From IMG/VR virus record IMGVR_UViG_3300021185_001174, positions 1 through 64,000 of that record: a stretch of 64,000 nucleotides of DNA. One strand, given 5' to 3'. Under the pieces are notes generated by a model. It ran no database searches, had not been told where the DNA came from, and saw only the letters and a list, made by a program, of their open reading frames with translations. This document shows, piece by piece, positions 1 to 64,000 of this stretch (position 1 is its first letter; every line of letters starts with the position of its first letter). This stretch comes from a virus. The translations under genes were made by a program, and so were the position numbers.

Positions 1-1348
1 ATAGATTTATAATACCATCTTCTGTATCAAGTTTAATAGTTCCGTCTGAATTAACAGTAAAGTTATCTGAATTAATTGTAAATGCATTTGAACCTGCACT
101 AATCTCATGTGTTGATGCATCGAATACACCTTCGATTTCGTTAATCGCACCTACTAGTGTTGATTGATGTACAGTCTCAAGGCCTGTAACATCTCCGATA
201 TCGCCTTGAATTTCTGTGATACCAGTTACAGCTGTTGTTGCTGTATAACCAGTAGCATTATTAATATCATTATGATTACCAAGTTCTGCTCTTAGTTCAT
301 TAATACCTGCTTTAAAATCATTAGCTGATAGACCAGTGAATGATACTCCACTATCATATAGATGTGTATCAATTTGGTTAAGTGCAGTTACTACTTCCTT
401 TGTTGAATATCTTGATTGTAAGTTTTCTACTGTTCCAATATCATCTTGCAATTCATTAACTGCATCTACAATATCACCAGTAATAACTTTAACTGCTTGA
501 CCATTGGTCGCTGGTGTATTAAGTTCTACTATATGAGAATCAGCAGGGGATAGATTAGTAATATTTCCATGATTGGCTCCAGCAATAGTATTACTTAAAC
601 CTAAGAATCTGATTAAATTTCCTGCGGCAAATACACCACTTACTGTTTTAACAAGTAGGGTAGTGGCATTAATATGATATACTGTTCCGTACCAACTACC
701 ATTGGCTTCTACACCTGCAACATTACTTTGTGTAGTGCCCTGATAAGATAATGTACCTTCTGTAATATCAGTTAGAGTATTACTTCCTGTAAGAGGTATT
801 GAACCTGCAATAGTAGGAACATGATAACCAGTAGCAGTTAAGTCTTGTACTAACTCTGTACCGGCCTTAGTAACTCTAATAGAACCGACTTGATAAGATT
901 CTGCAATAATTCTTACTACATTTGCATTACCTATACTACCAGTACCATCTGTTAAATCTTCTCCAGCATTAAAATTACCACTTGTATTTTTAACCAATAG
1001 TTTCTTCTTACCATCTACTATTGAAATACTTACTAGTGTTGCACTAAATCCACCTGATTGTGAAAGAGTAGAATCTGTTGCGAAACTTGCTGGAATGGTT
1101 GTACTATCTTTTAATACAATATATCCGCCGGTATTATCCAGAGTAACTTCTGGTAAGTAAGAAAATACTAGATTACTTCCAAAGAACTTCCCACCATTGG
1201 CAGTTGTAGCTGAATAAGAAAATACTTTATCTGCTAGTCTTGTAGTATCAAGTGTTGTACTATCTCCTTGATTAAAAGAGACTTCATTGGTCTTTTGTCT
1301 TAGTTCTTCTAAAGTATTATTCTTTAAAACTTTAATATCATTTGCCAT
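1..1348 (-). CDS. Tail-fibre-like virion protein, C-terminus beyond window
   Basis: Open frame from an ATG at 1348 running leftward off the window; the stop codon is not present, so at least 449 residues are visible. The protein is low in charge and rich in Thr, Ser, Asn and Gly, with repeated short segments of the form AVNEL/GINEL/AINEI followed by a G-D-I-G type turn, as in many phage fibre shafts and tips. The start overlaps the stop of the upstream 66-residue gene as TAATG, so translation is probably coupled. It lies directly downstream of the DUF4815 protein and baseplate genes. The fibre role is inferred from repeats and context; no receptor-binding domain can be named. Confidence 0.75.
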   Translation of the reverse strand, partial: MANDIKVLKNNTLEELRQKTNEVSFNQGDSTTLDTTRLADKVFSYSATTANGGKFFGSNLVFSYLPEVTLDNTGGYIVLKDSTTIPASFATDSTLSQSGGFSATLVSISIVDGKKKLLVKNTSGNFNAGEDLTDGTGSIGNANVVRIIAESYQVGSIRVTKAGTELVQDLTATGYHVPTIAGSIPLTGSNTLTDITEGTLSYQGTTQSNVAGVEANGSWYGTVYHINATTLLVKTVSGVFAAGNLIRFLGLSNTIAGANHGNITNLSPADSHIVELNTPATNGQAVKVITGDIVDAVNELQDDIGTVENLQSRYSTKEVVTALNQIDTHLYDSGVSFTGLSANDFKAGINELRAELGNHNDINNATGYTATTAVTGITEIQGDIGDVTGLETVHQSTLVGAINEIEGVFDASTHEISAGSNAFTINSDNFTVNSDGTIKLDTEDGIINL

Positions 1349-1548
1349 TATTTACCACCTAGTGTTTTAAGGAGTTCTTTTATTTCAGCCATATCGGCCT
1401 TTAAACTTTGAAATTCATCTTCGAACTTCTGCTGATTTTTTATTTGTTTAAGTCGATTTTCATAACCATTCATACTAGTATTTATAATGGCATTACTATG
1501 GATATCTCGTTCTAATTCCAAATTATTTTTTATTTTTACTCTTTCCAT
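1348..1548 (-). CDS. Small coiled-coil protein between virion genes
   Basis: A 66-residue charged protein, mostly predicted helix, with heptad-like Leu/Ile spacing in its second half (the LKADMAEIKELL region). I chose the ATG at 1548 because it follows the upstream stop codon as TAAAATG; the longer frame begins with TTG at 1563 inside the preceding gene. Its own stop overlaps the next start as TAATG. Function is unknown; position between the DUF4815 protein and a fibre-like gene suggests a fibre or baseplate accessory or chaperone. Confidence 0.65.
   Translation of the reverse strand: MERVKIKNNLELERDIHSNAIINTSMNGYENRLKQIKNQQKFEDEFQSLKADMAEIKELLKTLGGK
1479..1486 (-). promoter_or_regulatory. 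Candidate T4-type late promoter
   Basis: Minus-strand TATAAATA, the T4 gp55-type late consensus, lies inside the 66-residue gene, about 130 bases before the fibre-like gene starting at 1348. It could give extra transcripts of that fibre gene; in AT-rich DNA an isolated octamer can be coincidental. Confidence 0.4.
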
Positions 1549-1549
1549 T

Positions 1550-4500
1550 TTATGTATTCGCAATTGCCCTTAGATTTTTAACAGTAGGGACATAACAACT
1601 ATTAGCACTTCTTAATACAATCTTAATTGAAAAAGCACTAAATGGAAATCCAGTTGCAACTTGATAATGTGCTTCGTGATAATTAAATTCATTTTGATTA
1701 ATTGGTAGTGGCAATAAAGGATTAATAAGAGTCCAGCCAATATCATCAAAGTCTATATCAGTATCATCTGTTGCTTTATAGTAAACATCAATACTAGAGC
1801 CAGTAGGTCTATTTGTATCTAAGAAGATATCTATATTACTACCGTCTGTATTTAGTTCTACTTTCTTAGTGATATACTTAGCAATATTACTAGTACCAGT
1901 AGCATTAGTTTCTGCAACATAAGTACCCTTAGTATTATAACCAGCCGCATTAGTAGTGGCATCATTAATTCTATTCTGAACACATATTGCTGATGTTCTA
2001 TTTAAATCAATTACTGGAGATAGATTTTCTATTCCATTATTACTTAGTACTGCGTTTATCTGATAAGTTCCTTGTTGAGTAAGACTGTTATGAGTTTTAT
2101 TAATTCCTGATACAACAGAATTAGGAACTTCAAGTTGAGTATTTTGATTTGCGATAATTGGAACTTCGGTACTATTAGCATAGAGTGTTTGAGCAGAATC
2201 ACTATTTCCATCTAGGGATTTAGTGGTCATTCCAATATGACTAAATGTAATAGTTACATCATCACTCGTATCATCTGGGTTACCAGGGAACTCAAGTGTT
2301 TGTGCATTAAGTCTGGTTAAATCATACATCTGATTTTCTGTGGCTGTAACTTCAACACCACCACCTCTTCTTCCATCGGCCACTGTTGCAGTTTCCTCAT
2401 TACCTAATACTAGTACATAAGAATCATGTTCTGCCTTAGTTACTACATGAGAACCTTCAAATACTGTTCTGGCCAAGCCATTAATACTAGTTGTAGTAGT
2501 AGGAATTGATAGAGTGACTTTGTGTTGAGTATCAGACCCATACATACCATGGTTTGGATGTAGAACTCTAATAGTAGTTGTATTTGCACTTGCATCTTTA
2601 GATAAGAATATAAATGGGTCTGCAACTAGCTCTTTAGGTGGTACTGCATCGTTAATTAAACTTACTGCCGCAGATGAACCTGTAAAGGATGCTCTATTTA
2701 ATTTAAACTTAAGGTCTTTAGTTTGTTCAGGAGTCCAAGTAGAAGCATTTGCAGAAGTAAAGAATACTCCGTTAAATGGCTGTTTAGTAATTCTATAATT
2801 ACCATTGGTTAAATCAAACTTACTAGTCTCTGAAACATATACTTTATATTCACTAGAGTTTGAAACCAATACTATGGCATATTCAGTACCTTCTTTAAGA
2901 TATACTGGATGGTCCCAACTAATAGTGGTCGCGACGTCAGCATTACCAACACCATCATTTGCAGTCATATCTGATGCAACACTAATACTACTTGGGTATA
3001 CAACTGTAGATGCACCTGGTACTTCTCTCTGAGTTGGTATACCATTTTCTACTTCTCTAATAGAAACATGAATTGGAATATTTGCATCTTTAATCGCAAA
3101 GAATAAATCTACTGATGTAGTAAAAATACCACCCTGAGTATCAACTACAAAAGTTTCTGCAAGAGGGTCATAGTATCTAACTAATTCGTGAGTTGTTTCA
3201 CTGGTTCTTTGTGTAACTGCATTAGTTTCACTTACTTCTCTATAAGCAATTCTAGGGACTTTAGTAGAAATAATTGTTTTCTGATATGTTTCTAATACAC
3301 CTTGTGAATAAAAATTAACTAGGGCTTTAGTAGTAGAATTAGCATCAGTATTGCTATTTGAATCAGTTAGTTTAAATTCTCTTGTTCCTGACTTGAATTT
3401 TAATACATCATTTCTAGGAATGATAAATGAACCGATACATCTTCCCGCCGCATCTGATACTAGAGCACCACTACTGCTTCCTGGGTGTGAAGTCTTACCT
3501 TGATAAGTAATAACATCTGCTCTATCAGAGAATTCTTCAAATGATGATTCTTGTCTGCAATAAGCAGTAACATCAACACCATTAAAGAATGCATATAACT
3601 TAGTAGAAGGTTTTAATAGTTCTGCATCAAAGAATATTTTTCTTGACCTCATAAATGGTATGAAATTAACTTCAACAACTGTGTTTGCAACTTCTTTAGT
3701 TTCTCTATCAAATGCAACGTATGCATCTTGGCCTGTTCTAGTTGCAGTTCCTGTTTGTGTAACAGCTCTAGTAACAGTATTAACTTCTGCTCTGGCCTTA
3801 CCCCTAGTATTTGCAACACCAGTTAATCTTTGGCCTTCTCTACCTGAAACAATTTGATTTCTTCGACTTACTACATTGCCTACACTTCTACCAGTCCAGT
3901 TAGTTTCCCATTCGTTCCAAACAGTACCCAGAATTCCCTCTGATTCTGCCATAGTAACAAACTGGTCAAATGCACTTGTATCATCAATGATAATATCTGG
4001 TCTTTGGTCTACATCTTTCCATTCATCTGATTCTGGTGATAGTCTTACTATTCCGTCCCAGATTACTACATCATAAGGATTAACAAATTCGGCATATGAA
4101 GAGTATGGTTGATTAAGCTCAACTACATTTGTATATGGCATTGTAATAATACCACCTTTTGCAGACTTAACTGCAGTACCACTATCTCCTGTTTTTCTAA
4201 TAAGATTGATACTTCTTTCATCAAACTTAGGTCTTAGTATACCTGCATCTCTATCTACTGAAACATCATAATCTGGGTGAGATGCATCTCCGATACCATG
4301 ACCAAAGAAACCATCTACAATAAATCCATTTTTAAATCTTGCTTGACCACTTCCATCAAAGAGTTGTGCCTCTGATGCAGATTTTTCTAATAGTGAAAGT
4401 GATGTATAATATTCTAATCTCTTAACACGAGAATCAATGGCACCAATATCTCTCATAGTATATCTTTTATTATCAATCTTTTGAACTCTAACATCTTCAA

Positions 4501-6952
4501 CACTAAACACATAAGGATTTAAACTAATATTATAAAGGTGAATAGCATTTTCTAAGTTCTGAGGTTCTACTGGATATAAACCTGATTCACCTTTTACTAC
4601 TTTATATGTTCCATCTTTAGCCAGGAATAACTTATCAATTCTTCCAACATAGTGGGTTAGATTATATGAAACTGTGCCAACTGGAGGTAGCATATTAAGT
4701 CCTGAGTGACCAGCACCTGTACTAAATTCTTGGCCTGTTGTTGTTCCTGACCTACCTTTAGTTGGTCTAAAATCTATTACATCTCTTAAGGCCCTTCCGT
4801 TATAAGAACCTATATCAGCATAAGGAATCGCACCATAAGAATCAACCGAGAAATAATTACCAGATTCATTATGGGTAAAACATTTAAAGGTTACAGTAAA
4901 GTTACCTGCAGGAAGAGTTTGTCCACCTTTTAGAATTACTTTACCTCTATCATAATAGGAATCTCTTTGACCGTTATCTAAAATAAACTTATCGGTTACT
5001 ACATTATTTGCAGAATCTCTAATTTCTGTTAACTCTCTAATATCAACCTCATTCAATTCATAAATCGATTGAGATGAACTATATGTAAATGTTGTACTTC
5101 CATTATCTTTTACAGTTTTAGTTTTTACTGAACCTGCAGTAATAGCACCAGTACATATAACGGTAATACTTTCTCCGTCATTACTACCTAGAGTGCTTAA
5201 TGATATAGCTCCACCACCTACACCGCTTACTGTAGAGTCTGGTGCAGACACCGCATCATTATTATCAGATAAGGCTCCAATATGATAAATAACATCATCA
5301 TCATTTGCAAGTGAAACTCCTGATGGCATGTTAATAGTTACAGAAGTACCTGAAATAGTTCCGGAAACTTTTACCCTTACATTATATGCAGCCGTAAAAT
5401 TGCCACCAGTCTTTAGTGTTTTTACTGCTGAAGTTGGTAGTGAGTATATTAAACTATTATTACCTGTTTCGAATCTAGTTCCTAAAATACCAGTAGTAAC
5501 TAAAGTACTACCATTTCTTGCACCTAAATTAGCTTCAAAGTTAGTGCCTTGAGAAACTTTTTGAACTGAACTAAATGCTTGGCCAGAGGACATTGTTACA
5601 TCAAAGATGTATAATCTAAAGTGTTGTGGAGAAGCTGAATCATGTTCGAAGCCTCTTGCTCTTGCAGTACCTATAGTCGCACTACTTGAATTCAATAAAT
5701 TTACTGTAGTAAAGTCATTAATATCTGGTGTGCCTTCACACTCGTTAGGGTCTAATTTAATATAGTTACCAAATCCAACAGATTGAGTAATACCATTAAT
5801 TACCCTTTCATCAGATGAACCTCTACCCTTGTCTAAGATTACATGATTGGTTTGAGTTTTTTCTATTCTTCGGCCTTCAATATATGCAACACTAGGTTCT
5901 ATGCCTATTGCAAGTTTTGCATCATTACCACCTTGACTGGAAGTTAAGTAACCATTATTTCCAGCTTCGTCATTTAAGTGTTCTTTTATATCAAGGATAA
6001 ACGGTGCAAGAATATAGTCTCCTGATTCTTCTGATGTTCTTCTTTCAAATCTATCAGAGAGTCCAGTATCAATAGGAGCATCATCTTTCTTGGTAATTAT
6101 ACCAGATTTAATATTTGCTAGGTGAATGTAGTCATTGACAGCCCTACTATCTAAGCTAATATTCTCTTTAATTAGATTTAGATTGATAACATATCTATTA
6201 GCGCCTGGAGCAGATTCATTAGGACTTCCTGTAGCATTATCTACTAAATCTTCAAAGCCTGAATCTAGGTTGGACTTTTCACCACCTGTAACTTCTAAAC
6301 CAATGATGTAAGTTGGAGTATTACTATACTTATCAAGGAGGATAGTTTCGGCTGGTACATGAACAAATGAACCGTTAACAAAAAATACACCTTCTTCAAT
6401 TGCATATGCTGAACCAAAACCAATAGGATTTGCAACTGCACCTACACCTGTTGAAGAACTTACTGTCGCACTTACAACACTACCAGTAGTAGTTGAAATA
6501 ACATCACCTTCTGAAAAGATTGAAGTTGTTGTATTAGTACCAGAGTTTACATATTCAAGATAAAGAGTATCAGGTTCTGCAGTACCACCAACTGTTTCTG
6601 CGGCAACTACTTTTAATACTTTTGCCTTAAGACCGGCAGTATTTGTAATCTCTTTACCTACGAAAGTGGAAAGATAAGTAGAAATGGCAGTACTACTATG
6701 AGTAGGATTTAACTTAATGTATTGATAGTTACTAACAAGAAGTGTTTGCTTACCACCGAGCACTCTATCGCCGTCAGCAAAGGTATATTGTCCTAACTTA
6801 TCAATTTGTGCTTGGAGTGCAGTTTGTAATTGAGTTAATTCTCTTGCCTGAACTGCGAATCCTGGACGAAATAAAATCCTATGATAGTTCTTTGTTTCGT
6901 CAAAATCATCATAGTATGGAGCGCCGAATTTTTTTACATTTGTTATAGCCAT
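1550..6952 (-). CDS. Giant virion structural protein, DUF4815 family
   Basis: An 1800-residue protein whose N-terminal 70 residues (AITNVKKFGAPYYDDF, then FRPGFAVQARELTQLQ) carry the hallmark of the DUF4815 family, widespread in marine T4-like phages. The remainder is Ser/Thr/Gly/Asn-rich with predicted beta structure and no signal peptide or membrane segment. It follows the gp8-like wedge gene in the baseplate operon, the place where T4 has gp9-gp12. A role as a large baseplate-attached or tail-fibre protein is inferred from family and position; the exact role is unknown. This is the largest gene in the window and has no frameshift. Confidence 0.85.
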   Translation of the reverse strand: MAITNVKKFGAPYYDDFDETKNYHRILFRPGFAVQARELTQLQTALQAQIDKLGQYTFADGDRVLGGKQTLLVSNYQYIKLNPTHSSTAISTYLSTFVGKEITNTAGLKAKVLKVVAAETVGGTAEPDTLYLEYVNSGTNTTTSIFSEGDVISTTTGSVVSATVSSSTGVGAVANPIGFGSAYAIEEGVFFVNGSFVHVPAETILLDKYSNTPTYIIGLEVTGGEKSNLDSGFEDLVDNATGSPNESAPGANRYVINLNLIKENISLDSRAVNDYIHLANIKSGIITKKDDAPIDTGLSDRFERRTSEESGDYILAPFILDIKEHLNDEAGNNGYLTSSQGGNDAKLAIGIEPSVAYIEGRRIEKTQTNHVILDKGRGSSDERVINGITQSVGFGNYIKLDPNECEGTPDINDFTTVNLLNSSSATIGTARARGFEHDSASPQHFRLYIFDVTMSSGQAFSSVQKVSQGTNFEANLGARNGSTLVTTGILGTRFETGNNSLIYSLPTSAVKTLKTGGNFTAAYNVRVKVSGTISGTSVTINMPSGVSLANDDDVIYHIGALSDNNDAVSAPDSTVSGVGGGAISLSTLGSNDGESITVICTGAITAGSVKTKTVKDNGSTTFTYSSSQSIYELNEVDIRELTEIRDSANNVVTDKFILDNGQRDSYYDRGKVILKGGQTLPAGNFTVTFKCFTHNESGNYFSVDSYGAIPYADIGSYNGRALRDVIDFRPTKGRSGTTTGQEFSTGAGHSGLNMLPPVGTVSYNLTHYVGRIDKLFLAKDGTYKVVKGESGLYPVEPQNLENAIHLYNISLNPYVFSVEDVRVQKIDNKRYTMRDIGAIDSRVKRLEYYTSLSLLEKSASEAQLFDGSGQARFKNGFIVDGFFGHGIGDASHPDYDVSVDRDAGILRPKFDERSINLIRKTGDSGTAVKSAKGGIITMPYTNVVELNQPYSSYAEFVNPYDVVIWDGIVRLSPESDEWKDVDQRPDIIIDDTSAFDQFVTMAESEGILGTVWNEWETNWTGRSVGNVVSRRNQIVSGREGQRLTGVANTRGKARAEVNTVTRAVTQTGTATRTGQDAYVAFDRETKEVANTVVEVNFIPFMRSRKIFFDAELLKPSTKLYAFFNGVDVTAYCRQESSFEEFSDRADVITYQGKTSHPGSSSGALVSDAAGRCIGSFIIPRNDVLKFKSGTREFKLTDSNSNTDANSTTKALVNFYSQGVLETYQKTIISTKVPRIAYREVSETNAVTQRTSETTHELVRYYDPLAETFVVDTQGGIFTTSVDLFFAIKDANIPIHVSIREVENGIPTQREVPGASTVVYPSSISVASDMTANDGVGNADVATTISWDHPVYLKEGTEYAIVLVSNSSEYKVYVSETSKFDLTNGNYRITKQPFNGVFFTSANASTWTPEQTKDLKFKLNRASFTGSSAAVSLINDAVPPKELVADPFIFLSKDASANTTTIRVLHPNHGMYGSDTQHKVTLSIPTTTTSINGLARTVFEGSHVVTKAEHDSYVLVLGNEETATVADGRRGGGVEVTATENQMYDLTRLNAQTLEFPGNPDDTSDDVTITFSHIGMTTKSLDGNSDSAQTLYANSTEVPIIANQNTQLEVPNSVVSGINKTHNSLTQQGTYQINAVLSNNGIENLSPVIDLNRTSAICVQNRINDATTNAAGYNTKGTYVAETNATGTSNIAKYITKKVELNTDGSNIDIFLDTNRPTGSSIDVYYKATDDTDIDFDDIGWTLINPLLPLPINQNEFNYHEAHYQVATGFPFSAFSIKIVLRSANSCYVPTVKNLRAIANT

Positions 6953-6972
6953 TTATATTCTCTCTTTTTATA

Positions 6973-6980
6973 TATTTATA
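6973..6980 (-). promoter_or_regulatory. Late promoter for the DUF4815 gene
   Basis: Minus-strand TATAAATA stands 20 bases before the ATG at 6952, with an AAAAGAGAG ribosome-binding stretch between. Sequence and placement match T4 late promoters. Confidence 0.6.
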
Positions 6981-6989
6981 GAACTTATT

Positions 6990-8408
6990 TTAGAATTCTA
7001 TAATACATTTAATATCTTCAATCTGTGATGCAGTTCTTGAAATAGGTGCTCTATTTTCAAGGAATACTAATTGACCACTACCTTCAACAAATTCTGAATT
7101 CTGAAGTGAGTTAGAGGTAACTGTACTTGAATTACCACCTGTTGGTAAAGTTCCATTAATAGCTTCACCACCTGTAGCAAAGGATTTAAATCCAGTCTTT
7201 CTATTTTGGTAATAGTATAATCTCTTATTTGCAACATCAATTTCTGCAAGGTATGCCTTGGCAGTTGATGTACCACCAGTAAGTAGAGCATCAACATTAT
7301 ATGTAGTGACATCAGCACTTGAATCCATTTGTAAATACTTAAGACCCTTTAGAGTAGATGCTGTTGCAACTGTTGTAGTTGCCGCACCGTTTGCTTGACC
7401 ACTATTATCTGCTCTCTTAAATGGATTTTTAAGAATTCCTATTTGTCTAAAGTCGTTACCAACAGTTAAGTCTCCACCTTCAGCAGAATCTAACTGAGCA
7501 TTAAGAGCAATATAAAAAGCTCCTAGTTCTTTTACTGGGTCAACTCCGTGCCCTAATGGTGGTGATATAACTGCTCTTGCAGAACCACCTGAACCACCGC
7601 CACCACTAATAACGATATCAGCAATAGTATAGTCTGTTCCTTTATTAGTAATATTGATACTTGCAATAGTTTGATTTGAACCTGTTCCAGCCATTGTTAT
7701 TTGAGCCGCTGCAACTGTAGCACTTGTTCCATCACCTGAAATAGTTACAGTTGGTTTACTTGAATACCCTGTACCTGCATTGGTAACTTCAATTCTTTCA
7801 ATACCTGCGGCATTAGCATTAGATGCTGAAAGTATTTGCGAAGACTGTTGCGGAAAGTCTACACTAGTATCTGCCAAAACAGGTGATACTGCCAATGTTT
7901 TTACTGGCATATATGAATTAGTTAAGAATTTTTCCGAATCAGCTGTAGTAATAGTATACATATATTTCCATGTATACCCATCACCTAAAGTAACCGGTGC
8001 AACTCCAGTATGAACTGGCTGTACTGATGTTACTGATGGCCCGGCCTTAATACATTTATAAACTTTAAATTCTGACCTAGTAACAACATAAAATCTTTCA
8101 TCAAAGATGTCAGAATCATTTGAATCCCATGCCACATATGTCTGGCCGTCATCATAATTGTATCTAGGTACTACATGAGAAATGTCACTTGAAGTGACCC
8201 TCTTCATGCCGAGTAATTGTTGGAATGACTCACTAGTATCATCTATGTGGTCACCAGGGACGAAAGGAGTTGTGTCGGTAAGGTCGGAAGTGGCATTCGA
8301 CCAAACATCTGATTTACCGATGGTCAAATAAACACTGGAGCCTGTGACATCTTCCTTGAAATTCTCTGCATTGAGAACTCTAAAAGGGGTTGTAATAATT
8401 GCTGCCAT
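6990..8408 (-). CDS. 8: Baseplate wedge protein gp8-like
   Basis: A 472-residue protein matching T4 gp8 in ordered landmarks: a YLTIGKSDVWSN segment near the start (T4: FITFGRSEPWSS), GDGYTWKYMY in the middle (T4: GDGYVWEYLF), FRQIGILKNP (T4: FRQISIITNP) and a closing LENRAPI...EDIK segment (T4: MENRPPI...EEIN). gp8 dimers join gp7 and gp6 in the wedge. It is longer than T4 gp8 (334 residues); part of the excess is two Gly-rich repeats (TNAGTGYSSKPTVTISG type) that also occur five times in the upstream wedge protein. It is transcribed after gp25, gp6 and a gp7-position gene, as in T4. Confidence 0.85.
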   Translation of the reverse strand: MAAIITTPFRVLNAENFKEDVTGSSVYLTIGKSDVWSNATSDLTDTTPFVPGDHIDDTSESFQQLLGMKRVTSSDISHVVPRYNYDDGQTYVAWDSNDSDIFDERFYVVTRSEFKVYKCIKAGPSVTSVQPVHTGVAPVTLGDGYTWKYMYTITTADSEKFLTNSYMPVKTLAVSPVLADTSVDFPQQSSQILSASNANAAGIERIEVTNAGTGYSSKPTVTISGDGTSATVAAAQITMAGTGSNQTIASINITNKGTDYTIADIVISGGGGSGGSARAVISPPLGHGVDPVKELGAFYIALNAQLDSAEGGDLTVGNDFRQIGILKNPFKRADNSGQANGAATTTVATASTLKGLKYLQMDSSADVTTYNVDALLTGGTSTAKAYLAEIDVANKRLYYYQNRKTGFKSFATGGEAINGTLPTGGNSSTVTSNSLQNSEFVEGSGQLVFLENRAPISRTASQIEDIKCIIEF

Positions 8409-8428
8409 AATTCTTTCCTATGTTTATG

Positions 8429-10609
8429 TTAATCTAAGTTTATAAAACTACTATTGTTATAACTATTTATAGTGTTTTTATATTTGTTTTGTATGATTTG
8501 CGAACCTAATTGTTCTATTGTAAAGTTACTATTAAAGAGTTTATCACTCTCATAAAAACTATTCCCTTTACTATTAAAATAGTTATTTAATCTTGTTTGA
8601 TTTAAATCATTAAGTAATACAATAAGTATTGCCTTAATATCTTTAGCTCTGTATTCTGATACTGCAGTAGAACCTAGTGTAACACTTGGGTCAAATACAT
8701 ATCCGTTACCATTGTTAGTTATACTTATAGTAGTTATTCCTGATGGTAATAGCAATACTTCTGCACTTGCATTACTTCCACTTCCACCACTAAATGTAAT
8801 AGTAGGTGATTCGGTGTATCCACTGCCTTGATTTGTTATTACAACACCATCAACTTCACCTAAGTTATTTATTATAGCATAACCTAAGGCAGTTACACCA
8901 CTAGATGGAGCAGAGAATGTAACACTTGGCCTTGATGAATAATTAGCACCACCTGATATAATACTTACTCTTTGAACTCCTGTTGGTTCTAAATTAAACT
9001 TGGCCGTTGCCTGTACATTAGTACTTAAAGGAATTCCATCTTGGTCAGCTGCAGTAGGTGGTCCAATTTTTATAATAGGAGGTTTACGATATTCTCTAAT
9101 TGCCACAGATTCTGTAGGGAAAGAAAGACTAGTAACTGTTCCAACTCCACTGTTTGCCGATACTGCTAGTGAAGCAGAAGTATAACCAGTATTTGTTCCA
9201 CTTATAGTAACCGACTCTATCTCTCCTAGTGCATTAAGAACTGGAGTTAATGTAGCATTTCCACCCTCTGCAATTGAAATTGTAGGATTGGAACTAAAGC
9301 CAAATCCAGGGTTAATAACTTGCACTGAAGTAATTGAACCATTAGTAATCTGTGCAGAAAGAACTGCGTTACGACTTATCTTTGCTTCTGCAGTAGGGGT
9401 AAACATAGAAGCAAATGCCTCTACTAATAATGGTATATCTTCAACACCAATTAATCCTGGCTGAATACCAGGCATAGATGATAATGTAAATCTATTAATT
9501 CTAGTAGCACCATAGGCATTTACTAGTTGACTTACCAACTGGCCAGTTTCTGGATTTTTAGTCTGTACTGTAACACCTTTATTGTTATCACCAAATGCCG
9601 CTCTTGTAAGTTGTAAAAGAATTAAAATTTCACCGAAGAATATAAATCCTGCAGGGTGTACTAGTCTATTAAATACACTATCCCAATCTTCAATATTTCT
9701 ACCTGTCTTAATAAGATAACTATATTTTTGGTATCTATAACTATCTTGTAATCTAATTTTTTTCTCTGATAAGAAACCTTTAGTTGAGATAAATTGATTT
9801 GCATCTGAATCCCAATCTCCAGAAGATGGTATAAGAGTATTATCCCATGGTCGGGTTACTTCTACTTCATCTTCAAAGAACAATCTAAAAAATGTGGCTA
9901 TGGAATCTTGTGAACCTCTTACCTTATAAAAATCAATAATTCTTTTATAAAGAGTTGCCTTATTAACTGCTATGTCTCTAGGAATAATAGCGGCAATTTC
10001 TTTTTGCATAAACTTTAAATATTCACTAGTAGGGTCAGCATTATCATCTAGGTTCTTATCAATGTCCATTGCATCTTCTAATGCATTAAGTACATATGAT
10101 GGCCCAGGTCCTACCCAGTTTTTAACCAGAGTAGTTAATTTACCAGTCTTAGTATTATGGGCAGATAATCCACTAACAGTAAAAGTTTTACCTACTTCCG
10201 TAGTACTTTTAGCAAGTGAACCAGGAAGCTCATTACCATTTGATATCTGTACGTTTGCACTAGATAGAGTGATTACTGTTCCGTCATCTAATACTAGTGT
10301 ACTGTTTGCTCCATTGTGGTCTGTAAAGAATTCATTACCATTTGAGTCTGGGTCTGGATATCTAAAGACTGCCTGACCATCTAAAATTCTATCTGAGAAA
10401 GATTCGGTAGTTTGATAAATAAACTCATTCATATTCATAAATTCGTAATATGATTCCAAGAGTTTTTGAATACCGACATTACTAGTAACATCAATATTAT
10501 CCAATATACCATCTGGTATTAATTGTTTTACCTGCAAGTCTTCTTTGGACTTTCTCTTTGAAGAAAATACCGACTCTACATATCCTGGTGAATTATTATC
10601 TATTGACAT
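8429..10609 (-). CDS. Baseplate wedge protein in gp7 position
   Basis: A 726-residue structural protein between gp6 and gp8, the T4 gp7 place. The N-terminal third is mixed helical and includes a segment (IPRDIAVNKATLYKRI, then FYKVRGSQDS) of a kind common in marine phage baseplate proteins. The C-terminal half holds five repeats of the pattern (I/V)xI(T/S)NxGxGYxxxPxVTxSG, predicted short beta strands. It is shorter than T4 gp7 (1032 residues) and I cannot align it to gp7 by eye, so the gp7 label rests on gene order. It ends just before gp8 and starts 2 bases after the gp6 stop. Confidence 0.6.
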   Translation of the reverse strand: MSIDNNSPGYVESVFSSKRKSKEDLQVKQLIPDGILDNIDVTSNVGIQKLLESYYEFMNMNEFIYQTTESFSDRILDGQAVFRYPDPDSNGNEFFTDHNGANSTLVLDDGTVITLSSANVQISNGNELPGSLAKSTTEVGKTFTVSGLSAHNTKTGKLTTLVKNWVGPGPSYVLNALEDAMDIDKNLDDNADPTSEYLKFMQKEIAAIIPRDIAVNKATLYKRIIDFYKVRGSQDSIATFFRLFFEDEVEVTRPWDNTLIPSSGDWDSDANQFISTKGFLSEKKIRLQDSYRYQKYSYLIKTGRNIEDWDSVFNRLVHPAGFIFFGEILILLQLTRAAFGDNNKGVTVQTKNPETGQLVSQLVNAYGATRINRFTLSSMPGIQPGLIGVEDIPLLVEAFASMFTPTAEAKISRNAVLSAQITNGSITSVQVINPGFGFSSNPTISIAEGGNATLTPVLNALGEIESVTISGTNTGYTSASLAVSANSGVGTVTSLSFPTESVAIREYRKPPIIKIGPPTAADQDGIPLSTNVQATAKFNLEPTGVQRVSIISGGANYSSRPSVTFSAPSSGVTALGYAIINNLGEVDGVVITNQGSGYTESPTITFSGGSGSNASAEVLLLPSGITTISITNNGNGYVFDPSVTLGSTAVSEYRAKDIKAILIVLLNDLNQTRLNNYFNSKGNSFYESDKLFNSNFTIEQLGSQIIQNKYKNTINSYNNSSFINLD
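8464..8471 (-). promoter_or_regulatory. Late promoter before gp8-like gene
   Basis: Minus-strand TATAAATA inside the 3' end of the preceding wedge gene, 55 bases before the gp8-like start at 8408; spacing suits a late transcript with a short leader. Confidence 0.5.
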
Positions 10610-10610
10610 A

Positions 10611-12479
10611 TTATCTTAACCTAGAATTAACTGAATAGTCTATTGAACCTGATGAACCTGCTGTAGAGATAGTATCAACTTGAGCTGTAATACTTACAAA
10701 GGCTTGGTCTATATTAATTAACTGGTCTCTTTTTGGTGCTATATCTAGCGAGTTAGGAATTGCAGTAATTCTAATAGAAGTATTTGAGCTAGATGTAGTA
10801 AAATTATTTAATGAGATTTTACCAGATGATGGTATAATAGTTCCTGCATTGTTAATAACAGTAATATTATTACCGTCTACTACTTTATAAACCATAACTT
10901 GTCTATTATTAGAACCAGTAATTGGAATATCACCAAAGAAATGGTCTGCACCACCAGTAGATATTTTAAACGCTGTTGAACTAATTAAGAAATTACTTGA
11001 GTCACCTGATTCATATAAAGGTGATGCAAAGGATATATTAAATACATTATCAGTATCAGTAGTTCCTGCAACAATATTCTTGTACATATAAGGTCTAATA
11101 GTAGAGTTAAGAATAGAAGGGTCAGCTGAATCAATTAACTTTAGAAGTTGAGAGTGTCTAAATACTCCATCGAACTTATTTAAGTTATTAAAGTTATAAT
11201 CAGAAATAACATCTCTTACAACATTTTGCAATTCAACACTAGTTCTATCCGTAATGTTTGGATTATATTTAAAGAATACATCCAATTCTAAATTTGTAAA
11301 GTTAGGGTCTACAATTTCTGGAGTAATAGAAACAATGTTCTTACCCTTAAGTACAGTATCTTTAATTGCTAATTTTTCGGCCGATGTTAATGTTTCAGCA
11401 GTAAGAGGTTTAATTGCAATATAGACCGTTCCGAAATCTGCAGGGTCATTATCTTCTCCACCCCATGTAGAAATAGAAGAAATATTTGCAAAACCTTTTA
11501 GAATAATTGACCTATAGTCTTCTGCAGTAACTGCTCTGTTCTGCGCAGTAAATGTAAGTGGTGCATTAAATCTAATTGACTCTATTGTTTCTGGAGGATT
11601 ACCACCTGATGAATTACTAACTGTTGTAATAGTATTACTAAAACTACCAGTCAGCTGTGGTATAGTATCATTAAATACAAATGTACTTGCACCATTGGCC
11701 TCTTCACCATGAGTATAAATATAGTCTAGTGTTACAATATTATCATTAACTGGTTTCTTACCAGTAATACCATCACCAAAATATATTTCATACTTACCAC
11801 CTGGATTTTCTTGTAGATAATATACTTGTGCCTTTGAGTCTACACTTAATAGTGATTCAAATTTTGTATATATGTTATAAGACGTTGACCTTTCATTGTC
11901 TTGTACTCTTACTCTTAATGTACTAGTATCTGCATCAGTATCTGCAAGTTGAAATTTCTGATTATCAATATCATTATCAACTCTGTAAAGTAAAGATTTT
12001 AAAGTTCCTTGTACAATACTAATATTATTAAAAGTATACTTATTAGTGGCCGAATTAAGAGTTGCCGATTCATTATTTAAAAGAGCAAAGTCATATCTAA
12101 TTCCACTTAGCGTTGACCTAAGTTTTGTTCCTCTTTTAAGTACAAGTGATTCTGGTCTGACTGATTCATTAGTTGCATCGATTTCAATATTTACTGTAGC
12201 CCTACCAGCAAGAATTGACCTAGGAGTATAACCTAAAAGTTTAGCACGAGTAACTACATTACCTCTAATTTGAGCTGAATCTAAAAATGCCTCATTCAAA
12301 GCATAGTGAGCGGCCATTGCATTATAATGTGTATTATATGCAAGAACATCAAGTAGTACATTAAGACTACTTCCTTCAAAGTTAAAATCATTAAACTCAG
12401 ATTGATTCTTTAGATAGTTTTTTAAATTATCTTTAATTTGGTCGAAATCTAGTTCGGTTACGTTTAAGTTACTGGCCAT
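10611..12479 (-). CDS. 6: Baseplate wedge protein gp6
   Basis: A 622-residue protein with the gp6/J-type N-terminus: residues 6-60 read VTELDFDQIKDNLKNYL, then the conserved LLDVLAYNTHYNAMAAHYA block and LDSAQIRGNVVTRAKLLGY. T4 gp6 is 660 residues and forms the inner ring of the baseplate with gp25 and gp53. The centre holds a typical wedge segment around residue 320 (FTAQNRAVTAEDYRSII), where the family enters its conserved beta core. It sits directly after gp25 with 4 bases between, the usual pairing. Confidence is high from both sequence and order. Confidence 0.92.
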   Translation of the reverse strand: MASNLNVTELDFDQIKDNLKNYLKNQSEFNDFNFEGSSLNVLLDVLAYNTHYNAMAAHYALNEAFLDSAQIRGNVVTRAKLLGYTPRSILAGRATVNIEIDATNESVRPESLVLKRGTKLRSTLSGIRYDFALLNNESATLNSATNKYTFNNISIVQGTLKSLLYRVDNDIDNQKFQLADTDADTSTLRVRVQDNERSTSYNIYTKFESLLSVDSKAQVYYLQENPGGKYEIYFGDGITGKKPVNDNIVTLDYIYTHGEEANGASTFVFNDTIPQLTGSFSNTITTVSNSSGGNPPETIESIRFNAPLTFTAQNRAVTAEDYRSIILKGFANISSISTWGGEDNDPADFGTVYIAIKPLTAETLTSAEKLAIKDTVLKGKNIVSITPEIVDPNFTNLELDVFFKYNPNITDRTSVELQNVVRDVISDYNFNNLNKFDGVFRHSQLLKLIDSADPSILNSTIRPYMYKNIVAGTTDTDNVFNISFASPLYESGDSSNFLISSTAFKISTGGADHFFGDIPITGSNNRQVMVYKVVDGNNITVINNAGTIIPSSGKISLNNFTTSSSNTSIRITAIPNSLDIAPKRDQLINIDQAFVSITAQVDTISTAGSSGSIDYSVNSRLR

Positions 12480-12483
12480 ATTA

Positions 12484-12933
12484 TTACCTTAATCTTCTTA
12501 GAGAAATATCTAGTTTTTCAATTCTATTATTCTCTTTTATTTTAAATTTTATAGTAATGTCATATCTATTTTTATTATCATTACTTTTTGCATTTACCTT
12601 TATTATATCTACTCTACTTTCTTTATCAAGGGTACGTTTTATCTCTTCTTCTATAGATATTTTTGTTAACAGATCCATGGGTTCAAAAAGTAAACCTCTT
12701 AAATTTCCACCTAGTTGTGGCTGAAATGGTCTTTCGAATACATCAGTTAACAGCATATTTTTTAATGCATTTCTAATGGCCCTATCATCTTTTAGAGGTC
12801 TAATATCACCAGTATAAGGGTGTACTGCCAAAGATAAATCAATATCACTATGGGGTTTTTTACGCGCTAGTTCTTTAGAACCACCTGTAATGTCCGATGT
12901 ATTTACTCTACTATTTTGAAAATCTATAGCCAT
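12484..12933 (-). CDS. 25: Baseplate wedge protein gp25
   Basis: A 149-residue protein of the gp25 (lysozyme-fold, non-enzymatic) family. Landmarks are GDIRPLKDDRAIRNALKNML, then FERPFQPQLGGNLRGLLFEP, the most conserved part of gp25 in contractile tails. It joins the gp6-gp7-gp53 wedge and touches the sheath's first ring. The ATG has no clear Shine-Dalgarno; a TATAAATA box ends only 5 bases upstream, so the mRNA might be nearly leaderless, or translation may depend on readthrough from the upstream gene. Confidence 0.93.
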   Translation of the reverse strand: MAIDFQNSRVNTSDITGGSKELARKKPHSDIDLSLAVHPYTGDIRPLKDDRAIRNALKNMLLTDVFERPFQPQLGGNLRGLLFEPMDLLTKISIEEEIKRTLDKESRVDIIKVNAKSNDNKNRYDITIKFKIKENNRIEKLDISLRRLR

Positions 12934-12938
12934 ATAGT

Positions 12939-12946
12939 TATTTATA
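12939..12946 (-). promoter_or_regulatory. Late promoter box 5 bases before gp25
   Basis: Minus-strand CTTATAAATA; the octamer ends 5 bases before the gp25 ATG. With T4-like spacing, transcription would begin at or very near the start codon. The same 5-base arrangement recurs before the gene starting at 36163. Confidence 0.5.
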
Positions 12947-12963
12947 AGGGCTTAGTTAAAGAA

Positions 12964-14274
12964 TTATTCAATAACCAATAATTTCTGTCCAGCAATTGGT
13001 GAATTATTAAGTGTAACACTTGTGGAATTATGTGTATAATCACTTGTATCTAATTCTGTGCCTTCTAAAAATACTTTACCCGTTCCTCCTGTAACTCCGT
13101 ATTCGGTTTGGTTTAATATTGTTGTAAAAGCATATACATCTGGGCTGCCGTCTGTCGCGCCCACCATTACTGTTTCTACTTTAGAGAGAGAAGGTAAAGA
13201 AACACTAGGTAACTTTTTAAGACTGTTTATATTAAACTCTCCATCTATAGTAATCTCTTTAGGAAGTCCAATTAAGCTTAAGAAATCACAAAAGTCAAAT
13301 GTAATAAATTCAACAAGAGAACCAAGTCCAATGGCCTCTAAGAACTTTTGAATTAATTGTACCCACTTAAGAAGAAGATACTTAGGCCATTCTTCAGCAA
13401 AGTTTTTCATTCTAGTCAGTAATCTTTCTATCTTTCTTTCGGCCATTTCAATATACTCATTAGTCTCTCCACCCAATAAGTCCATAATACTAAATCCAGC
13501 AATGTTTATTGACTCTAACTGTTCTATTAACTCTGCCTCTAATTCTCTTTTTAAATCATCGGGTGCATCTTCTATCTGTTGTTTTACACTTGCAATTTTT
13601 TCTTCTATAATCTGTTCTATGTCTAGTGTTAGTAGTGCAGGCAAAGATGGTAATCCTAATGCATCCCATATAACTTTAAATTTATCTATGAGTGCACCAA
13701 AGGCTCCGTGTATAATAGCAAGGGCTCCTTTAGTTAGTTCAGACATAAGATACTTCCATATATTTTCTGCCTTTAAACCATCTGACTGTAAACCAGAATC
13801 ATTAGTATATCTTCTAAACTGCTTTGGTATAAACTTTTCAAACTTTTCTAAATCATTTGCAATTTGAAGTTTTAATTCTGCTCTATATTCTGGGTCAGAA
13901 AAAAGTTTTATCACATCTATATCTAAACCAAAAACTGGAATACTAAAAGAGATAGGTAATATTTTATTAATGATTTCCATAAACTTAACTTGAACAAACA
14001 TATGATATTCTTGAACCATTGCTTCTATTCTTCTTTCCCATTCTAGTTCAGGAATTTCTAAATTACCATATATAGGTTTTGTAAGTGATATTGGAAAGTT
14101 ACCAAGTGCATCTTCAACCTTATCTAAAATATCCATTATCTTTTTAGCTTCATCTTCATAACCAGAGATAGCCAATAAATTAGCTATGTTTATAATCTCT
14201 GTAAAGTTATTTACTAACTCAGCCGGAGTAGGTAATAATACCTTACTGCATGGTATATCAATGGTTGTTGGCAT
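12964..14274 (-). CDS. Conserved helical virion protein between gp5 and gp25
   Basis: A 436-residue protein, largely alpha-helical up to about residue 340, then a short C-terminal beta domain (VMVGATDGSPDVYAF, TEYGVTGGTGKVFLEG). Start chosen at the ATG at 14274, which overlaps the gp5 stop as TAATG; the longer frame begins with TTG inside gp5. Marine T4-like phages usually carry such a protein at this site in the baseplate operon, recorded as structural. I cannot assign it to a T4 gene. Operon context suggests a hub or wedge component. Confidence 0.7.
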   Translation of the reverse strand: MPTTIDIPCSKVLLPTPAELVNNFTEIINIANLLAISGYEDEAKKIMDILDKVEDALGNFPISLTKPIYGNLEIPELEWERRIEAMVQEYHMFVQVKFMEIINKILPISFSIPVFGLDIDVIKLFSDPEYRAELKLQIANDLEKFEKFIPKQFRRYTNDSGLQSDGLKAENIWKYLMSELTKGALAIIHGAFGALIDKFKVIWDALGLPSLPALLTLDIEQIIEEKIASVKQQIEDAPDDLKRELEAELIEQLESINIAGFSIMDLLGGETNEYIEMAERKIERLLTRMKNFAEEWPKYLLLKWVQLIQKFLEAIGLGSLVEFITFDFCDFLSLIGLPKEITIDGEFNINSLKKLPSVSLPSLSKVETVMVGATDGSPDVYAFTTILNQTEYGVTGGTGKVFLEGTELDTSDYTHNSTSVTLNNSPIAGQKLLVIE

Positions 14275-15515
14275 TATACTGTACCAAACCAAGTACCACC
14301 AAGTTGGCTTGCTCCATTTACATTTTTTACTTTATCTAAGAATGCAATATTAGTTCCTTCACCATAAGCGGCAGGGTCAGCTGCAGTAAAGTTTAACCAT
14401 TCAGTAGAAGCACTAGATAAATTATTATTAAGTGCCGCTTCAATACCCTGGCCTCTAGCGGTACTCATTTCAGAATATAAACTACTTGGTATTCTTTCAC
14501 CAGGAACTCCAGTGACTCCTTGGAATTGATTTCTTTGAGTTAGTACACCTTCAATAGTATTAGGAAACTTATCTGACCTGACTCTATTTAAAATAACAGC
14601 CGCAACTCCTGCCCTTTCAGCTGGATTTGTAGTGGCTTCTGCAGAGACTGCTCTTATAAGCATATCCATTTCTCTATCATCTATAGAACTACCTAAAAAG
14701 GCCTCGACTGTTTCTTTAGTATTAGTTGCTGCATCAAAGGGGTCAATACTTTCTACTTTAGGAATATCAAAGTTTTCTATTGAAGCGGCTGTATTCATTC
14801 TAATCTTAGACGCCCTAATATTAACCGTACCACCTGCACCCTGAGCATCCAAGTTTATACTACCACCTTCAGTTTTAACAAATACATCACCACCATTGCC
14901 TGGATATATTTCAATCCTTGAGCCAGTTACAGCTAAGGGTGGAAGGCTTCTATTTCTAAGTCTTATAAGACCAGCACTACTATAAATTTCAGTATTACCA
15001 TTCTCATCCATTAATATTTCTGAGCTTTCAGTACCATGTGAAATTCTAATTTTTTCTTTGTTTTCAGTATTGTCTAGTTGAATGATATGACCAGCCTTAG
15101 ACCTATACACTTTATTATCCCAACTTGATCCTACTTCACCTGGTATATCTTTTACAAAGTTACCTGTAGGTGAATTTAAAAAACCAGTTTCTGGAATATC
15201 GGAATCTTCTTCTTCTTCATTTTTAGATTGTGTTGCAATGGAACCCATTACTAAAGGGTCTTGTGCTGATCTACCATCTCTAAAAAATCCTACTACCCAA
15301 GAACCAATTTCTAAGTGGTGATTACTTCCATTCCCTTGTATACTTGCTGTAGTTGTAGGCATCATAACTGTTGCCCAAGGAAGGTCTTTAACTGCAACAG
15401 AATCATCATAGTAACCTATACACCTAACCTTAACTCTGTTAAGATAAAGAGGGTCTTGTACATCTTCTACTATTCCAGTGAACCAAGTAAATTGGCCTTT
15501 CTTAAATTCATCCAT
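14274..15515 (-). CDS. 5: Baseplate hub/spike gp5 with C-terminal SleB-like hydrolase
   Basis: A 413-residue protein. Residues 1-95 form the gp5 OB-fold (FTWFTGIVEDVQDPLYLNRV, then WVVGFFRDGRSAQDPLVMG). Residues 110-245 are a repetitive beta segment (HIIQLDNTENKEKIRISHG, then GSINLDAQGAGGTVNIRAS), the spike beta-helix type. Residues about 275-400 resemble SleB/CwlJ cell-wall hydrolases: RAVSAEATTNPAERAGVAAV, then ILNRVRSDKFPNTIEGVL and a following Q-N-Q-F-Q, with E293 as the likely catalytic glutamate. In T4 gp5 the lysozyme domain lies between OB-fold and helix; here an unrelated hydrolase is at the end. Predicted role: pierce the outer membrane and cut peptidoglycan during injection. It follows the gp27-like gene with an 8-base overlap. 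Confidence 0.85.
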   Translation of the reverse strand: MDEFKKGQFTWFTGIVEDVQDPLYLNRVKVRCIGYYDDSVAVKDLPWATVMMPTTTASIQGNGSNHHLEIGSWVVGFFRDGRSAQDPLVMGSIATQSKNEEEEDSDIPETGFLNSPTGNFVKDIPGEVGSSWDNKVYRSKAGHIIQLDNTENKEKIRISHGTESSEILMDENGNTEIYSSAGLIRLRNRSLPPLAVTGSRIEIYPGNGGDVFVKTEGGSINLDAQGAGGTVNIRASKIRMNTAASIENFDIPKVESIDPFDAATNTKETVEAFLGSSIDDREMDMLIRAVSAEATTNPAERAGVAAVILNRVRSDKFPNTIEGVLTQRNQFQGVTGVPGERIPSSLYSEMSTARGQGIEAALNNNLSSASTEWLNFTAADPAAYGEGTNIAFLDKVKNVNGASQLGGTWFGTV

Positions 15516-16902
15516 TAACTTTCTCCGTTACTAACCCATTTGGTTCAACTTTAGGATGACCATCTCTGACAAGAGTAATAACTTGTGTGTATTGTTTATT
15601 AAAATCATGTGTTATATTTGTTATTAAATATTTACCACTAGTAAAATTATCTAGTGGAGCTGCGTCAAGTTCTTGTTCATAAGAGTTATGTATATTTAGT
15701 TGAAGTAACTGGCCAACCTTTATTGAAAAGTCACCTGGTACTTTAATTGACTGCTGATGTGATTTTAACATTGCGAGTTTAGATAATGTCTTAGACCTAT
15801 TTAAACCTTCCATTAAATTTTTATCACCTGTAGTTGTATTCTCATCATCAGGTTGTTCATTTAGATATGCCGTAGAGTTTTTTGAGATATAATAAATCCT
15901 TGAATTATAATTTTCTATATACTTTTCTTCATCAGCAAATGTTTTTACTGTTTCTATACTGGACTCTTTATTGTGTTGTTCTGTTAAAGGTATTACATTC
16001 TTTTTACCAATATCTACTGTTATAGTATTAGAGGCCATGGCTCCTTCCATCTCAGCAACAAATTTAGAATATCCACCAGTTGAACCTAGTGCAGTTATAT
16101 ATTGTCTTTCTTCATGATAGGTGTATGGGCTTTCCTTCTTTTCTTCAACTTGTATAGAAGGTCTATAAGAATATGTAAAATACTCTATCTTTTCACCCTT
16201 AAATTCCTCAATCATTTTATCTAGTGATTTAAATCTTAGTACACCATCAGCAGTTTGATATAAAAATAAAGGTGAGTTACTATGGTCTGAATATCCTTTT
16301 AACCATCTCATTGACTGTAAAGGTTTTGTATATGGGTATATACCCTTGACTATGTTGACACCTTCTGTTTGTATATCAAGTTGGTCATCTTTTAATTTTA
16401 AATCTGCTGTGGCAATATTTTTTATTAGAGTCCCTATAGAACCATTGAAAGAATCTGTTAGTATTTTTTTATTTGACTCATATACATATTCGGAAACACA
16501 ATTTAAAACATAAGTAACCATTCCAGGTTTTAATCTTGTAAAACCTTCTATTTCTAAAATTCTTAAATTTAATTTTATTTTATCTGTTACAAAATCTAGT
16601 GCGGATATTTCATCTGGTAAACTTTTACTTACTACCAATTCTATTTTTTCATCACCAGATAATTGTGCATTACCAATAAAGTTTACAGTATCACCAATTG
16701 CTAATCTTACTTCTACTTGATTTGAACCAAGGTCTTCTTTAATATTAAAATGTGTTATTAAATCTCTTATATCCTTTGGCTTTTTATCTCCAACGTGCAA
16801 TGTAATATTACACTTTTCAATAAAGAAACCTGTAGGAATATTAGGCGTATCTTTCTTTACATTACCGCCCTGAGGTTGAGACTGGCCTTGTTCTTCATTC
16901 AT
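15508..16902 (-). CDS. Baseplate hub protein, gp27-like
   Basis: A 464-residue protein with the layout of T4-type central hub proteins: an N-terminal beta domain, a middle segment MRWLKGYSDHSNSPLFLYQT followed by ADGVLRFKSLDKM, and a C-terminal segment (KVGQLLQLNIHNSYEQ, then SGKYLITNITHDFNK) typical of tail-hub beta domains. T4 gp27 has 391 residues and forms the trimeric cup beneath gp5. It sits between gp53 and gp5 with overlaps at both ends (8 bases each). The gp27 call is by architecture and neighbours rather than direct alignment. Confidence 0.7.
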   Translation of the reverse strand: MNEEQGQSQPQGGNVKKDTPNIPTGFFIEKCNITLHVGDKKPKDIRDLITHFNIKEDLGSNQVEVRLAIGDTVNFIGNAQLSGDEKIELVVSKSLPDEISALDFVTDKIKLNLRILEIEGFTRLKPGMVTYVLNCVSEYVYESNKKILTDSFNGSIGTLIKNIATADLKLKDDQLDIQTEGVNIVKGIYPYTKPLQSMRWLKGYSDHSNSPLFLYQTADGVLRFKSLDKMIEEFKGEKIEYFTYSYRPSIQVEEKKESPYTYHEERQYITALGSTGGYSKFVAEMEGAMASNTITVDIGKKNVIPLTEQHNKESSIETVKTFADEEKYIENYNSRIYYISKNSTAYLNEQPDDENTTTGDKNLMEGLNRSKTLSKLAMLKSHQQSIKVPGDFSIKVGQLLQLNIHNSYEQELDAAPLDNFTSGKYLITNITHDFNKQYTQVITLVRDGHPKVEPNGLVTEKVNG

Positions 16903-17845
16903 TAATTAATTCCATATAGTCATTATAGAACTGCTCTATATTTTCTGGTTTTATTACCCTTAATCTTGACCTTTGGTCATTAAGTGATATAATATGTTCT
17001 CTATTACTTATATATTCTAATCCGCCATTAATTAAGGGATTAACATCTGCCTCTGCTAGTTGAGACCTTTGTGGAATATTTAATTCATCAATAAGGCCTT
17101 CTCTGTTTGCATATAAAGGTTCATATTCATTTGTAATAGTATTATTAATATTACTAGTATTTACTGCATCGGGTGATTCCGTAAAAATAATATTAGAAAA
17201 TTCTCTTTGAGTAATCACTCCATTTGCATCTGCCACATTTTTAAAATATCTATGAGGAGCATCTGCATATTTCCAAGCCATAAATGACTGTACTGAATGA
17301 CCACTAGTACCACCTGTTACAATTTCAAATGTATTACCGTTACCTATGAATGAACCTGTAGTATCTTGGATAATTAATTGGTTTTTATCTATGTCTTTTT
17401 TAACTAAAGTTCCTACTGCGTTTGATGTACCACCAGTAATTGTTTCTCCTAATTCAAATCTACCTGCAATTGAATCATTATGACCAATAACAATACCATC
17501 ACTATCTACATCTGGTACTGGGTTAGAGGCAACTGCCCACCCATTAAATTCTTTTTCAATATAATCTTCTAACATTCTAGTACTCATTGGCCAGACTTTA
17601 TATCCATCATGTAAGAAATTATTTACTACGAAAAAAGTCCAATAATATTTTGTTGTTCCATATAATCTTTGAGAAACAATATCTGGTCTTTCTCCATCTT
17701 GTACTGTATAGGTTGTGTAGGAATATAATTGGTCAAGTCTATCACCTATAGGTCTTACTTGTCTATAGATATCAACTACATCTTGTTGAGTACCTGTTCT
17801 ATTAACATCATATCCTACTGTAGGAAATAATTTAAAATAATTCAT
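16895..17845 (-). CDS. 53: Baseplate wedge protein gp53
   Basis: A 316-residue protein with the gp53 pattern: DVVDIYRQVRPIGDRLDQLY, then QDGERPDIVSQRLYGTTKYY and WTFFVVNNFLHDGYKVWPMS. The second block is a LysM-like strand-helix pair found in gp53, which binds the gp6-gp25 core bundle and closes the wedge. It is longer than T4 gp53 (196 residues), with an extra Gly-rich insertion at residues 115-190. The start overlaps the stop of the tube-cap gene by 1 base (TAATG). Confidence 0.88.
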   Translation of the reverse strand: MNYFKLFPTVGYDVNRTGTQQDVVDIYRQVRPIGDRLDQLYSYTTYTVQDGERPDIVSQRLYGTTKYYWTFFVVNNFLHDGYKVWPMSTRMLEDYIEKEFNGWAVASNPVPDVDSDGIVIGHNDSIAGRFELGETITGGTSNAVGTLVKKDIDKNQLIIQDTTGSFIGNGNTFEIVTGGTSGHSVQSFMAWKYADAPHRYFKNVADANGVITQREFSNIIFTESPDAVNTSNINNTITNEYEPLYANREGLIDELNIPQRSQLAEADVNPLINGGLEYISNREHIISLNDQRSRLRVIKPENIEQFYNDYMELINE

Positions 17846-18648
17846 TATTCATCTCCTTCATCTTCTTTATTATCTTTAAGTCTCGCATCTTCCATTAATT
17901 TTATATCACCCCTAGTTAATTGTCTTGTCTCTTGAAATGATAACTGAATAGTTACATCTGTAGGAGCTCCAGTCTCTTTATAAAACATATTACTGTTTTC
18001 ATTATATGTAGTTGACATACCAGTTAGATATGCATCATGCATTAAAGGCATATAATTATCAATCTTACTTCCTCTTCTAAAAGTAACTTTAAACCTTGGT
18101 GGGTATGAAACTGCAACATTGGCAAGTATTTGAGGGTACATATATTCTCTAAGCATCTTTTCTATCTCTTTCATTGCCTCACTATCTTTCTTATCTTCTG
18201 GAACCATTTTAAATGTAAAGGAAAAAGTTCTAACCCCCATATCTTCAAACGTTGCCGTAGCTTTAGTATTTAATACAACTCCTGCCTTTGCAGATGCAAC
18301 CATTGCAGATTCACCAGCACCGGCAAATAATTTATTAATAACTGCTGCACCAATTGCTAAAGATTCACCTTTACTTTCTGTAAGTTTTGCCTTTGCCGCA
18401 TCAGCATCATCACCATAATCTTTACTAAAACTCTTAACAGCATCAATAGTACCAAAATTCATTGTGCCAAAGTTAGCACTATCTTCTAGGGTAAATCCAC
18501 TTGGTATAAACATATTTATTGTCTTTAAAACATTACCAGATATGTTTTTTATTACCATTCTAACAAAGGATGCATCTTCCTCATCAACCGGCAGTCTTGT
18601 AGGAAATACAAGGGCTTTTGCTGGGTTACTTTTATCATCTGTGGCCAT
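17845..18648 (-). CDS. Tail-tube cap/initiator protein, gp48-like
   Basis: A 267-residue protein. Residues 135-180 carry the tube-cap pattern: VRTFSFTFKMVPEDKKDSE, then a helix IEKMLREYMYPQI, as in gp48-type proteins that cap the baseplate and start tail-tube polymerisation; the last third (DVTIQLSFQETRQLTRGDI) is the second beta half of the tube fold. It is the first gene of the minus-strand baseplate operon, with a TATAAATA box 47 bases upstream. gp48 is preferred to gp54 because a separate gp54/gp19-like gene lies at 19772. Confidence 0.65.
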   Translation of the reverse strand: MATDDKSNPAKALVFPTRLPVDEEDASFVRMVIKNISGNVLKTINMFIPSGFTLEDSANFGTMNFGTIDAVKSFSKDYGDDADAAKAKLTESKGESLAIGAAVINKLFAGAGESAMVASAKAGVVLNTKATATFEDMGVRTFSFTFKMVPEDKKDSEAMKEIEKMLREYMYPQILANVAVSYPPRFKVTFRRGSKIDNYMPLMHDAYLTGMSTTYNENSNMFYKETGAPTDVTIQLSFQETRQLTRGDIKLMEDARLKDNKEDEGDE

Positions 18649-18660
18649 CTTTTTACTCCG

Positions 18661-18668
18661 TATAAATA
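18661..18668 (+). promoter_or_regulatory. Late promoter for the + strand tail block
   Basis: TATAAATA on the plus strand 34 bases before the gp4 ATG. Together with the minus-strand box at 18695 it makes a divergent pair in the 54-base gap that separates the two baseplate/tail operons. Confidence 0.6.
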
Positions 18669-18694
18669 CTTATATTATTAACTAACATATAGAG

Positions 18695-18702
18695 TATTTA
18701 TA
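18695..18702 (-). promoter_or_regulatory. Late promoter for the baseplate operon
   Basis: Minus-strand TATAAATA 46 bases before the tube-cap ATG at 18648, abutting the gp4 start codon on the other strand. Transcription from it crosses the opposite box at 18661, so the two promoters overlap face to face. Confidence 0.6.
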
Positions 18703-19149
18703 ATGGCTTATAGAGGGAAATATACAATTAAACGTAAAGATAAATATCTGGGTGATGCATCCAGTGTAGTTTATCGTTCATTATGGGAAAGACAAGCATT
18801 CAAGTGGTGTGAGAGTAACCCTAAAGTAAAGAGATGGAATAGTGAAGAGATAGTTATTCCCTATAAATGTAAGACTGACAATAAGTTGCATAGATATTAT
18901 GTTGACTTATTAATAGAATTAGATAATAAAGAAATCATCTTGGTTGAAATTAAACCAAAGAAAGAAACATCACCCCCAAAAAAGCCCTCTCGTAAGACTA
19001 AAAGATATATCAATGAGGTTATGACATACATTAAGAATCAATCTAAATGGGAAGCAGCACAACAATATGCAGACCATAAAGGATGGAAGTTTCAAGTATG
19101 GACTGAAGATACTTTAGGCAATCTAGGTATCAAACTACTGAAAAGTTGA
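18703..19149 (+). CDS. 4: Head completion protein gp4
   Basis: A 148-residue basic protein matching T4 gp4 (gp50/4 head completion, 150 residues): YRGKYTIKRKDKYLGD, then VVYRSLWERQAFKWCESNP and NKLHRYYVDLLIEL-EIKPKK, a TnsA/endonuclease-like fold with the D-ExK pattern (D near residue 69, EIK near 86). gp4 acts on the packaged head before tail joining. In T4 it lies beside gp53; here it heads the divergent plus-strand block, 54 bases from the baseplate operon. Confidence 0.88.
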   Translation: MAYRGKYTIKRKDKYLGDASSVVYRSLWERQAFKWCESNPKVKRWNSEEIVIPYKCKTDNKLHRYYVDLLIELDNKEIILVEIKPKKETSPPKKPSRKTKRYINEVMTYIKNQSKWEAAQQYADHKGWKFQVWTEDTLGNLGIKLLKS

Positions 19150-19157
19150 TATAAATA
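19150..19157 (+). promoter_or_regulatory. Late promoter before the 197-residue tail gene
   Basis: TATAAATA directly after the gp4 stop and 21 bases before the next ATG, with an AGGAG ribosome-binding site at 19165-19169 between them. Confidence 0.55.
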
Positions 19158-19178
19158 CTTATACAGGAGAAAAACTTT

Positions 19179-19772
19179 ATGGCATCATTATTCGATACAC
19201 TACAGGCTCAGGCATTTAAGGCTGGCATAACTGCTCGGACTAAAAAGTCTCAGAAGTGGTTTCGTGATAAGATTGAAGATATGAAGACCCCTGACAGAAG
19301 GGCTTTATTAAAAGATGATGCACTAGAACCTACTACAAGAGAATTAAGAGGTTCAATGTATATGTATTTCTATGACCCTAAACATAAAAAGACTTTGCCT
19401 TATTATGATAGATTCCCTTTAGTTCTTTTAATAGAACAAAGAAAGGGTGGGTTCTTAGGATTAAACTTACATTACTTAAGACCCGATATACGTGCTAAGT
19501 TTTTAGATGAATTGATGAAACTATCAGCAGGAAAGATTACTGATAAGTCAAGATTAATGAAAGCACGTTATGATTTAATTTCTAGTACTAGAAAATATAA
19601 AGAGTTCAGACCATGTTTAAAAATGTACTTAAGTAATCATATTAAATCAAGAATGGTAAGAGTACCTATGAGTGAATGGGAAATTGCAATCTTCTTACCA
19701 ACAGAACAATTTAAGAAGAGTCAGAAATCCAAAATATGGGCTGACTCTATTAAAATCGCGAGACAGACCTAA
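19179..19772 (+). CDS. Conserved marine T4-like tail-block protein
   Basis: A 197-residue basic protein. A central block (ELRGSMYMYFYDPKHKKTLP, then PLVLLIEQRKGGFLGLNLHY) is strongly structured. No enzyme motif, signal peptide or membrane segment is seen. An AGGAG site and its own late promoter precede it, and its stop overlaps the next start as TAATG. Placement between gp4 and tube/hub genes suggests a tail or head-tail assembly role. I do not recognise a T4 counterpart. Confidence 0.75.
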   Translation: MASLFDTLQAQAFKAGITARTKKSQKWFRDKIEDMKTPDRRALLKDDALEPTTRELRGSMYMYFYDPKHKKTLPYYDRFPLVLLIEQRKGGFLGLNLHYLRPDIRAKFLDELMKLSAGKITDKSRLMKARYDLISSTRKYKEFRPCLKMYLSNHIKSRMVRVPMSEWEIAIFLPTEQFKKSQKSKIWADSIKIARQT

Positions 19773-20404
19773 TGAATATAGATAAGTTAAAATCAACAAT
19801 AGGTAAACGTGGTGGTATTGCAAAGGCAAATAGATTTAAAGTTATGTTTACACCACCACAACAAAGTTTACTTAATATAGACCCAGGTGCAATTTTTACT
19901 AGTGTAATTTCAGGAGATGGCATTAATTTAAAAAGTCTTATTAATGACCCTCGCGATATTTCTATGTTATGTACATCAGCAAGTATTCCTGGCAGACAGT
20001 TTAGTACTGATGAAGTAACTATGGAAAGACAAACAGTAAAAATGGTTTATGGTTTTATTGATGAAGATATTACATTTACATTTTTACTTACAAACGATAT
20101 GTATATGAAGAAGATGTTTGATGATTGGTCATCTTCAATTATTGATGATGAAGCATATACATTAAATTATAAAAAGAATTATACCGCAGATGTTGTAATA
20201 CAACAATTAAATTTAGATGATAAAGTTGTATATGGCGCAAAGTTAGAGAATGCATATCCAATATCTATCTCTCCTATAGAATACTCTATGGACTCAGAAG
20301 AAATTGGAACATTTACTGTTACATTTGCATATGATAAATATAAACTAGAAGACGCAGTAGAGTCAGGATTGTCTGGTATTACTTCGGCACTAGAGATATT
20401 ATAA
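19772..20404 (+). CDS. Tail tube-fold protein, gp54/gp19-like
   Basis: A 210-residue protein of the contractile-tail tube fold: N-terminal KANRFKVMFTPPQQ strand, a middle TVKMVYGFIDEDITFTFLLT hairpin, and near the C-terminus the diagnostic AYPISISPIEYSMDSEEIGT followed by FTVTFAYDKYKL, equivalent to the end of T4 gp54 and gp19. Length is between gp19 (163) and gp54 (320). Next to gp26 and the tape measure, the role is probably baseplate-tube junction; a main tube gene would normally sit with the sheath gene outside this window. Confidence 0.7.
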   Translation: MNIDKLKSTIGKRGGIAKANRFKVMFTPPQQSLLNIDPGAIFTSVISGDGINLKSLINDPRDISMLCTSASIPGRQFSTDEVTMERQTVKMVYGFIDEDITFTFLLTNDMYMKKMFDDWSSSIIDDEAYTLNYKKNYTADVVIQQLNLDDKVVYGAKLENAYPISISPIEYSMDSEEIGTFTVTFAYDKYKLEDAVESGLSGITSALEIL

Positions 20405-20434
20405 CATAATTATATTATAGGAGAATAAAATATT

Positions 20435-21157
20435 ATGGCACTACCAATTGTAAATTCCTCACGTTATGAGGTAACAATACCAAGTATGAATGTGAAGGTT
20501 GAATATAGACCTTTCTTAGTAAAAGAAGAAAAGTTACTAATGGTTGCACTAGAATCTAAGGATGATGGTTTAATTGTTAGGTCATTAAAGGATGTTATAC
20601 GCTCATGTGTGTATGACGATATTGATGTAAATAATCTAACTACCTTTGATTTAGAATTCTTATTTTTAAAATTAAGAGCAAAGTCAGTGGGTGAAACAGT
20701 AGAGTTGAAGTTTCCGTGCGAAGGTGAAGAATGTAAACAAACAATACCAGTTAGTCTTAATTTAGAAGAGATTGAGCTACAAGGTATCGACCCAGATAGA
20801 ATAGTAATGGTAACAGATGAGGTGGGAGTTCAGTTTAACTACCCATCACTAGATGTGATAGAGAGTGTAAGTATTAAACCTGAATCTTCTCAAGAAGAAC
20901 AACTAAAGGCGACTCTAGGTTTAATTGCTTCGGCTATTGGAAATATATTTGATGCTGATAATGTATATCCAGCGTCAGATAGTAGTACTAAAGAATTAAC
21001 AGAATTTCTTGATGAACTTAATTCAAGTCAGTTTAAAAAGATTGCAGATTGGTTTAGTAATTTACCTTATCTTGCAAAAGATGTAGAATATAAGTGTAAT
21101 AAATGTGGACATGAACATAATATGGAGTTAAGAGGTCTCCAAAGTTTTTTTACATAG
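20435..21157 (+). CDS. 26: Baseplate hub assembly protein gp26
   Basis: A 240-residue protein of the T4 baseplate family (gp26): VKVEYRPFLVKEEKLLMVAL near residue 20 and FDLEFLFLKLRAKSVGETVE near residue 70 are the signature blocks. A treble-clef-like CNKCGHEH lies near the C-terminus, and an earlier C-x4-C (CEGEEC) lies near residue 96. An AGGAG site precedes the ATG at a normal distance. The last sense codons are TTT TTT ACA before TAG, and the run of seven T at 21145-21151 allows a -1 slip into an overlapping frame (21151-21348) that encodes a gp51-like tail. It precedes the tape-measure gene, where tail chaperones with frameshifts are usual. Confidence 0.85.
   Translation: MALPIVNSSRYEVTIPSMNVKVEYRPFLVKEEKLLMVALESKDDGLIVRSLKDVIRSCVYDDIDVNNLTTFDLEFLFLKLRAKSVGETVELKFPCEGEECKQTIPVSLNLEEIELQGIDPDRIVMVTDEVGVQFNYPSLDVIESVSIKPESSQEEQLKATLGLIASAIGNIFDADNVYPASDSSTKELTEFLDELNSSQFKKIADWFSNLPYLAKDVEYKCNKCGHEHNMELRGLQSFFT
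21145..21151 (+). promoter_or_regulatory. Probable -1 ribosomal frameshift site
   Basis: Seven T in the phase T TTT TTT: both codons can re-pair perfectly one base back. The gp26 frame stops two codons later (TAG at 21155); the -1 frame stays open to 21348. A Shine-Dalgarno-like AAGAGGT lies at 21130-21136, 8 bases before the run, a position that stimulates -1 shifts in the dnaX manner. A 6-bp stem (21167-21172 with 21181-21186) follows at a longer than ideal distance. Confidence 0.6.
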
Positions 21158-21348
21158 GCCTTTGTCATGATTCACTAGTAAATCATTATAAAACAAACTT
21201 TGCTATGATGCAACATCATAAATATAGTTTAACTGAATTAGAAAATATGATACCATGGGAAAGAGAAATATATTTGGCTTTACTAGAAAATCATATTAAA
21301 GAAGAAAATGATAGGATAAGGGCTCAAAATAGAAAAGGAGGAATGTAA
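21151..21348 (+). CDS. gp51-like extension of gp26 in the -1 frame
   Basis: From the slip site the -1 frame codes for 65 residues without interruption (YIGLCHDSLVNHY, then MIPWEREIYLALLENHI). The W-E-R-E-I-Y pattern is the short acidic-helical kind found at the end of tail chaperone extensions such as T4 gp51 and gpGT/DUF7936-type proteins. The first internal ATG (21205) has no ribosome-binding site, favouring a 304-residue gp26 fusion over independent translation. Initiation at 21205 would give 47 residues. The stop overlaps the next start as TAATG. Confidence 0.65.
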   Translation, partial: YIGLCHDSLVNHYKTNFAMMQHHKYSLTELENMIPWEREIYLALLENHIKEENDRIRAQNRKGGM

Positions 21349-21674
21349 TGGAAGAAGAATTAAAAAAGAGTGGACATCATCCAGCCGATGTTAATGGTGA
21401 TGGTTATGTTACTCCTGACGAACAGAAAATGTATTTAGAGTTTAAGAGAAAAGAACTTGAAGATGCAGATGCAATGAGAGATGCCCAAAGAAAGATGGCA
21501 TGGTTTGCTCTCGGTGGTATGTTACTATATCCATTTGCAGTTGTATTGGCAGTTCTTCTTGGATTAGATTCAGCAAGTAAAATTCTTGGAGATATGGCAG
21601 CGACATACTTCGTTGCAGTTGCAGGTATTGTAGCGGCATTCTTCGGGTCACAAGCATTTGGGAATAAGAAATAA
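21348..21674 (+). CDS. Small membrane protein with EF-hand-like loop
   Basis: A 108-residue protein. Residues 15-26 (DVNGDGYVTPDE) match a calcium-binding EF-hand loop (D-x-N-x-D-G-x-x-x-x-x-E). A charged helix follows, then two hydrophobic helices (about 50-70 and 80-102) able to cross a membrane. A GGAGG site stands before the ATG, which overlaps the preceding stop. The position between the tail chaperones and tape measure is conserved in marine T4-like phages in my recollection; function unknown. A virion-associated or injection-related membrane role is a guess. Confidence 0.75.
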   Translation: MEEELKKSGHHPADVNGDGYVTPDEQKMYLEFKRKELEDADAMRDAQRKMAWFALGGMLLYPFAVVLAVLLGLDSASKILGDMAATYFVAVAGIVAAFFGSQAFGNKK

Positions 21675-21676
21675 TC

Positions 21677-23434
21677 ATGGCCGATAATAAAAAATTAAGA
21701 GAAAAGAATAAAAAGGAAGCAGCTGCAATAAAGAAAAAGCAACAAGAGTACCAAAATGAAAGAAAAGGTAATATGGTACAAATTGCTGAAGCACATAAAT
21801 CTCTCTTAGAAAGGGCCAATAAAGCCATACAAGATGGTAATAAGGAACAAGGTAAAGGTTTAAAAGAAAGGGCTTCACATTTTGCAAAAGTTCTTAATGG
21901 TGATGGCCGTAAACTTAGTAATGATTATTTAAAAAATATACTAGAAGCTTCTGAACAACAAGACCTAGACTCAAAACAAAATTTAGATGCAGTCAGACAG
22001 GCAATCGAAAAACAAACACAAGAAGATATTAAGTCCACAAAAAGGGCGGAGGCTGTAGCAGCAGCGGCACCTCTTTCTGAAGGACTTGCAGGAATTTCTG
22101 AAAATATAGCAAGGGCCAATGCGGCCGAAGTGGCCAGAGAAAAACTTGGCCAGAATACTATGGGCAAAAGACTTGATAAACTAGGTAATGTATTTGGTAA
22201 AGCCGCAAGTGTGGCTGATGTAAAAAGAGCCAAGGAATTAAAAGAACAATATAAAAGAGTATCCGAAGCACTAGAAAATGCAAAGGCTGGTGGTAGTGAA
22301 GAAGAGATTGAATTAGCACAACAACAAGTAGATGCACTAGATGCAACAGTAGGTGACGAAGAGAGTAGAAGAGAACAAAGTAAAAAGGCTGACGAGGCCA
22401 ATAGCATACTTCATGGTATAAAAGGTTATAGTGAAGAAATGGCTAGTAAGTTTGGAGATTTAGCAAAGGGTGGTGGATTTATCGCTGGTCTTGCTGGTGT
22501 AGTTCTTGCTCTCTTTAGTCCAGAAACATTTATTAAAATAGTAAATACTGCAATTGAAAAGGTTATGGTAATAGTTGACTTTATTAAAGACCTTTTCGAA
22601 CTTGATTTTGCAAGTGCATTCGAAACTTTTAAAGAAAATCTTGGACTGTTCTCTCTTATTGCTGGAGGTATACTTATATACTTTGGCCCTGCATTAATAG
22701 GTGGTATAATTTCTGTAGTTAATGTAGTTAAGACTGTAGGACTCTTTATGAGAGTAACAATGTTTCCTGCAATAACTACTATGTTTACTTCAATGGCCAC
22801 AGCATTCAGTGGTATGTTAGCCGCAATGGCTCCATTCTTAGTTCCTATTCTTGTGGTTGTAGCCATCATAGGTGCAATAGTTGGTACTGTTATGTTACTT
22901 AGAAATAGTTTAGGCGAAGGCGCTACTATGATGGACGGACTATTATTAGGTTGGAGTTATATTAAAGATGGATTTGCAAGAGTTAAAAATATGTTCTTAA
23001 CTTTGGCAGAAAGTATTATAAGTGGTTTAGATTGGGTTAATCCTATATTAGAATTCTTTGGTAAAGCACCAATTGCGTTTAATGAGATTAAATTTGACAG
23101 AGCCGCTACTGATAATGCACAAAAATTTAGAGATGGCCAAGCCGAAAGAGTTGCCGCAAGAAAAAGAGAAGAGGCAGAAGCTAAATTAGATGCCGCCCGT
23201 CAATCCAAGGCGGCCCAAGATTCTGCTGCTCTAGAAGCTGGAAAGTTAGGTACAACTTCATCAGAGGCTGCATCCATAAGTTCATTCGAAGCCGCAATGG
23301 CTAAAGGAATGAGTATGAATACAGGTAGTCAGGTTGTTGGTGTTAATAAAACAGATATTAATAACTCTGTAGTTGTAGGTGTTGGTGGAACAACAGAAGG
23401 AAATAGAGCTCTTAGAAATTCTGATAGTATGTAA
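21677..23434 (+). CDS. 29: Tail tape-measure/hub protein, gp29-like
   Basis: A 585-residue protein, almost exactly the length of T4 gp29 (590). Residues 1-260 are Lys/Glu/Ala-rich coiled coil; 265-415 contain three or four hydrophobic segments (GGGFIAGLAGVVLALF, LFSLIAGGILIYFGPALIGG, VPILVVVAIIGAIVGTVML) typical of tape measures that enter the membrane on injection; 490-540 is another Ala/Arg/Glu helix, with a Ser/Gly-rich tail. It follows the gp26/gp51 chaperone pair, as tape measures do in other tailed phages. It ends 9 bases before the gp32 terminator, from the opposite side. Confidence 0.8.
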   Translation: MADNKKLREKNKKEAAAIKKKQQEYQNERKGNMVQIAEAHKSLLERANKAIQDGNKEQGKGLKERASHFAKVLNGDGRKLSNDYLKNILEASEQQDLDSKQNLDAVRQAIEKQTQEDIKSTKRAEAVAAAAPLSEGLAGISENIARANAAEVAREKLGQNTMGKRLDKLGNVFGKAASVADVKRAKELKEQYKRVSEALENAKAGGSEEEIELAQQQVDALDATVGDEESRREQSKKADEANSILHGIKGYSEEMASKFGDLAKGGGFIAGLAGVVLALFSPETFIKIVNTAIEKVMVIVDFIKDLFELDFASAFETFKENLGLFSLIAGGILIYFGPALIGGIISVVNVVKTVGLFMRVTMFPAITTMFTSMATAFSGMLAAMAPFLVPILVVVAIIGAIVGTVMLLRNSLGEGATMMDGLLLGWSYIKDGFARVKNMFLTLAESIISGLDWVNPILEFFGKAPIAFNEIKFDRAATDNAQKFRDGQAERVAARKREEAEAKLDAARQSKAAQDSAALEAGKLGTTSSEAASISSFEAAMAKGMSMNTGSQVVGVNKTDINNSVVVGVGGTTEGNRALRNSDSM

Positions 23435-23435
23435 T

Positions 23436-23460
23436 AAAAAAAGGGACCCCGAAGGGTCCC
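23436..23460 (-). terminator. Intrinsic terminator of gp32
   Basis: Minus strand: a 7-bp stem GGGACCC / GGGTCCC closed by a TTCG loop (cUUCGg type, very stable), followed by seven T. It lies 27 bases past the gp32 stop and separates it from the converging plus-strand tail block. For the plus strand no T-run follows the hairpin, so it is a one-way terminator. Confidence 0.92.
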
Positions 23461-23486
23461 AAAGTTCCATTTATAATTATTAATTA

Positions 23487-24389
23487 TTAGGAATCATTTG
23501 CAAGTTTTGCAAAGTATGATAGTGTATCATCATCACCACTAGAAGAACTTTCTACAGCAGGAGCCGCTTCCGCAGTCTGCATAGTTGGTGCTTCCATGAC
23601 ATCTGATACTACTGGTTCTGGCGCTGATACGTGTCCAGCATCCACCCCTAGTACTCTATTCAACTTAGTCTTTAATTCATCATAAGACTTATAGTTTTCA
23701 GGTTTAAGGAAGTCTTGAAGAGCATATAGTTTCCCATAAACATCTTCTAGCCTATTCTCATCACCTTCATGTAGAGCAGTTGGTTTAGAAAACTCTGACT
23801 TATCATAGTTTACCCAGCCTTCTACTTTACGGATTTTAATTTTAAAGTCCGCACCTTCCCAGAAATCATAAGGATTGCATGGTGTTTCATCTTCAAAAGC
23901 AGGTTGCATAGCTTCCATAATCTTATCAAAGATTTTCTTACCAAACTTATAAAGGAATACTTTACCTTCATTCTCTGGATTACTAGGGTCAGAAACAACT
24001 AGTACATTACTTACATAATGAAGTCTACGTTTCCTATCTCTAGCAATAGTTTTATCTTCATCTCTACCAGAGTTCCATAGAACCGAGTTCATTTCTGATA
24101 CTGGGTCTGGTTGTCCAATAGAAGTTAAAGAATTTTCGATATACCATAAACCATTTGGGCCTTTAAAGCCATGGTCCCAGTATCTCACCCATGGAAGGTC
24201 TTCACCTTCTGTACAAGGTAAAAATCTAATTACGGCATAACCGTTACCAGCTTTATCTCTTGTGGGTTTCCAGAATCTATCATCCCCGTAGGAATTGGAT
24301 TCTTTCTTAGTGGTTGAAACTGCTTCTGCAGCCTTTACGAGTTTATCAATAGATGAGCCTCGTGAGCTCTTTAAGTTAGCAAATGACAT
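23487..24389 (-). CDS. 32: Single-stranded DNA-binding protein gp32
   Basis: A 300-residue protein matching T4 gp32 (301): basic N-terminal LAST-type helix, core block AGNGYAVIRFLPCTEGEDLP then WDHGFKGPNGLWYIEN, LYKFGKKIFDKIMEAM, NPYDFWEGADFKIKI, and an acidic C-terminal tail (SSSSGDDDTLSYFAKLAND) for partner binding. It coats replication and recombination intermediates. The zinc-knuckle cysteines of T4 gp32 are missing: the segment after WYIEN reads SLTSIGQPDPVSEMN. Expression is from an early-type promoter inside the 3' end of gp59, with its own terminator. Confidence 0.95.
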   Translation of the reverse strand: MSFANLKSSRGSSIDKLVKAAEAVSTTKKESNSYGDDRFWKPTRDKAGNGYAVIRFLPCTEGEDLPWVRYWDHGFKGPNGLWYIENSLTSIGQPDPVSEMNSVLWNSGRDEDKTIARDRKRRLHYVSNVLVVSDPSNPENEGKVFLYKFGKKIFDKIMEAMQPAFEDETPCNPYDFWEGADFKIKIRKVEGWVNYDKSEFSKPTALHEGDENRLEDVYGKLYALQDFLKPENYKSYDELKTKLNRVLGVDAGHVSAPEPVVSDVMEAPTMQTAEAAPAVESSSSGDDDTLSYFAKLANDS

Positions 24390-24453
24390 ATTTATTTCTC
24401 CGTATATTGCATTGTATTACTGAATTATCCACTTTGTACATAATATAAGTTAT

Positions 24454-24482
24454 ATTATACTACACTTTCATGCAGTTGTAAA
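24454..24482 (-). promoter_or_regulatory. Early promoter of gp32
   Basis: Minus strand TTTACA at 24477-24482, 17-base spacer ending GTGTAG, TATAAT at 24454-24459. The -35 lies inside the last codons of gp59. Confidence 0.8.
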
Positions 24483-25067
24483 CCCTTTTCTTAATAAATT
24501 TTTACATTTATTTCCATCAAAGTTTACGAATGGGGTATACTTCTTGATTCTCCTTTTAAGGTCAGGCCACATAATCGTGTCACTAATCTTATTGGATTCT
24601 CTTTCAACAAACCCCAACATTGAATCCAAGATACAAACAGTCTCTAAACTAATCTCTTCTTGCATCAATAGTTCTATAATAAGAGGTATCTGTCCTTCTT
24701 TAGATTGAAACAACCCATCAAAACCAACCTCGTTTACATCACTTAGTTTATTTATATCGATTGAAAACACTCTATGGATACTTTCTCTTATTCTTTTATA
24801 GTTATTATAGTTATCTTCACCTTCATGGTTCATCATATCACCAACGTAAGATACTCCTTGTTTGAAATTAGATACATAATACCCAATAACATCCTTCTCG
24901 TAATTCTTACCAATCTTAGCAAAGAAATACTTATCTCTCCTTTTCAGAAAAGAGTTTGAGGTTACATTTGATTTATAGTTATACTTAATCGCATCATAAC
25001 TATCAGTTTCAAAATGTAACTTCAAAGCATTGTAAATCTTGTAAGAGTCAAATGGGTCCATTCTCAA
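24468..25067 (-). CDS. 59: DNA helicase loader gp59
   Basis: A 199-residue protein aligned with T4 gp59 (217): N-terminal DPFDSYKIYNALKLHF, then SYDAIKYNYKSNVTSNSFLK and RRDKYFFAKIGKNY, matching T4 YDVIKYNW...YQKRRDKYFFQKL. gp59 loads the gp41 helicase on gp32-coated forks. It starts with an ATGA overlap on the DsbA gene and is followed by gp32, the T4 order. Confidence 0.9.
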   Translation of the reverse strand: MRMDPFDSYKIYNALKLHFETDSYDAIKYNYKSNVTSNSFLKRRDKYFFAKIGKNYEKDVIGYYVSNFKQGVSYVGDMMNHEGEDNYNNYKRIRESIHRVFSIDINKLSDVNEVGFDGLFQSKEGQIPLIIELLMQEEISLETVCILDSMLGFVERESNKISDTIMWPDLKRRIKKYTPFVNFDGNKCKNLLRKGFTTA

Positions 25068-25324
25068 ACCATTACGCCTTCATATAGGGCTTCTAAATCT
25101 TCTACATCACCCACGACTTGGCTTAAATTTTGTTTATGATAGATAGTCGCCATCTTTCTTAGATGCTTCTTATCAATCTCTACATCTTCTACGCAAGAGT
25201 TTACTGCCTCTTTAATAAAAGTTCTTTGTGCGTCCATCATAGTCATTGCATTTGAAATCTCTTCAATACAACCTTTGATTCTTTTCTTATCTTCATCTGA
25301 AGATGGGATTATTACATTACTCAT
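25064..25324 (-). CDS. dsbA: Late-transcription dsDNA-binding protein, DsbA-like
   Basis: An 86-residue protein; the C-terminal half LRKMATIYHKQNLSQVV then VEDLEALYEGVM matches the end of T4 DsbA (LLALYHKDNRD...VVELYDTVF). T4 DsbA (89 residues) binds near late promoters and aids late transcription. It lies between gp33 and gp59 as in the T4 gene 33-dsbA-59-32 neighbourhood (T4 has rnh there too; here rnh is at 45 kb). Confidence 0.75.
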   Translation of the reverse strand: MSNVIIPSSDEDKKRIKGCIEEISNAMTMMDAQRTFIKEAVNSCVEDVEIDKKHLRKMATIYHKQNLSQVVGDVEDLEALYEGVMV

Positions 25325-25338
25325 TTACTGCTCCTATA

Positions 25339-25596
25339 TTATATTGGTAATTTATTGGTTTTACTTGCACCTCGGATAAGATTTAAAGTATTAGCTTCGT
25401 GTTCTATCTTATCTCTTAGTGAATCGGTTAATAACTTTTTAAGACTTTGGTATTGCATACCTCGTTCTTCTATAATCATAACTGCCGCATCTATGTAACT
25501 AACATCTGGTTTGTCGGCAACTAAATTTTCTACGGCCAATGAAAATCTTTTCTTAGTCATAATCTTGTGTTGAAATATTTTTTTCTCTTCTGTCAT
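25339..25596 (-). CDS. 33: Late-transcription coactivator gp33
   Basis: An 85-residue protein resembling T4 gp33 (112): FSLAVENLVADKPDVSYIDA, then an AAVMIIEERGM helix and a closing RDKIEHEANTLNLI...KTNKL segment (T4: EKIQSEAIDENLL...KTNTL). gp33 bridges RNA polymerase flap and the sliding clamp at TATAAATA promoters, and such promoters are plentiful here. Start taken at the ATG at 25596, which overlaps the upstream stop as ATGA with AAGGA before it; a longer TTG start at 25617 is less likely. Confidence 0.78.
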   Translation of the reverse strand: MTEEKKIFQHKIMTKKRFSLAVENLVADKPDVSYIDAAVMIIEERGMQYQSLKKLLTDSLRDKIEHEANTLNLIRGASKTNKLPI

Positions 25597-26777
25597 AATG
25601 TCCTTAGTAAAATACAATCTGAGTTAATCCTGCCGTTAGGAGAATTAACCTTAGTTGTAATCTGGTCTTTCCAAACTTGTTTAGCAATTTGTTTGGAAGT
25701 CTTAGTTAATATTAAAGGTAGTATCACATCTGGTTTTCTCAACTTAGTACACTTAGATAATTTCTCATCAAAGTTTTTAATTGTGGTACCGCCCACTTCA
25801 AACCCTTTAGTTGAATTAGTAACATATTCATATAGGTTACGGTTTTTAGTATTAAACACCCAGAGGGTTTCTTGGCCGGGGATTTGAATAGGATTAATAG
25901 AAGATAGTTTGTATTCCATATCTTCTAATTTAAATTTTAAGTTCTTTATTTGAGCATCAGAAGCCTTTGGTTTCCTAGCCCTTGGTGTCTTAGATGCCTT
26001 GAATGATATCTGAAGTTTATCCAAGTCCGAATAAACACCATCCATCTGTTTCATCATCTTCTTTTTATTGGCTGTAGATATATGACTATAACCTTCTACT
26101 GCCTGTTCACATCTTTTATGTAACGCATCACCAACTTCTTGATAGTATTGGTCAATTATTTTCTTAAAGGGAGCAATGGCATTACCCTTAAGATTATTTT
26201 TCTTAAAGAGTGCGAATACATCTATTGAAGCCTTGAAGTTATTATCTAGCCAACCTTCAACAATTGTATCATCCCATTCAGTATAGATAGTATCCATCAT
26301 TTTCCTGCGAGTTCTTTCTGCAATGGATATTACTTTAGGTGCATCTTTTTTCTTTTCTTCTAGTACTTCTTCTACTAGTTTTGCGGCCTCTAACTTTTCT
26401 CTTGCAGACTTAGTAAAGCCTTTTATCTCTTCTTCTGTGTATTCATAGCCACGATAGAATAACCTTGCTGACTTACCGAGAGGGAAAGTTATTAGATGGT
26501 CTTTTAACTTCTTAAAAGTCTTTGCTTCTTCTTTAGTAAGACCACATACTTCTTCTACAAAATCAATTACATAAGGTACATAATCTTTTGTTTTATAAAA
26601 GTAGTTATACCAATGGGCACCTTTTGTCCAAAGTCTTAGTCGGACTTTATCTTCTACTTTGCCGGGTGTTGTTTCACCTGGATTATATACTGGTTCTGCA
26701 CCTAGGTGTTGGTCTTCAATACTAACCCTATTCCTGCGACCTTTCTTTCTTATTGATTCTAATCTTTTACTTACCAT
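25593..26777 (-). CDS. Conserved protein of unknown function upstream of gp33
   Basis: A 394-residue, Lys-rich, largely helical protein. The N-terminus is basic (SKRLESIRKKGRRNR); residues 45-130 are a compact domain (RLRLWTKGAHWYNYFYKTKD) and the C-terminus ends in SPNGRINSDCILLRTL. No nuclease or ATPase motif is seen. It is the first gene after early promoter 26807-26835 and overlaps gp33 by ATGA, suggesting shared early/middle expression with the late-transcription factors. Function unknown. Confidence 0.8.
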   Translation of the reverse strand: MVSKRLESIRKKGRRNRVSIEDQHLGAEPVYNPGETTPGKVEDKVRLRLWTKGAHWYNYFYKTKDYVPYVIDFVEEVCGLTKEEAKTFKKLKDHLITFPLGKSARLFYRGYEYTEEEIKGFTKSAREKLEAAKLVEEVLEEKKKDAPKVISIAERTRRKMMDTIYTEWDDTIVEGWLDNNFKASIDVFALFKKNNLKGNAIAPFKKIIDQYYQEVGDALHKRCEQAVEGYSHISTANKKKMMKQMDGVYSDLDKLQISFKASKTPRARKPKASDAQIKNLKFKLEDMEYKLSSINPIQIPGQETLWVFNTKNRNLYEYVTNSTKGFEVGGTTIKNFDEKLSKCTKLRKPDVILPLILTKTSKQIAKQVWKDQITTKVNSPNGRINSDCILLRTL

Positions 26778-26806
26778 AATTTTAAATACTCCTAATTAAT
26801 AATACT

Positions 26807-26835
26807 ATTATACTACACTTTGTGTATAATGTAAA
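26807..26835 (-). promoter_or_regulatory. Early promoter of the gp33-gp59 operon
   Basis: Minus strand TTTACA at 26830-26835, 17-base spacer, TATAAT at 26807-26812. The -35 directly abuts the terminator stem of the upstream gene. Confidence 0.8.
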
Positions 26836-26885
26836 GGGGCCAGAGATATAAATTGTAAATTAAAAGGAGTAATATCTCTGACCCC
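26836..26885 (-). terminator. Long-stem hairpin, likely terminator
   Basis: Minus strand: a 13-bp stem GGGGTCAGAGATA / TATCTCTGGCCCC with one G-U pair, a 24-base AT-rich loop, then TTTACATTA. The hairpin starts 7 bases after the stop of the 76-residue gene. Its weak T-tract is the -35 hexamer of the next promoter. Confidence 0.65.
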
Positions 26886-26892
26886 GTGACTG

Positions 26893-27123
26893 CTACTCAA
26901 CAAGTAACTGTTGATAATTCTTTATTCCTTGAACATAGTTCTCTGCCGCATCTTCTGCGAAGTATTCGTTGTGACCTTTAAACCATTCAATGCCTAGTAG
27001 ATTATTATCTACATACATTTTGATTCCAAAATTACGAGGGTCTCCGACAGTTCTTAGAACTTCTGCTTTACGATTTGAATACTCACCTTGGCCGGCGTAT
27101 TCGCTTAATAACATATACTTCAT
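26893..27123 (-). CDS. Small hypothetical early protein
   Basis: A 76-residue protein starting MKYMLLSEYAGQGEYSN, with the start at the ATG at 27123 that overlaps the upstream stop as TAATG (longer frame starts with a non-ATG codon). Mixed alpha/beta, acidic at the C-terminus. It ends 7 bases before a strong hairpin. Function unknown. Confidence 0.65.
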   Translation of the reverse strand: MKYMLLSEYAGQGEYSNRKAEVLRTVGDPRNFGIKMYVDNNLLGIEWFKGHNEYFAEDAAENYVQGIKNYQQLLVE

Positions 27124-27326
27124 TATTTTTCTCCGTATGTTTCTTCCCATTCAACTCTAGCAATTTCCATTATCTGCTCGTTGTTTAGGTCTGGGTATTT
27201 AACCTTAAGTGATTTGATTAAATAGTGTCTTCGGTCAGCATCTCTAACGAGTAGAAATGCACCTGAACATAAATAAACAAAAACTACTAGGCCAACTAAA
27301 CTAAAAATTACATTTAAAATATCCAT
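27123..27326 (-). CDS. Small single-pass membrane protein
   Basis: A 67-residue protein with one N-terminal membrane helix (residues 4-26, VIFSLVGLVVFVYLCSGAFL) and a charged cytoplasmic tail of about 38 residues. Tight spacing (2 bases after the upstream gene, TAATG with the next). Early expression with its neighbours is likely. Function unknown; phage early membrane peptides often alter host envelope functions. Confidence 0.65.
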   Translation of the reverse strand: MDILNVIFSLVGLVVFVYLCSGAFLLVRDADRRHYLIKSLKVKYPDLNNEQIMEIARVEWEETYGEK

Positions 27327-27328
27327 AA

Positions 27329-27637
27329 TTACTTTCCTATGTGTTTCACGTCTTCGCGTGGTATTACTTGATATGCCCCTTTATTATATGCCGGGGCGAT
27401 TGTGAAGTTTTTACTTTCTTCTTTCTTCCAACTATTATCTTCAGGTATTACTGGTGGAGATAATGGTGCGGATGGGTAATTTGGTGTTTCTCTAGCATAA
27501 GTTTTATTCTGAGCTGGAGTCGACCAATTAAAATCTTTCATAGTCTTTGACTTACTAGCTGACATTGATTTAGTCTTACGCTTCTTTCCCGATGGTCCAT
27601 ATTTTAATGAACCTGCATAGAAATTAGTAACACCCAT
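27329..27637 (-). CDS. Basic hypothetical protein
   Basis: A 102-residue protein with a Lys/Ser-rich N-terminal half (GPSGKKRKTKSMSASKSKT) and a Pro-rich centre, probably disordered. It starts as TAATG on the stop of the 49-residue gene upstream. The charge suggests nucleic-acid contact; nothing more can be said. Confidence 0.65.
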   Translation of the reverse strand: MGVTNFYAGSLKYGPSGKKRKTKSMSASKSKTMKDFNWSTPAQNKTYARETPNYPSAPLSPPVIPEDNSWKKEESKNFTIAPAYNKGAYQVIPREDVKHIGK

Positions 27638-27786
27638 TATGAGACAATACTCCTAGAAATGTTTGAGATATATTTATCGGTGAGTTCTCTTTGTTTAGTT
27701 CTCCACATGATTTTACAATCTCTATTCTTGGCTCTCTTTTCGGCTTTCTTAAGTGAAGCCATTCTTTCTTTATATTTTAAAACCAT
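27637..27786 (-). CDS. 49-residue Lys/Arg-rich early protein
   Basis: Short frame read directly: starts ATGGTTTTAAAATATAAAG at 27786, two bases after the upstream stop, and ends TAATG into the next gene. The peptide (MVLKYKERMASLKKAEKRAK onward) is a basic helix. The exact fit between neighbours at both ends supports a real gene. Function unknown. Confidence 0.6.
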   Translation of the reverse strand: MVLKYKERMASLKKAEKRAKNRDCKIMWRTKQRELTDKYISNISRSIVS

Positions 27787-27787
27787 C

Positions 27788-28057
27788 TTAATAGTCCCAA
27801 TCGTTCTTTGTTGCCTGATATGTTTCCATATAACTACTACCTGCGAGATAATCTCGTGTCTGTTTATCAGTGTAGTGCCTATTCTTGTCGTGAAAACATT
27901 CTAAACTATTAGGTGACTGATGTGAAGCCTTTGCAATTGCCTTGTTTAATTTGGCCATTGTATTAATTGACTTCTTTCTCTTGTCTATTCGAGCAGTTGT
28001 TTTTTTCATGTTGTGCCTTTCTTGAGCTTCTTTTATCATTTCTAATCTAGTTTTCAT
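27788..28057 (-). CDS. Basic early hypothetical protein
   Basis: An 89-residue protein, Lys-rich helical N-terminus (MKTRLEMIKEAQERHNMKKT) and a more polar, aromatic C-terminus (YMETYQATKNDWDY). First gene after early promoter 28082-28110. Function unknown. Confidence 0.7.
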   Translation of the reverse strand: MKTRLEMIKEAQERHNMKKTTARIDKRKKSINTMAKLNKAIAKASHQSPNSLECFHDKNRHYTDKQTRDYLAGSSYMETYQATKNDWDY

Positions 28058-28081
28058 ATAGTCTCCTTAGTTTACTAATAT

Positions 28082-28110
28082 AGTATATCACGCTTTATAA
28101 TAAATGTAAA
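28082..28110 (-). promoter_or_regulatory. Early promoter of the 28.0-26.9 kb operon
   Basis: Minus strand TTTACA at 28105-28110, 17-base spacer, TATACT at 28082-28087. Preceded by A-tracts (AAAAAAAATGAAAAAAACAC) that look like an UP element. Confidence 0.8.
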
Positions 28111-28146
28111 GTGTTTTTTTCATTTTTTTTCATTTTTTTGCAAAGT

Positions 28147-28163
28147 GTAACATTTATGTAACA
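28147..28163. repeat. GTAACA direct repeats, 11-bp phase (2 copies)
   Basis: GTAACA at 28147 and 28158, exactly 11 bp apart, just past the stop of the gene ending at 28169 and upstream of an early promoter. The same element, three copies in the same phase, occurs at 29167-29194. May be a protein-binding site. Confidence 0.4.
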
Positions 28164-28168
28164 CTAAA

Positions 28169-28498
28169 TTACTTTAATAATGCTATTATCGCCTTTAATA
28201 CTTCTTGAGCAATTAGTCTTGATTCTGTTGCGGCCAGTTGTTCAAGTTGGCCCTGTACTATTATATACTTTGCTAGGTTGTTAATAAGAAGTATTAATCC
28301 TGCTCCGTTGAGTAGGATAAGTGCCCTATCTTCCCATAAGATTGATACCCATAACCATAATGTGATACCAACTATAGAAAGCATAAGGTCTATTAATTGA
28401 AATTCTGGAATGCCACGGACTGACATTGCACTTAATACTATTATTGAAGCAATCCACTTAATATACCAATCAAGTGATTTACCCTTAGTTCTTGCCAC
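28169..28498 (-). CDS. Multi-pass small membrane protein (GTG start)
   Basis: A 109-residue protein with three to four hydrophobic helices (YIKWIASIIVLSAM, LIDLMLSIVGITLWLWVSIL, ALILLNGAGLILLINNLA) and a polar C-terminal helix. I chose GTG at 28498 because it overlaps the preceding stop as TAGTG; the longer frame would overlap it by 49 bases. Integral inner membrane location predicted; function unknown, holin-like topology is possible but it is in an early operon. Confidence 0.6.
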   Translation of the reverse strand: MARTKGKSLDWYIKWIASIIVLSAMSVRGIPEFQLIDLMLSIVGITLWLWVSILWEDRALILLNGAGLILLINNLAKYIIVQGQLEQLAATESRLIAQEVLKAIIALLK

Positions 28499-29067
28499 TA
28501 TACTGCAACTCCTGTAACTTCTTCTTGCTCCATTTGCAAGTCGCATCTCGTTAAGTATTTTTGTAGTTCTTGATGGCCAAGTAACTGAGAACCATCATCC
28601 ATAATGAAGTTAACACTATAGTTGGCTCTTTCCTGATTAGGACCCATTGTCCATTTCTCATTCTTGGAAAGAATTTCTTCCCTCATCCAACCAAACTCTC
28701 CATTGGCCGTATTCCTTTCGCAAGTAATACTTCCGTCCGAATCTATATTGATGAAATAAGGATTGTCCCATTCTTCAATTGCCAGAGGAGCAGGATTTGC
28801 CAAGAGTTGAACATCAATGACATACTCTTGCTGAGCATCATCTGACACTGAAATTGCCTTTACAACTTCTGGGAAATACCTATGGAGTATATCATACCCA
28901 TTTAAATTAGGCTCATCGCCACTACCGAGAACCTCATCACCTACGTTCTCCAGAACATAAGCAGAACCACCTTTATATTTCCAGTACGGGTCTGAAACAC
29001 CATGGACATAATCATCATTGCCCCAAGCATAGTTTTCTTTGTACTGTGTATTTATTAATAGTTTCAT
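28498..29067 (-). CDS. Conserved marine phage protein, unknown
   Basis: A 189-residue acidic protein starting MKLLINTQYKENYAWG, with several Trp/Tyr-rich segments (GVSDPYWKYKGGSAYV, EEWDNPYFINID). No catalytic motif seen. It is the first gene of an operon with its own early promoter (29102-29130), followed by the small membrane protein via TAGTG. I recall similar proteins in marine T4-like phages, without assigned function. Confidence 0.75.
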   Translation of the reverse strand: MKLLINTQYKENYAWGNDDYVHGVSDPYWKYKGGSAYVLENVGDEVLGSGDEPNLNGYDILHRYFPEVVKAISVSDDAQQEYVIDVQLLANPAPLAIEEWDNPYFINIDSDGSITCERNTANGEFGWMREEILSKNEKWTMGPNQERANYSVNFIMDDGSQLLGHQELQKYLTRCDLQMEQEEVTGVAV

Positions 29068-29101
29068 AGGTTTCTCCGTTTAATTTCTAATTTACTAGTA
29101 T

Positions 29102-29130
29102 ATTATAACTGGTTTTTGCACAAATGTAAA
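29102..29130 (-). promoter_or_regulatory. Early promoter of the 29.0-28.2 kb operon
   Basis: Minus strand TTTACA at 29125-29130, 17-base spacer, TATAAT at 29102-29107, with an A-rich upstream tract. Confidence 0.8.
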
Positions 29131-29166
29131 GTGTTTTTTTCATTTTTTTAAAGAATTTTCATAACT

Positions 29167-29194
29167 GTAACATAAATGTAACACATTTGTAACA
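29167..29194. repeat. GTAACA direct repeats, 11-bp phase (3 copies)
   Basis: GTAACA at 29167, 29178 and 29189, one helical turn apart, ending at the stop codon of the SprT-like gene. The element is shared with 28147-28163, in each case between a gene end and a downstream early promoter. Confidence 0.45.
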
Positions 29195-29617
29195 TTAGTC
29201 TTTCGGCCAACACTTTTGGTAAAGTTCTGCCTCTAGTTTATAGGCTTCTTTTTCCCATGGAGCATTTTCATATTGATAGTTGCGAGGTTTCTTACCCTTC
29301 CATGACATACTATAACCACATAGTTCGCCACGTAAGTATTGTTTTGCATGAACCATTTCATGAGCAAGAGTTTGCATCATTGATTCGTGTGATAGTTTTT
29401 CTCCTAATGATTTTCGAGCGATGTGTATATCAACATAACCCTCGTTAGTATCACCCCAGCACAAACCTTCAGAGTCTGAATCTAAGGTAGTTTCAAAGTT
29501 AAGTATAATAACCTTGGACCATAATCGATTAATACCCAATTCTCTACAAAGCTTCTTAATGTAGATATCAATCTTTTTCTTTTGGGCCACTTGACCTCTT
29601 AAAACTAAAATTGGCAT
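29195..29617 (-). CDS. SprT-like zinc metallopeptidase
   Basis: A 140-residue protein with the metallopeptidase motif HEMVH at residues 86-90 (H86, E87, H90) inside the helix LAHEMVHAKQYLRG, and a downstream Glu-rich helix (WEKEAYKLEAEL) that would supply a third ligand. It has the size and order of the SprT domain (compare eukaryotic Spartan, which cuts DNA-protein crosslinks), without the C-terminal zinc ribbon. Cytoplasmic; expressed alone from an early promoter. The target is unknown. Confidence 0.75.
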   Translation of the reverse strand: MPILVLRGQVAQKKKIDIYIKKLCRELGINRLWSKVIILNFETTLDSDSEGLCWGDTNEGYVDIHIARKSLGEKLSHESMMQTLAHEMVHAKQYLRGELCGYSMSWKGKKPRNYQYENAPWEKEAYKLEAELYQKCWPKD

Positions 29618-29653
29618 TTACTTCATCTTTCTCTAATCGGTTAATATGGGTAT

Positions 29654-29682
29654 ATTATACTACGCCTAAGACCGCTTGTAAA
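29654..29682 (-). promoter_or_regulatory. Early promoter of the SprT-like gene
   Basis: Minus strand TTTACA at 29677-29682, 17-base spacer, TATAAT at 29654-29659. It begins 30 bases past the end of the cyclase gene, insulating early genes from the late curli/cyclase cassette. Confidence 0.8.
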
Positions 29683-29711
29683 GTGTTTATTTAGAATATT
29701 TTGTTATAAGA

Positions 29712-31556
29712 CTATAACTTAGGAGAATAAATGGTTATAAGTTCTTCCTTACCCTTTACGTTAATACTACCTATTTCTTTGCACTTATACTCTTCTGGCA
29801 ACTGGTCTTTTGTGAATGAGGAGATGATGGTTTTATATTCAAGCAACTCGTGTCTTGCTGCTTTAGCCTCGAGCCTTGCCGCGAGGTTGACTGCGTCTCC
29901 GATGACAGAGTAATCAAACCGAGACTCACTACCCATATTACCAACAATGCAATCGCCAGTATTGACGCCAGTTCCAACATTGATGGCGGGTAAACCCTGC
30001 TCGCTATATCGTCTTCTGAGTTCATCTGTTTTTATCTCTATCTCTATTGCTGATTTGACGGCCAGTTCTGCATGATTGGGACAATCTAATGGGGCGTTCC
30101 AGAAGGCCATAATACAATCGCCCATATACTTATCTATTGTTCCATTATTATTTAGTATAATTTTAGTCATTGCGTCTAAGAATTCATTAATAAGGATGAC
30201 CAAACCCTCTGGGTCGTTCTTGTTTTTATAGTGTTCTGATATAGGAGTAAACCCTACAATGTCCATGAATAGGAAGCTCATCTCTTTTCTCTCACCCCCT
30301 AAAGTTAATAGTGATGGGTCTTTCTGTAACATATAAACCATATCAGGCGAAAGATAAGTTCCAAATTGTTTCTTAATTTGTTGTCTTAACATAAACTGTT
30401 TATAGAAGTTATTAAAACTTGATGAGGTAAAGAGTAGTATAAATAAAACTGCAGGATAACTAACATCTAGGAGAATATACCATTCAGTCCAGGCATAATA
30501 AACGGCGGCTCCATAACCGAACAGCACGACTGAGAAGATTGCAGCACCATAATAAATTGATAGATAGTAGACTGCCAGAACAAGACCAAGAGAACCAAGA
30601 ACCATTAATACTAGTTCGAGCCATGGTGCCCATATCGGACGAGATATCGAATCCTGGTTCACAATCGTTTGCATGGCGGCCGCTTGTAGATGATGTGCCG
30701 ACTTTAAGCCCTGAGGAGTTGGTATCTGAGACGCAAGGCCCTTCGCCGTTAGGCCCACAAGAACAGTACGACCTTGAAGATTCGGTAACTCATTGGACCC
30801 GTAGTTTATTTCCTTAAACTTATAATTAGGATTAATCCATATAGAACCATTAGAGTCAGTTGATAATATAAATGGTCTTAATATAATTTGTTCAATACCA
30901 GTTTCATTTACCTTTATAGTATAGGATTGTTTTTGGCCTATTACTCTTACAGCCTCTAGTGCAAATGATGGATATAACTCTTTATTAATTTGTGATATTA
31001 ATGGGATTCTTCTTACTAGTCCATCAACTTCTGGCATACCATTTACAAGTCCGTGTCCCCACGCTCCCTGTTCTAGTTCTGGTAGATTAGTGATTAGGCC
31101 ATTATATTTTATAGCCCACTCTAGCGGGTCTCCTGTACCGAATATAGCTGAACCCACATAAGGGGCTTTCGATGACTTACCAGAGTTATCTGCATCTTGT
31201 GCAAGTATAATACCATTGTCTTTTATCCATGAAGCAAATACTTCATCACCACCAAATCTATCAACTTCAGGAAACATAATTGTGAAACCAATCATACCTG
31301 CATTTGCATTTCTTAAATCAGAAATCATCTGTGCATATGTTGACCTAGGGAATGGGTACTGACCTAATTCAGCCAGAGTTTCTTCCGATATGTTTAGTAA
31401 TATTATTTCTTTTGATTCGGTCTCTTCTATAGAACCAATGAATGAATCGAATGTATTTAATCTAAACTGCTGTACTAGTCCTGGGTCCAGAACTCTTAAA
31501 GTTATTAAAAGAATTCCTAGACCTATAGTAGTCCATATGGAAGTTAGGTATTTCAT
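29712..31556 (-). CDS. CHASE2-domain membrane adenylate cyclase
   Basis: A 614-residue protein. An N-terminal membrane helix (about 8-24) precedes a CHASE2 sensor domain outside the membrane (about 28-300: FRLNTFDSFIG, GMIGFTIMFPEVDR, RTVLVGLTAKGL). Three membrane helices follow (about 310-331, 335-356, 360-378), then a class III cyclase domain (about 424-614). Catalytic residues are all present: metal Asp D432 (MDIVGFT) and D480 (KYMGD), adenine-selecting K476 and D554 (VIGDAVNLAARLE), transition-state N557 and R561. So it should make cAMP in response to a periplasmic signal. It ends a cassette with a FecR-domain protein and curli genes; CHASE2 cyclases and FecR proteins are known neighbours in bacteria. 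Gene is intact, a bacterial-type receptor in a lytic phage. Confidence 0.93.
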   Translation of the reverse strand: MKYLTSIWTTIGLGILLITLRVLDPGLVQQFRLNTFDSFIGSIEETESKEIILLNISEETLAELGQYPFPRSTYAQMISDLRNANAGMIGFTIMFPEVDRFGGDEVFASWIKDNGIILAQDADNSGKSSKAPYVGSAIFGTGDPLEWAIKYNGLITNLPELEQGAWGHGLVNGMPEVDGLVRRIPLISQINKELYPSFALEAVRVIGQKQSYTIKVNETGIEQIILRPFILSTDSNGSIWINPNYKFKEINYGSNELPNLQGRTVLVGLTAKGLASQIPTPQGLKSAHHLQAAAMQTIVNQDSISRPIWAPWLELVLMVLGSLGLVLAVYYLSIYYGAAIFSVVLFGYGAAVYYAWTEWYILLDVSYPAVLFILLFTSSSFNNFYKQFMLRQQIKKQFGTYLSPDMVYMLQKDPSLLTLGGERKEMSFLFMDIVGFTPISEHYKNKNDPEGLVILINEFLDAMTKIILNNNGTIDKYMGDCIMAFWNAPLDCPNHAELAVKSAIEIEIKTDELRRRYSEQGLPAINVGTGVNTGDCIVGNMGSESRFDYSVIGDAVNLAARLEAKAARHELLEYKTIISSFTKDQLPEEYKCKEIGSINVKGKEELITIYSPKL

Positions 31557-31636
31557 ATGTATATATCTATGTATATTCCACGGCCGCCATTAGGAGTTCC
31601 ATACTTATAACGAAGATATCGGCCATAGTTTTTCAT
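31553..31636 (-). CDS. Bridging 27-residue mini-ORF before the cyclase
   Basis: ATG at 31636 overlaps the curlin stop as TGATG and its stop overlaps the cyclase ATG as ATGA, so it fills the gap exactly. The peptide is Tyr/Gly/Arg-rich (MKNYGRYLRYKYG...). It may serve only to couple cyclase translation to the curlin gene, or be a real micropeptide. Chance openness over 84 bases cannot be excluded. Confidence 0.45.
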   Translation of the reverse strand: MKNYGRYLRYKYGTPNGGRGIYIDIYI

Positions 31637-32397
31637 CAGTCTTGTGTTACAGATACAGCACAACCACCTACTGTAATGCAGTTTTGAGTTAGAGTATATG
31701 TTTGGTTTGTGGTACTCATTTGTTTTAAGATTAAATCTGTTCCGTATAAACCGTCAATTGTTATGTTTGCATTGTGACTTGCATTGTTACCTTTTTGTCG
31801 GACAAATACATCATTATAATCATTATAGATTGTTAGGTTTAAGTTCTTATCACCATCGCTCTGTTGTTTAACCTGAACCTTATTACCATCTCCAGCCAAA
31901 TGTAAATCAAAGCTATGACCTGTAGTAGACCCTTGGTTGGTTTGTTGGACTGCCATATCATTATTATCACCATAAAGAGTAATATCTACCTCATGGCCTC
32001 CTCCTTCATAACCATCAGCCCACCAAGTTAAATCTGTATCAGAATCAAGAGTATTCCATGCAACACCTTGGGCAACTTTCATTTGATTACTAGTACCACT
32101 TACTTCATCAAAGATTATTTTATTAATGCCGTCACTATCATTAACTTGTACTAAATACATTGATAAGCTTGATGCATTAATATATGAACCACTATCTTTC
32201 ATTTCAATTCTATTATTATATCCTATCTGGTCAATACCTAACTGTAAATTATTACCCGACTGCTCGATACTAATAACATTGTCATCGGCATTTGCAATTA
32301 GTGGTAATAAAAGACCGGCCAATATAATAATAGGCCAAAACAGTATACTTATCCATATTAAAGCTTTCATTGAGTATTCTTCTATCTTATCTAGCAT
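31636..32397 (-). CDS. Secreted curlin-like protein 2
   Basis: A 253-residue protein with a signal/membrane segment (about 10-37, LIWISILFWPIIILAGLLLP, ANADD cleavage region). The mature part starts IEQSGNNLQLGIDQIGYNN, a curlin repeat (Q-x-G-x-N-x5-Q type), then more G-D-N/G-D-G-N units (GDNNDMAVQQ, GDGNKVQVKQQ, DVFVRQKGNN) and a C-terminal Cys pair (C-x6-C). CsgA-like subunits form amyloid fibres after export through CsgG. It starts TAAAATG after FecR. Repeats are less regular than in CsgA, so fibre formation is inferred. Confidence 0.8.
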   Translation of the reverse strand: MLDKIEEYSMKALIWISILFWPIIILAGLLLPLIANADDNVISIEQSGNNLQLGIDQIGYNNRIEMKDSGSYINASSLSMYLVQVNDSDGINKIIFDEVSGTSNQMKVAQGVAWNTLDSDTDLTWWADGYEGGGHEVDITLYGDNNDMAVQQTNQGSTTGHSFDLHLAGDGNKVQVKQQSDGDKNLNLTIYNDYNDVFVRQKGNNASHNANITIDGLYGTDLILKQMSTTNQTYTLTQNCITVGGCAVSVTQD

Positions 32398-32398
32398 T

Positions 32399-33511
32399 TT
32401 AATTCACCTGATTTATATATATGAGGATGTCTTCACTATCGTTACCTGTTATTACTCCATTCCATGTTGGTGTAATAGTATCTAGTGTAAAGTTACCACC
32501 CGCCGCTAATTTTATTCTTATAATTCCATTTACGTTTCTATATAGTACTAAACTACCATCTTGCAAAAATACATTATATTGGGATTCATCATTAAATCCT
32601 CTTGCGGCTCCTTTGATATCAAACTCGCCTAATGTATCGAATAAGTCTTTTGAATCTAAAATATCCAATACGTCAATTAAATATTCAACATCCAATTCAT
32701 CTATATCCAATTCAGTAAAATCTAAATCCGTTTCTTCTTCTAGTGCATCTTTCTCTAATTCATCAAACTCTAAAAAGTCTATATCTAAAAAACCTTTATC
32801 ATCATTCTGTTCATCTGCCAATTCTTCCTGAATCTGGTCTTTCACTTCCTGTGGGGGTGAAACGATAAACATATTATCAATGGACGCTGGTGTGATTCCA
32901 TTTATTTTAACTGGCCTTGTTGGTGCGCTATCTAAAGTACTCACCATTGTTGCTTGATAAACTTCGGTTAGAGTTACTACTCCACCTAAATTTTCTACCT
33001 CTATTTCACCCGATGGGTCACCATTCTCATCAGGTAATAATATAATTAAAGACCTTCCTAACTCATCTACTGTTGTGGTAAAGTCCGTACCTCTTATAGC
33101 AATGGATGCCGTAGGGGTAGATATATCAATATTAGCCTTATTAACCAAACCTAATCTACCCGAAGCAAACCTGGCTGTACCCATTGTGAACTTCATTGTC
33201 ATTTTGGAAAGGGATGGGTCAGCATCATAATATACTTCGTCAATTAAGACTTCGGTGTGTTCTTTTAGAGATAACTGAGCCTTATCTAAAAACTCAATTA
33301 ACATCTTACCCTTACCAGTTTCGGCAACGTCATTTAGTTGCACAGGTATATTATTTAATACCTTTATCTCTTCATTATTTCTTAGTATTTGCCCAACACC
33401 TATGGACTCTACAATACTCCCAATATCATCATCCGCAAAGGAATTTGATACCAGAAGTAATGTACTAAGAATCGCCGTTTGTATCTTGCTGATTAATTTG
33501 TATTGTTGCAT
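32399..33511 (-). CDS. FecR-domain periplasmic protein
   Basis: A 370-residue protein with a signal peptide (1-26, ILSTLLLVSNSFA). Residues 30-150 are a FecR domain: GKGKMLIEFLDKAQLSLKEH, then MKFTMGTARFASGRLG and the hallmark IDISTPTASIAIRGTDFT. Residues 225-300 are extremely Asp/Glu-rich with Leu/Phe (FLDIDFLEFDELEKDALEEE type), probably extended, followed by a small beta domain. FecR-type proteins of this secreted kind often accompany CHASE2 cyclases in bacteria and are unlike sigma-regulating FecR. It overlaps the upstream curlin gene by 47 bases. A ligand or partner of the cyclase sensor is plausible. Confidence 0.85.
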   Translation of the reverse strand: MQQYKLISKIQTAILSTLLLVSNSFADDDIGSIVESIGVGQILRNNEEIKVLNNIPVQLNDVAETGKGKMLIEFLDKAQLSLKEHTEVLIDEVYYDADPSLSKMTMKFTMGTARFASGRLGLVNKANIDISTPTASIAIRGTDFTTTVDELGRSLIILLPDENGDPSGEIEVENLGGVVTLTEVYQATMVSTLDSAPTRPVKINGITPASIDNMFIVSPPQEVKDQIQEELADEQNDDKGFLDIDFLEFDELEKDALEEETDLDFTELDIDELDVEYLIDVLDILDSKDLFDTLGEFDIKGAARGFNDESQYNVFLQDGSLVLYRNVNGIIRIKLAAGGNFTLDTITPTWNGVITGNDSEDILIYINQVN

Positions 33512-34205
33512 TGTCTGATGTTATATCTAAATTAATTACTGCATTAGGTGAAACACAAGCAACACCTGCTCCAGTGGCACATGTACCACTAATTTGATTA
33601 ATATCAATATCTGCACTATCGCCAACTAATTCAACGACCATTGATTGAGCTCCATCATTCTGCAATGTATTAATGTTATTACTATCTCCAGTAATATCAA
33701 AAGTCCATGTAGAATCATCTGCTTCAAAGTCTAGGTCGAATATATTAGAGCTACCAATTAAAATTAAATCCGCATCTAATCTTTCAGCACTATATACATA
33801 ACCTTGGTCTAAATCAAATGTATTACTATCTCCAGTAATATCAAAGTTATAATCTGAATCGTCCGAACTACCGACATAGCCGATATTCCAGTCCACCTCG
33901 TTTGAATCTCCCAGTAATGAGAACGTCAAAGAAGATGAATCTAAGTCCAAAGGACCATAAATTAAATTCTGATTTCCGACCATATCAATATCAAATGTTA
34001 ATGATGAACCAACGATAGTCATATCAGAACCAGATGATGAAAAATCATCTAATCCAATTTTGTTACCGTATCCGATTTGGTCAATATATAGAGTTAAAGT
34101 GTCACCACTTTGTTCTATCATAATCTCATTATCATCTGATGCTTGTGCAAAAAGAGAAGGAGTCAACAACAAGCTTAAACTTAAACTAATTAATGTTTTC
34201 TTCAT
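33465..34205 (-). CDS. Secreted curlin-like protein 1
   Basis: A 246-residue, Asp/Ser-rich acidic protein with a signal peptide (1-22, LISLSLSLLLTPSLFAQA). The mature N-terminus (IEQSGDTLTLYIDQIGYGNK) is a curlin repeat nearly identical to that of the second curlin. About eight (G/S)(D/S)S-N-x-F-D-(I/L) units follow (TGDSNTFDLDQG, IGSSNIFDLD, TGDSNNINTLQN), with a late Cys pair (CATGAGVACV). Suited to a beta-stacked secreted fibre. It follows CsgG with a 20-base overlap and leads into FecR. Confidence 0.8.
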   Translation of the reverse strand: MKKTLISLSLSLLLTPSLFAQASDDNEIMIEQSGDTLTLYIDQIGYGNKIGLDDFSSSGSDMTIVGSSLTFDIDMVGNQNLIYGPLDLDSSSLTFSLLGDSNEVDWNIGYVGSSDDSDYNFDITGDSNTFDLDQGYVYSAERLDADLILIGSSNIFDLDFEADDSTWTFDITGDSNNINTLQNDGAQSMVVELVGDSADIDINQISGTCATGAGVACVSPNAVINLDITSDNATIQINQQDTNGDS

Positions 34206-35124
34206 TTTTCTTTTCCTCTATTGAGTGCCTTTCGTTTTTCCCATCATGTTGATGAGGATGTCTATGGCCCTCGGTTAAATTCCAGAACTTACGGTCATGA
34301 CCCTGGTATATTAATTCAAGTACTCCTGCCTCTATGGCTGCTCGTACCGCATATGTCACACTCTCATTATTTCCCACTCCGTCCTCGTATTCAATTAGTT
34401 GTGTACCCTGTTCATAGAACCTGAATACATCACCACTTGAACCATAAGAAAGAACCGACTTCTTACTTTGGACGTTTAATAAAACTTCACCAGTTAAGAC
34501 TGAAACTGCTCTAATTGCAACAGTTACTACATCTTTCCTATACATTCTACTATAACCAATACCAAGTGTCCTTGCGCCTCGACCACCTGTTTCAGTATTT
34601 GTATCATAACCAATAATGCCACCTTCAATAATTATTCCAGCGAATAAAAGTGGACCCAATTCCTTTGCAGTGTTTCCTTGGCTCTTGGCCATGTCTTGTC
34701 TGCCGCTACGGATAATCTGTCTTTCTCTTACTAGATTATCAATACCTTGTCTTTCTGCTACTCTAAACCATGTACCGCCACCTGCAGTCTTAAGAGCATC
34801 TATTAACATTTCAGTACCGCCTTGGGTAACTGCAGTAGAGAATGAAGCTATGTTATCTACTGATTTTCTTTGTCCAGTTAAATCTTTAAATGAATAAACT
34901 GCAACAACTGGTCTATCTTTTGCTGGTGGTAAATTTAATAAATCTACAAATGCAGGTAACTTAACAGCTGTAGGATGGTCAACACATATATACTTACGAG
35001 ACTTAAATTGATTCCATAAGTATGGTTCATCATCAGCACATTTCTGTGGGTCTTTCGACCACTGCGGTATAGAAGCACAACCACTTAAAAATAAAATAGA
35101 TATTAATAAAAGTCTAACCATCAT
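34186..35124 (-). CDS. csgG: CsgG-like outer-membrane export pore lipoprotein
   Basis: A 312-residue protein with a lipoprotein signal (FLSGC, Cys at residue 16 from the ATG at 35124). The CsgG family core is clear: VVAVYSFKDLTGQRK, STAVTQGGTEMLIDALKTAG, WFRVAERQGIDNLVRERQII, LLFAGIIIEGGIIGYDTNTE and a C-terminal YAVRAAIEAGVLELI. CsgG forms a nonameric outer-membrane channel for curlin export. The tail after residue 285 is His-rich (EGHRHPHQHDG), unusual for the family. ATG at 35124 has CAGGAC upstream; it overlaps the CsgF stop. Neighbours CsgF and curlins support the assignment. Confidence 0.9.
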   Translation of the reverse strand: MMVRLLLISILFLSGCASIPQWSKDPQKCADDEPYLWNQFKSRKYICVDHPTAVKLPAFVDLLNLPPAKDRPVVAVYSFKDLTGQRKSVDNIASFSTAVTQGGTEMLIDALKTAGGGTWFRVAERQGIDNLVRERQIIRSGRQDMAKSQGNTAKELGPLLFAGIIIEGGIIGYDTNTETGGRGARTLGIGYSRMYRKDVVTVAIRAVSVLTGEVLLNVQSKKSVLSYGSSGDVFRFYEQGTQLIEYEDGVGNNESVTYAVRAAIEAGVLELIYQGHDRKFWNLTEGHRHPHQHDGKNERHSIEEKKNEENIN

Positions 35125-35608
35125 CTGGGTCCTGACTAAAATTACCAGCACCTACTGGTATTTCTATGATAGTTTCGGAACCATCTTCTGTTATAATTGT
35201 CATTCTTATTACTTCTGAACCATCAGCATTAGTAATAACTTCGTATGTTACTGTAGAACCTTCTAATACAAATGAACCAAATCTAACAGAATCATCATTA
35301 CTAAACATTGATTCTACTAGTTGTTTTGCCATCTGTGCATATATTCTACTCTCTAAGTTCCTAATAAACTTGGCCAATACACTATTATCTTCTTCTCTTT
35401 CTGCGGCTCTTCTTGCGGCTTCTAAAGCATCTTCTATTGCTTTCTTTCTAGTATGTTCAATATTATCTATGGTAAGATAATGGTTACCAGTACCAACTCC
35501 ACTAAAGGATGGATTTTTAAACCCAAATTTTATTTCATCTGCCAATACTGGATATGATACTATAAATAATACCATAAGTAAAAGCACAATATTTCTAATC
35601 TTCATCAT
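35114..35608 (-). CDS. csgF: CsgF-like curli assembly factor
   Basis: A 164-residue protein with a signal peptide (IVLLLMVLFIVSYPVLA) and mature N-terminus DEIKFGFKNPSFSGVGTGN, which matches CsgF (F-x-F-x-N-P-x-F-G-G). In E. coli this N-terminal region plugs into the CsgG pore to form its second constriction. A charged helix (60-85) and C-terminal beta repeats follow. Start placed at the ATG at 35608 giving a normal signal peptide; an upstream ATG at 35626 adds MRRKKI. CsgE and CsgC-like genes are not seen nearby. Confidence 0.85.
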   Translation of the reverse strand: MMKIRNIVLLLMVLFIVSYPVLADEIKFGFKNPSFSGVGTGNHYLTIDNIEHTRKKAIEDALEAARRAAEREEDNSVLAKFIRNLESRIYAQMAKQLVESMFSNDDSVRFGSFVLEGSTVTYEVITNADGSEVIRMTIITEDGSETIIEIPVGAGNFSQDPDDG

Positions 35609-35867
35609 TATTTTCTTTCGCCTCATTAATAACTTGTTGTCTAGCTCTATATTCTAAAACTACATCAACTTTTTGTTGTAACCTAATTAAATCTTGGTCC
35701 AACATTCTTGTCTGGTCTATAACTCTTATAAGAGCTATATGCATTTCATCTAACTTTGGTTCTATATGTGTATTAATAAATGACCAAACATAGTAAATAA
35801 AATAACCCATCCCAACTGCCATCACAACAGGGAAACCATATTCAGATATTAACTGAGCAATATCCAT
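35595..35867 (-). CDS. Small membrane-anchored coiled-coil protein B
   Basis: A 90-residue protein: N-terminal membrane helix (residues 11-30, FPVVMAVGMGYFIYYVWSFI) and a C-terminal coiled coil (LIRLQQKVDVVLEY) facing the other side. Start overlaps the previous stop (TAATG). Sister of the 98-residue gene just upstream; both could be a holin-type pair or inner-membrane parts of the curli cassette. Function unknown. Confidence 0.65.
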   Translation of the reverse strand: MDIAQLISEYGFPVVMAVGMGYFIYYVWSFINTHIEPKLDEMHIALIRVIDQTRMLDQDLIRLQQKVDVVLEYRARQQVINEAKENNDED

Positions 35868-36163
35868 TAGTCTCTCCTAGTATCTAGCTTTCCATCTTCT
35901 ATAAAGTTTTCTGCCCTAGCTATTCTAGTAGTATCTGGTCTTAAATCTAACGCTGACGATACCAATAAATCTATTTTAATCATTTCATTACTCATTGTTC
36001 TACATCTATTCTCCAATGAATTAGCAAATATTGTTAGTGTAGTAATCTTATCTACTATACCTTCCATTATTTGTTTTATTACAATAAAGATAAATACTCC
36101 CATTACAAGAGAGCCTGCAATAGGTGCACCAACGTCCGCAATAAGTTTAAATACGTCTTCCAT
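35867..36163 (-). CDS. Small membrane-anchored coiled-coil protein A
   Basis: A 98-residue protein: membrane helix at about 12-32 (GAPIAGSLVMGVFIFIVIKQ), then a helical segment with heptads and a basic end. First gene of the cassette leading to csgF/csgG; a TATAAATA box ends 5 bases before its ATG. Same layout as the next gene, likely an old duplication. A holin or export-related role is possible. Confidence 0.65.
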   Translation of the reverse strand: MEDVFKLIADVGAPIAGSLVMGVFIFIVIKQIMEGIVDKITTLTIFANSLENRCRTMSNEMIKIDLLVSSALDLRPDTTRIARAENFIEDGKLDTRRD

Positions 36164-36168
36164 GTATC

Positions 36169-36176
36169 TATTTATA
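36169..36176 (-). promoter_or_regulatory. Late promoter of the curli/cyclase cassette
   Basis: Minus-strand CTTATAAATA ending 5 bases before the ATG at 36163. It is the only recognisable promoter upstream of the 36163-29712 gene run, which is otherwise overlapping. Suggests late expression. Confidence 0.55.
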
Positions 36177-36229
36177 AGGCTTAGGCGCCCAGATGCTATA
36201 ATCCCTCCAATTTCTTAGAGGGAAAATGC

Positions 36230-36493
36230 TTAGTGAGTTTGTGCTAGTTTAACAGCCTTTACACCAGTAATACTATTAGCTACTTCAAGAGTTTCTGTAA
36301 TAGCCTTTCGAATATTTACAACTTCTCCAGTATTAACTGTTACTGAGCCTACTGTATTTGAACCTTCTTTAATGGTTACCAACTGTGCAGCGGCATTAGT
36401 GTTAAGGACTCTAACAAGTGAAGCACGTGATACATTAGAAGCAGTATTACTTAGTGCTACTTCTACTGCCTTTACTTTAATTGTCTCGGCCAT
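36230..36493 (-). CDS. Small conserved phage protein, beta-rich
   Basis: An 87-residue protein (VEVALSNTASNVSRASLVRV, then GSNTVGSVTVNTGEVVNIRK) with no Cys or Trp, all-beta by pattern. Similar small proteins are common next to virion genes in marine phages, where they may decorate capsid or fibres. TCTCC complement before the ATG (AGGAGA) is a good ribosome-binding site. Function not known. Confidence 0.7.
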   Translation of the reverse strand: MAETIKVKAVEVALSNTASNVSRASLVRVLNTNAAAQLVTIKEGSNTVGSVTVNTGEVVNIRKAITETLEVANSITGVKAVKLAQTH

Positions 36494-36504
36494 TTTTTCT
36501 CCTA

Positions 36505-36696
36505 TTATGAACTAACTAAATTTAGTTCTTCTAAACTTTTGTGCCAATCTGAGTATCTGAAAAGTCCTTGCTTTTCATGACACCAATACCAGCCCTTACT
36601 TTCTTGTTGCTCTTGTGGAATACTAGATTCTACCCTTAAAGGGCCTCTAGCCTTTTCATAAGTCTTTCGGCTCGTTTCGTTACCTGTTTGTGCCAT
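36505..36696 (-). CDS. Small Trp-rich hypothetical protein
   Basis: A 63-residue protein, C-terminus ESKGWYWCHEKQGLFRYSDW. The ATG at 36696 makes it overlap the lysozyme 3' end by 61 bases; most of its coding lies past the lysozyme stop. Conserved-looking aromatic pattern, unknown role. Confidence 0.5.
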   Translation of the reverse strand: MAQTGNETSRKTYEKARGPLRVESSIPQEQQESKGWYWCHEKQGLFRYSDWHKSLEELNLVSS

Positions 36697-37103
36697 CTTG
36701 AATCTCTGCCTTCTACAGCAGCCTCCTTCCAATCACCACACTGCAGCGCTGCATTGTGCTTTCTAAATTTACTTAAGCGCGTAAGTCCCATATTAAACAT
36801 CATATTTGCCACTATTTGTTTTACTTCTTCTGGATATCCATCCCATCCTTCATGTAATGTTTTACAGTCAGCGATGACAGTCTGTACATCTTTCTCAAAG
36901 CAATCAACTGTTCGTTCTTCTGATACTGGAGTTCCAACAGGTTGCCCAAACTCTGGGTCTGTTTCGAGGACCAAGTGTCCAATTCCGAAAGTTGGGTAGC
37001 CCAGATGGTCTTTATAAATCTCGTTAACCTTACCTTCATCAAATGTCAATTGCTCCCTTAACTGGTCAATATCAATATCTTTATTTTTTCTTCCGAATAA
37101 CAT
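36636..37103 (-). CDS. e: T4-type lysozyme (endolysin)
   Basis: A 155-residue glycoside hydrolase family 24 protein. Catalytic triad as in T4 lysozyme: E23 (FDEGK), D32 (YKDHLGYPTFGIGH) and T38. Later blocks QIVANMMFNMGLTRLSKF and SRWHKQVTKRAERL match T4 L-xx-MVFQMG and SRWYNQTPNRAKRV. It degrades peptidoglycan at lysis. No signal peptide, so it needs a holin. An AAGG site precedes the ATG. Confidence 0.92.
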   Translation of the reverse strand: MLFGRKNKDIDIDQLREQLTFDEGKVNEIYKDHLGYPTFGIGHLVLETDPEFGQPVGTPVSEERTVDCFEKDVQTVIADCKTLHEGWDGYPEEVKQIVANMMFNMGLTRLSKFRKHNAALQCGDWKEAAVEGRDSRWHKQVTKRAERLMKRLEAL

Positions 37104-37227
37104 TTTCTTTCCTTTTCTTTTTGTTATTTATCTTATTATTTATCTCAAACAATAATCTTTCTTTTTCGACAACCTGCCAAAACTTCTTATCTACTTCTTC
37201 AAACATATTTTTATTTATATCATCCAT
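37081..37227 (-). CDS. 48-residue charged protein before lysozyme
   Basis: Short frame read directly: ATG at 37227 overlaps the upstream stop as TAATG; it ends at TAA 37081, 23 bases inside the lysozyme gene. The peptide (MDDINKNMFEEVDKKFWQVV onward) is a charged helix with a Lys-rich tail. Coupling at its start supports it. Function unknown. Confidence 0.55.
   Translation of the reverse strand: MDDINKNMFEEVDKKFWQVVEKERLLFEINNKINNKKKRKENVIRKKK
37212..37219 (-). promoter_or_regulatory. Candidate late promoter for lysozyme
   Basis: Minus-strand TATAAATA inside the first codons of the 48-residue gene, about 109 bases before the lysozyme ATG. Confidence 0.4.
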
Positions 37228-37928
37228 TATACTATTCCAGTAAATTTAAAGTATTGGTCACCATTAGTTGATGGAGTTCCACTATTACCCATATAGGCAC
37301 TTAGTGGATGTGTAACTCCCAAATTGGCCATATTCCAAAACCAATATGCCTCAGAATAGCCCGTATAGTTACTATTACCAAAGGAGCTTGCAGCTGTTCT
37401 ATTAAATGTGAATGTTGGACTACCACTATCATTTGACTGGTCAGCATAGTACTCTATTGCAGTAAATCCTGAATTTGATAATGAAGTTGTGCCAGTACTT
37501 CCAGTGCGTTTCATATATAAAACGAAGCTATTAGCATTAGTGCTGTTAATCCCAAACCAACCAACTCTGGTACATATTAAATTTGTGCTTGAGCAACTTC
37601 TTCCACCAAATGTAATATTATTGCCTTCAACAATAGTATCATCATCAATAGTACCACCTTGGCCTGAAACTGAAGGATTTGCAGTATATTCTGAAGTATA
37701 AGAAGTAACGTACTGACTAGCAAAAACCACATAATCGGGCTGTACAACCATATCATATAATACTTCTGCACTTTTTCCATAAAAGTCAGCTAATTCGATT
37801 TCACCTGAAGCTACTCCAGCAAGGGTTCTAAAGTTTGCATCATTAAGAGTATATTGTCCTGGGCCGCCTATATCAAGTTCGGTAACGATATCTCCCATCG
37901 CAATCTGGCCTGAAGTTTGTAATGGCAT
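37227..37928 (-). CDS. Adhesin-like virion protein 1
   Basis: A 233-residue protein. The N-terminus (MPLQTSGQIAMGDIVTEL, then LAGVASGEIELADFYGKS) is a common attachment segment of marine phage fibre and neck proteins. The C-terminal half is a Ser/Thr/Asn/Gly-rich beta domain with FTAIEYYADQSNDSGSP, shared with the 461-residue protein at 38786. No signal peptide. Likely a fibre tip or receptor-binding accessory. Confidence 0.65.
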   Translation of the reverse strand: MPLQTSGQIAMGDIVTELDIGGPGQYTLNDANFRTLAGVASGEIELADFYGKSAEVLYDMVVQPDYVVFASQYVTSYTSEYTANPSVSGQGGTIDDDTIVEGNNITFGGRSCSSTNLICTRVGWFGINSTNANSFVLYMKRTGSTGTTSLSNSGFTAIEYYADQSNDSGSPTFTFNRTAASSFGNSNYTGYSEAYWFWNMANLGVTHPLSAYMGNSGTPSTNGDQYFKFTGIV

Positions 37929-37931
37929 TTA

Positions 37932-38786
37932 TTACGCCTCTTCTCTTGTATAAGCCTTAATATGAGTAAACGCACGAGTAGTTGTATTATATACACAACC
38001 CCAAATCATTAATTTTGGTTTAATACTTGAGTCACTAATATTATAGGGAAATGTGTACGAATTTTCAGTACACCATTCTTGCATTGCATCTGCATCAGCT
38101 AAGAAATATACATCAACATGTTCATTTACATTATTGGACTTATCATGTATTCTAGCATAGAAGTGATAATCACCCATAGGTAAGTTACTTGATACATTAG
38201 TATAAGTAACATCATCTACTCTTAACATTTCTTCAGCAGGAATAACAAACTTAGCCAATACTTCTTCTGTAGTCTTATCAAACTTTAAACCATACCATGG
38301 CATATATTGTTCATAACTTGCACCAAATGTTGTTTTAATTTCATCAGATGGTTCTTCAAAGTTATAAAAGGAAATACTATCATTAGTATAAGGTGGTCTC
38401 CGCGCTGGGTATTCTGCCACTGTGTTTTTAGGATGTGTTGTATATGAAGAAACCTCATTCGGCCAAGTAGCTTGTAATTTAGCAATTATTGCTTGACCTT
38501 GTGTTGTACCTATTGCATAATCTTCTCTTGCTAAACTTCCACCCATATAGGTTTTATCAAGTACGTTTGTTTCATTTACTTCCCTAGTAACATCAATCTG
38601 AGCTTTAATAGAACCAAACTGCTCATGATAAATTTTTAAAACTTTATTTTCTGATGCACTGGTATTTAAAGTAGAATCATTATTTACTTCAGAGGGACTT
38701 TCGATAGTAATATTATCTATTGAAAGTGTAGTAGTATAACCTGATGGTGATTCTAAATTTTCAGTGTGTGTATATGTAAATGCCAT
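37932..38786 (-). CDS. Virion-associated hypothetical protein
   Basis: A 284-residue protein, mixed alpha/beta, with N-terminal Ser/Thr-rich strands and a C-terminal segment (YARIHDKSNNVNEHVDVYFL). It lies between the two adhesin-like proteins with close spacing (start overlapping the upstream stop as TAATG), so probably functions with them in a fibre. Not recognised otherwise. Confidence 0.65.
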   Translation of the reverse strand: MAFTYTHTENLESPSGYTTTLSIDNITIESPSEVNNDSTLNTSASENKVLKIYHEQFGSIKAQIDVTREVNETNVLDKTYMGGSLAREDYAIGTTQGQAIIAKLQATWPNEVSSYTTHPKNTVAEYPARRPPYTNDSISFYNFEEPSDEIKTTFGASYEQYMPWYGLKFDKTTEEVLAKFVIPAEEMLRVDDVTYTNVSSNLPMGDYHFYARIHDKSNNVNEHVDVYFLADADAMQEWCTENSYTFPYNISDSSIKPKLMIWGCVYNTTTRAFTHIKAYTREEA

Positions 38787-40171
38787 TATGATAGTCCTGT
38801 TATTGCTATTGTGTGTGTATCGTTATTACTAGGTGTAGTGTTAATACCAAAGTAATTAGAGTATGATTGATTTGTGTTCCAGGATAAAAATGCTCTAGTG
38901 TAACTACCACCGTCAGTAAAGGATAAAGTTGCACTACTAATTGGTAATGTTAAATCAGGAGTTCCTGAATTATCAGATTGGTCTAAATAAATCTCAACAG
39001 CCGTAAACCCTGTTTTGGTCCATGAAGTTCCGTGGTCAGGACTATGGTCTTCAAGCGATATACTAAAAGCAGAACTTACGGTTGACGAATTAGTACTGGA
39101 AAAATAAGCACTTTTTATCTGTATATCATTTGTATTTCTAGTAAGGCCGCCAAATGTAATAGGACCACTATTTGGAAATGTTGCATCACCTAGTGTATCA
39201 TCTATTCCTGCAAAATTGGTGTCGGTGACCATATAGCCACTATAATAGTAGGTAGTATAACCTGCAGTAAACCCCCAATAATCAGGCAATATAGTAGTAG
39301 TATGGGTAATTATCTGAGGTACAAAAGTCTTACTATAAAAATCAGAAAATTTAATCTCTGCAGGAGGACTGCCTTCTTCTGGGATTCCTGTTACATTACC
39401 TATAACATCACCATTTTTATAATAGTCGGATATAGCAACGTTAAGATTATCAGCACCGGTCATTTCTTCTGCAATACCCGTATTAAGTGTAGTAGTTGTA
39501 GTACCAGATATAATTTCTACATCATAACTAGTACCAGCACTAGGAGTACCTAGGGACGTTATCGCATTATATACAGTTCCAGAACTTCCATGCCATTCCC
39601 ACCAGCTATTTCCAGCTTCGTTTTGGTCATAGGCTAAATCAGTTCTATTTATTGTTACTGCAGTTCCACCATTAGTTGTAATTTTAATCTTTTCAAAAGT
39701 ATTATCACTATTAGTAACACTAGAGCCTGATAGCGCAAAACAAAAAACTCTATTGCTTGCATTGGGCGGAGGTGATGCATCGGGTAAGCCCCAAGTAAGT
39801 ATTTTTATTGTCCTAGAGATTAATCCAGCATCTGAATATGAAGTAGAACCTAGACTTCCGTATGCACTAGTGCTGGTAAATTTTCTAAATTCATTGGCTG
39901 CTAATGGAGCATTCATTGGCCATCTCTGATGAATATAACTACTAGAAAAGTTACTAGCCGCAGAGTTAAATCCATACATATCACCTTTCCAGACTTCGGT
40001 CGCTATATAGCTGCCATCTTCATTTTGTTCTACATTTTGTATCATTGACATTAACGCATCAAGACCAGTTGTCATAGTAGTATCGAGCAACTGTGTCTCT
40101 ACCGTAGTAGAAGGATTAGTATCATTTAATCCTTGTAATTTTATTTCACTTCCTGAGGCTACTAAGGTCAT
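38786..40171 (-). CDS. Adhesin-like virion protein 2
   Basis: A 461-residue protein. The N-terminal segment (SEIKLQGLNDTNPSTT) and an internal attachment-like segment (AEIKFSDFYSKTFV, about 285) precede a C-terminal beta domain (FTAVEIYLDQSDNSGTPDLT) paralogous to that of the 233-residue protein. No enzyme motif. ATGA overlap with the 88-residue gene upstream. Probable fibre or receptor-binding protein. Confidence 0.7.
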   Translation of the reverse strand: MTLVASGSEIKLQGLNDTNPSTTVETQLLDTTMTTGLDALMSMIQNVEQNEDGSYIATEVWKGDMYGFNSAASNFSSSYIHQRWPMNAPLAANEFRKFTSTSAYGSLGSTSYSDAGLISRTIKILTWGLPDASPPPNASNRVFCFALSGSSVTNSDNTFEKIKITTNGGTAVTINRTDLAYDQNEAGNSWWEWHGSSGTVYNAITSLGTPSAGTSYDVEIISGTTTTTLNTGIAEEMTGADNLNVAISDYYKNGDVIGNVTGIPEEGSPPAEIKFSDFYSKTFVPQIITHTTTILPDYWGFTAGYTTYYYSGYMVTDTNFAGIDDTLGDATFPNSGPITFGGLTRNTNDIQIKSAYFSSTNSSTVSSAFSISLEDHSPDHGTSWTKTGFTAVEIYLDQSDNSGTPDLTLPISSATLSFTDGGSYTRAFLSWNTNQSYSNYFGINTTPSNNDTHTIAITGLS

Positions 40172-40434
40172 TTAATAATCTCCGTAATTAAATCTTCAAA
40201 CTGTTCTATCTTCTCTACTCTATTGGGCCAAAGAATATACTCTTTTTCTGGATTCTTCTTTAAATTGCTTAATAGGGGTAAGATACTATTATATAGTTTG
40301 TTTAATTTATCTTCTAGTTGTTGTACGTTAGCAGATGCTGTTGAAGCTTCAGTCTTTACACTTTGGACTGCTTCTAGTTCGTGTTCATCTACTGCTGTAA
40401 AGCCGAAGTCAAAATCTAATAAATCGTTGCTCAT
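40168..40434 (-). CDS. Conserved coiled-coil virion accessory protein
   Basis: An 88-residue protein with an acidic start (MSNDLLDFDFGFTAVDEHEL) and a coiled coil (NVQQLEDKLNKLYNSILPLL). Such a protein is common in marine T4-like phages. AGAGGA ribosome-binding site and a late promoter at 40454-40461 precede it; it heads the fibre operon. Confidence 0.7.
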   Translation of the reverse strand: MSNDLLDFDFGFTAVDEHELEAVQSVKTEASTASANVQQLEDKLNKLYNSILPLLSNLKKNPEKEYILWPNRVEKIEQFEDLITEIIK

Positions 40435-40436
40435 AT

Positions 40437-40607
40437 TTAATCCTCTATTAAACTATTTATAAGGTTTTTATCTTCTTTTCTGTGGTTTTGTTTCTTTTTA
40501 TTTGGTATAACCCTGTGGTTAAATGGCAGGTCTGTATCCCATAATACTTTATGGTATCTAGTTTTTATTTTCTTTGGCTTTTGAGGCGTTCGTATTTTCT
40601 TCGCCAT
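40437..40607 (-). CDS. Small Lys/Pro-rich conserved protein
   Basis: A 56-residue protein from the ATG at 40607 (MAKKIRTPQKPKKIKTRYHK, then LPFNHRVIPNKKK). Very basic. It overlaps the 57-residue gene upstream in another frame. Unknown function. Confidence 0.55.
   Translation of the reverse strand: MAKKIRTPQKPKKIKTRYHKVLWDTDLPFNHRVIPNKKKQNHRKEDKNLINSLIED
40454..40461 (-). promoter_or_regulatory. Late promoter of the fibre operon
   Basis: Minus-strand CTTATAAATA 19 bases before the ATG at 40434, with AGAGGA between; good late-promoter placement. Confidence 0.6.
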
Positions 40608-40731
40608 CTTCATCTCCATGTTCAACTTTTTTATTTTTCTTACCAAAGATAGCATCATAGTTATCCAGATATTTTTTACTTGTTATCTTTGTTTGTATAC
40701 TGTCACCAGTTACATCATTCTTTGTTACCAA
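40558..40731 (-). CDS. Small conserved phage protein (probable TTG start)
   Basis: A 57-residue protein reading VTKNDVTGDSIQTKITSKKY, then NYDAIFGKKNKK. TTG at 40731 has AGGAG upstream at 10 bases and matches the N-terminus of related marine phage proteins as I recall them; an ATG at 40764 would add 11 residues from the preceding gene. Unknown function. Confidence 0.6.
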   Translation of the reverse strand: MVTKNDVTGDSIQTKITSKKYLDNYDAIFGKKNKKVEHGDEDGEENTNASKAKENKN

Positions 40732-40901
40732 TTGTGTACTACTCCTGACATGATAAAGAAGCATGTTATAAAATTAACTAGTACTATTATAGTTCTAATC
40801 AGTGCAATAACATCTGCTTCTTTATTAGATTTACCTTCTTTTTCTCCAAGTGATTTGGCCCAAAGTCTCCAAGCCTTACTTAGTATTCCAAACAATTTCA
40901 A
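40725..40901 (-). CDS. 58-residue membrane protein (TTG start)
   Basis: Short frame read directly: KLFGILSKAWRLWAKSLGEK, then ADVIALIRTIIVLVNFITCF and FIMSGVVHNW, stop at 40725. One amphipathic helix, then one membrane helix (31-50). Starts are TTG at 40901 or 40895 (GAGG site at 8 bases from the second). I recall near-identical peptides in marine T4-like phages, so it is probably real. Function unknown. Confidence 0.6.
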   Translation of the reverse strand: MKLFGILSKAWRLWAKSLGEKEGKSNKEADVIALIRTIIVLVNFITCFFIMSGVVHNW

Positions 40902-41079
40902 TGCCTCGGCTAACTAATTCGTTTTGGCATTTCTGTTTAATCTTAGGCTTACCATTAGAACTATTGATATAATCAAATAATTCTTGCTTAGGGGTTGACT
41001 TCATATAGAAGTTTTCTGTTTTGTTTTTTCCCGTTTTTTTATCTCTTACAGTTTGAGATGGTTTAAATTTTATTGGCAT
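40876..41079 (-). CDS. Small basic conserved phage protein
   Basis: A 67-residue protein (MPIKFKPSQTVRDKKTGKNK, then FYMKSTPKQELFDYIN, KQKCQNELVSRGIEIV). Pattern is common in marine T4-like phages, function unassigned. Start overlaps the upstream stop (TAATG). Confidence 0.7.
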   Translation of the reverse strand: MPIKFKPSQTVRDKKTGKNKTENFYMKSTPKQELFDYINSSNGKPKIKQKCQNELVSRGIEIVWNTK

Positions 41080-41660
41080 TATATCTCCCCGACTATGTGT
41101 TTATATATATCTTTCCATTTCCAATACCTTGGAATGTTTCCTTCATAATAAGCATTATGTTCATGAGCCACAAGTATTGATTCAAGTCCGAATCTTTTAC
41201 CTACTTCAGCATTCTCTACTTTATCTTCTACCCAGAAACATTCTGTACCTTGATATTGTTTTAGTACTTCATCTTTATCAGCACCACATCCAAGATAGAT
41301 ATAATCATCAAATAATTCTTTTCCAAAAAGTAATTCTAAATTTTGAGTTCTTAATCTTTGAGCATACTTGTTATCACTTAAAGATGTAATGCAATGAAAT
41401 CTATAACCATGTAACATATTAAGTCTTTTCATGTAATAGACTGCATCTCTTAATGGTGGTAAGAAAGCAATTGCGGCAGACTCATTAAACTCTTCAACAC
41501 ATTTCTTACTAAACTCTCTTGTTAAGTTAAATCTTTTTGCAACATTGTACTCATCATACTTACTGGTAGGATATCCTTTATGGTTCATCCATTGTGTGAA
41601 TGAATATTCCCAGTCGCAGAGAACTCCATCACAATCTACTAAAATTATATTTTCTTTCAT
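41079..41660 (-). CDS. HAD-family 5'-nucleotidase-like phosphatase
   Basis: A 193-residue protein with HAD motif I ILVDCDGVLCDW (the first two Asp catalytic), motif II-like ITSLS (about residue 88-95), and a late acidic motif FWVEDKVENAE. Fold and size fit 5'(3')-deoxyribonucleotidases (NT5C type), which remove phosphates from nucleotides. Start at 41660, 5 bases after AGGAG; earlier ATG codons read back into the upstream gene. Could also be a PNKP-type phosphatase. Confidence 0.75.
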   Translation of the reverse strand: MKENIILVDCDGVLCDWEYSFTQWMNHKGYPTSKYDEYNVAKRFNLTREFSKKCVEEFNESAAIAFLPPLRDAVYYMKRLNMLHGYRFHCITSLSDNKYAQRLRTQNLELLFGKELFDDYIYLGCGADKDEVLKQYQGTECFWVEDKVENAEVGKRFGLESILVAHEHNAYYEGNIPRYWKWKDIYKHIVGEI

Positions 41661-41676
41661 TCTATCTCCTAACATC

Positions 41677-41895
41677 TTAATGAAAGACCCTTTCCTTGCC
41701 ATTAATAACAAGATGGTCTATATGTACGTTACCTCTTGGGTCCATGATTCCATGTTTTACTAACATTTCACATAGTCTATCCCAAGCATCATCTTCTTTA
41801 GATATAGCAAGTTCCACCATTTCTGGTAGTGGTAATGGAAGATAGACTTTACAGCCTTTCTTACTAACTAATCTTCCTACTATTTTATTCTTCAT
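41677..41895 (-). CDS. Small hypothetical early protein
   Basis: A 72-residue protein (MKNKIVGRLVSKKGCKVYLP onward), first gene after early promoter 41918-41946. No motif recognised. Confidence 0.65.
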   Translation of the reverse strand: MKNKIVGRLVSKKGCKVYLPLPLPEMVELAISKEDDAWDRLCEMLVKHGIMDPRGNVHIDHLVINGKERVFH

Positions 41896-41917
41896 ATCTA
41901 TCTCTTTTTATACTAAT

Positions 41918-41946
41918 ATTATACTACACTTTCTAGTAAATGTAAA
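41918..41946 (-). promoter_or_regulatory. Early promoter of the 41.9-41.1 kb genes
   Basis: Minus strand TTTACA at 41941-41946, 17-base spacer, TATAAT at 41918-41923, with an A-rich upstream tract. Confidence 0.8.
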
Positions 41947-41960
41947 GTGTTTTTTTAAAT

Positions 41961-42170
41961 TTATTTAAAGTATTTTATTAACATTTCAAGCTTGTCGTGA
42001 TATTCAGCCATTAACCCTAGTTCTTTTTCTAGTGTTTCCATTTGGTCTGAATGTTCACCAACAGATACTTGATTACTTAAGATGATTTCGGCATTCATTT
42101 TATGTTTTTCTGCCTGCGCTTCCATATACTTCATAGAAGTCGCTACCATTTGGTCTCTAAAGTTTTTCAT
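41961..42170 (-). CDS. Small helical protein
   Basis: A 69-residue, Met/Glu/Lys-rich, all-helical protein (MKNFRDQMVATSMKYMEAQA onward). ATG at 42170 follows GGGAGATAAT and the upstream stop; the longer frame overlaps the exonuclease by 113 bases. Unknown function. Confidence 0.6.
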   Translation of the reverse strand: MKNFRDQMVATSMKYMEAQAEKHKMNAEIILSNQVSVGEHSDQMETLEKELGLMAEYHDKLEMLIKYFK

Positions 42171-42171
42171 A

Positions 42172-42864
42172 TTATCTCCCGAATACATTTTCCATGCGTT
42201 TTTCTTTTTGATACTGTTTAATAGTATCCCATAATTTATCAGTCCAGTTATCTCTGTGCTCGATAAAAACTTGTGGGTCCTCATTATCTACTGCAATCAT
42301 AATCACAAGTTGAGTAATTGGCATCCCTGTTCTTTCTTCCCACATGATTGCATACGCTGCACATTGTAAGAAGTAACCAGTAATCCATTCTTTCTTTTTA
42401 GGCTTACGTGATGTTTTATAATCAATGATAGAGTTTACCCCATTCCATACACCAACACAGTCTACTCTACCAGCTAGTTCTAAGTGTTGTGAATATAAAG
42501 GTGCCTCTTGTGAATAAACTTTATCTAGGTTATTATCTAGTATATGTTTTACATCTTGAAAGGATTGGATAATATGAGGCATATAACCTTCGGTATAGTT
42601 CGGGTCATTATCTACATACTTTTCAAGTATTGCGTGGACAGCTGTACCTCTACTTGAGGCAACTCTACTAATCTTGTTTGCCTCTTTTTCACCTACTCGC
42701 GCTCTCCACGCTTGTATTGCCTCTCTACTTAATATAGAAAGAACCGTGGTGACACTAGGGTATTGTTCGCCGTCCGGCGTCTTATATACTCTTCCTTTTC
42801 CTTCGGAAGTGGTCGCTGTTAAATCTTCATAACCTAAATCAATTGGTTCATGTATAAAGCTCAT
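42172..42864 (-). CDS. PD-(D/E)XK exonuclease, RecB/MGME1-like
   Basis: A 230-residue protein. The core motifs read RGTAVHAILEKY (motif with His), LAGRVDCVGVWNGVNSIIDY then KTS, i.e. G-x-x-D-x(n)-D-Y-K, the D-(D/E)XK site, and a later LQCAAYAIMWEE helix (Q-x-x-x-Y). This is the RecB-family pattern shared with MGME1 and Cas4-like phage nucleases. It likely processes DNA ends in recombination or repair. It overlaps the PhoH start by 4 bases. Confidence 0.8.
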   Translation of the reverse strand: MSFIHEPIDLGYEDLTATTSEGKGRVYKTPDGEQYPSVTTVLSILSREAIQAWRARVGEKEANKISRVASSRGTAVHAILEKYVDNDPNYTEGYMPHIIQSFQDVKHILDNNLDKVYSQEAPLYSQHLELAGRVDCVGVWNGVNSIIDYKTSRKPKKKEWITGYFLQCAAYAIMWEERTGMPITQLVIMIAVDNEDPQVFIEHRDNWTDKLWDTIKQYQKEKRMENVFGR

Positions 42865-43550
42865 AGTTTCTCCTGGTCTACTAAATCTTTTGTCATTAAG
42901 AAATCACGTACTAGTCCAGACCTAACAATGTCTTCCCATGTAAAATCAATAATATCAAAATACTTCATATGTTTAAGAATGTAAAGAAACTTATCCAAGC
43001 CTTCTTTATCATTAGTGTGTTTAAAATCTGATTGATAATGGTCACCACATACTAGAATTTTAGTATTATTACCAAGTCGTGTTATAACCGAACATAATTC
43101 ATGGTAGTTACAATTCTGTGCTTCATCAATTATAATAATAGCATTGTGAATAGTTAAACCTCTTATATAAGAAGTGGTAAGATATTCAACAGATTTCATT
43201 GTAACTAACTTATCCCATGCCGTAGGGTCTTCAAAGAGTTCGGTTGTAATTGCTTTATAAGGTGCCTTATAAGCTTCTTCTTTCTCTTCTTGTGTCCCTG
43301 GTAAGAATCCCATATCTCTGGTAGGTACTGCTGACCTAACAAATATAATTCTTTCATAGTTAGAACTTTTATCCAATACTTCTTCTAGTGCCAGATAAGA
43401 AGCAATAAATGTCTTACCAGTTCCTGCGGCACCTATTAGTGCTAGATTTTGTCCTGACTTATAAGAATCAAATACATTCTTCTGATTCGCAGTAAGAGGC
43501 TCTCTTGTGTGTAAGTGTTCTAGTCTTAACTTAGCTGGTAGTTTATTCAT
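42861..43550 (-). CDS. phoH: PhoH-family P-loop ATPase
   Basis: A 229-residue PhoH protein: Walker A GAAGTGKT (40-47), VRSAVPTRDMGFLPGTQEEK, Walker B IIIIDEAQN, then LVCGDHYQSDF. PhoH proteins are common in marine phages and bacteria; in other systems they act as RNA helicase-like ATPases (often with toxin or RNase partners), and the phosphate-stress link is from the host gene. No KH domain is fused here. ATGA overlap with the next gene. Confidence 0.92.
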   Translation of the reverse strand: MNKLPAKLRLEHLHTREPLTANQKNVFDSYKSGQNLALIGAAGTGKTFIASYLALEEVLDKSSNYERIIFVRSAVPTRDMGFLPGTQEEKEEAYKAPYKAITTELFEDPTAWDKLVTMKSVEYLTTSYIRGLTIHNAIIIIDEAQNCNYHELCSVITRLGNNTKILVCGDHYQSDFKHTNDKEGLDKFLYILKHMKYFDIIDFTWEDIVRSGLVRDFLMTKDLVDQEKL

Positions 43551-43795
43551 TTTGTTTTAATGTTCTTATGTAATGATTTAGGAATATTTGATTTAATTTT
43601 ATCTTGCACTTCTTTCCAGCCATCTCCAGCTTTTTGTAATGCACCTTGAGAACCTTTAGATACTATTGCAGGTGCACCTACTTTTTGTTGGAGTTTTGGA
43701 TTTTCTTCCAAGTACTCTTGTAATTTGGCATAACTCATAAAGACTGTCTCCACATCTTCACCAGTTTTCTTATCTATAATATCATACAGCGGCAT
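43547..43795 (-). CDS. Small FmdB-like protein without cysteines
   Basis: An 82-residue protein starting MPLYDIIDKKTGEDVETVFM, reminiscent of FmdB-type zinc ribbons (MPxYxxxCxxC) but with the Cys positions replaced, and ending in QDKIKSNIPKSLHKNI. Marine phages often have this form. Start at 43795 makes a 14-base overlap with the preceding gene; the longer frame overlaps more. Function unknown. Confidence 0.6.
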   Translation of the reverse strand: MPLYDIIDKKTGEDVETVFMSYAKLQEYLEENPKLQQKVGAPAIVSKGSQGALQKAGDGWKEVQDKIKSNIPKSLHKNIKTK

Positions 43796-44339
43796 AATTA
43801 AACCATGATGGTACTTTGCGTTTAGTCCATTCCATTTTGAATCTTTCTTGTTTAGTTTTATAAAATGCACGATAAGACTTTACTGGGTCTTTGAACATAC
43901 ATTCTGGGTTAGAACCCATGGCCAATTTAAAAGGTGTATAGTCAGCCATTGGTATATTTTTGGGTAACAGACCTAGTTCTAGGCCTAGTAATTGTTCTGT
44001 CTTATGTATCTTACCATACCGATAAGTGTATTCTCTACATAGAGCAATGAAGTGTTGATAATGCCATCTGTAATTAGAAGAGGATTCCCTAGACCAAACA
44101 GTACATGGATGGTTCATATGAACAGCCTTGTACAATAGATTTTCTCTGTGTCCGTCTAGTTTCCAATACTTTACGTTTGTCTTACCTGACTTAGACTTTC
44201 TTGTTTCTATAGAGCCGTCAAGCATTCTGTGCACAGTAGACAGCATCTGTGCTGATTCTACAATCATTTTGACCACGTGTTTATCACATTGGTCTTGGGC
44301 CGCTTTGACTGGGTCTTCGTGTAAAATAAATATATTCAT
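43782..44339 (-). CDS. Conserved phage protein, possible pyrimidine-dimer glycosylase fold
   Basis: A 185-residue protein beginning MNIFILHEDPVKAAQDQCDK, then HVVKMIVESAQMLSTVHR and HPCTVWSRESSSNYRW. The D-P-x-x-A-A-x-x-x-C-D-K-H-V-V-K-M-x-x-E pattern is common in marine T4-like phages and is often linked with the pyrimidine-dimer DNA glycosylase family, which I cannot confirm. First gene of an operon with exonuclease and PhoH. Confidence 0.65.
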   Translation of the reverse strand: MNIFILHEDPVKAAQDQCDKHVVKMIVESAQMLSTVHRMLDGSIETRKSKSGKTNVKYWKLDGHRENLLYKAVHMNHPCTVWSRESSSNYRWHYQHFIALCREYTYRYGKIHKTEQLLGLELGLLPKNIPMADYTPFKLAMGSNPECMFKDPVKSYRAFYKTKQERFKMEWTKRKVPSWFNYAAV

Positions 44340-44377
44340 AATATAACCTGGTTTACTTTTTTCTTTCTTAGAGTAGT

Positions 44378-44406
44378 ATTATACTACATATCCGATAAAA
44401 AGTAAA
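44378..44406 (-). promoter_or_regulatory. Early promoter of the PhoH/exonuclease operon
   Basis: Minus strand TTTACT at 44401-44406 (the one -35 with a T ending), 17-base spacer, TATAAT at 44378-44383. Confidence 0.75.
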
Positions 44407-44436
44407 CCCCTTTTTGAAAGTTTTTTCTCAAAGGGG
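44407..44436 (-). terminator. Intrinsic terminator overlapping the next promoter
   Basis: Minus strand stem CCCCTTTGA / TCAAAAAGGGG with two bulged A, followed by TTTACTTTTT. It ends the 52-residue gene; its T-tract is also the -35 region of the next promoter. Confidence 0.65.
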
Positions 44437-44456
44437 CCACTTCATAAACCTCCTAC

Positions 44457-44615
44457 TTAACTGGCAGCTTGCATAAATCGTATGGTTTCAGTTATATAAT
44501 CTACTTTCTTTTGCATCTTATATGCTAAATCCGATTTACCTTTCTTTAATAATCTCTTCTGATAGTATAATGTCTCTCGTTTATCACGTTTAAGACGTTC
44601 AATTTCTTTACTCAT
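44457..44615 (-). CDS. Small charged helical protein
   Basis: A 52-residue protein (MSKEIERLKRDKRETLYYQK onward). Start at the ATG at 44615, 8 bases after AAAGGAG. Its gene ends before a terminator hairpin. Function unknown. Confidence 0.65.
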   Translation of the reverse strand: MSKEIERLKRDKRETLYYQKRLLKKGKSDLAYKMQKKVDYITETIRFMQAAS

Positions 44616-44664
44616 AGATAGCTCCTTTAAATAAGTTGAAATTAAAACCATCATATAGAACACT

Positions 44665-45090
44665 CTACTTTGTTATCAAACCAGGAAATGCATCCTGACA
44701 AAGCTTCTTAGTGATACCAGTATATTTCATCTTCTTATCTTTCGCCAATACTAGCATTTCAGCCTCTGAAGCATGTAAGGACTCCAATAGCTGAATAAAC
44801 ATTGTTTCTCTTTTGATAGGGTTGACTGCGCGTCCAGTTGGGCCGTTAAAGAAAAATTTAAACCTAGTGTATCTTTTCTCTAGCCTAGAAATATTTTTAC
44901 CTGCTGGTGCATCATCTGGCTCGTAAGGCGGTGCGCCTGTTGGTAATAGACAACTAATACTTTCATCATAGTTGATTCTGATTAAGTCCTTCATTGCTGG
45001 ACTTTGATTTTGTCTGAGATAATTAACTCTCTCTTTTTTAGTTTTTAATTTACTTGCCTCAGTAAATATTTCACTTAGTAATCTTTTCAT
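44665..45090 (-). CDS. Conserved marine phage protein, unknown
   Basis: A 141-residue protein (NYLRQNQSPAMKDLIRINYD, then LPTGAPPYEPDDAPAGKNIS, RETMFIQLLESLHASEAEML). This family (DUF6433-like, from memory) is regularly next to rnh in marine T4-like phages. Basic, helical, no catalytic motif. It overlaps the RNase H end by 20 bases. Confidence 0.75.
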   Translation of the reverse strand: MKRLLSEIFTEASKLKTKKERVNYLRQNQSPAMKDLIRINYDESISCLLPTGAPPYEPDDAPAGKNISRLEKRYTRFKFFFNGPTGRAVNPIKRETMFIQLLESLHASEAEMLVLAKDKKMKYTGITKKLCQDAFPGLITK

Positions 45091-45946
45091 TGTTGTAAAA
45101 TTCCTCCACTACTTCAATCAATAATTTGCATCTTTTCTTAATAAGATAATTTAGAACTTTCATCCTCATAGGAAGTTTTTGTTCATCATAGTTATTTATA
45201 ATACTTTTTTGGATACCTTCTGGTATTTCAGTTAAGTCTATAAGTTTTTTGTTTCTTTGATAGTTACGATATAGTTCCTCAGGCATTAGATGTCTTAGGT
45301 TTTCTGCACCTTGAATCCAATCATCTATTCTAGTCTGACGTAAAGGAGTTTGTTTTGCACCTTCTGTAATAAATGTATCGTCATTAGATAATACGTTTGG
45401 AATACCATCTCCACTATCTCCTCTAAAGATATGATTCCAAAGATAAGTTACTGGGTTTTCATCTAGTACTTGTTTCTTTTGAATAGGAGAGAATTGCTTG
45501 ATGTTCTTATATCTCTGTAATTGGATAAAGTCTTTATCGGATGAAATAATCATAACTGGTTCATGTTGGCCAAACTCTTGGGTATTCATTGCAAGAGTAC
45601 CGATAATATCATCTGCCTCACAGCCTTCCATATGTAATACTTTATAAGGTAAGTTTTCTGCAATCTCTTCTCTTACTAGATTTAATATTCTAAAGATTTC
45701 ATTCCAATCTGTACCAGTATCTTCACTACGGCCCTTTCTACGATTTGCTTTATACTCTGGGAAGTATTCTCTTCGCCAAGTATTCATGCCATCAGCACAG
45801 ATAACCATCTGTCCGTATTCACCCCTATACTTTTTATTATACATTCTAATACTATTCAGTATCATGTGTCTTATCATATCTTCATCATTTAATTTTTGCA
45901 CTATGATATTAGAAAGTGCAATCTGATTGTAATCAAGTAGTATCAT
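45071..45946 (-). CDS. rnh: RNase H / 5'-3' FEN-type exonuclease
   Basis: A 291-residue protein matching T4 RNase H (305): MILLDYNQIALSNII (metal Asp at 5), a YGQMVICADGMNTWRREYFP block, HMEGCEADDIIGTLA (E-x-x-D-D metal site) and IISSDKDFIQLQRY, then RGDSGDGIPNV with another acidic pair. It removes RNA primers and flaps from lagging strands. Start at ATG 45946 gives the usual N-terminus; a longer frame (to 46069) reads into the preceding gene. Confidence 0.9.
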   Translation of the reverse strand: MILLDYNQIALSNIIVQKLNDEDMIRHMILNSIRMYNKKYRGEYGQMVICADGMNTWRREYFPEYKANRRKGRSEDTGTDWNEIFRILNLVREEIAENLPYKVLHMEGCEADDIIGTLAMNTQEFGQHEPVMIISSDKDFIQLQRYKNIKQFSPIQKKQVLDENPVTYLWNHIFRGDSGDGIPNVLSNDDTFITEGAKQTPLRQTRIDDWIQGAENLRHLMPEELYRNYQRNKKLIDLTEIPEGIQKSIINNYDEQKLPMRMKVLNYLIKKRCKLLIEVVEEFYNNEKITK

Positions 45947-46304
45947 TATCTGGCTCTTCATCCTTAGGCGTTGTATGTGCCTGTTGTAGTTTTTTAAGTT
46001 TAATATAGAGTTTATCCATATCTTTTTGAATACTATGGGGTAGGTCAATATATCTAAGTAACATGGCATAGACTAGGTTTGCAATAACAAAAGCATCTCT
46101 ACTCTCGCAGTACTGTTCATCACGAATATCAAAACCTTCTAACCAACCTAAGTCCATATCTAAGATTTCATACTCCATCATACTTACCATATGCTGAGAT
46201 ATCTCCATTGATTCACCTATAATGGTTTCAACGACTGTTGGATGTTCTCCATCTTTATTAGTTGTTATCTCTTTTCCTGTCGGAAACTGTATTAATTTTC
46301 CCAT
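45933..46304 (-). CDS. Hypothetical protein upstream of rnh
   Basis: A 123-residue acidic protein (MGKLIQFPTGKEITTNKDGE, then MVSMMEYEILDMDLGWLEGF), mostly helical after residue 30. Recognisable in marine T4-like phages without function. First gene after promoter 46314-46342; overlaps rnh by 14 bases. Confidence 0.7.
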   Translation of the reverse strand: MGKLIQFPTGKEITTNKDGEHPTVVETIIGESMEISQHMVSMMEYEILDMDLGWLEGFDIRDEQYCESRDAFVIANLVYAMLLRYIDLPHSIQKDMDKLYIKLKKLQQAHTTPKDEEPDNDTT

Positions 46305-46313
46305 AATATGTAT

Positions 46314-46342
46314 ATTATACTACATTTCCTTGTGCTTGTAAA
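46314..46342 (-). promoter_or_regulatory. Early promoter of the rnh operon
   Basis: Minus strand TTTACA at 46337-46342, 17-base spacer, TATAAT at 46314-46319, -10 ending 9 bases from the first gene start. Confidence 0.8.
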
Positions 46343-46349
46343 GTGTTTT

Positions 46350-46772
46350 TTATAAGTTTTTTACAGCATTTCCGCCTAATCTTATCTGAATAATACCATT
46401 ATAGTAATCATCAGTAAGTAATACATCACGGTCAAACTGTTCTTTAGCCTCTAGGTAAGCGCATTCTCCCTTGGTCTTACATAGATGGATAATCTCTCTA
46501 TTAAAATTATCTTCTCCGTACTTATCTATATCTTCTTGCAGGTGTTTACTGGAACCCCAATACTTTCTCCAATCAGATTCGACCAAGAGTTTCTTACGGC
46601 GTTTTCTTTTCTTTGTTATGGGTAGAGTTTTCTGACTCCAAAAGAACTTCTTTCCAATATATTTCTGGCCTGTTGTCTTGTTCGTTATCAGATAAACAAA
46701 ACCGTACGCGTCTTTGGGATTGAAGTCTTCTGGAGTTAACCATTCTGTGCCTTGATAATGCCATTCGTTCAT
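46350..46772 (-). CDS. GIY-YIG endonuclease
   Basis: A 140-residue protein with the GIY-YIG core YGFVYLITNKTTGQKYIGKK, a basic cluster (TKKRKRRKKLL), and conserved W-K-Y-W-G-S and N-F-x-x-E-I-I segments. Resembles stand-alone phage GIY-YIG enzymes (Seg-like homing or repair nucleases). It is not inside any interrupted gene, so either a free-standing homing endonuclease or a phage DNA-processing enzyme. Confidence 0.8.
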   Translation of the reverse strand: MNEWHYQGTEWLTPEDFNPKDAYGFVYLITNKTTGQKYIGKKFFWSQKTLPITKKRKRRKKLLVESDWRKYWGSSKHLQEDIDKYGEDNFNREIIHLCKTKGECAYLEAKEQFDRDVLLTDDYYNGIIQIRLGGNAVKNL

Positions 46773-46780
46773 ACTTATAT

Positions 46781-46951
46781 TTAGTAGTTAAAATTTAGTT
46801 CTGCAATCTCTTCAGATTCAGTTGCAGTACCACATATTGGACAATATACCGGTTTAGGTTTTTCTTCTTCTAAGAAATTTATTTGAGTTTTTGCATAACA
46901 CATTTCGCAGTTGTGTGTATACCAATGATTTGGGTCATGAGGACTAGACAT
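46781..46951 (-). CDS. 56-residue zinc-ribbon protein
   Basis: Short frame read directly: HDPNHWYTHNCEMCYAKTQ then KPVYCPICGTATESEEIAEL, with two C-x2-C knuckles (CEMC, CPIC) 23 residues apart. Starts at ATG 46951, overlapping the glutaredoxin end by 8 bases, stop TAA at 46781. Structural Zn site, likely nucleic-acid or protein binding. Unknown function. Confidence 0.7.
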   Translation of the reverse strand: MSSPHDPNHWYTHNCEMCYAKTQINFLEEEKPKPVYCPICGTATESEEIAELNFNY

Positions 46952-47174
46952 TGTTGGATACCCATTCTTTTAGTTCCTGAAATCCTCCGATATTATCTTC
47001 TTGGATTCGAATCTGTGGAAAGGTTCTTGCATCAGGAAAAGTTTGAAATAAGTCGTCCCTATTAAACTCTTTCCCTAGTGATTTATATACATAATTTAAT
47101 TTGTGTTCTGTTACTAAGTTTACTGCCATTACACAGTACGGGCAATTATCTTTACCCCATATTTCTATATTCAA
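46944..47174 (-). CDS. grx: Glutaredoxin
   Basis: A 76-residue protein with active site CPYC (KDNCPYCVMA), a TFPQIRI cis-Pro motif and GGFQEL at the GSH/partner side. It would reduce ribonucleotide reductase, whose genes follow in the same operon. I chose TTG at 47174 with GGAG 7 bases upstream, giving the normal family length; a longer TTG frame reaches 47198. Confidence 0.88.
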   Translation of the reverse strand: MNIEIWGKDNCPYCVMAVNLVTEHKLNYVYKSLGKEFNRDDLFQTFPDARTFPQIRIQEDNIGGFQELKEWVSNNV

Positions 47175-47365
47175 TTTACTACTCCATTGATTATCCAAAA
47201 TGATAACAACATAAACCCAAACACTGCAACCTGTATGATTGCGGCCCAGAATATTTGCTTCATCGGATGTACTTCCGTTAATTTTTCTATAATGTCTTCA
47301 CTTGGTGAAAGATTTACCACCTGTAATACTTTTTCAGGTTTTGTAAACCATGGTATATGTATCAT
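47171..47365 (-). CDS. Small membrane protein between nrdB and grx
   Basis: A 64-residue protein: soluble N-terminus (MIHIPWFTKPEKVLQVVNLS) and C-terminal membrane helix (about 38-60, IFWAAIIQVAVFGFMLLSFW). ATGA with nrdB, 4-base overlap with grx start. Unknown function. Confidence 0.65.
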   Translation of the reverse strand: MIHIPWFTKPEKVLQVVNLSPSEDIIEKLTEVHPMKQIFWAAIIQVAVFGFMLLSFWIINGVVN

Positions 47366-48435
47366 AAACTCATTCCTGATAATGTTGACGAGTCAACATC
47401 TTGTTTTACCCCACCAGTTACATAAGAAGTTATTTCAGTTTCTTGTGGTGCCACTTGGACATTACCACCACCAATCCATTTCTCTGTCCATGGTAAAGGA
47501 TTCATTTTACTTACTGTATAAGGACATGGCAAACTTAGAGCCCTCATCCTTTTACAACCTATCCATTCTATATAGTCTTTTAGAATACTTGTGTTAAGAC
47601 CAATCATAGAACCATCTTTAAAGAGATAATCAGCCCACTGCTTTTCTTGTTCTATAACAGATTCAAATAATCTAACTGCATCAGGTTCCATTTCTTTTGC
47701 AATCTTTGCAAAGTCTTTATCTTCTTTTACTAGATTTTTTAACATAACTGTAGTAGACGCGAGGTGGACATTTTCATCACGTGCAATAAATTTAATAATC
47801 TTTGCATTACCTTCCATCTTTTTAAGTTCGGCGAATGCCCAACTACAAGCAAATGATACATAGAACCTAATACCCTCTAAAGCATTGGCACTTAACATAG
47901 CCATATATAGGGAACGCTTATGGTCCATCTTATTAGTTGGGCCATGGTTTGCATCTATTAAGTCATCATAGTATCGTGCGATGTCTTTACCACAATCAAG
48001 TATTTCTTTTACATCTAAGAGACCATCAAATATAATAGAAGGATTACTATAGATGTTTCTAATAATATGAGTATAGCTTCTGCTGTGGATAGTCTCAAAG
48101 AAAGACCAGGTTTCAATCCAGTTTTCAACTTCTGGTAACGAAGCGATAGGTAAGAAAGCCATATTAGGAGCTCTACCCTGAACAGAATCAAGTAGAATTT
48201 GCCTTTTAAGGTTAGATGTGAAAATATGTTGTTCATGTTCAGTAAGTCCTTCAAAGTCTTTTTTATCTTTTGAAATATCTACCTCTTCGGGTCTCCAAAA
48301 GAATCCAAGTTGTTTTTCTGTAATCTTATCTAGTTGTGGATATTTTAATATATCAAATCTTTGGACATCCACTGCCTCATCCAAAAACATATTTTTATCC
48401 ATATGGGATTTTCTATTCTTCTTCAATACTGCCAT
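47362..48435 (-). CDS. nrdB: Ribonucleotide reductase class Ia, beta subunit
   Basis: A 357-residue NrdB. Ligands and radical tyrosine are visible: QILLDSVQGRAPN (metal Asp), FFETIHSRSYTHIIRNI (Glu, His and the Tyr radical residue in SYTH), and RDENVHLASTTVM (E-x2-H). It supplies the tyrosyl radical to NrdA. Order nrdA - small gene - nrdB - membrane protein - grx matches a dNTP-supply operon. Confidence 0.95.
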   Translation of the reverse strand: MAVLKKNRKSHMDKNMFLDEAVDVQRFDILKYPQLDKITEKQLGFFWRPEEVDISKDKKDFEGLTEHEQHIFTSNLKRQILLDSVQGRAPNMAFLPIASLPEVENWIETWSFFETIHSRSYTHIIRNIYSNPSIIFDGLLDVKEILDCGKDIARYYDDLIDANHGPTNKMDHKRSLYMAMLSANALEGIRFYVSFACSWAFAELKKMEGNAKIIKFIARDENVHLASTTVMLKNLVKEDKDFAKIAKEMEPDAVRLFESVIEQEKQWADYLFKDGSMIGLNTSILKDYIEWIGCKRMRALSLPCPYTVSKMNPLPWTEKWIGGGNVQVAPQETEITSYVTGGVKQDVDSSTLSGMSL

Positions 48436-48586
48436 TCACTTTTCCTTTTTTTCTAAATCTTTTATTATAACCTTTTTTAATACTCTTAGTAACACCCGGC
48501 TTTGATAAATAACAATAAAAATTACGAGCACTAGTTAGAGCATCCCATTCAGCCCCACCCTTTAAGGGGATTCTTTCTTTCTTCAT
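48413..48586 (-). CDS. 57-residue basic protein between nrdA and nrdB
   Basis: Short frame read directly: ATG at 48586 overlaps the nrdA stop as ATGA; ends in TAG at 48413 inside the nrdB start region (23-base overlap). Peptide KERIPLKGGAEWDALTSARN then GVTKSIKKGYNKRFRKKGKV, Lys/Arg-rich. The tight coupling and the recollection of similar peptides at this place in other marine phages support it. Unknown function. Confidence 0.65.
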   Translation of the reverse strand: MKKERIPLKGGAEWDALTSARNFYCYLSKPGVTKSIKKGYNKRFRKKGKVNGSIEEE

Positions 48587-50883
48587 ATCTTACAACTATC
48601 GCAATCATCTTCATCAATGATTGTCTGTTCTAATTCTGGCAGTTCTTCTTTCATTTCTCCAGACCCATCATAAGTATTAAAGTAATATAGTTGTTTTAAT
48701 CCATACTTATACGCTGTTACTAAATCTTGCAACATGACTGACATAGGTATTTTATTATCCTCATAATGTTCTGGGTTGTAAGAAGTATTAACACTAATAC
48801 CCTGGTCAACATACTTCTGTAAGATAGCACATATCTTAAGATAACCATCTGGAGATTTCTGGTCCCATAGTAGGTCATATTTATTTCTAAGATAATGATA
48901 ACCAGGTACTACTTGGGCCAGAACCCCATCTTTACTTTGTTTGTACGATACTAAAGCACGAGGTGGTTCAATACCATTCGTACTATTAGAGATTTGTGCA
49001 GATGTTTCAGCCGGCATTAATGCCATGAGAGTACTATTCCGAATACCCGTGGTTTTGAGTTGAGTTCTCAGCTCGTCCCAAGGTAGTCTTTCTTTATGCT
49101 CTATTAAATTATCTACTGCACTCTTATATGTATAATTAGGAGTATCTCCAAATGCGTATTTTGTCTGATTATTTAAAGGTATTTTACCTTTTTCTTTGGC
49201 TAAATTAGCAGATGCCTTAATAAGATAGTAACTCCATGCCTCTGCATATTCATCTACTACTTCAAATGCACCTTCATCATACTTAAGACCACGTTTGGCT
49301 AAGAAGTATGCCAGATTAATAATACCAATACCTAATGGTCTTCGGTTCATAGTAGAGATTTCTGCGGCCGGAATAGGATAGTCTTGGTAATCTAATAGCT
49401 CATCTAAGGCCCTTACAGATAAATCACACCACTTCTCAAATTCTTTTGGGTCACTAATTAAACCCCAATTAATTGCTGATAGAGTACAAAGAGAAATTTC
49501 TCCCTCTTTATCATTAATATCATTAAGTGGTTTAGTCGGTAGATTAATTTCACAACAAAGATTAGATTGTTTAATAGGTGCCTCTTCTGCAATAAAAGAA
49601 CCATGGTCATTTGCATGGTCAACATTCATTACATATATTCTACCAGTATCTTTTCTTTCTGTAAGTAATTTTTGGAATACTTCTAGTGCTGGTATTGTTT
49701 TCTTGCGAATAGAATATGCTCTTTCATACTTCTCATAAAGTTCTTTAAATTTATCTTGGTCATCAAAAAATGCTTCGTATAACCCTGGTACTTCATTAGG
49801 GTCGAATAGCGTGATGTTCCCACCTGATAGTAGTCTTTCATACATTAACTTGTTAAGTTGGAATGCATAGTCCATATGACGGACTCTATTCTCTTCAGTA
49901 CCTTTATTATTCTTTAATACTACTAGGTCTTCAAATTCATAATGCCATATAGGTAGATAAACTGTAGCCGCTCCACCTCTAACTCCACCTTGACTACAAG
50001 ACTTAACTGCAGACTGAAAGTATTTTAGAAATGGGATGAGACCAGTATGAACTACCGAACCATCACCAACTCTGGCACCTTCTGCTCGTATCTGTCCTGC
50101 ATTAATTCCAATACCAGCCTTTTTACTAATATATTTTACTATGGATGATGCAGTAGAATTGATACTATCAAGATTATCATCAGATTCGATAAGCACACAA
50201 CTTGAAAACTGACGGGTCGTTGTACGAACTCCAGCCATGATAGGCGTAGGTAATGAAATATAGAATAGAGAAATTGCATCATAATAATCCTTAACAAACT
50301 TTAATCGGGTTTCTTGTGGGTAATTACTAAAGAGTGTTGCCGATACCATCATATATAACATCTGAGGTGTCTCGTAATGTTCTTTAGTCTTTCTGTCTTG
50401 TACTAGATACTTACCTCTAAATTGTTCCATACCTGCGTATGTAAAGGTATCATCACGTTCATGTTTAATATAAGAACCCAATTCATCTAGCTCTTCTTCA
50501 GTATATTTTACTAATATACCAGCATCATAAACACCACTTGATACATTATGTGCAATTAGTTGTTTAAGTGGCCATGGAGTATATTCTCCGTAGACTTCTT
50601 TTCTTAATTTATATGAAATTAACCTAGCTGCAACGAACTGGTAATTAGGGGTGTGTTCAGATATGAGTTCTGCAGCAGACTTAATAAGTAACTCATGTAT
50701 ATCATATGCTGGAATTTTGTCATAGAGCTGAATGTTTGATTTCAGTTCTATCTCCGACATTGATACACCAGATATACCATCTGTTGCCCATTCTAGTACT
50801 TTATGTACTTTCTCTAAATCGAATTCTTGGCTGTCGCCATTTCTCTTTGTAACCTTAATGGTCATATTATTTGTGCCTATCAT
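48583..50883 (-). CDS. nrdA: Ribonucleotide reductase class Ia, alpha subunit
   Basis: A 766-residue NrdA, closely parallel to E. coli NrdA (761) through its length: IKVTKRNGDSQEFDLEKVHK (ATP-cone start), TRQFSSCVLIESDDNLDSIN, KSCSQGGVRGGAATVYLPIW, QSNLCCEINLPTKPLND with the catalytic N-x-C-x-E, NSTLMALMPAETSAQISNST, and C-terminal DDCDSCKI with the redox Cys pair. The N-terminal ATP-cone seems intact. It makes dNTPs from diphosphates. ATG at 50883 or 50865; GAG upstream of the first. Confidence 0.96.
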   Translation of the reverse strand: MIGTNNMTIKVTKRNGDSQEFDLEKVHKVLEWATDGISGVSMSEIELKSNIQLYDKIPAYDIHELLIKSAAELISEHTPNYQFVAARLISYKLRKEVYGEYTPWPLKQLIAHNVSSGVYDAGILVKYTEEELDELGSYIKHERDDTFTYAGMEQFRGKYLVQDRKTKEHYETPQMLYMMVSATLFSNYPQETRLKFVKDYYDAISLFYISLPTPIMAGVRTTTRQFSSCVLIESDDNLDSINSTASSIVKYISKKAGIGINAGQIRAEGARVGDGSVVHTGLIPFLKYFQSAVKSCSQGGVRGGAATVYLPIWHYEFEDLVVLKNNKGTEENRVRHMDYAFQLNKLMYERLLSGGNITLFDPNEVPGLYEAFFDDQDKFKELYEKYERAYSIRKKTIPALEVFQKLLTERKDTGRIYVMNVDHANDHGSFIAEEAPIKQSNLCCEINLPTKPLNDINDKEGEISLCTLSAINWGLISDPKEFEKWCDLSVRALDELLDYQDYPIPAAEISTMNRRPLGIGIINLAYFLAKRGLKYDEGAFEVVDEYAEAWSYYLIKASANLAKEKGKIPLNNQTKYAFGDTPNYTYKSAVDNLIEHKERLPWDELRTQLKTTGIRNSTLMALMPAETSAQISNSTNGIEPPRALVSYKQSKDGVLAQVVPGYHYLRNKYDLLWDQKSPDGYLKICAILQKYVDQGISVNTSYNPEHYEDNKIPMSVMLQDLVTAYKYGLKQLYYFNTYDGSGEMKEELPELEQTIIDEDDCDSCKI

Positions 50884-50909
50884 TATGTTTCTCGGTTTTA
50901 ATAGTATAT

Positions 50910-50938
50910 ATTATACTACACTTTACGTGCAATGTAAA
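50910..50938 (-). promoter_or_regulatory. Early promoter of the nrd operon
   Basis: Minus strand TTTACA at 50933-50938, 17-base spacer, TATAAT at 50910-50915, with an A-rich tract (AAAAAATAAAAAATAATAG) upstream. Confidence 0.85.
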
Positions 50939-50951
50939 CAATTAATTACTA

Positions 50952-51326
50952 TTATTTTTTATTTTTTGAGAGATGTTTTACTATTTCTTTAGAATGTATT
51001 TCGGTAAGAGTTAATAAATCCTCTTCAATACCTTCTATTCTATCCATCAGCTCAGGGTATACATCAAACTCATGTAGTTCTTTACATGGGTGTGAATTGG
51101 CCTCAAGGGCATCTAATCTCTCTGCTACGAGAGGGAATTGTTTACGAAATTTTGAATCCTTTTTAATTAGTTCTAGTTCGTATTTTTTGGCGAAGTACTC
51201 CATGTATCTATCAACTTGTGCTTGGAACCAGATACCAACTTTAGTATCTTGAAACCATTTATAGAATGAACTACCAATAATTGATGATAGAATGGACTTT
51301 AAGCTGAGTATGATTAACCAGTGCAT
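50952..51326 (-). CDS. Small membrane-associated hypothetical protein
   Basis: A 124-residue protein with a short N-terminal hydrophobic stretch (MHWLIILSLKSILSSIIGSS), then amphipathic helices. It is two bases past the lipase stop. Possibly tied to lysis with its neighbours; no recognised family. Confidence 0.65.
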   Translation of the reverse strand: MHWLIILSLKSILSSIIGSSFYKWFQDTKVGIWFQAQVDRYMEYFAKKYELELIKKDSKFRKQFPLVAERLDALEANSHPCKELHEFDVYPELMDRIEGIEEDLLTLTEIHSKEIVKHLSKNKK

Positions 51327-51328
51327 AA

Positions 51329-52087
51329 CTACACCTTTTTCTTACTTAGCTTTTTAATCGCATGTACATAGTTAGGCATTCCGTGGTCTACAACTCCATC
51401 AAAGAATTTAAATCTTTTCCATGAGTTAAATATACCATAGAAGAAATCGGACCAAGTAGACTTAGGTGCGTGCTCACCATGTCTATCAAAGTAAATCATT
51501 TCGCCGTGGTGTCTGAATCCTAGCCATGCTGGTGGGATTCTACATACTATATCATTATTATTCATAAATCTATAGTGGTCACATTTTATATTCTTAATAA
51601 ATCTTTTACCACCCACTCTTGGTGAACCGAATGTGAAGAGTTCTTGAGGTTTATATCTAGTAGAACTAATTGTTGCCATAGCAGCACCTAGTGAATGTCC
51701 TGTAAAGTATACATCTTTTCTTACTTTTAGTTGGTCATTATGTTCTAGTTCTTTTACTATGTCCATCCATAAATCATCTACTTCTTGTTGGAACCCACCA
51801 TGTACTTTACCACCTGCCATCGCAGAATTCTTAAATACTTTTAAGTCTGCCATAACATCATTGAGTTTACTTGGTTCAGTTCCTCTAAATGCAAACCATA
51901 AATCGTTTCTATCTTTAGCGATAAGTACTTCAGCACCATCCTTAGATATTAACTTAACCCATGCAAAGCCAAGTTTCTTAGCTGCAGTGATTGCTGGTTT
52001 TTCGTTCATATATGCAATTGCGGATAACTTTGCGGCTATTACTGCCCTATCCCATTTACTCCCTTCTTTCATTCTAGTCGTTGCCAT
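51329..52087 (-). CDS. Class 3 lipase-like hydrolase
   Basis: A 252-residue alpha/beta-hydrolase of the lipase class 3 type: LWFAFRGTEPSKLNDVMADL (oxyanion/lid region), nucleophile elbow VYFTGHSLGAAMATIS, LFTFGSPRVGGKRF, NNNDIVCRIPPAW with the Asp, and a C-terminal VDHGMPNYVHAI His. It would hydrolyse acyl ester bonds, probably of membrane lipids. No signal peptide. Start taken at ATG 52087 with GGAG 7 bases upstream; longer frame starts inside the spanin. Follows the spanin pair. Confidence 0.82.
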   Translation of the reverse strand: MATTRMKEGSKWDRAVIAAKLSAIAYMNEKPAITAAKKLGFAWVKLISKDGAEVLIAKDRNDLWFAFRGTEPSKLNDVMADLKVFKNSAMAGGKVHGGFQQEVDDLWMDIVKELEHNDQLKVRKDVYFTGHSLGAAMATISSTRYKPQELFTFGSPRVGGKRFIKNIKCDHYRFMNNNDIVCRIPPAWLGFRHHGEMIYFDRHGEHAPKSTWSDFFYGIFNSWKRFKFFDGVVDHGMPNYVHAIKKLSKKKV

Positions 52088-52577
52088 TTTCATTCTCCAC
52101 TTTAATTTCAACTGCTCCAGCATCTTCATCATTTATCGTTACATTCCTATAGTAAACTATCACCTCACCGAGCTGATTAATATATCTTTTAATTTCCTGA
52201 GTATTATAAGCCATTAACTCATAATCATCAGCTGTCATTGCAAAGAATACTATATCTCCGCCATGTTTCTTTTTAATATCATCTATAAACCTATCGAGAT
52301 ATGTATACCCCTCTGGATATAAATCTTCTCTACCTAATTTGCAATCTGTTTCTTTAGTTTCTGGATTCTTTAAACAGTTTTCAATAATTCTAGTATCTGA
52401 TACCACATACCATTTAGGTTCTTTTAAGTCTATTGCTCTAGGCATTACAGGCTGAACAATATCTATCTTAATAGGTTTAGTTATAATTTCTACTTCGCGA
52501 GGAGGCTTCTGGAGAAGCGCACATCCACTAGTTAGTATTGAGAGCGCTAATGCGCTGACTATCAGCTTCAATTGCAT
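52074..52577 (-). CDS. Probable outer-membrane spanin lipoprotein (Rz1-like)
   Basis: A 167-residue protein with a lipoprotein signal (LALSILTSGC, Cys at 19) and mature ALLQKPPREVEI start, Pro-rich like Rz1. It starts 50 bases inside the 3' end of the membrane coiled-coil gene upstream, the Rz/Rz1 arrangement. It is longer than classic Rz1 and has a soluble domain (YTYLDRFIDDIKKKHGGDIV). Role inferred from topology and overlap. Confidence 0.7.
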   Translation of the reverse strand: MQLKLIVSALALSILTSGCALLQKPPREVEIITKPIKIDIVQPVMPRAIDLKEPKWYVVSDTRIIENCLKNPETKETDCKLGREDLYPEGYTYLDRFIDDIKKKHGGDIVFFAMTADDYELMAYNTQEIKRYINQLGEVIVYYRNVTINDEDAGAVEIKVENENGND

Positions 52578-52923
52578 CGAATGCCTCCTTCGTTCTAATA
52601 TTGGCCCTAGTCTCTATAAGACCAGGTTTTGCACTTGCTAACTTTGATAAGTTATGGCGTCTGAATATATCTAAGTATTCAGCCATCTGTGCTTCTATTT
52701 GTTGATTTTCTGTTTGTAACCCAGAAAGGGCTTTAGTTGTGGTCGCAAGATTATTCTGAATTGCCCGAATGGCGTCTCTCTGTTCTTGGTCTCTTAGGTC
52801 TTGAGCAACAATTATTTTTGTTTGTTCCTCAATCTTGTTCTTCATAGGAACTACTGATAGGTTATAATATAAGGTACATGATAATCCCATAGCAAAAATA
52901 ATTCCCAACCAAATCTTTGTCAT
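52528..52923 (-). CDS. Probable inner-membrane spanin (Rz-like)
   Basis: A 131-residue protein with an N-terminal membrane helix (IWLGIIFAMGLSCTLYYNL) followed by a periplasmic coiled coil (KNKIEEQTKIIVAQDLRDQE, then LQTENQQIEAQMAEYLDI). With the overlapping lipoprotein gene it forms a spanin pair that would fuse inner and outer membrane at lysis. Confidence 0.72.
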   Translation of the reverse strand: MTKIWLGIIFAMGLSCTLYYNLSVVPMKNKIEEQTKIIVAQDLRDQEQRDAIRAIQNNLATTTKALSGLQTENQQIEAQMAEYLDIFRRHNLSKLASAKPGLIETRANIRTKEAFDAIEADSQRISALNTN

Positions 52924-52937
52924 AATAATCTCTCTTT

Positions 52938-53183
52938 CTACTTAGTCTCTATTGTTTTTAAATGTAACTTCTGAGCCTGTAGTTCTTTCTTAGCTTCATT
53001 AGCCTTTTTACGAGCTAACATTCTTTCTACGAATTTTCTACCTTCTTTAGTTCGGCCATCGTATACTCTTTTCTTATGTTTCTTATGTTGAGCTGGAGTC
53101 ATAGCATCTGAGGGCATTGAAACTCCTCCACCTGCTACTGAATTAGCTGCTGCATCTTCCCATATATCTTTAAAACTTTTCAT
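52938..53183 (-). CDS. Small basic conserved protein
   Basis: An 81-residue protein (MKSFKDIWEDAAANSVAGGG, then QHKKHKKRVYDGRTKEGRKF) with Lys/Arg-rich helical C-terminus. ATGA-type overlap with the preceding gene. The basic composition suggests a DNA or internal virion protein; not recognised beyond that. Confidence 0.65.
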   Translation of the reverse strand: MKSFKDIWEDAAANSVAGGGVSMPSDAMTPAQHKKHKKRVYDGRTKEGRKFVERMLARKKANEAKKELQAQKLHLKTIETK

Positions 53184-53758
53184 CTTTTTATATTCCTGTT
53201 ACTTATATATATCTTCTGTGCAGTTTGAACATGATGCACTTCATATATATTTTGGTTAAAGAATGAACCAACTGGTTCTAAAAACTCATCAACCTTTACT
53301 TTAGTTTTTGACCGTGCAATAATTTCACCCGTAATAGGTGATGCAATGTCTTCTGATAATATATAAACACCTGGTCTCAATTTATTATCTTCTTGAAACC
53401 AAGTTGACTCTTCTAAGATATCATCTTCAAAGTCGCCAATTACTTTAGTAAGAACCTTCTTAATTGATTCTTCTGACATACCAGTTTCTTCTTTAATAAG
53501 AAAGAGAGCTGCGGCATAACTGGCTAGTTTACTTTTACCAAATGGTAACTTACCTAATACTCTCTTAATATTAAATACTAATCTATGGAAAACTGTATAT
53601 GAACTTTTTTCTTCTGGAGTTGTAGCCTTCTTTAACTTCTTACCATTTTCATCTACTAACCCCATTTCAAAGGCTTTAGACTTTTCCCACGGCGTAGTTA
53701 GCAGCCTTAAGAACCTAAAGGCATATACTAAATCACCAGCTCTGGATAAAACTCCCAT
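53180..53758 (-). CDS. Conserved marine T4-like protein, unknown
   Basis: A 192-residue protein: MGVLSRAGDLVYAFRFLRLL, then FHRLVFNIKRVLGKLPFGKS and SKLASYAAALFLIKEETGM. These landmarks are constant in marine T4-like phages as I recall; the function is not known. Basic N-terminal half, beta-rich C-terminal half. Confidence 0.75.
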   Translation of the reverse strand: MGVLSRAGDLVYAFRFLRLLTTPWEKSKAFEMGLVDENGKKLKKATTPEEKSSYTVFHRLVFNIKRVLGKLPFGKSKLASYAAALFLIKEETGMSEESIKKVLTKVIGDFEDDILEESTWFQEDNKLRPGVYILSEDIASPITGEIIARSKTKVKVDEFLEPVGSFFNQNIYEVHHVQTAQKIYISNRNIKR

Positions 53759-54130
53759 TTAAATTTCCCTTAACTTCTTTATAATAAATGGGTCCATTGG
53801 AATATTAACCCATTCATCTTCTTTTAAATAATTTAAAAATACTAAAAATGGTTTAAGATAGGGATAGTGTATCTCCTCTACCTTAAACTCAATCATTTTA
53901 TTCGCATTCTGTATACCAAATACATTATATAAGACTATTAAATGATTTAAGATTAACCTTTCTTGTAGGTCATCGTGCATCTCATATCTACTTAACAGTC
54001 TTTTAATATATTTAAATCTATTTAAGTCCTCTTCAAATTCTTCTACTTCAATACATTCTGGATTGTCATAGTTATTCATTGCAAAGAGCTTAAAATTCTT
54101 ATTCGTCAATGTATCAAATATTTTCATCAT
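53759..54130 (-). CDS. Conserved marine T4-like protein, unknown
   Basis: A 123-residue, helical, acidic protein (IFDTLTNKNFKLFAMNNYDN, then FEEDLNRFKYIKRLLSRYEM). Recurs in marine T4-like phages beside the 192-residue family. Function unknown. Confidence 0.75.
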   Translation of the reverse strand: MMKIFDTLTNKNFKLFAMNNYDNPECIEVEEFEEDLNRFKYIKRLLSRYEMHDDLQERLILNHLIVLYNVFGIQNANKMIEFKVEEIHYPYLKPFLVFLNYLKEDEWVNIPMDPFIIKKLREI

Positions 54131-54162
54131 ATATTATATATACTTCCAAAAAAGGCCAGTAG

Positions 54163-55248
54163 TTACTTATTCAAAGTTGGTCCGTATACCTTAGCCTTAT
54201 ATTTTTTAACAATCTTTTGTACATTTCTATCAGCAAGAAACTTAGTTAAAGAAGCTTCATCGCCGTAAAATTCTAAAGACGCTGGAGCAGAAGAACCACC
54301 ATCAAAGCTAGTTACATGCATTTTTTTAATTTTACCAATTAGTTTATCCATCTGATCCATTTCGGCTTTAGTAAATCCAAAATCATCATTAAACTTATTA
54401 GAACTATTACCTTTAACTACTTCAATAGATGCTCTAGCTTCGAAGCCTCTACGATTTCTATCTTTATAGTTTTTCATGTCTCTAACATCTTCTTGGACAT
54501 CTTCATTCTTTGCTTTATAGTTCTTGTCTACATAGTTAAAGAATTCTTTTCTTTTTTCTTTATCTAATTCAGCAGGTGATTCTGCACCAAACTTCTTAAG
54601 TGCTTTGGCAAAGAACTCTTTATACTTCTCTTCTTCAGAAAGTTCTGGCTTGGATTCTTTAACTTCCATAATTTTACTAGCTTTAGAACCTAGTAGATTT
54701 TTTAAATCATATCTTAAATCGGAAATAGGGTCTTTACCATAAGTACTCTTAGTTGCAGTCTTTGTACTATACTGTGACATTGCCTTTGGATTCCAATCAT
54801 CTACTGCGGCAAAAAGACTATTTAAAAGTTCAGTGTAATCCTTTTCTTTATTAGTACCCTTAAATTGTTTTTCCATTTTTTCTAGTTCTGCTAAAGCTTT
54901 TTCCCATGAACTTTTACTCTTAACAGAATTTTTATTAATAATGGCTTCTTTAACTACTGTGCCATCCATATCTTTTTCACCAGACGTTTTAACTTTATGC
55001 AAAGCTTTAAAATCTTTCTCACCTTTTGCTCTAGGCTCTTCAGGCGATTCATTCTTTGGTTTATCGTGAGTATAACCCTTATCTGATAGTTCTTTATGGT
55101 CTTTCTCAGTTTTAGCTACTTTCTTCTCACCAGTTTCGGGATGAAACATATCGTGAGGATATTTAGCCTCTTCTTTTTTTATTCTACCCTCTACTACGTC
55201 CATCACAGTCGCAGCAATGTCTAGGGTTGCTTGGTCATTAATTTTCAT
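54163..55248 (-). CDS. Charged Lys/Glu-rich conserved protein
   Basis: A 361-residue protein, about 40 percent charged, mostly helical/disordered in the first 230 residues (KKEEAKYPHDMFHPETGEKK, with many ESPEEP/KEKD segments), then a small folded domain at 270-361 (FEARASIEVVKGNSSNKFND, ending KIVKKYKAKVYGPTL). Marine T4-like phages carry several such proteins; they may be internal head or scaffold-associated. Function unknown. Confidence 0.7.
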   Translation of the reverse strand: MKINDQATLDIAATVMDVVEGRIKKEEAKYPHDMFHPETGEKKVAKTEKDHKELSDKGYTHDKPKNESPEEPRAKGEKDFKALHKVKTSGEKDMDGTVVKEAIINKNSVKSKSSWEKALAELEKMEKQFKGTNKEKDYTELLNSLFAAVDDWNPKAMSQYSTKTATKSTYGKDPISDLRYDLKNLLGSKASKIMEVKESKPELSEEEKYKEFFAKALKKFGAESPAELDKEKRKEFFNYVDKNYKAKNEDVQEDVRDMKNYKDRNRRGFEARASIEVVKGNSSNKFNDDFGFTKAEMDQMDKLIGKIKKMHVTSFDGGSSAPASLEFYGDEASLTKFLADRNVQKIVKKYKAKVYGPTLNK

Positions 55249-55257
55249 ATTATTCTC

Positions 55258-55557
55258 CTAAGTTATGAAAAGCATTCCTGTAATCCCTGTGGCTGCTGCC
55301 GCTATGATTATCCAGAATAATTTATTAATTATCGTTACGGTTGATGCATTGTCTCTTACCAATGTATCTAGTTTATCTACTCTATTTATAAGAGATAGAA
55401 TCTGTTCACCTTGTTGTTTACCGAATTCGGTCAACGTAATGATTTTTTCTTCTGCCCGAGCGAGGGCTATAATTGCGTCCGACATCTGATCAATCTTGGT
55501 TTCGATTCTATCCAGTCGTGCGGCTTGTTCTGCTCTTTGTTCAGCTGCTGTCGCCAT
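55258..55557 (-). CDS. Coiled-coil protein with C-terminal membrane helix
   Basis: A 99-residue protein: coiled coil 1-70 (RLDRIETKIDQMSDAIIALA) and a C-terminal membrane helix (LFWIIIAAAATGITGMLFI). This tail-anchored layout is the reverse of the 35.6-36.2 kb pair. Possible holin or antiholin, since a holin is needed for the lysozyme; unproven. Confidence 0.6.
   Translation of the reverse strand: MATAAEQRAEQAARLDRIETKIDQMSDAIIALARAEEKIITLTEFGKQQGEQILSLINRVDKLDTLVRDNASTVTIINKLFWIIIAAAATGITGMLFIT
55383..55390 (-). promoter_or_regulatory. Candidate late promoter inside the tail-anchored gene
   Basis: Minus-strand CTTATAAATAG, 135 bases before the gene starting at 55248. Coincidence is possible. 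Confidence 0.35.
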
Positions 55558-55822
55558 GTTTATAAACCCTGCATTTTAGGGGAGTAGCCCCTTTAATTAA
55601 CCTATGGTATTCTTCTTTCTTAATATCAAATACCATTCCTTTTTTAAGGAGCCAAGGTAGACATTTCTGTAACTGAATCTGCCAACCTTCTCCTTCTAGT
55701 ATCTCTATTTCTCTATCTTCCATATCACGATGCCAAACATACTCAGCATCATCTATAGAGGGGTCGAATGTTCTAACCTCTCCATCTTCCCAGTACGGTT
55801 TACCAAAAGTAATTTCCACCAC
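55541..55822 (-). CDS. Small conserved protein (GTG start)
   Basis: A 93-residue acidic protein (FGKPYWEDGEVRTFDPSIDD, then ILEGEGWQIQLQKCLPWLLK). Starts with GTG GTG inside the end of the preceding gene (23-base overlap). Unknown function. Confidence 0.55.
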   Translation of the reverse strand: MVEITFGKPYWEDGEVRTFDPSIDDAEYVWHRDMEDREIEILEGEGWQIQLQKCLPWLLKKGMVFDIKKEEYHRLIKGATPLKCRVYKHGDSS

Positions 55823-56189
55823 CTGATAGTCCTAAGTCTTTTGCATAACGCGGTAATCGACAAGCCCAATACCCAGACGACATCTTATCTGTCTTAGTAT
55901 CACAATTATGGCGGGCTGCAAAGGAAGCAGCTGCCCCCTTATCGTTAATCTTACTAGTGAGGCCGCCCTTGGCATCACCAAATTCTATCTTCTTTACGTT
56001 TCCTGTTTTAGGATTTTTAACGTAAACAACGTATTTCTTTTTACCACTAGACCTTTTAGGTGAGTTAAGTTCTACATCTCTACCCTGGTAATCTGCTTCT
56101 GATAGCTCAATCATTGGTTGCTCTAACGGCACCTGTTGACCTTCATAAAGTCCGAATCTCTCTTCTATGTGTTCTAAGAAACTATGCAT
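55800..56189 (-). CDS. Conserved protein with DUF-type C-terminal zinc-less domain
   Basis: A 129-residue protein. The C-terminal half KKKYVVYVKNPKTGNVKKIE, FGDAKGGLTSK, AASFAARHNCDTKTDK, SGYWACRLPRYAK has the FGD...FxARHxCD...YWxC pattern found in marine phage virion proteins, sometimes as a domain of larger ones. Function unknown; the Cys/His residues could bind a metal. Confidence 0.7.
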   Translation of the reverse strand: MHSFLEHIEERFGLYEGQQVPLEQPMIELSEADYQGRDVELNSPKRSSGKKKYVVYVKNPKTGNVKKIEFGDAKGGLTSKINDKGAAASFAARHNCDTKTDKMSSGYWACRLPRYAKDLGLSGGGNYFW

Positions 56190-56638
56190 TATACACCCAA
56201 GCCTTTTATTAGTCTTATTACTTTACTTAGTAACATTTTAACAGCTGTGTAATATGCAAATCCATGACCCCATAATATATGAAAGGTATGGTTCTTTTCT
56301 ATTTCTGATTTAGGTCCGAACTTCTTAGTCCAGTTATCTACATATTCACCTTTATATCTTAGTACTGCATGTGATACTTTCCACTTACTAGGTCCAACTA
56401 GACAGATACCAGCCTGATGTGTTATTAACATCCACCACATCTTAAGGTGACTCTTTCCACATAGTCTATAAAGAATTGATAAAGAATAATCTTCGCAATC
56501 CCCTACTAATTTACCTTCTGCATCTTCTGAATAAATAACTTTCCATGCATCTGCAAAGCCATATTGTTCTCTATCGTATCTATATTTCCACTTAGAATTA
56601 AATGATTGTACTATTCCATCTCTTTCCAATTTTGTCAT
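56189..56638 (-). CDS. Bacterial-type transglutaminase-like cysteine peptidase
   Basis: A 149-residue protein with the BTLCP triad region: GDCEDYSLSILYRLCG (Cys nucleophile), VSHAVLRYKG (His) and EYVDNW (Asp). In bacteria these periplasmic-type enzymes cleave adhesin anchors (LapG); here no signal peptide. It may process a phage or host protein. ATG at 56638 overlaps the kinase stop as ATGA. Confidence 0.75.
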   Translation of the reverse strand: MTKLERDGIVQSFNSKWKYRYDREQYGFADAWKVIYSEDAEGKLVGDCEDYSLSILYRLCGKSHLKMWWMLITHQAGICLVGPSKWKVSHAVLRYKGEYVDNWTKKFGPKSEIEKNHTFHILWGHGFAYYTAVKMLLSKVIRLIKGLGV

Positions 56639-57309
56639 TTTCGACCCCCCTGACTCTTTATCCACTTTTGAGCTATTTTATTCTCTGGTGTTTTCTTAGC
56701 CCACTGTTGTATATCCTTATAAGCTTCTAAAGTAGATGTGTTAATATCTGCATCTGTTGAGTTATCTATTACTGTCATTCGGTTACGAAAAAGCCCTTGG
56801 AATTTACCAATGTTTTTCTGTACTGATTTCCACATCTTCTCAACTTCTGGCTCTTTTAACTGTCTTGGTCTATTCTTATTTCTTTGTTGTGCAGTCTCTA
56901 AATCTGTATTAACAAATATCATGTGTACTGCATAACCTATATCTCTTAACTGGTCCACACTTGCTTTAATTTTGGCATAGTCTTTACCAGTACCATCTAT
57001 TACAACACCTAACCTACCTTTTAAAGCAATCTCTAATTGTTTGCCTGTAAGTTTCTTTGCCTTATCTCTAAGAGCCTGGCCCTGGGCAGAATATATATCA
57101 TCTGGCTCCATAGTAAGTCCTGCTTTAGTAAGTGCATTTTCATAGTTTGTATCAGAGTTTATAAGTTTAAACCCTAAAGATAATAAAGAAGTCTTACCAA
57201 CTATAAATGATTTACCTGAACCAGGCCCACCGGCAAGGAATACTGCCTTAAATATAGATGGGTCATTTACACCTTCATCAATTTTAAAATGTTCTTTAAA
57301 CCTTATCAT
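56635..57309 (-). CDS. P-loop kinase, zeta-toxin/PNK-like
   Basis: A 224-residue protein with Walker A GGPGSGKS (27-34), LINSDTNYENAL, VIDGTGKDYAKI (Asp of Walker B) and an RPRQLKEPEVEK lid. Fold type is that of zeta toxins and polynucleotide kinases; the R-x-R-P-R-x-L lid is typical of small phage kinases. Substrate unknown (UDP-sugar, nucleotide or nucleic-acid end). Overlaps its neighbours by 4 bases on both sides. Confidence 0.75.
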   Translation of the reverse strand: MIRFKEHFKIDEGVNDPSIFKAVFLAGGPGSGKSFIVGKTSLLSLGFKLINSDTNYENALTKAGLTMEPDDIYSAQGQALRDKAKKLTGKQLEIALKGRLGVVIDGTGKDYAKIKASVDQLRDIGYAVHMIFVNTDLETAQQRNKNRPRQLKEPEVEKMWKSVQKNIGKFQGLFRNRMTVIDNSTDADINTSTLEAYKDIQQWAKKTPENKIAQKWIKSQGGRK

Positions 57310-57659
57310 TTCTTTAAATCGTACCTAAATGATTTATTTTTATCCTGGCCACTCTTAGTAATACCATACCCAGCAATCTTAGCTAGTTGTTGAAGTACTG
57401 GCCAATTCTTTTCGGATTTCTTACTTCTATTATTCTTCAGCATGTCATTTTCTATTTTATTAAATAAAGTTTTAATCATATCCAAGTCATGCATGACCAA
57501 TGGTGCTTCTTCTAAGTCTTCACTTCGAGCTCTTCTGAAGTCTTGTTTAGTAGGCGCACCTTTTGAACCTGCCTTCCTCATTGGTCGGCCTTCTTTTCTT
57601 TTATTATGGATATTGGCCCAGAGACCATTTCCTTCCATGAAATCCTTAAAGTCGCTCAT
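57306..57659 (-). CDS. Small basic conserved protein
   Basis: A 117-residue protein (GLWANIHNKRKEGRPMRKAG motif, common in marine phages as a short leader), followed by a helical part (LVMHDLDMIKTLFNKIENDM). Basic, probably DNA- or protein-binding. Unknown function. Confidence 0.65.
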   Translation of the reverse strand: MSDFKDFMEGNGLWANIHNKRKEGRPMRKAGSKGAPTKQDFRRARSEDLEEAPLVMHDLDMIKTLFNKIENDMLKNNRSKKSEKNWPVLQQLAKIAGYGITKSGQDKNKSFRYDLKK

Positions 57660-58999
57660 TTCTTTAATAGTCCCTTTGCTTTAATTCTATCATGGTATGT
57701 AAACTGATAGTTCTTGCCATTCTTAGTATCTTTAACAATGTAAGTTGTTGGTGTCATCTTAGTAACTTTACCCATATACTTGGCACCATCAGCACGATAG
57801 TAATCTACTTCTGTACCAACTTTAATTGACTTCTTAGTTTCTGCGCCCATTCCGTGTTTTGCAAGAACTCTATAATTTTCTAGGAAGTTACTTACTATTT
57901 CTTTTCCCTTTGCTCTTGTTAGATAATGAGTATCTTCTTTCATATTTTCCTTTTCCCTTTCGTGTTTCTTTTTAAGAGTTTCTACTTCTTTGGCTTGTTT
58001 TAATGCAAGTTGTGCTTTCTCTTCTGGTCCAGGAGCTTCTTCCATGAATGACTTAATGTGCTTGATATCAATTTTCATCTTCTTAGATATCCATTGAGCT
58101 GACTTACCAGAATCAATATAACCTTGAAGTTCTTTTACTTTACCTTCTTCAACATTTTCAACATACCCTTTATCACCAGGCTTTTTATTATGATTAAAAA
58201 CTTTCTTACCAAGTGGTGTAAGGTTACCCTTTTTATCATACATTTGGTTTACAAGTTTCTTTTCTGATGATGATAAACTTTGTTCTTTAATTCTGCCTTT
58301 GACTATATCTTCTAAGTCACGAGATAACCAATCAAAAAACTCATCGGGGTCATCACTTTTAATTTCATTGTTGTTCAATGCCCATTGAGTTAGGTCATCT
58401 TCCGCTTTCTTACCAGCAGAAGACATGAATGATAAATCACCAGTTTTGTATGCTTTTGTAAGTTCTCTTTTATGTTTTCTGAAGAGGTCTTTCATCTTTG
58501 CTTCTGATATAACTTCTTCTTTAATCATCTTATCAACAGTCATGCCGCTTTTAAATTTACCACCTGACATTGCTTTAGGATACATTTTAGCAATTAAGTC
58601 ATTATAACCTACGAGTATGTTTAATATGTCAGATTGGATTTCTTTTGTTGAAATGCCTTTAATTACTTTCTTAACTGCACCGAGGTTGCCTTGAGCAAGT
58701 GCACGAGATACTGCCTGATAGTCTTTCTGGTCTTGACCTGTTTCTTTCTTGGCAAGTCTTGCTACATTCTTAGTGGCTAGAGTTAGGTCTTGATTATAAT
58801 CTTCATTAACTGATTCATTAGCCTGTTTTAATGCATCTGCAACAATAGGGTCATCCGCAAGACCTCTTTTCATCGCCTCAATCTTTTTATAGGCTCCGGT
58901 CATGTTACCACCCATATCGATTGCAATTTTAACTGCCGCCGCTACCAGAGAAGCTGGATATTTACTTCTATACTTCTCTCTTAATTGTTTAAATTTCAT
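57656..58999 (-). CDS. Large Lys-rich conserved protein, multidomain
   Basis: A 447-residue protein: an N-terminal helical part (MKFKQLREKYRSKYPASLVA, a common N-terminal tag in these proteins), helical repeats to about 200, a coiled coil near 330-360, and a C-terminal SH3-like basic barrel (IKVGTEVDYYRADGAKYMGK, TPTTYIVKDTKNGKNYQF) near 390-445. No catalytic site. Might be an internal virion or DNA-binding protein; unrecognised. Confidence 0.65.
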   Translation of the reverse strand: MKFKQLREKYRSKYPASLVAAAVKIAIDMGGNMTGAYKKIEAMKRGLADDPIVADALKQANESVNEDYNQDLTLATKNVARLAKKETGQDQKDYQAVSRALAQGNLGAVKKVIKGISTKEIQSDILNILVGYNDLIAKMYPKAMSGGKFKSGMTVDKMIKEEVISEAKMKDLFRKHKRELTKAYKTGDLSFMSSAGKKAEDDLTQWALNNNEIKSDDPDEFFDWLSRDLEDIVKGRIKEQSLSSSEKKLVNQMYDKKGNLTPLGKKVFNHNKKPGDKGYVENVEEGKVKELQGYIDSGKSAQWISKKMKIDIKHIKSFMEEAPGPEEKAQLALKQAKEVETLKKKHEREKENMKEDTHYLTRAKGKEIVSNFLENYRVLAKHGMGAETKKSIKVGTEVDYYRADGAKYMGKVTKMTPTTYIVKDTKNGKNYQFTYHDRIKAKGLLKK

Positions 59000-59013
59000 T
59001 TGTTAGTTTCCTC

Positions 59014-60276
59014 TTATTTTACTTTAGCGGCTAAGTCTTTATCTGCCTTACCCCATGTTCCTGATGATTTGGTTACAAAAGAATTGACTCTTGCTAACCC
59101 CCATTGTGTTGGATTAGTTCCTGGCCTATGGCCTGTTCTCCAAGCCGCAAATCCTCTATCAAATACTTTTCTTAATATGGCTAATGGCATACCTGACTTA
59201 TCTGCTTTCTTTTTAAGAGCATCATCAGCCTTACCTTCATTAACTACATAATCTTCAAAACTTAAATGTTTGGCCATTTCTCCGTACATATCTTTATATT
59301 TCTTAGTATGTTTTGATGGCTTTGTTTTTGCTCTTGCATCTCCAGGAGCTGGTTTATATGCGGCTGGATTATTATCATCCTTTTCAGCACCCTTCTTAAA
59401 GTGGGCTTTTCTTTTGGCTGATGTTGACTTTGCAAGACCAGAGTAATAGTTAGTACCCTCAGCTTGTTCTACTTGTTCCAACCAGACTTTCTTATTACCC
59501 TTAGGGAAAGCTACTGTAAGATAATTCGCACCTTTAGTGATAATCTTACCCTTCTCTTGATTTTCTTTTAGTCTAACTGTATCACCAACATTAAACAAGT
59601 CACCTAAAATAAACTGTTCTCTTGTTTCTGATACAGTCGGTAGTTCTATATGAGACCTAAAGCTTTTCTCTTCTTTAAGGCCCATCCCTTTTCTCACTGC
59701 ATTAAATAACTCAGCTGAACCAGTATAACCACTTGGAAGACCACTAGAAAATGTTTGTAAATCCCCTTCTGCGGCCGCTGCTCTCATTTTAGAGGCTGAC
59801 ATTCCTGTTACACCTTCTGCATCTGGGTCTCTTTGCCCTGCAGAGAGTACTTTAATAGTTCCTTCAAATTGATAGAAGCCATGTCTTGCCTGAACACCAT
59901 TATATTTGTTTAGTAAGATTTCAAATTCTTTTACTCTATCTGAACCTGCAACCATTGACATCTTAGTAAAACCTTGGTCATATAACTTAGTTGCGATTTC
60001 AATTATAGTACGCACGTCGCCGTCTGCCATGATACTTCTGGCATGTCTAGGAAACATTTTTCTTAGGAACTTAATCTTGTCTTTAAATTTAAGAGGATTC
60101 TTTTTAGGGTCTTGGGATTGTGATGCGTATATTCTATATGCACCTCCACGTGATACCTTTTTAAGAGTTTCAAAAAGTTTTTCGTGGCCTGTAGTCGGCG
60201 GATTAAATCTACCAAATACTACGGTTATTTCTTTTGATGCTTCGACTATATAGTCGCTAAAGTTTTTGACTTTCAT
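59014..60276 (-). CDS. HxGH nucleotidyltransferase fused to conserved phage domain
   Basis: A 420-residue protein. Residues 16-200 are a cytidylyltransferase-like domain: VVFGRFNPPTTGHEKLFETL (T-G-H-x-x-L nucleotide site), GFTKMSMVAGSDRV and GMSASKMRAAAAEGD (S-x-S-x-x-R site). Residues about 225-290 form a small beta barrel (DTVRLKENQEKGKIITKG), and the C-terminal 70 residues (KADKSGMPLAILRKVFDRG, AAWRTGHRPGTNPTQWGLAR) are a marine-phage domain. It probably transfers a nucleotide to an unknown acceptor (NadM/PPAT-like chemistry). Confidence 0.78.
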   Translation of the reverse strand: MKVKNFSDYIVEASKEITVVFGRFNPPTTGHEKLFETLKKVSRGGAYRIYASQSQDPKKNPLKFKDKIKFLRKMFPRHARSIMADGDVRTIIEIATKLYDQGFTKMSMVAGSDRVKEFEILLNKYNGVQARHGFYQFEGTIKVLSAGQRDPDAEGVTGMSASKMRAAAAEGDLQTFSSGLPSGYTGSAELFNAVRKGMGLKEEKSFRSHIELPTVSETREQFILGDLFNVGDTVRLKENQEKGKIITKGANYLTVAFPKGNKKVWLEQVEQAEGTNYYSGLAKSTSAKRKAHFKKGAEKDDNNPAAYKPAPGDARAKTKPSKHTKKYKDMYGEMAKHLSFEDYVVNEGKADDALKKKADKSGMPLAILRKVFDRGFAAWRTGHRPGTNPTQWGLARVNSFVTKSSGTWGKADKDLAAKVK

Positions 60277-60293
60277 TTATCCCTGGTTCCCAT

Positions 60294-61538
60294 TTAGTTA
60301 GGACTATCCCAACCTTTAATTATATCTTTACTGAAGTTGTTGTAGGAGAATTCTAACCTATCAACTAACTTAACAGCGCCACCTTCCATTCTATCTATAG
60401 CAACAAAACCTTCTTGGTTGGTTACCTTAAATCCGGATTTAGTCTTGACAAAGGTATTAATTTTATTAAGACTATTAAGTTTATTTATAAGAATTAATTT
60501 ACTATTTACAACAAAATTCTGTAAATCGAAGATTAATTTTAGGTTCTTTATATTACCTTTACTAAAGAATTTAAGTAATGCATCTCGTTTATCTACTTGA
60601 GTCTGTTTACCTTTATCTGAACTTCTTTTATCAATCTCTTTTTGATACCTATTATTAATCCACATTACTAGTCCAGTGGCATGTTTCTTAGTATCTGTAA
60701 TTCTTTGGCCTTCTCTCACCTTGGAATTATTATATACATTTAATAACATATTTAATTCCGAATTGGACTCTAACTCTTTTAATGTAGTAGATGCGATTTG
60801 TTTAAATACTTTACCAGCACCTGAAAGATTTTTATTTAGTTCTTCTGTTTCTGCTTTAGTAAGAGTTGCAGTACCAGAAAGGTCAGGTAATGTTGCATCT
60901 TGCATCCATATATCTTTTGACTTCTTTAACTTAGGTACTATCTCTTTACCAAACTCTGCTCTCATTGTCTCAAACGTTGCTCCACTATACGTTGTATGCC
61001 AAACAATTCCAATCTTAGCTGCTCCAATCTCCTTAGCGAGAGCACTATCAGTAGGTACTGCGTAAGCGATAGTGTTAGGATGAAACACAATATGACTAAC
61101 TCCATTAATCTTCTCCTTTTTAAGGTCTGACTTATCGAACATAAAGTCGCCCTGTATAACCCCTTTGATTCCTATATTCTGTAAAGTATCGAAAGCCATA
61201 ATAAGTTTTTTACTTAAGTCGCCTGATGTATCTGCTTTAATATCTTCATGTGACTTATAGATTTTAGGATTCGCATTGAAGATACCTTTTTTAGCAACAA
61301 AGAATTCTCCTGTCTCTGGGTGTTCTCCAGCAAACACGGCGGGGGCTCCGTCCCATTTCACGGTAACATCCACTGGTGCTTTGGTGTTACCTGAAAGCAT
61401 ATCCCTTAGACTTCTAAGCGCTAGGATTGCTTGGCGAGCCCCCTTGACCCCACCATCTATAATTAGGTCTTCAATGTGGGTCATATGAGTATTCTTTGTT
61501 GCTTCATGCAATGGAGTATAGCTAGTTAATCGTTTCAT
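60294..61538 (-). CDS. Ligase-like nucleotidyltransferase (DUF6267-type)
   Basis: A 414-residue protein whose motifs fit covalent nucleotidyltransferases: motif I KWDGAPAVF (K61 as AMP acceptor), GVIQGDFMFDK (III), EGFVAIDR with E376 (IV), and AVKLVDR with K390 (V). Spacing is longer than in T4 RNA ligase 1 (374) but order is right. It may be an RNA or DNA end ligase. The gene overlaps the next one by 4 bases. A classical DNA ligase (gp30-like) lies at 63.6 kb, so this would be a second ligase-type enzyme. Confidence 0.65.
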   Translation of the reverse strand: MKRLTSYTPLHEATKNTHMTHIEDLIIDGGVKGARQAILALRSLRDMLSGNTKAPVDVTVKWDGAPAVFAGEHPETGEFFVAKKGIFNANPKIYKSHEDIKADTSGDLSKKLIMAFDTLQNIGIKGVIQGDFMFDKSDLKKEKINGVSHIVFHPNTIAYAVPTDSALAKEIGAAKIGIVWHTTYSGATFETMRAEFGKEIVPKLKKSKDIWMQDATLPDLSGTATLTKAETEELNKNLSGAGKVFKQIASTTLKELESNSELNMLLNVYNNSKVREGQRITDTKKHATGLVMWINNRYQKEIDKRSSDKGKQTQVDKRDALLKFFSKGNIKNLKLIFDLQNFVVNSKLILINKLNSLNKINTFVKTKSGFKVTNQEGFVAIDRMEGGAVKLVDRLEFSYNNFSKDIIKGWDSPN

Positions 61539-62995
61539 TTATATAACCTCTTAAAGTCTTCCGTCATCATTGCATTAAAATTAGGTGCACTTGAAAAGTT
61601 GCCTTTATATCTTAATATAATATTACATACTGCAACTGGGCCAATGAATAAAGTAAACTTTAAATTGGCGGCTCCAGAGCCTGGGTCAAATGCTTGTTTT
61701 GCACCTGGAGTATATTTCATTAATGGTTTGCCTTGAGAAAATAAATCATCTAGTTTACTTGATACTGAATCAATGTCTTTATACTCTCCGCCTTCTACTA
61801 CAACACCTTTCTTAGGGCCGTAATCTCCAACGCCTGTAACTAGTGCAAAATCGAAATTAACTTTTTGTAATTCTTTTAAGTCGGACTTAAATATTAATTG
61901 AACTAGAATATTTGAGAATAAGTCTGACTTGGATAATATTGTTTCACCCATCATTTTAAATAATGTTCTTTTACCTTTTAATACTCTATTAATAAGGTCA
62001 TTGGGAATTCTATTAACATACTTTTTCCAGTTCTTAGTATTTACTGGATTCTTGTTAAGGTCATCAAATAAGTCATCAGACATCATATCAGGATATCTTT
62101 TTCTTAGTCTCTGAGCCAGTTTAATTACATGCACATAAAATCTACCTGCATCTAATTCTACATCTTCTTTTAATTTTTTAAGTTTCGGTTCATTAAGTAG
62201 CTTTGTAAATGATTTATTAATAAGGGTTGGGTCTTCTTCTGTAACCCTTTTCTTTTTCTTTAAAGATACTCCTAGAAATTTATTACCTTTCTTAATAATA
62301 AAGTCAGATGAATTAAAATCTTGCATTCCATATTTTGACATTTGGAATTGTTTTACATCTTTATCCCATGACTGACCAGTAAGATAAACCATATCAGCAT
62401 TACCATATCCTGCGTCAATAATAACATTAGCGGCCGATACTGCCTTACATAAATTTGGATAATCTCCTTCAAGAGAATCCACTTGACTCTGTTTATAACC
62501 TTTAACTTTCTTTAATTGAGCTCTTACCAATTGAATCATTGCATCCATTTCATCAGAATTAGTAATTTTATGTTTTGATGGGAAGAGACATAATGCAGCA
62601 GTCATAAGCTCATGAGGGTCATCACCTAAAGAACTACGGCCACCCATTGGTCTAGCATTTACATAGATTGCTTTATCCATATCTTTATGTTTAAAGTAAT
62701 AATCTTTTTCTGCTCTGGCACCTGATATCTTAATAAGTTCTAAATTTGGTTCTTTTTCAATAATTTCTCTAGCGAGTGTAGAGAATGTTCTTCTGTTCTT
62801 ATCTGGCATTAATTGAGAAATACCAATCTTCTTTGAATTTGATTTACCAGACCTGAGGTCTAATTCAACTTCAGTATCTACAGATGAAATTGCATCATCT
62901 ATGGCCTGTACCAACTTTACTGCATTCAGATTATCGTCAGTAGTTGAAAGAGTATCGAGTTCCTCTGTCATAAAACTGTTTTTAAATCTTATCAT
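61535..62995 (-). CDS. Conserved protein with PD-(D/E)XK-like core
   Basis: A 486-residue protein. Residues 127-245 hold E129 (DPHELMTAAL), D231 (NSSDFIIKKGNKFLGVSLKK) and K-rich motif S244-L-K-K-K, giving E...D-x13-S-x-K, a nuclease-like D-(E)XK pattern with Ser in place of Glu. The C-terminus ends in a barrel (FIGPVAVCNIILRYKGNF). It has both an early and a late promoter upstream. Nuclease function is unconfirmed. Confidence 0.65.
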   Translation of the reverse strand: MIRFKNSFMTEELDTLSTTDDNLNAVKLVQAIDDAISSVDTEVELDLRSGKSNSKKIGISQLMPDKNRRTFSTLAREIIEKEPNLELIKISGARAEKDYYFKHKDMDKAIYVNARPMGGRSSLGDDPHELMTAALCLFPSKHKITNSDEMDAMIQLVRAQLKKVKGYKQSQVDSLEGDYPNLCKAVSAANVIIDAGYGNADMVYLTGQSWDKDVKQFQMSKYGMQDFNSSDFIIKKGNKFLGVSLKKKKRVTEEDPTLINKSFTKLLNEPKLKKLKEDVELDAGRFYVHVIKLAQRLRKRYPDMMSDDLFDDLNKNPVNTKNWKKYVNRIPNDLINRVLKGKRTLFKMMGETILSKSDLFSNILVQLIFKSDLKELQKVNFDFALVTGVGDYGPKKGVVVEGGEYKDIDSVSSKLDDLFSQGKPLMKYTPGAKQAFDPGSGAANLKFTLFIGPVAVCNIILRYKGNFSSAPNFNAMMTEDFKRLYK

Positions 62996-63023
62996 ATTAT
63001 CTCCGTTATTAGTTTATAAAGTT

Positions 63024-63052
63024 AGTATACTACAGAACCATTGGTTTGTAAA
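63024..63052 (-). promoter_or_regulatory. Early promoter of the 63.0-53 kb gene run
   Basis: Minus strand TTTACA at 63047-63052, 17-base spacer, TATACT at 63024-63029, about 29 bases from the gene starting at 62995. Confidence 0.8.
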
Positions 63053-63065
63053 GTTTTATTATAAC

Positions 63066-63073
63066 TATTTATA
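63066..63073 (-). promoter_or_regulatory. Late promoter in tandem with the early one
   Basis: Minus-strand TATAAATA 14 bases upstream of the early promoter -35, in the gap between the small lipoprotein and the 486-residue gene. The pair would allow early and late expression of the downstream run. Confidence 0.5.
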
Positions 63074-63085
63074 ATATTTGGAGAC

Positions 63086-63253
63086 CTAGTTATTAGAGCT
63101 TCCTGTTGAAATATTACCCTCATCGTCCACTTTAATTACTTTTATTTTAAGAAGTTCCTTTAAAGTGCCCTCACATCCATTCTTTACCCCTAGGTTATAA
63201 GATGTATAACTACATCCCATAAGGCAAAGCATGATTATAATATATTCTAGCAT
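63086..63253 (-). CDS. 55-residue lipoprotein
   Basis: Short frame read directly: MLEYIIIMLCLMGCSYTSYN has a hydrophobic stretch and lipobox LMGC (Cys at 14), then NLGVKNGCEGTLKELLKIKV with one more Cys and an Asn/Ser-rich end. ATG at 63253 overlaps the preceding stop by 7 bases. Probably a membrane lipoprotein of the phage; role in exclusion or lysis is a guess. Confidence 0.6.
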   Translation of the reverse strand: MLEYIIIMLCLMGCSYTSYNLGVKNGCEGTLKELLKIKVIKVDDEGNISTGSSNN

Positions 63254-63411
63254 TCTACAGCCTCTATTGTTGAGTGATAACCTTTATATTTCATATCTTT
63301 TTGAAAAAGTTTAGCTTCTCTTTCATCTGCAAAAATATATTCTGCAACTACTTTGCCCCCGCCCTTTTCTTGGGCGAGAACTTTCCAACTTGTAATCTTG
63401 ATTGATTCCAT
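63247..63411 (-). CDS. 54-residue hypothetical protein
   Basis: Short frame read directly: MESIKITSWKVLAQEKGGGK, then EYIFADEREAKLFQKDMKYK, mixed alpha/beta. ATG at 63411 overlaps the preceding stop as TAATG; TAG at 63247 overlaps the lipoprotein start. Unknown function. Confidence 0.6.
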   Translation of the reverse strand: MESIKITSWKVLAQEKGGGKVVAEYIFADEREAKLFQKDMKYKGYHSTIEAVEC

Positions 63412-63638
63412 TACACTAGTTCCAAGAAATCATCAAACATGCCTGGGTTATCAGCAACAACTCTTTTAATGTTTTTCTTAATAGTAGCAACATCATCAGT
63501 GAAACCTGCCTGTTCTGCAGTTTCAATTCTTGTCTTTACTGTATCATAATCAAACTTGAAAGGGTCATCATAGATTGTTGGTCTCCATTGGATAGTAGAG
63601 TCCTTTTCAATTCCTTTATATTTTAATTTACTTTTCAT
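63411..63638 (-). CDS. Small hypothetical protein after ligase
   Basis: A 75-residue protein (MKSKLKYKGIEKDSTIQWRP, then IETAEQAGFTDDVATIKKNI). ATGA-type overlap with the ligase stop. Helical, unknown function. Confidence 0.65.
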   Translation of the reverse strand: MKSKLKYKGIEKDSTIQWRPTIYDDPFKFDYDTVKTRIETAEQAGFTDDVATIKKNIKRVVADNPGMFDDFLELV

Positions 63639-64000
63639 AGTTTTTCTCCTGGGGCAAATCCCCTAAATGTTTTAAATCTTGGGAATCTTAATGAATAAGT
63701 CCCATCTTGGTTTTGTGAAATAGAGTCGGCTCTAATTTCCACCAACTGGCCTAATACAGCATCTTGGTCTTTCCAAATACTATCTCTAATCTTATCAGTT
63801 AAGCCACCACCGACATTGACTTTAATATCAACATCTTCATCGTGTCCTGCACAAACTAGAGCACCTGTTGTTCCTTCGAACTTACCCTGACCTTCTTCAA
63901 TACTTTCTACTGTCAGAGTTACTTCTATAAATGGCTTGATTTTAAACCAAGCATTACTTCTTTTACATTCATATAAACCGTCTATTGGTTTAACCATAAT
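63635..64000 (-). CDS. 30: DNA ligase gp30-like, C-terminal part (5' end beyond window)
   Basis: The frame is open to the right edge. The visible 121 residues begin (I)MVKPIDGLYECKRSNAWFKI, that is the end of motif IV and motif V of ATP-dependent DNA ligase, then the OB-fold (SIEEGQGKFEGTTGALVCAG, NVGGGLTDKIRD, LGQLVEIRADSIS, SLRFPRFKTFRG), the T4 ligase C-terminus. It seals nicks in replication. The catalytic Lys domain lies outside the window. Confidence 0.85.
   Translation of the reverse strand: MMVKPIDGLYECKRSNAWFKIKPFIEVTLTVESIEEGQGKFEGTTGALVCAGHDEDVDIKVNVGGGLTDKIRDSIWKDQDAVLGQLVEIRADSISQNQDGTYSLRFPRFKTFRGFAPGEKL

Follow-up and report, generated by a model that had tools for sequence, protein, structure and literature searches.

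A predicted programmed −1 frameshift in gene 26 of a marine T4-like phage and its relatives

In a marine T4-like phage, gene 26 is very probably the source of two tail assembly chaperones, formed through a programmed −1 ribosomal frameshift, as predicted from its sequence and those of its relatives. The window analysed here, 64,000 nucleotides of a 120,810-base viral record, carries a slip heptamer close to the end of the gene, a Shine-Dalgarno-like element just ahead of it and a −1 frame that encodes a gp51-like tail. An earlier note on this DNA had proposed a frameshift joining gp26 to such an extension, and both the conservation of the signal and the selection acting on it support that proposal. 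Among the explanations that we weighed, programmed −1 frameshifting is by far the best.

Gene 26, its slip site and its neighbours

The gp26-like open reading frame (20435–21157, plus strand, as are the slip signals and the neighbouring frames between 19772 and 23434) encodes 240 amino acids and would give the short form of the chaperone, TAC-N. It matches PF12322 over profile positions 3–218 of 219 (E 6e-61; 206 bits against a cut-off of 24.5) and phrog_150 (E 4e-64). In codons its 3′ end reads TTA AGA GGT CTC CAA AGT TTT TTT ACA TAG. The anatomy is as the earlier note described it: T TTT TTT (21145–21151) lies in the phase of the frame that starts at 20435, the Shine-Dalgarno-like AAGAGGT (21130–21136), a putative stimulator, is followed by 8 nt and then the heptamer, and the 0 frame closes at the second codon past the heptamer (ACA, then TAG at 21155–21157), leaving an open −1 frame of 65 codons that runs from 21151 to the TAA at 21346–21348. 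The pairing energy of AAGAGGT with the anti-Shine-Dalgarno is −6.5 kcal/mol. Reading through the slip would give a gp26–gp51 fusion of 304 amino acids, the predicted long form or TAC-NC. T TTT TTN is scarce in the window: its 71 frames of at least 100 codons carry it in phase five times in 20,014 codon positions, and the copy in gp26 alone is situated within 10 codons of a stop.

The extension itself (21151–21348) matches phrog_634, a family labelled 'baseplate hub assembly catalyst', over profile positions 58–119 of 121 with an E value of 1e-29, and this tail, conserved-looking in the earlier note, also matches the C-terminal end of phrog_150. Its secondary structure is predicted to be helical. 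For gp26 an AlphaFold model was used (pLDDT 91), in which the first 85–95 residues match 3fgx, 2ob9 and 3klu with Z scores of 8.0, 7.6 and 6.9, the next row falling to 4.4. These are the top three of 846 chains, and 2ob9 is the HK97 tail assembly chaperone, with an rmsd of 4.2 over 84 residues, a modest match. Foldseek with the same model gave no significant PDB match (E 0.69), and neither the gp26 nor the tail sequence had a match of note among solved structures. The modelled fold of the N-domain agrees, modestly, with a chaperone fold.

Directly upstream lies the gene for a gp19-like tail tube protein (19772–20404; phrog_45, E 3e-39; Phage_TTP_2, E 3e-6). Further upstream, a gp4-like head closure protein (18703–19149; phrog_218) also matches the N-terminal domain of the TnsA endonuclease (PF08722, E 5e-19). 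On the other side the tail had been placed directly before the tape-measure gene, which is slightly wrong because a frame of 108 amino acids (21348–21674) intervenes, 68% identical to the frame in the same place of HTVC008M. Its product contains an EF-hand-like DVNGDGYVTPDE loop, the C-terminal half is hydrophobic, and no clear family was found for it in Pfam or PHROG. The putative tape-measure frame that follows (21677–23434, 585 amino acids) takes its label from its position only, as Pfam and PHROG offered nothing of note. Homology to the HTVC008M tape measure was considered and set aside after a comparison with the N-terminal 381 amino acids of that protein gave no significant match. In Synechococcus phage S-N03 the large frame in the tape-measure position (locus L092, 1733–3198) is annotated as a chitinase, which seems doubtful from its place.

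Conservation of the −1 phase and translation of the tail

Scanning viral contigs with the tail identified 80 loci among at least 600 places encoding a relative, and scanning with gp26 added two more. At every one of these loci the tail is offset by −1 from the gp26 frame, and the match starts at the slip site. Conservation was counted over 77 distinct IMG/VR metagenomic relatives and 17 isolates. Slip-site conservation in relatives had been suggested as a check, and T TTT TTN together with the −1 phase is kept in 77 of the 77, although the identity of gp26 falls to around 30%. The heptamer is TTTTTTT in 34 relatives, TTTTTTC in 28 and TTTTTTA in 15, and the 0 frame closes two codons past the heptamer in 63 relatives and one codon sooner in 10. 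Elsewhere in the gp26 genes of the relatives T TTT TTN is rare (14 of 17,730 positions) and is found at any single place in three sequences at most.

The same heptamer and phase are present in 15 of the 17 isolates. These include cyanophages, Pelagibacter HTVC008M, Methylophilales Melnitz-3, Vibrio nt-1 and D490, as well as Sinorhizobium phiM12, Caulobacter Cr30, Rhizobium AF3 and LG08, and Agrobacterium Atu_ph04. The two others, Salmonella Vi01 and Vibrio K388 (Ackermannviridae or similar), have the variant sites A ATT TTC and A CTT TTC with the tail still in the −1 frame. In gp26 genes of the Ackermannviridae (Vi01, PhaxI and phages of Dickeya, Serratia and Klebsiella; L099 1438–2241, L104–L106, L108 and L109) the end likewise carries a conserved −1 tail, which records leave without annotation or label hypothetical, and ATT TTC ATT TAA, in a GAR or TCA-type context, replaces T TTT TTN. 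Vibrio phage Bakedbeans (L107) has GAT TTT TTC ATT TAG and a similar tail. Since re-pairing in the P-site at ATT would be poor, slippage in the Ackermannviridae may rest on one tRNA.

Most database records present gp51 as a separate gene, those of HTVC008M, P-SSM2 and S-PM2 among them giving it its own coding sequence, and an ATG at tail codon 20 or 21 (21205 or 21208 in the window) is indeed found in 72 of the 77 relatives. The earlier note had seen no ribosome-binding site for such a gene, and the relatives agree: none of the 72 ATGs is preceded by a Shine-Dalgarno sequence, the mean energy being +1.1 kcal/mol compared with −5.3 at the gp26 start. Four relatives lack any ATG across the first 33 tail codons. 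The codons ahead of the ATG are also informative. Tail codons 4–19, bounded by the usual 0-frame stop on one side and the first usable ATG on the other, have a pS of 0.75 and a pN of 0.16 in the −1 frame and vary most at the third positions of that frame, with no such purifying pattern for the same codons in the 0 and +1 frames. This stretch therefore evolves as a −1-frame protein and is translated, whereas initiation at the internal ATG would leave it untranslated and would explain neither the heptamer nor the upstream GAGG. Taken together, the translated upstream codons, the ATG without a Shine-Dalgarno sequence and the relatives with no early ATG make an independently started gp51 very unlikely on the sequence evidence.

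Selection on the slip signal

The slip site, the Shine-Dalgarno-like site and the −1 coding frame are all under selection, and for the first two this can be seen at positions that the protein leaves free. The codon ahead of TTT TTN is AGT, AAT, GAT, TCT or GCT, its third base being T in all 77 relatives (P about 2e-18 given codon usage). The Glu codon 17 nt ahead of the tail start is GAG in 27 of 41 sequences against a background of 25% (P 4e-8), and the Leu codon preceding Glu is TTG in 15 of 26 against 16% (P 1e-6); all of these P values count related sequences as independent and so overstate the strength of the effect, which makes them strong rather than exact. The two codons, both rare choices among their synonyms, together form GGAGG. 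The mean anti-Shine-Dalgarno energy in the relatives is −6.4 compared with −5.0 in synonymous shuffles (SD of means 0.2), and the best pairing mostly falls in one narrow place, around 10 nt 5′ of the heptamer. Synonymous positions show, then, that there is selection on the RNA itself.

These observations bear on two further explanations, both of which produce the tail by other means than a ribosomal slip. As the slip run is poly-T, and bacteria are known to show slippage on homopolymers, RNA polymerase might make mRNAs with an altered number of U residues. In 43 of the 77 relatives, however, the run is only six T, followed by C or A, and six-T runs are shorter than those usually reported for slippage. 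Slippage during transcription would also give no role to the selected Shine-Dalgarno-like element and would not account for the exact retention of the codon phase in the relatives, and we consider it improbable to much the same degree as the internal start. Alternatively, ribosomes stopping at the TAG at 21155 might resume translation close by in the −1 frame and make gp51 as a separate peptide by translational coupling, as the stop adjoins the tail and the Shine-Dalgarno-like element is only a few bases 5′ of it. There is no conserved start codon near the stop in the relatives, however, the alignment shows protein conservation from the slip site onward, and restarting would leave unexplained why the base ahead of TTT TTN is fixed as T; coupling would seem the least probable of the explanations.

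A stimulatory RNA structure downstream is an optional part of a programmed −1 frameshift. RNAalifold on 74 sequences predicts no pair 3′ of the slip site, which speaks against a single stem-loop common to all relatives. The window has a weak A+U-rich stem of 5+6 bp at 21161–21192 (z −1.1), the role of which is doubtful. A perfect stem of at least 8 bp is present in 13 of the 77 relatives, where synonymous shuffles lead one to expect 4.2 (and no more than 9 in any of 100), and the mean stem length across all relatives is not above that of the shuffles. Strong hairpins at the usual spacing are confined to some lineages, where compensatory changes can be seen, from GGGCTCTC/GAGAGCCT to GGACTTTC/GAAAGTCT in one small group and from GGCAC/GTGTC to GGCTC/GAGTC in the P-SSM2 group. 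Hairpins would thus be accessory in these lineages, whereas the upstream Shine-Dalgarno-like element, from the selection acting on it, is the probable general stimulator.

Two chaperone forms in T4-like phages

Frameshifts in phage tail assembly chaperones, such as that giving lambda gpG and gpGT, were reportedly described by Xu, Hendrix and Duda in 2004. The arrangement predicted here resembles that of lambda in having a −1 slip close to where the first frame ends, a minor fusion product and a presumed place in the interval between tail tube and tape measure, the latter being assigned here by position and separated from the tail by the 108-residue frame. It differs in its poly-T heptamer, in the conserved Shine-Dalgarno-like element and in the larger N protein of 240 amino acids, and no sequence match of gp26 to gpG was seen, the modest fold match to the HK97 chaperone being the only link.

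The equivalence to T4 gp26 and gp51 that had been suggested holds when the T4 proteins are examined. The gp51 of T4 and of Aeromonas phage Aes012 is 249 amino acids long and matches PF12322 in full (E 4e-52 and 2e-45), the tail forming its C-terminus, and gp26 in both is a short form encoded on the strand opposite to gp51. The families are thus shared with the window (PF12322 and phrog_150, with phrog_634 for the tail), as is the presence of a short and a long form, but T4 and Aes012 have two separate genes where the window has one gene with a slip site. It would seem that the two genes of T4 do the job of the one frameshifting gene here. T4 gene 26 (locus L084, 1803–2090) also has an annotated internal in-frame start, giving gp26′, and T4 may therefore make yet another form of the chaperone. 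T4 gp51 has been reported to be needed for tail assembly and to be absent from the virion (PMC3004832).

The T4-like TAC-N/TAC-NC pair was described, according to the papers that cite it, by Vladimirov, Gautam and Davidson (2022; Virology 566:9–15; PubMed 34826709). The PRFect authors (PMC10885494) cite that study for some T4-like phages carrying a short and a long TAC gene rather than a frameshift, an account that the genes of T4 and Aes012 match, and the paper on phage Adele (PMC12846349) cites it for poly-T slip signals in T4-like TAC-N genes. Going by these citing papers, the principle is already published. Phage Adele itself represents the TAC frameshift of the Vandenendeviridae and Andersonviridae (PMC12846349), which likewise has a conserved −1 poly-T site (GTTTTT) ending TAC-N, though in another virus family and with a motif that is shorter as reported. 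Closest in arrangement are gp26 and the short 'gp51' of P-SSM2, S-PM2 and HTVC008M, which share the gene order, the heptamer, the −1 phase and the early stop; they differ only in sequence divergence, gp26 of the cyanophages being around 38–40% identical to that of the window at best, and in being annotated as two genes. Sullivan et al. (2010; PMC3037559) gave the cyanophage gp51 as around 20% of the usual length, and the word frameshift is absent from their text. This analysis adds how widely the site is conserved, the mark that the proposed upstream stimulator has left on codon choice and a corrected annotation of gp51; the phage trick itself is well known.

From the anatomy of the site, its conservation, the selection on it and the form of T4 gp51 we infer a T4-type TAC-N/TAC-NC pair, analogous to lambda gpG/gpGT. 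Most ribosomes would end at the TAG at 21155 and release the 240-residue gp26. A minority would be held back by pairing of their 16S rRNA with AAGAGGT and move back by a single base on T TTT TTT, the P- and A-site tRNAs re-pairing with TTT and TTT, and would then read the 65 codons of the tail to give the 304-residue fusion. By analogy with lambda, binding of the tape-measure protein would fall to the N part and recruitment of tube or hub proteins to the tail part, with the ratio of TAC-N to TAC-NC presumably set by the efficiency of the slip.

We can suggest, tentatively and at slightly less than even chances, that a slip driven by an upstream element, with no general downstream structure, is the ancestral route to TAC-NC in T4-like phages, that it was altered to R ATT TTC in the Ackermannviridae and that the separate gp51 of T4 arose by a later gene duplication. 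If so, an unannotated slip would be in use in hundreds of sequenced myoviruses. With its very even conservation and its codon-level Shine-Dalgarno trace, this site would serve well as a model of −1 slips that depend on a signal upstream. The tail is matched by 553 phage records, and hundreds of public records probably have a wrong gp51 start or a split gene. As far as can be told from sequence, the 'gp51' of marine T4-like phages would be the C-terminal part of a frameshifted chaperone and not a stand-alone baseplate hub catalyst.

Follow-up and report, generated by a model that had tools for sequence, protein, structure and literature searches.

A divergent phage-borne type VIII (curli) module encoding a FecR-domain protein and a CHASE2 adenylate cyclase

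The 64,000-nt window analysed here (positions 1 to 64,000 of IMG/VR virus record IMGVR_UViG_3300021185_001174) comes from a marine T4-like phage and carries a type VIII (curli) module of eight genes, in which a CsgG pore, its CsgF partner and curlin-repeat substrates are joined by a FecR-domain protein and a CHASE2 adenylate cyclase. Modules of this kind, FecR and cyclase included, were already published in 2022 by Wittmers et al., who described the arrangement as HK-CsgF-CsgG-CsgA/B-FecR-CsgA/B-AC (PMC9599517), and the window module is a divergent new member. In our judgement there is about an even chance that it serves late curlin export, with FecR linking the state of the fibre or of export to cAMP synthesis. 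Late in infection, a CsgG-CsgF pore would be inserted into the host outer membrane and the curlins exported. The sequence directly supports Sec export of the two curlin-like proteins and the FecR-domain protein, and an inner-membrane cyclase whose catalytic site is intact. FecR, with a tail resembling a curlin strand, may remain attached to curlin or to the site of export and also contact the CHASE2 domain, and export or fibre state would thereby set host cAMP synthesis; two small proteins, TM1 and TM2, would be inner-membrane helpers that the phage added. Were the FecR-CHASE2 link real, an exported fibre system would be regulating cAMP in turn, which would be unusual.

Layout and conservation of the module

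The module and its immediate neighbours are arranged as follows:
36163 to 29712, (-) strand: whole eight-gene module, in the order TM1, TM2, CsgF, CsgG, curlin-1, FecR, curlin-2, CHASE2 adenylate cyclase
36169..36176, (-) strand: late promoter box of T4 type, TATAAATA, spanning -13 to -6 relative to the TM1 ATG
35867..36163, (-) strand: TM1 (98 aa), with a single membrane helix at the N-terminus and a helical tail; the module's phage-specific first gene
35595..35867, (-) strand: TM2, 90 aa, a TM1 paralogue with weak PHROG_4898 holin likeness
35114..35626, (-) strand: CsgF, a secreted protein that partners the CsgG pore; PF10614, 1.2e-12
34186..35151, (-) strand: CsgG, outer-membrane lipoprotein pore; PF03783, 5e-54
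33465..34205, (-) strand: curlin-1 (CsgA/B-like), signal peptide, predicted all-beta
32399..33511, (-) strand: secreted FecR-domain protein that lacks a cytoplasmic anti-sigma part and carries the curlin-like strand ILIYINQVN at its C-terminus
31636..32397, (-) strand: curlin-2 (CsgA/B-like), C-terminal end AVSVTQD
29712..31556, (-) strand: CHASE2 class III adenylate cyclase, six of six catalytic residues present
36230..36493, (-) strand: small conserved neighbouring gene, often directly upstream of TM1
36636..37103, (-) strand: neighbouring phage lysozyme, not counted as a module member

All eight genes are intact and form the overlapping or abutting run behind one box that the original prediction had described. 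TM1 and TM2 overlap by 1 nt, TM2 and CsgF by 32, CsgF and CsgG by 38, CsgG and curlin-1 by 20, and curlin-1 and FecR by 47; gaps of 1 and 79 nt separate FecR from curlin-2 and curlin-2 from the cyclase. If the T4 rule applies, transcription would begin at the A of the TM1 start codon and give a leaderless mRNA. A late promoter is supported: of 182 distinct modules, 96 have the TATAAATA box in the 120 nt upstream of TM1 (56 of them exactly at -13), where chance would give about 0.012 per 120 nt. A riboswitch has been reported for the phage Melnitz; no Rfam match was found within the window.

Searching other phages for the same gene order, as the original prediction had proposed, was successful. 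At least 194 distinct CsgG-bearing modules were compared from IMG/VR scans of at least 600 rows each, and the exact eight-gene order was present in 121 of the 194, among the matches listed, as well as in the sequenced isolates HTVC008M and Melnitz; most of the remaining modules are cut off where their contig stops. In the ocean this phage module is common, and an assembly artefact or chance arrangement is ruled out by the same order in many independent contigs and two isolates. Seven module genes (all except curlin-2) were tested for selection and are under purifying selection, with median dN/dS of 0.20-0.28. Together with the conservation of the catalytic site, these values rule out decaying or hitch-hiking genes. 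Comparing the modules yields claims that can be tested, among them that specific residues of the FecR domain are matched to the sensor of the cyclase.

Pore, cargo and small membrane proteins

The identification of CsgG and CsgF as pore components is supported. Both proteins match their Pfam families over the curated cut-offs, CsgG carries the lipobox LFLSGC and its profile matches E. coli CsgG structures at 1.9e-65, and the N-terminal residues 7-46 of CsgF weakly match E. coli CsgF of 6l7a (E 0.03). CsgG is listed with a GTG start; translation could also begin at an internal ATG. The phage module shares the CsgG pore, CsgF and curlin repeats with the E. coli curli system (CsgBAC-DEFG), but FecR and the cyclase are added and CsgE was not found. 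The latter absence had been noted and stands, with no match to PF10627 in the 120.8 kb virus record (which may be a fragment), nor in HTVC008M, Melnitz or two bacterial relatives carrying the operon. Pfam searches with the eight module genes showed neither CsgC nor CsgD. The missing CsgE speaks against the export reading. CsgE has been reported as non-essential for curli (PMC7029224).

The lack of CsgE in the virus record and both isolates would also suit an open channel, formed by CsgG and CsgF, through which nutrients or cofactors could be imported or leak, the curlins being minor plugs or gates; the idea was raised in PMC7029224 and PMC9599517. We consider it quite unlikely, since curlin-1 and FecR are under purifying selection (dN/dS 0.21-0.28) and share one history with CsgF and CsgG (r 0.77-0.90), and since the bacterial relatives also give no CsgE match, so that the phage lack of CsgE is not a phage decay.

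The curlin repeat (Curlin_rpt) is matched weakly by the two window curlins themselves (0.0016 and 0.0017, below the cut-off). The predicted curlin-like cargo is nevertheless supported by the relatives of curlin-1, of which 43 of 50 match the repeat (best 1e-5), by an AlphaFold model of curlin-1 that is all-beta with 14 strands (pLDDT 80.6, pTM 0.76), and by the recurring spacing of its G[DNS][SNDT] motif, often 22, 44 and 66 residues, with 26, 48 and 74 also common. A Foldseek search with curlin-1 gave no close fold, only weak beta-helix-like matches, a point against the export reading.

Small genes in the position of TM1 and TM2 were named histidine kinases in the published pelagiphage module (PMC9599517). 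The proteins here, of 98 and 90 aa, are not recognisable as such, and the reading is rejected: no HisKA or HATPase_c Pfam match was found in 35 and 39 relatives, respectively. TM1 and TM2 adjoin CsgF/CsgG in all but one of the TM2-picked loci that reach far enough. The pair could be holins that time lysis with the nearby lysozyme, CsgG and CsgF being repurposed as an outer-membrane hole that aids progeny release; this follows the pinholin suggestion of Buchholz et al. 2022. The late promoter speaks for such a role, as does a weak match to the PHROG_4898 holin in 19 of 39 TM2 relatives (best 1e-4; no Pfam holin match). So does the lysozyme: 51 of 148 modules have a homologue less than 2 kb upstream of TM1, and the window also carries one nearby. 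However, no lysozyme was found nearby in two thirds of the modules, the near-constant adjacency to CsgF/CsgG suits curli helpers better than general holins, and the idea does not account for the pair of conserved curlins, for FecR or for a cyclase that looks active. We regard lysis timing as unlikely.

Matching of FecR to the CHASE2 cyclase

The FecR-domain protein (PF04773, 7e-7, over the curated cut-off) begins with a signal peptide, and the FecR domain is the sole domain found; its model weakly resembles the PupR surface-signalling domain 6ovk (E 1.5e-3). A role as anti-sigma factor or iron regulator is ruled out, as there is no cytoplasmic part. Of 158 phage FecRs, 157 have a C-terminal strand-Q-x motif, which is shared by 145 of 161 curlin-2 proteins and occurs in none of 33 unrelated control FecRs nor in CsgF, CsgG, TM1 or TM2. 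This suggests that the phage FecR tail resembles a curlin strand, a likeness limited to the terminal strand, outside which FecR and curlin-1 gave no homology. The idea that the C-domain of FecR conceals a curlin domain was rejected, a profile comparison with curlin-1 giving a probability of 1%. FecR would belong with the fibre genes, its tail copying a curlin strand. The tail motif is missing from the Hyphomonas FecR, which counts against the curlin-export reading.

The cyclase matches CHASE2 (PF05226, 2.5e-36) and Guanylate_cyc (PF00211, 3.8e-19) over the curated cut-offs and has the hallmarks of a class III cyclase with a CHASE2 sensor, including the adenine-type Lys/Asp. Of 139 cyclases, 137 retain all of its catalytic residues D432, K476, D480, D548, N557 and R561; that of Melnitz carries substitutions at two catalytic positions, a point against the export reading. 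A search with PF00027 for a phage-encoded cAMP receptor gave no cNMP-binding domain in any phage gene, and any effect of cAMP would therefore need host proteins.

The suspected link between FecR and CHASE2 gained support from their co-variation. Distances of the CHASE2 sensor correlate with those of the FecR domain (partial r 0.62, 95% 0.53-0.69, 0 of 500 permutations), and less with those of CsgG (0.34) or of curlin-2 (0.23), whose gene lies between. Eleven FecR columns hold at least half of the CHASE2-type information, compared with at most one in each of the other module genes tested, and one FecR residue predicts CHASE2 type in 103 of 104 modules. A rule for FecR-110, derived from the first set, was obeyed by all 28 new modules, which are interrelated and of which 24 are of one CHASE2 type. 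CHASE2 type changes at least nine times on the CsgG tree; the independent supported pairs number only five, with about 4.6 in agreement with the association and 0 opposed (p about 0.06 by sign test). When the other genes were strictly clustered into two groups, the CHASE2 types were not reproduced. In loci without CsgG or curlin, cyclase homologues adjoin 9 of 58 FecR genes.

FecR and the cyclase might be passengers that travel with the curli genes by linkage, with no contact between them, and the partly separate history of the cyclase from CsgF, CsgG, curlin-1 and FecR (r 0.30-0.64) fits this. Linkage, however, predicts the strongest co-variation with CHASE2 for the intervening curlin-2, which shows the weakest, and the FecR domain co-varies with CHASE2 more than does the FecR end nearer to it. 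The passenger reading is, in our view, quite improbable. A more specific version of the export reading is put forward tentatively, and we think it somewhat unlikely as a whole: FecR would be a fibre-tethered reporter whose tail is built into or exported with curlin, whose domain regulates the matched CHASE2 and whose readout is cAMP, an alphaproteobacterial circuit taken over by marine phages that added TM1 and TM2.

Relatives in phages and bacteria

As the original prediction had stated, csgG and csgF occur in T4-like phages of SAR11 and OM43 (PMC7029224, PMC9004378). The pelagiphage T8SS module (PMC9599517; PMC7029224, Zaragoza-Solas et al. 2020) has its gene order in common with the window module, likewise starts with one or two small upstream genes and is found in marine phages, some of them T4-like; the cyclase sensor here is CHASE2. 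HTVC008M and Melnitz have the eight-gene order seen here, with a cyclase match covering 96% of the length, and HTVC008M is 44% identical to the window module in CsgG, 44% in the cyclase and 37% in FecR. Their modules adjoin gp32 and replication genes, whereas that of the window adjoins tail and lysozyme genes. SAR11 and OM43, the hosts of module phages, are reported to lack curli genes. Melnitz-infected cultures showed no clumping (PMC9004378), which counts against the export reading.

A CsgF-CsgG-curlin-FecR-CHASE2 operon was also found on bacterial contigs, in Caulobacteraceae and Hyphomonas MAGs (loci L167, L168 and L170), contrary to PMC9599517, according to which bacterial T8SS operons do not include FecR and AC. 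It has the same core order, the full-length FecR type and a CHASE2 cyclase, but no TM1 or TM2, and its curlin genes stand together ahead of FecR. Relatives of the cyclase coupling therefore exist in cells, and the TM pair seems to be what the phage added.

An outer-membrane step upstream of such cyclases has a precedent in Sinorhizobium, where CHASE2 cyclases are activated by a protein signal via the outer-membrane barrel NsrA (PMC13001267). In this NsrA-CyaD/K system, the adenylate cyclases work through the CRP-family regulator Clr. We know of no curli genes involved in it. Of the sampled alphaproteobacterial genomes, a single one (G001) yielded the full-length FecR type, and a CsgF scan for the Hyphomonas-type order returned mostly another, higher-scoring CsgF class.

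Content, kinship and conservation of the module

The run of curli export and cyclase genes set out in the original prediction holds as described:

36163 down to 29712, minus strand: TM1, TM2, CsgF, CsgG, curlin-1, FecR, curlin-2 and CHASE2 adenylate cyclase, all eight intact and overlapping or abutting

Among the window proteins, CsgG, CsgF, FecR, CHASE2 and the cyclase domain scored above the Pfam cut-off. Both curlins, taken alone, scored below it; curlin-1 was clear at the family level, with 43 of 50 relatives matching the curlin repeat. CsgG matched E. coli CsgG structures (1.9e-65), and the N-terminus of CsgF weakly matched E. coli CsgF. The source record is a 120.8-kb virus contig, and the window encodes T4-like baseplate and tail proteins, gp32 and ribonucleotide reductase. 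Since gp6 is only 38-40% identical to its closest relatives, in Melnitz, HTVC008M and Mosig, this protein places the phage in a separate lineage near the pelagimyophages. A gene for a TnsA-like endonuclease N-terminal domain (18703-19149; PF08722, 4.7e-19) adjoins the baseplate genes, and a SprT-like metallopeptidase (HEMVH motif; 29195-29617) lies directly downstream of the module.

The module belongs to an already known kind, and the novelty sensed in the original prediction is reduced because HTVC008M and Melnitz carry the eight genes in identical order and published work describes them. Zaragoza-Solas et al. reported csgF/csgG (PMC7029224), Buchholz et al. the Melnitz case together with the lysis idea (PMC9004378), and Wittmers et al. 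the full set, including FecR and adenylate cyclase, in podo- and myophages, as well as its expression in metatranscriptomes (PMC9599517).

IMG/VR was scanned with the cyclase, CsgG, TM2, a second cyclase type and FecR, and the resulting counts come from mutually related sequences at loci chosen by similarity. Among the matches listed, 121 of 194 distinct CsgG-bearing modules had the complete order, and nearly all others had a shortened order or split or duplicated hits. In the first set, among loci with enough flank, the order was incomplete only in L081, a lone cyclase hit, and in three bacterial operons. Median dN/dS was 0.20-0.28 across the seven genes analysed, which were all of the module except curlin-2, and the six catalytic cyclase residues were intact in 137/139. 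Melnitz, one of the two exceptions (16826-18877), lacks the adenine-specificity Asp and transition-state Asn and has an extended C-terminus; its cyclase may be inactive or altered. The module also occurs on contigs of 217-340 kb (L273, L274, L275), larger than known pelagimyophages and possibly jumbo phages. Phage-type modules with TM1/TM2 on MAG contigs titled Synechococcus, Planctomycetaceae, Saprospirales and Flavobacteriaceae (L164, L165, L166, L169) are probably misbinned phage contigs, and the 1,499-base 'Salmonella phage' record OR851715, which encodes CsgG, looks like host rather than phage sequence.

FecR, the fibre genes and the cyclase sensor

FecR carries a signal peptide and lacks any cytoplasmic part, and its closest solved fold, a weak match, is the PupR surface-signalling domain. 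A strand-Q-x chain end was found in 157/158 distinct phage FecRs and 145/161 curlin-2 proteins, in none of 33 control FecRs, whose loci lack both CsgG and curlin, and in no CsgF, CsgG, TM1 or TM2. Caulobacteraceae FecRs end in INVTQD and their curlins in TITQ; the tail is absent from the Hyphomonas FecR. In distance matrices FecR groups with CsgF, CsgG and curlin-1. These features put FecR on the side of the fibre proteins.

The module is a mosaic of histories, with TM1-TM2 (r 0.87) and CsgF-CsgG-curlin-1-FecR (0.77-0.90) as blocks and the cyclase apart; the CHASE2 sensor and catalytic half of the cyclase also differ (0.53). Covariation links the sensor to the FecR domain (0.63 over residues 90-150; partial r 0.62, 0/500 permutations), more weakly to the FecR end nearer to CHASE2, and least to curlin-2 (0.23), although the curlin-2 gene separates FecR from the cyclase. 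Two CHASE2 types were found, with at least nine type changes on the CsgG tree. FecR residue 110 (M/S/A/F vs Q/R/L) predicts the type in 103/104, followed in informativeness by residues 122, 89, 93, 78 and 120. The rule held in 28/28 modules outside the discovery set, 24 of which share one type; across five supported independent pairs, residue 110 agrees in about 4.6 and opposes in none (p about 0.06). Because the loci were similarity-picked and mutually related, this matching of FecR to the sensor is suggestive, not conclusive. Presence, order and covariation are no direct evidence of secretion, fibres or cAMP. No cNMP-binding gene was found in the phage, so any cAMP output would need host receptors.

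A GTDB genome scan with FecR recovered operons on two Caulobacteraceae MAG contigs and one 705-kb Hyphomonas MAG contig, ordered CsgF-CsgG-curlin(s)-FecR-CHASE2 cyclase, so cellular relatives of the FecR-cyclase coupling exist. The Hyphomonas operon is chromosomal, since TonB receptors, alanine racemase and FAA hydrolase flank it. This full-length FecR type was not otherwise seen among the sampled Alphaproteobacteria, and the operon is thus rare there.

TM1, TM2 and the upstream region

TM1 and TM2 are absent from these three operons, which suggests that the pair is what the phage added to the module; a search of two bacterial genomes, G001 and G002, likewise found no TM1-like genes. The two proteins are paralogues; in both, a single membrane helix is predicted at the N-terminal end, the N-side is more acidic, and no kinase domains were found. 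The main rival to a role within the module is that they act in lysis: TM2 has a weak holin likeness, and 51 of 148 modules have a lysozyme homologue no more than 2 kb upstream. With TM2 as sole query, CsgF came next in every locus reaching far enough, among the matches listed, except L277. We take TM1 and TM2 as putative module-specific inner-membrane helpers. In L277 (5702-12252) the module is rearranged, with curlin-FecR-cyclase on the opposite strand, near TM1-TM2 and separated from it by a methyltransferase-like gene and a permease-like membrane protein.

In the window, TATAAATA lies 13 nt before the TM1 ATG. It occurs within 120 nt upstream of TM1 in 96/182 distinct modules, exactly at -13 in 56, where chance would give about 0.012 per 120 nt. 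T4 late promoter boxes span -13 to -6, and by this rule the module transcript would begin on the TM1 ATG. In many modules without a nearby box another gene ends directly before TM1, so their promoter may lie further upstream. Further TATAAATA boxes stand exactly 13 nt before an ATG at 12933-12946 (-) and 1486 (-), one of them preceding a gp25-like baseplate gene; this phage may use leaderless late starts generally. Directly upstream of TM1, at 36230-36493, lies a gene for a PHROG_19805-like small protein, homologues of which occur near TM1 in 46 loci.

Follow-up and report, generated by a model that had tools for sequence, protein, structure and literature searches.

The closest systems to the locus analysed here have been described in phage Melnitz and in pelagiphages, which infect the abundant marine bacterium Pelagibacter. 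CsgF and CsgG were reported in pelagimyophages by Zaragoza-Solas et al. (2020; PMC7029224), Buchholz et al. (2022; PMC9004378) considered for Melnitz a role as a pore, and a full type VIII secretion (T8SS) cluster that includes FecR and an adenylate cyclase was described in pelagiphages by Wittmers et al. (2022; PMC9599517). Since the available text of the last paper describes the full cluster with FecR and the adenylate cyclase, the phage curli/FecR/cyclase arrangement has been known since 2022, and the present locus is not a first of its kind. The signalling half of the phage curli cluster is, as far as I have found, unstudied: term searches returned the word CHASE2 in the searchable text of neither PMC9599517 nor PMC7029224, and the word cyclase nowhere in that of PMC9004378. 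The CHASE2 type of the cyclase is an addition of the present analysis. The late promoter, the substrate-residue argument and the non-kinase nature of the leading genes also come from this analysis, and no priority is claimed for them, the papers having been searched by term.

The DNA analysed here (the window) is a stretch of 64,000 nucleotides that forms positions 1 to 64,000 of a 120,810-base virus sequence (IMG/VR IMGVR_UViG_3300021185_001174). The original prediction of a complete CHASE2-cyclase frame in this DNA is borne out: an open reading frame lies exactly at 29712-31556 on the minus strand, begins with an ATG at 31556 and encodes, with no internal stop, a 614-residue CHASE2-3TM-class III adenylate cyclase (P0001), as judged from the frame itself, the Pfam results and the match to phage HTVC008M. 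Two Pfam matches, both well above the curated cut-offs, delimit the CHASE2 sensor domain (PF05226, E = 2.5e-36; residues 16-324, positions 30585-31511) and the class III cyclase domain (PF00211 Guanylate_cyc, E = 3.8e-19; residues 424-608, positions 29733-30287), the latter assignment resting in addition on residue conservation and on the profile match to the PDB structures of CyaB and Cya2. A Kyte-Doolittle scan places one membrane helix at the N-terminus (residues about 4-29, positions 31470-31547) and about three between the CHASE2 and cyclase domains (residues 307-381, positions 30414-30638). With the helices placed by hydropathy alone, the order is that of a CHASE2 receptor, namely N-terminal helix, CHASE2, three helices and output domain. 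The sensor and three membrane helices had been announced as complete; CHASE2 is indeed whole and about three helices follow it, but the extra N-terminal helix makes the layout 1+3, which is the usual one for CHASE2 proteins. The term cAMP receptor, which had been applied to this protein, is a misnomer, as cAMP would be the product of the protein and not its ligand, the signal being sensed on the outer side of the membrane.

The cyclase protein is under purifying selection. Relative to its two nearest relatives, the 93-94% identical L013 and L025, dN/dS over the 614 residues is about 0.13 and about 0.10, respectively, and dN in the cyclase domain is 0 in both comparisons. Since there are at least 600 related stretches, since L013 and L025 are 93-94% identical and since dN/dS is about 0.1, a frame error is excluded, and the check for a sequence error that the original prediction had called for turned up none. 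The Pfam domains, together with the relatives and the dN/dS value, likewise rule out a chance open reading frame.

Aligned to CyaB and Cya2, the protein displays the two metal-binding aspartates and the Asn/Arg transition-state pair that define class III cyclases; both reference proteins (PDB 3r5g and 2w01) are among the nearest in a PDB profile search, Cya2 matching with E = 2e-46. The canonical residues are the metal-binding D432 and D480, the purine-specifying K476, and the transition-state pair N557 and R561. All six residues that had been proposed as catalytic are present at the predicted numbers, but one of them, D554, is conserved in the family without being catalytic, because the aligned residue in the solved structures is R in CyaB and A in Cya2. 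D432, K476, D480 and R561 are kept in 87/87 phage-type sequences covering this part of the protein and in 72/72 bacterial ones, while N557 is kept in 86/87 phage-type and in all 72 bacterial (alphaproteobacterial) sequences. The sole departure among the phages is the Melnitz cyclase (L086, 11932-13983), which has D550 and an S in place of the transition-state residue N557, and which is the only full-length phage cyclase seen with altered active-site positions. In the present protein, S550 occupies the second base-contact position, where Ser or Thr is typical of class IIIb, the class to which the cyclase is assigned.

Guanylate cyclases carry Glu at the purine-specifying position, and cyclases of the adenylate type carry Lys. 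The lysine is found here as K476 and in all 87 phage-type sequences that have this column, and it aligns with the base-specifying Glu of Cya2. ATP is the predicted substrate, because K476 stands where the guanylate cyclase Cya2 has Glu and because the single change E488K turns Cya2 into an adenylate cyclase (PMC5995499). Judged by its residues, the cyclase looks catalytically competent and ATP-specific. It is very likely, with high confidence, to form a homodimer in the host inner membrane, with CHASE2 facing the periplasm, and to make cAMP from ATP by virtue of K476.

The window also encodes a ribonucleotide reductase, a single-strand binding protein of the gp32 type and, for a T4-like baseplate, wedge and hub proteins; a search of the phage record for an integrase found none. 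With T4-like genes in the same record, no integrase found there and the catalytic residues kept, the proposal that a phage, here a marine T4-like one, encodes a full CHASE2-adenylate cyclase is supported. Two other origins were considered and rejected: a prophage or temperate element, given the negative integrase search, and a bacterial contaminant contig, given that T4-like genes flank the region on both sides and that the same cluster occurs in isolates. The phage record also carries a tRNA-Ala(tgc) (L002, 1806-1881) and a tRNA-Arg(tct) (L003, 4778-4854); in a host search, the best matches of the tRNA-Arg (84-94%) were scattered over many alphaproteobacteria with genomes of every size and were uninformative. 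Directly downstream of the cyclase, a small protein encoded on the minus strand (29195-29617) gives weak SprT-like and metallopeptidase matches that fall under the Pfam cut-offs.

The main clue to the function of the cyclase is the CsgF-CsgG-curlin-FecR-curlin cluster in which it lies, and which the original prediction had overlooked. The cyclase is the final gene of this cluster, all of which is on the minus strand. The cluster opens with two genes for small single-helix membrane proteins, both matching PHROG 18771, of 98 residues (35867-36163) and 90 residues (35595-35867), the latter with a weak holin-like match. These are followed by CsgF (35114-35626; PF10614, E = 1.2e-12) and by the outer-membrane curli export channel CsgG (34186-35151; PF03783, E = 5e-54), in which a lipobox-like LSGC is discernible by eye. 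Then come a first curlin-repeat protein (CsgA/B-like, 246 residues, 33465-34205; PF07012, E = 0.0016, and NCBIfam CsgA, E = 1.7e-4, both under cut-off), a FecR-domain protein of 370 residues (32399-33511; PF04773, E = 7e-7) and a second curlin-repeat protein (CsgA/B-like, 253 residues, 31636-32397; PF07012, E = 0.0017, under the curated cut-off), both curlin genes being conserved in position. The FecR protein and the first curlin have, again by eye, signal-peptide-like N-termini. The single-strand order CsgF-CsgG-curlin-FecR-(curlin)-AC of the published cluster (PMC9599517) is thus the order found here. The Pfam matches of the cluster genes include neither CsgD nor CsgE, and the phage clusters of PMC9599517 are, in its available text, likewise without them.

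The histidine kinase that leads the published cluster (PMC9599517) does not appear here: Pfam finds no kinase domain in either of the leading genes (90-98 residues, window positions 35595-36163). Because the same small genes head the clusters of HTVC008M and Melnitz, the histidine kinase label, as it stands in the available text of that paper, is probably wrong, rather than the present cluster being divergent. Small leading genes also lie at 6860-7422 in L085 and at 7225-7863 in L086.

A T4-type late promoter sequence, TATAAATA, is located on the minus strand at 36169-36176 and ends 5 bases ahead of the start codon of the leading gene. The motif [N]ATAAATA occurs between -120 and +30 of the first gene in 34/47 phage loci, most commonly at -13, against a background of 0.017 expected per 150 nt as estimated from the cluster bodies; it is missing at the expected place in 13/47. 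Its position, together with T4 biology, suggests that the motif acts as a promoter in the present phage, and the curli/cyclase cluster is predicted to be expressed late in infection.

Such a cyclase had been considered very unusual for a phage, a view that does not withstand the survey of relatives, as the cyclase is widespread in marine phages. One scan of IMG/VR returned at least 600 stretches related to the cyclase, 80 loci being retained from it; in the annotated phage collection, HTVC008M and four Melnitz isolates carry the cyclase, each within the same cluster; and the cluster itself was published in 2022 (PMC9599517). All 44 IMG/VR loci that extend more than 5 kb upstream of the cyclase carry curlin, CsgF, CsgG and FecR as well as the small proteins. 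As these 44 loci had been selected by their cyclase, a reverse search from CsgG was also made, and FecR and the cyclase are present in all 22 of its loci that extend 4 kb or more downstream; the two sets share some loci, and the CsgG search was limited in reach to close relatives of CsgG. In most phage loci FecR and the cyclase are separated by a curlin gene; L079, L081, L082 and L083 have no second curlin, and there the FecR and cyclase genes overlap by 4 nt. In one phage locus (L055, 7795-8954), FecR is broken into two reading frames. The Melnitz record annotates two curlin-associated repeat proteins (L086, 9122-9841 and 10900-11916), both of which match curlin profiles; Melnitz is stated to be without csgA and csgB in the available text of PMC9004378.

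Among bacteria, the relatives closest to the protein are CHASE2 cyclases of alphaproteobacteria, with 31-37% identity. In a tree, a branch with full support separates the bacterial cyclases from the phage cyclases, with which those of five contigs from unrelated bacterial MAGs group; the published tree, as available, agrees in placing phage cyclases beside alphaproteobacterial ones (PMC9599517). Contigs L087-L091, binned as Flavobacteriaceae, Saprospirales, Sphingobacteriales, Synechococcus and Caulobacteraceae, carry phage-type cyclases that group with those of phages in the tree, and L088, L089 and L090 also carry CsgF/CsgG/FecR; L087, L088, L090 and L091 (and L089) are probably mis-binned phage DNA.

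Of the bacterial relatives, 44 extend more than 5 kb upstream, and none of these has CsgG or CsgF. In 10/52 bacterial relatives the cyclase has FecR as its upstream neighbour, and FecR is the one partner common to phages and bacteria; L126, L128, L136, L147 and L160 have the two genes in the same direction, separated by a small gap or overlapping, in some cases by 4 nt. The other 42 of the 52 scanned relatives have an upstream neighbour other than FecR, ABC transporters being as common as FecR. FecR-cyclase adjacency thus also occurs without curli. In Burkholderia and P. aeruginosa, a FecR-domain protein is encoded in the same operon as a CHASE2 histidine kinase (PMC5192318), which, like the action of S. 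meliloti CHASE2 cyclases with NsrA (PMC13001267), is a precedent for coupling a CHASE2 receptor to periplasmic or outer-membrane parts. The exported FecR protein is proposed, with moderate confidence, to be the periplasmic partner of the cyclase.

The model that best accommodates these data, and which I regard as reasonably probable, is that the phage encodes a FecR/CHASE2-adenylate cyclase sensory pair within a late phage curli (type VIII) secretion cluster. The CHASE2 cyclase would reside in the host inner membrane with its sensor in the periplasm and would make cAMP from ATP, the exported FecR protein assisting CHASE2 as its periplasmic partner. CHASE2/FecR might then sense the phage curli export machinery, responding either to the curlin load or to how the CsgG/CsgF channel stands; cAMP would accordingly go up when the curli module runs, late in infection, and via host cAMP-binding proteins could tune the physiology of the host at that stage, including its surface, its aggregation and the timing of lysis. 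Against the model stand the curlin gene between FecR and the cyclase in most phage loci, the other upstream neighbours of most bacterial relatives, the 13 loci in which the late motif is missing at the expected place, and the fact that no cNMP-binding domain was found in the 120.8-kb phage record. That CHASE2/FecR reads channel or curlin load and that the resulting rise in cAMP tunes late host physiology is put forward tentatively, with low confidence. It is doubtful that the system amounts to a periplasm-to-cytoplasm feedback circuit of a lytic phage, in which CHASE2-cyclase/FecR would gauge curlin export via CsgG and cAMP would time late events, such as lysis, aggregation and the display of fibres, in a curli-less host.

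The cAMP produced could also act independently of curli, through a host CRP-type regulator, and redirect global host transcription, which was the main proposal of the original prediction. The intact catalytic residues are compatible with this, as are the cNMP-binding proteins present in 91/114 sampled alphaproteobacteria, but the remaining 23/114 genomes, mostly small, have no cNMP-binding match, and transcriptional regulators are scarce in SAR11 (PMC13198564). A literature search found no statement on CRP in Pelagibacter. The absolute linkage of the cyclase to the curli/FecR cluster and the late-type motif also argue against a general early takeover, and reprogramming through CRP is therefore unlikely.

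The cluster might instead be a lysis-timing or pore device, in which CsgG/CsgF would form a gated outer-membrane pore while the cyclase and the two small helix proteins would report or trigger membrane breakdown. The late promoter motif at the cluster head and the weak holin-family match of one small leading protein (E = 1.3e-4) fit such a device, but no cyclase is known to serve as a component of lysis. The proposal extends the pinholin idea of PMC9004378, where a pore role was proposed for Melnitz. The argument in the available text of that paper was drawn from missing curlin genes, yet they are annotated in the Melnitz record and 44/44 complete loci carry curlin. A lysis device is quite improbable. 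Anti-phage or anti-defence signalling by a Pycsar-like product or a decoy cyclic nucleotide, also raised in the original prediction, is very improbable, for although the catalytic domain scores against Pycsar-cyclase models of PADLOC (best E = 7e-24), the PycC models represent class III cyclases generally and match via the common cyclase domain only, Pycsar effector models match 0/7 upstream cluster proteins, the neighbourhood gives no support, and the CHASE2 layout, the adenylate-cyclase lysine and the curli-cluster setting all point elsewhere.

If the model of a FecR/CHASE2-cyclase sensory pair within a late curli cluster is true, phages that are among the most common in the ocean bring a complete signal-producing receptor and a secretion channel into the cell together, and an infected streamlined cell acquires a surface fibre and a second-messenger input that it previously lacked. 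Two isolated pairs, HTVC008M/Pelagibacter and Melnitz/OM43, allow direct testing, and the residue differences of the Melnitz enzyme offer a natural comparison for cyclase activity.

Among known systems, the pelagiphage T8SS cluster (PMC9599517) has, in its available text, the same order as the present one (small gene(s), CsgF, CsgG, CsgA/B, FecR, CsgA/B, AC), but its leading genes are named histidine kinases whereas those found here encode 90-98-residue single-helix proteins with no kinase domain. HTVC008M, a Candidatus Pelagibacter ubique phage of a different species, has the same cluster and a cyclase (AGE60353.1) that is 44% identical over 96% and annotated just as an adenylate/guanylyl cyclase. 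Melnitz, an OM43 Methylophilales phage, also has the same cluster, but its cyclase is 34% identical and differs by D550 and by S in place of N557. The Sinorhizobium meliloti cyclases CyaD1, CyaD2 and CyaK are CHASE2-adenylate cyclases like the present protein, which act with the outer-membrane barrel NsrA and feed the CRP-family regulator Clr (PMC13001267); they are bacterial, belong to symbiosis signalling with no curli described, and are likened to the phage protein by architecture. Synechocystis Cya2 (PDB 2w01), finally, is a CHASE2-regulated class III cyclase with a strong profile match to the phage protein, but it makes cGMP because Glu replaces Lys at the base-specifying position, where the phage protein has K476.
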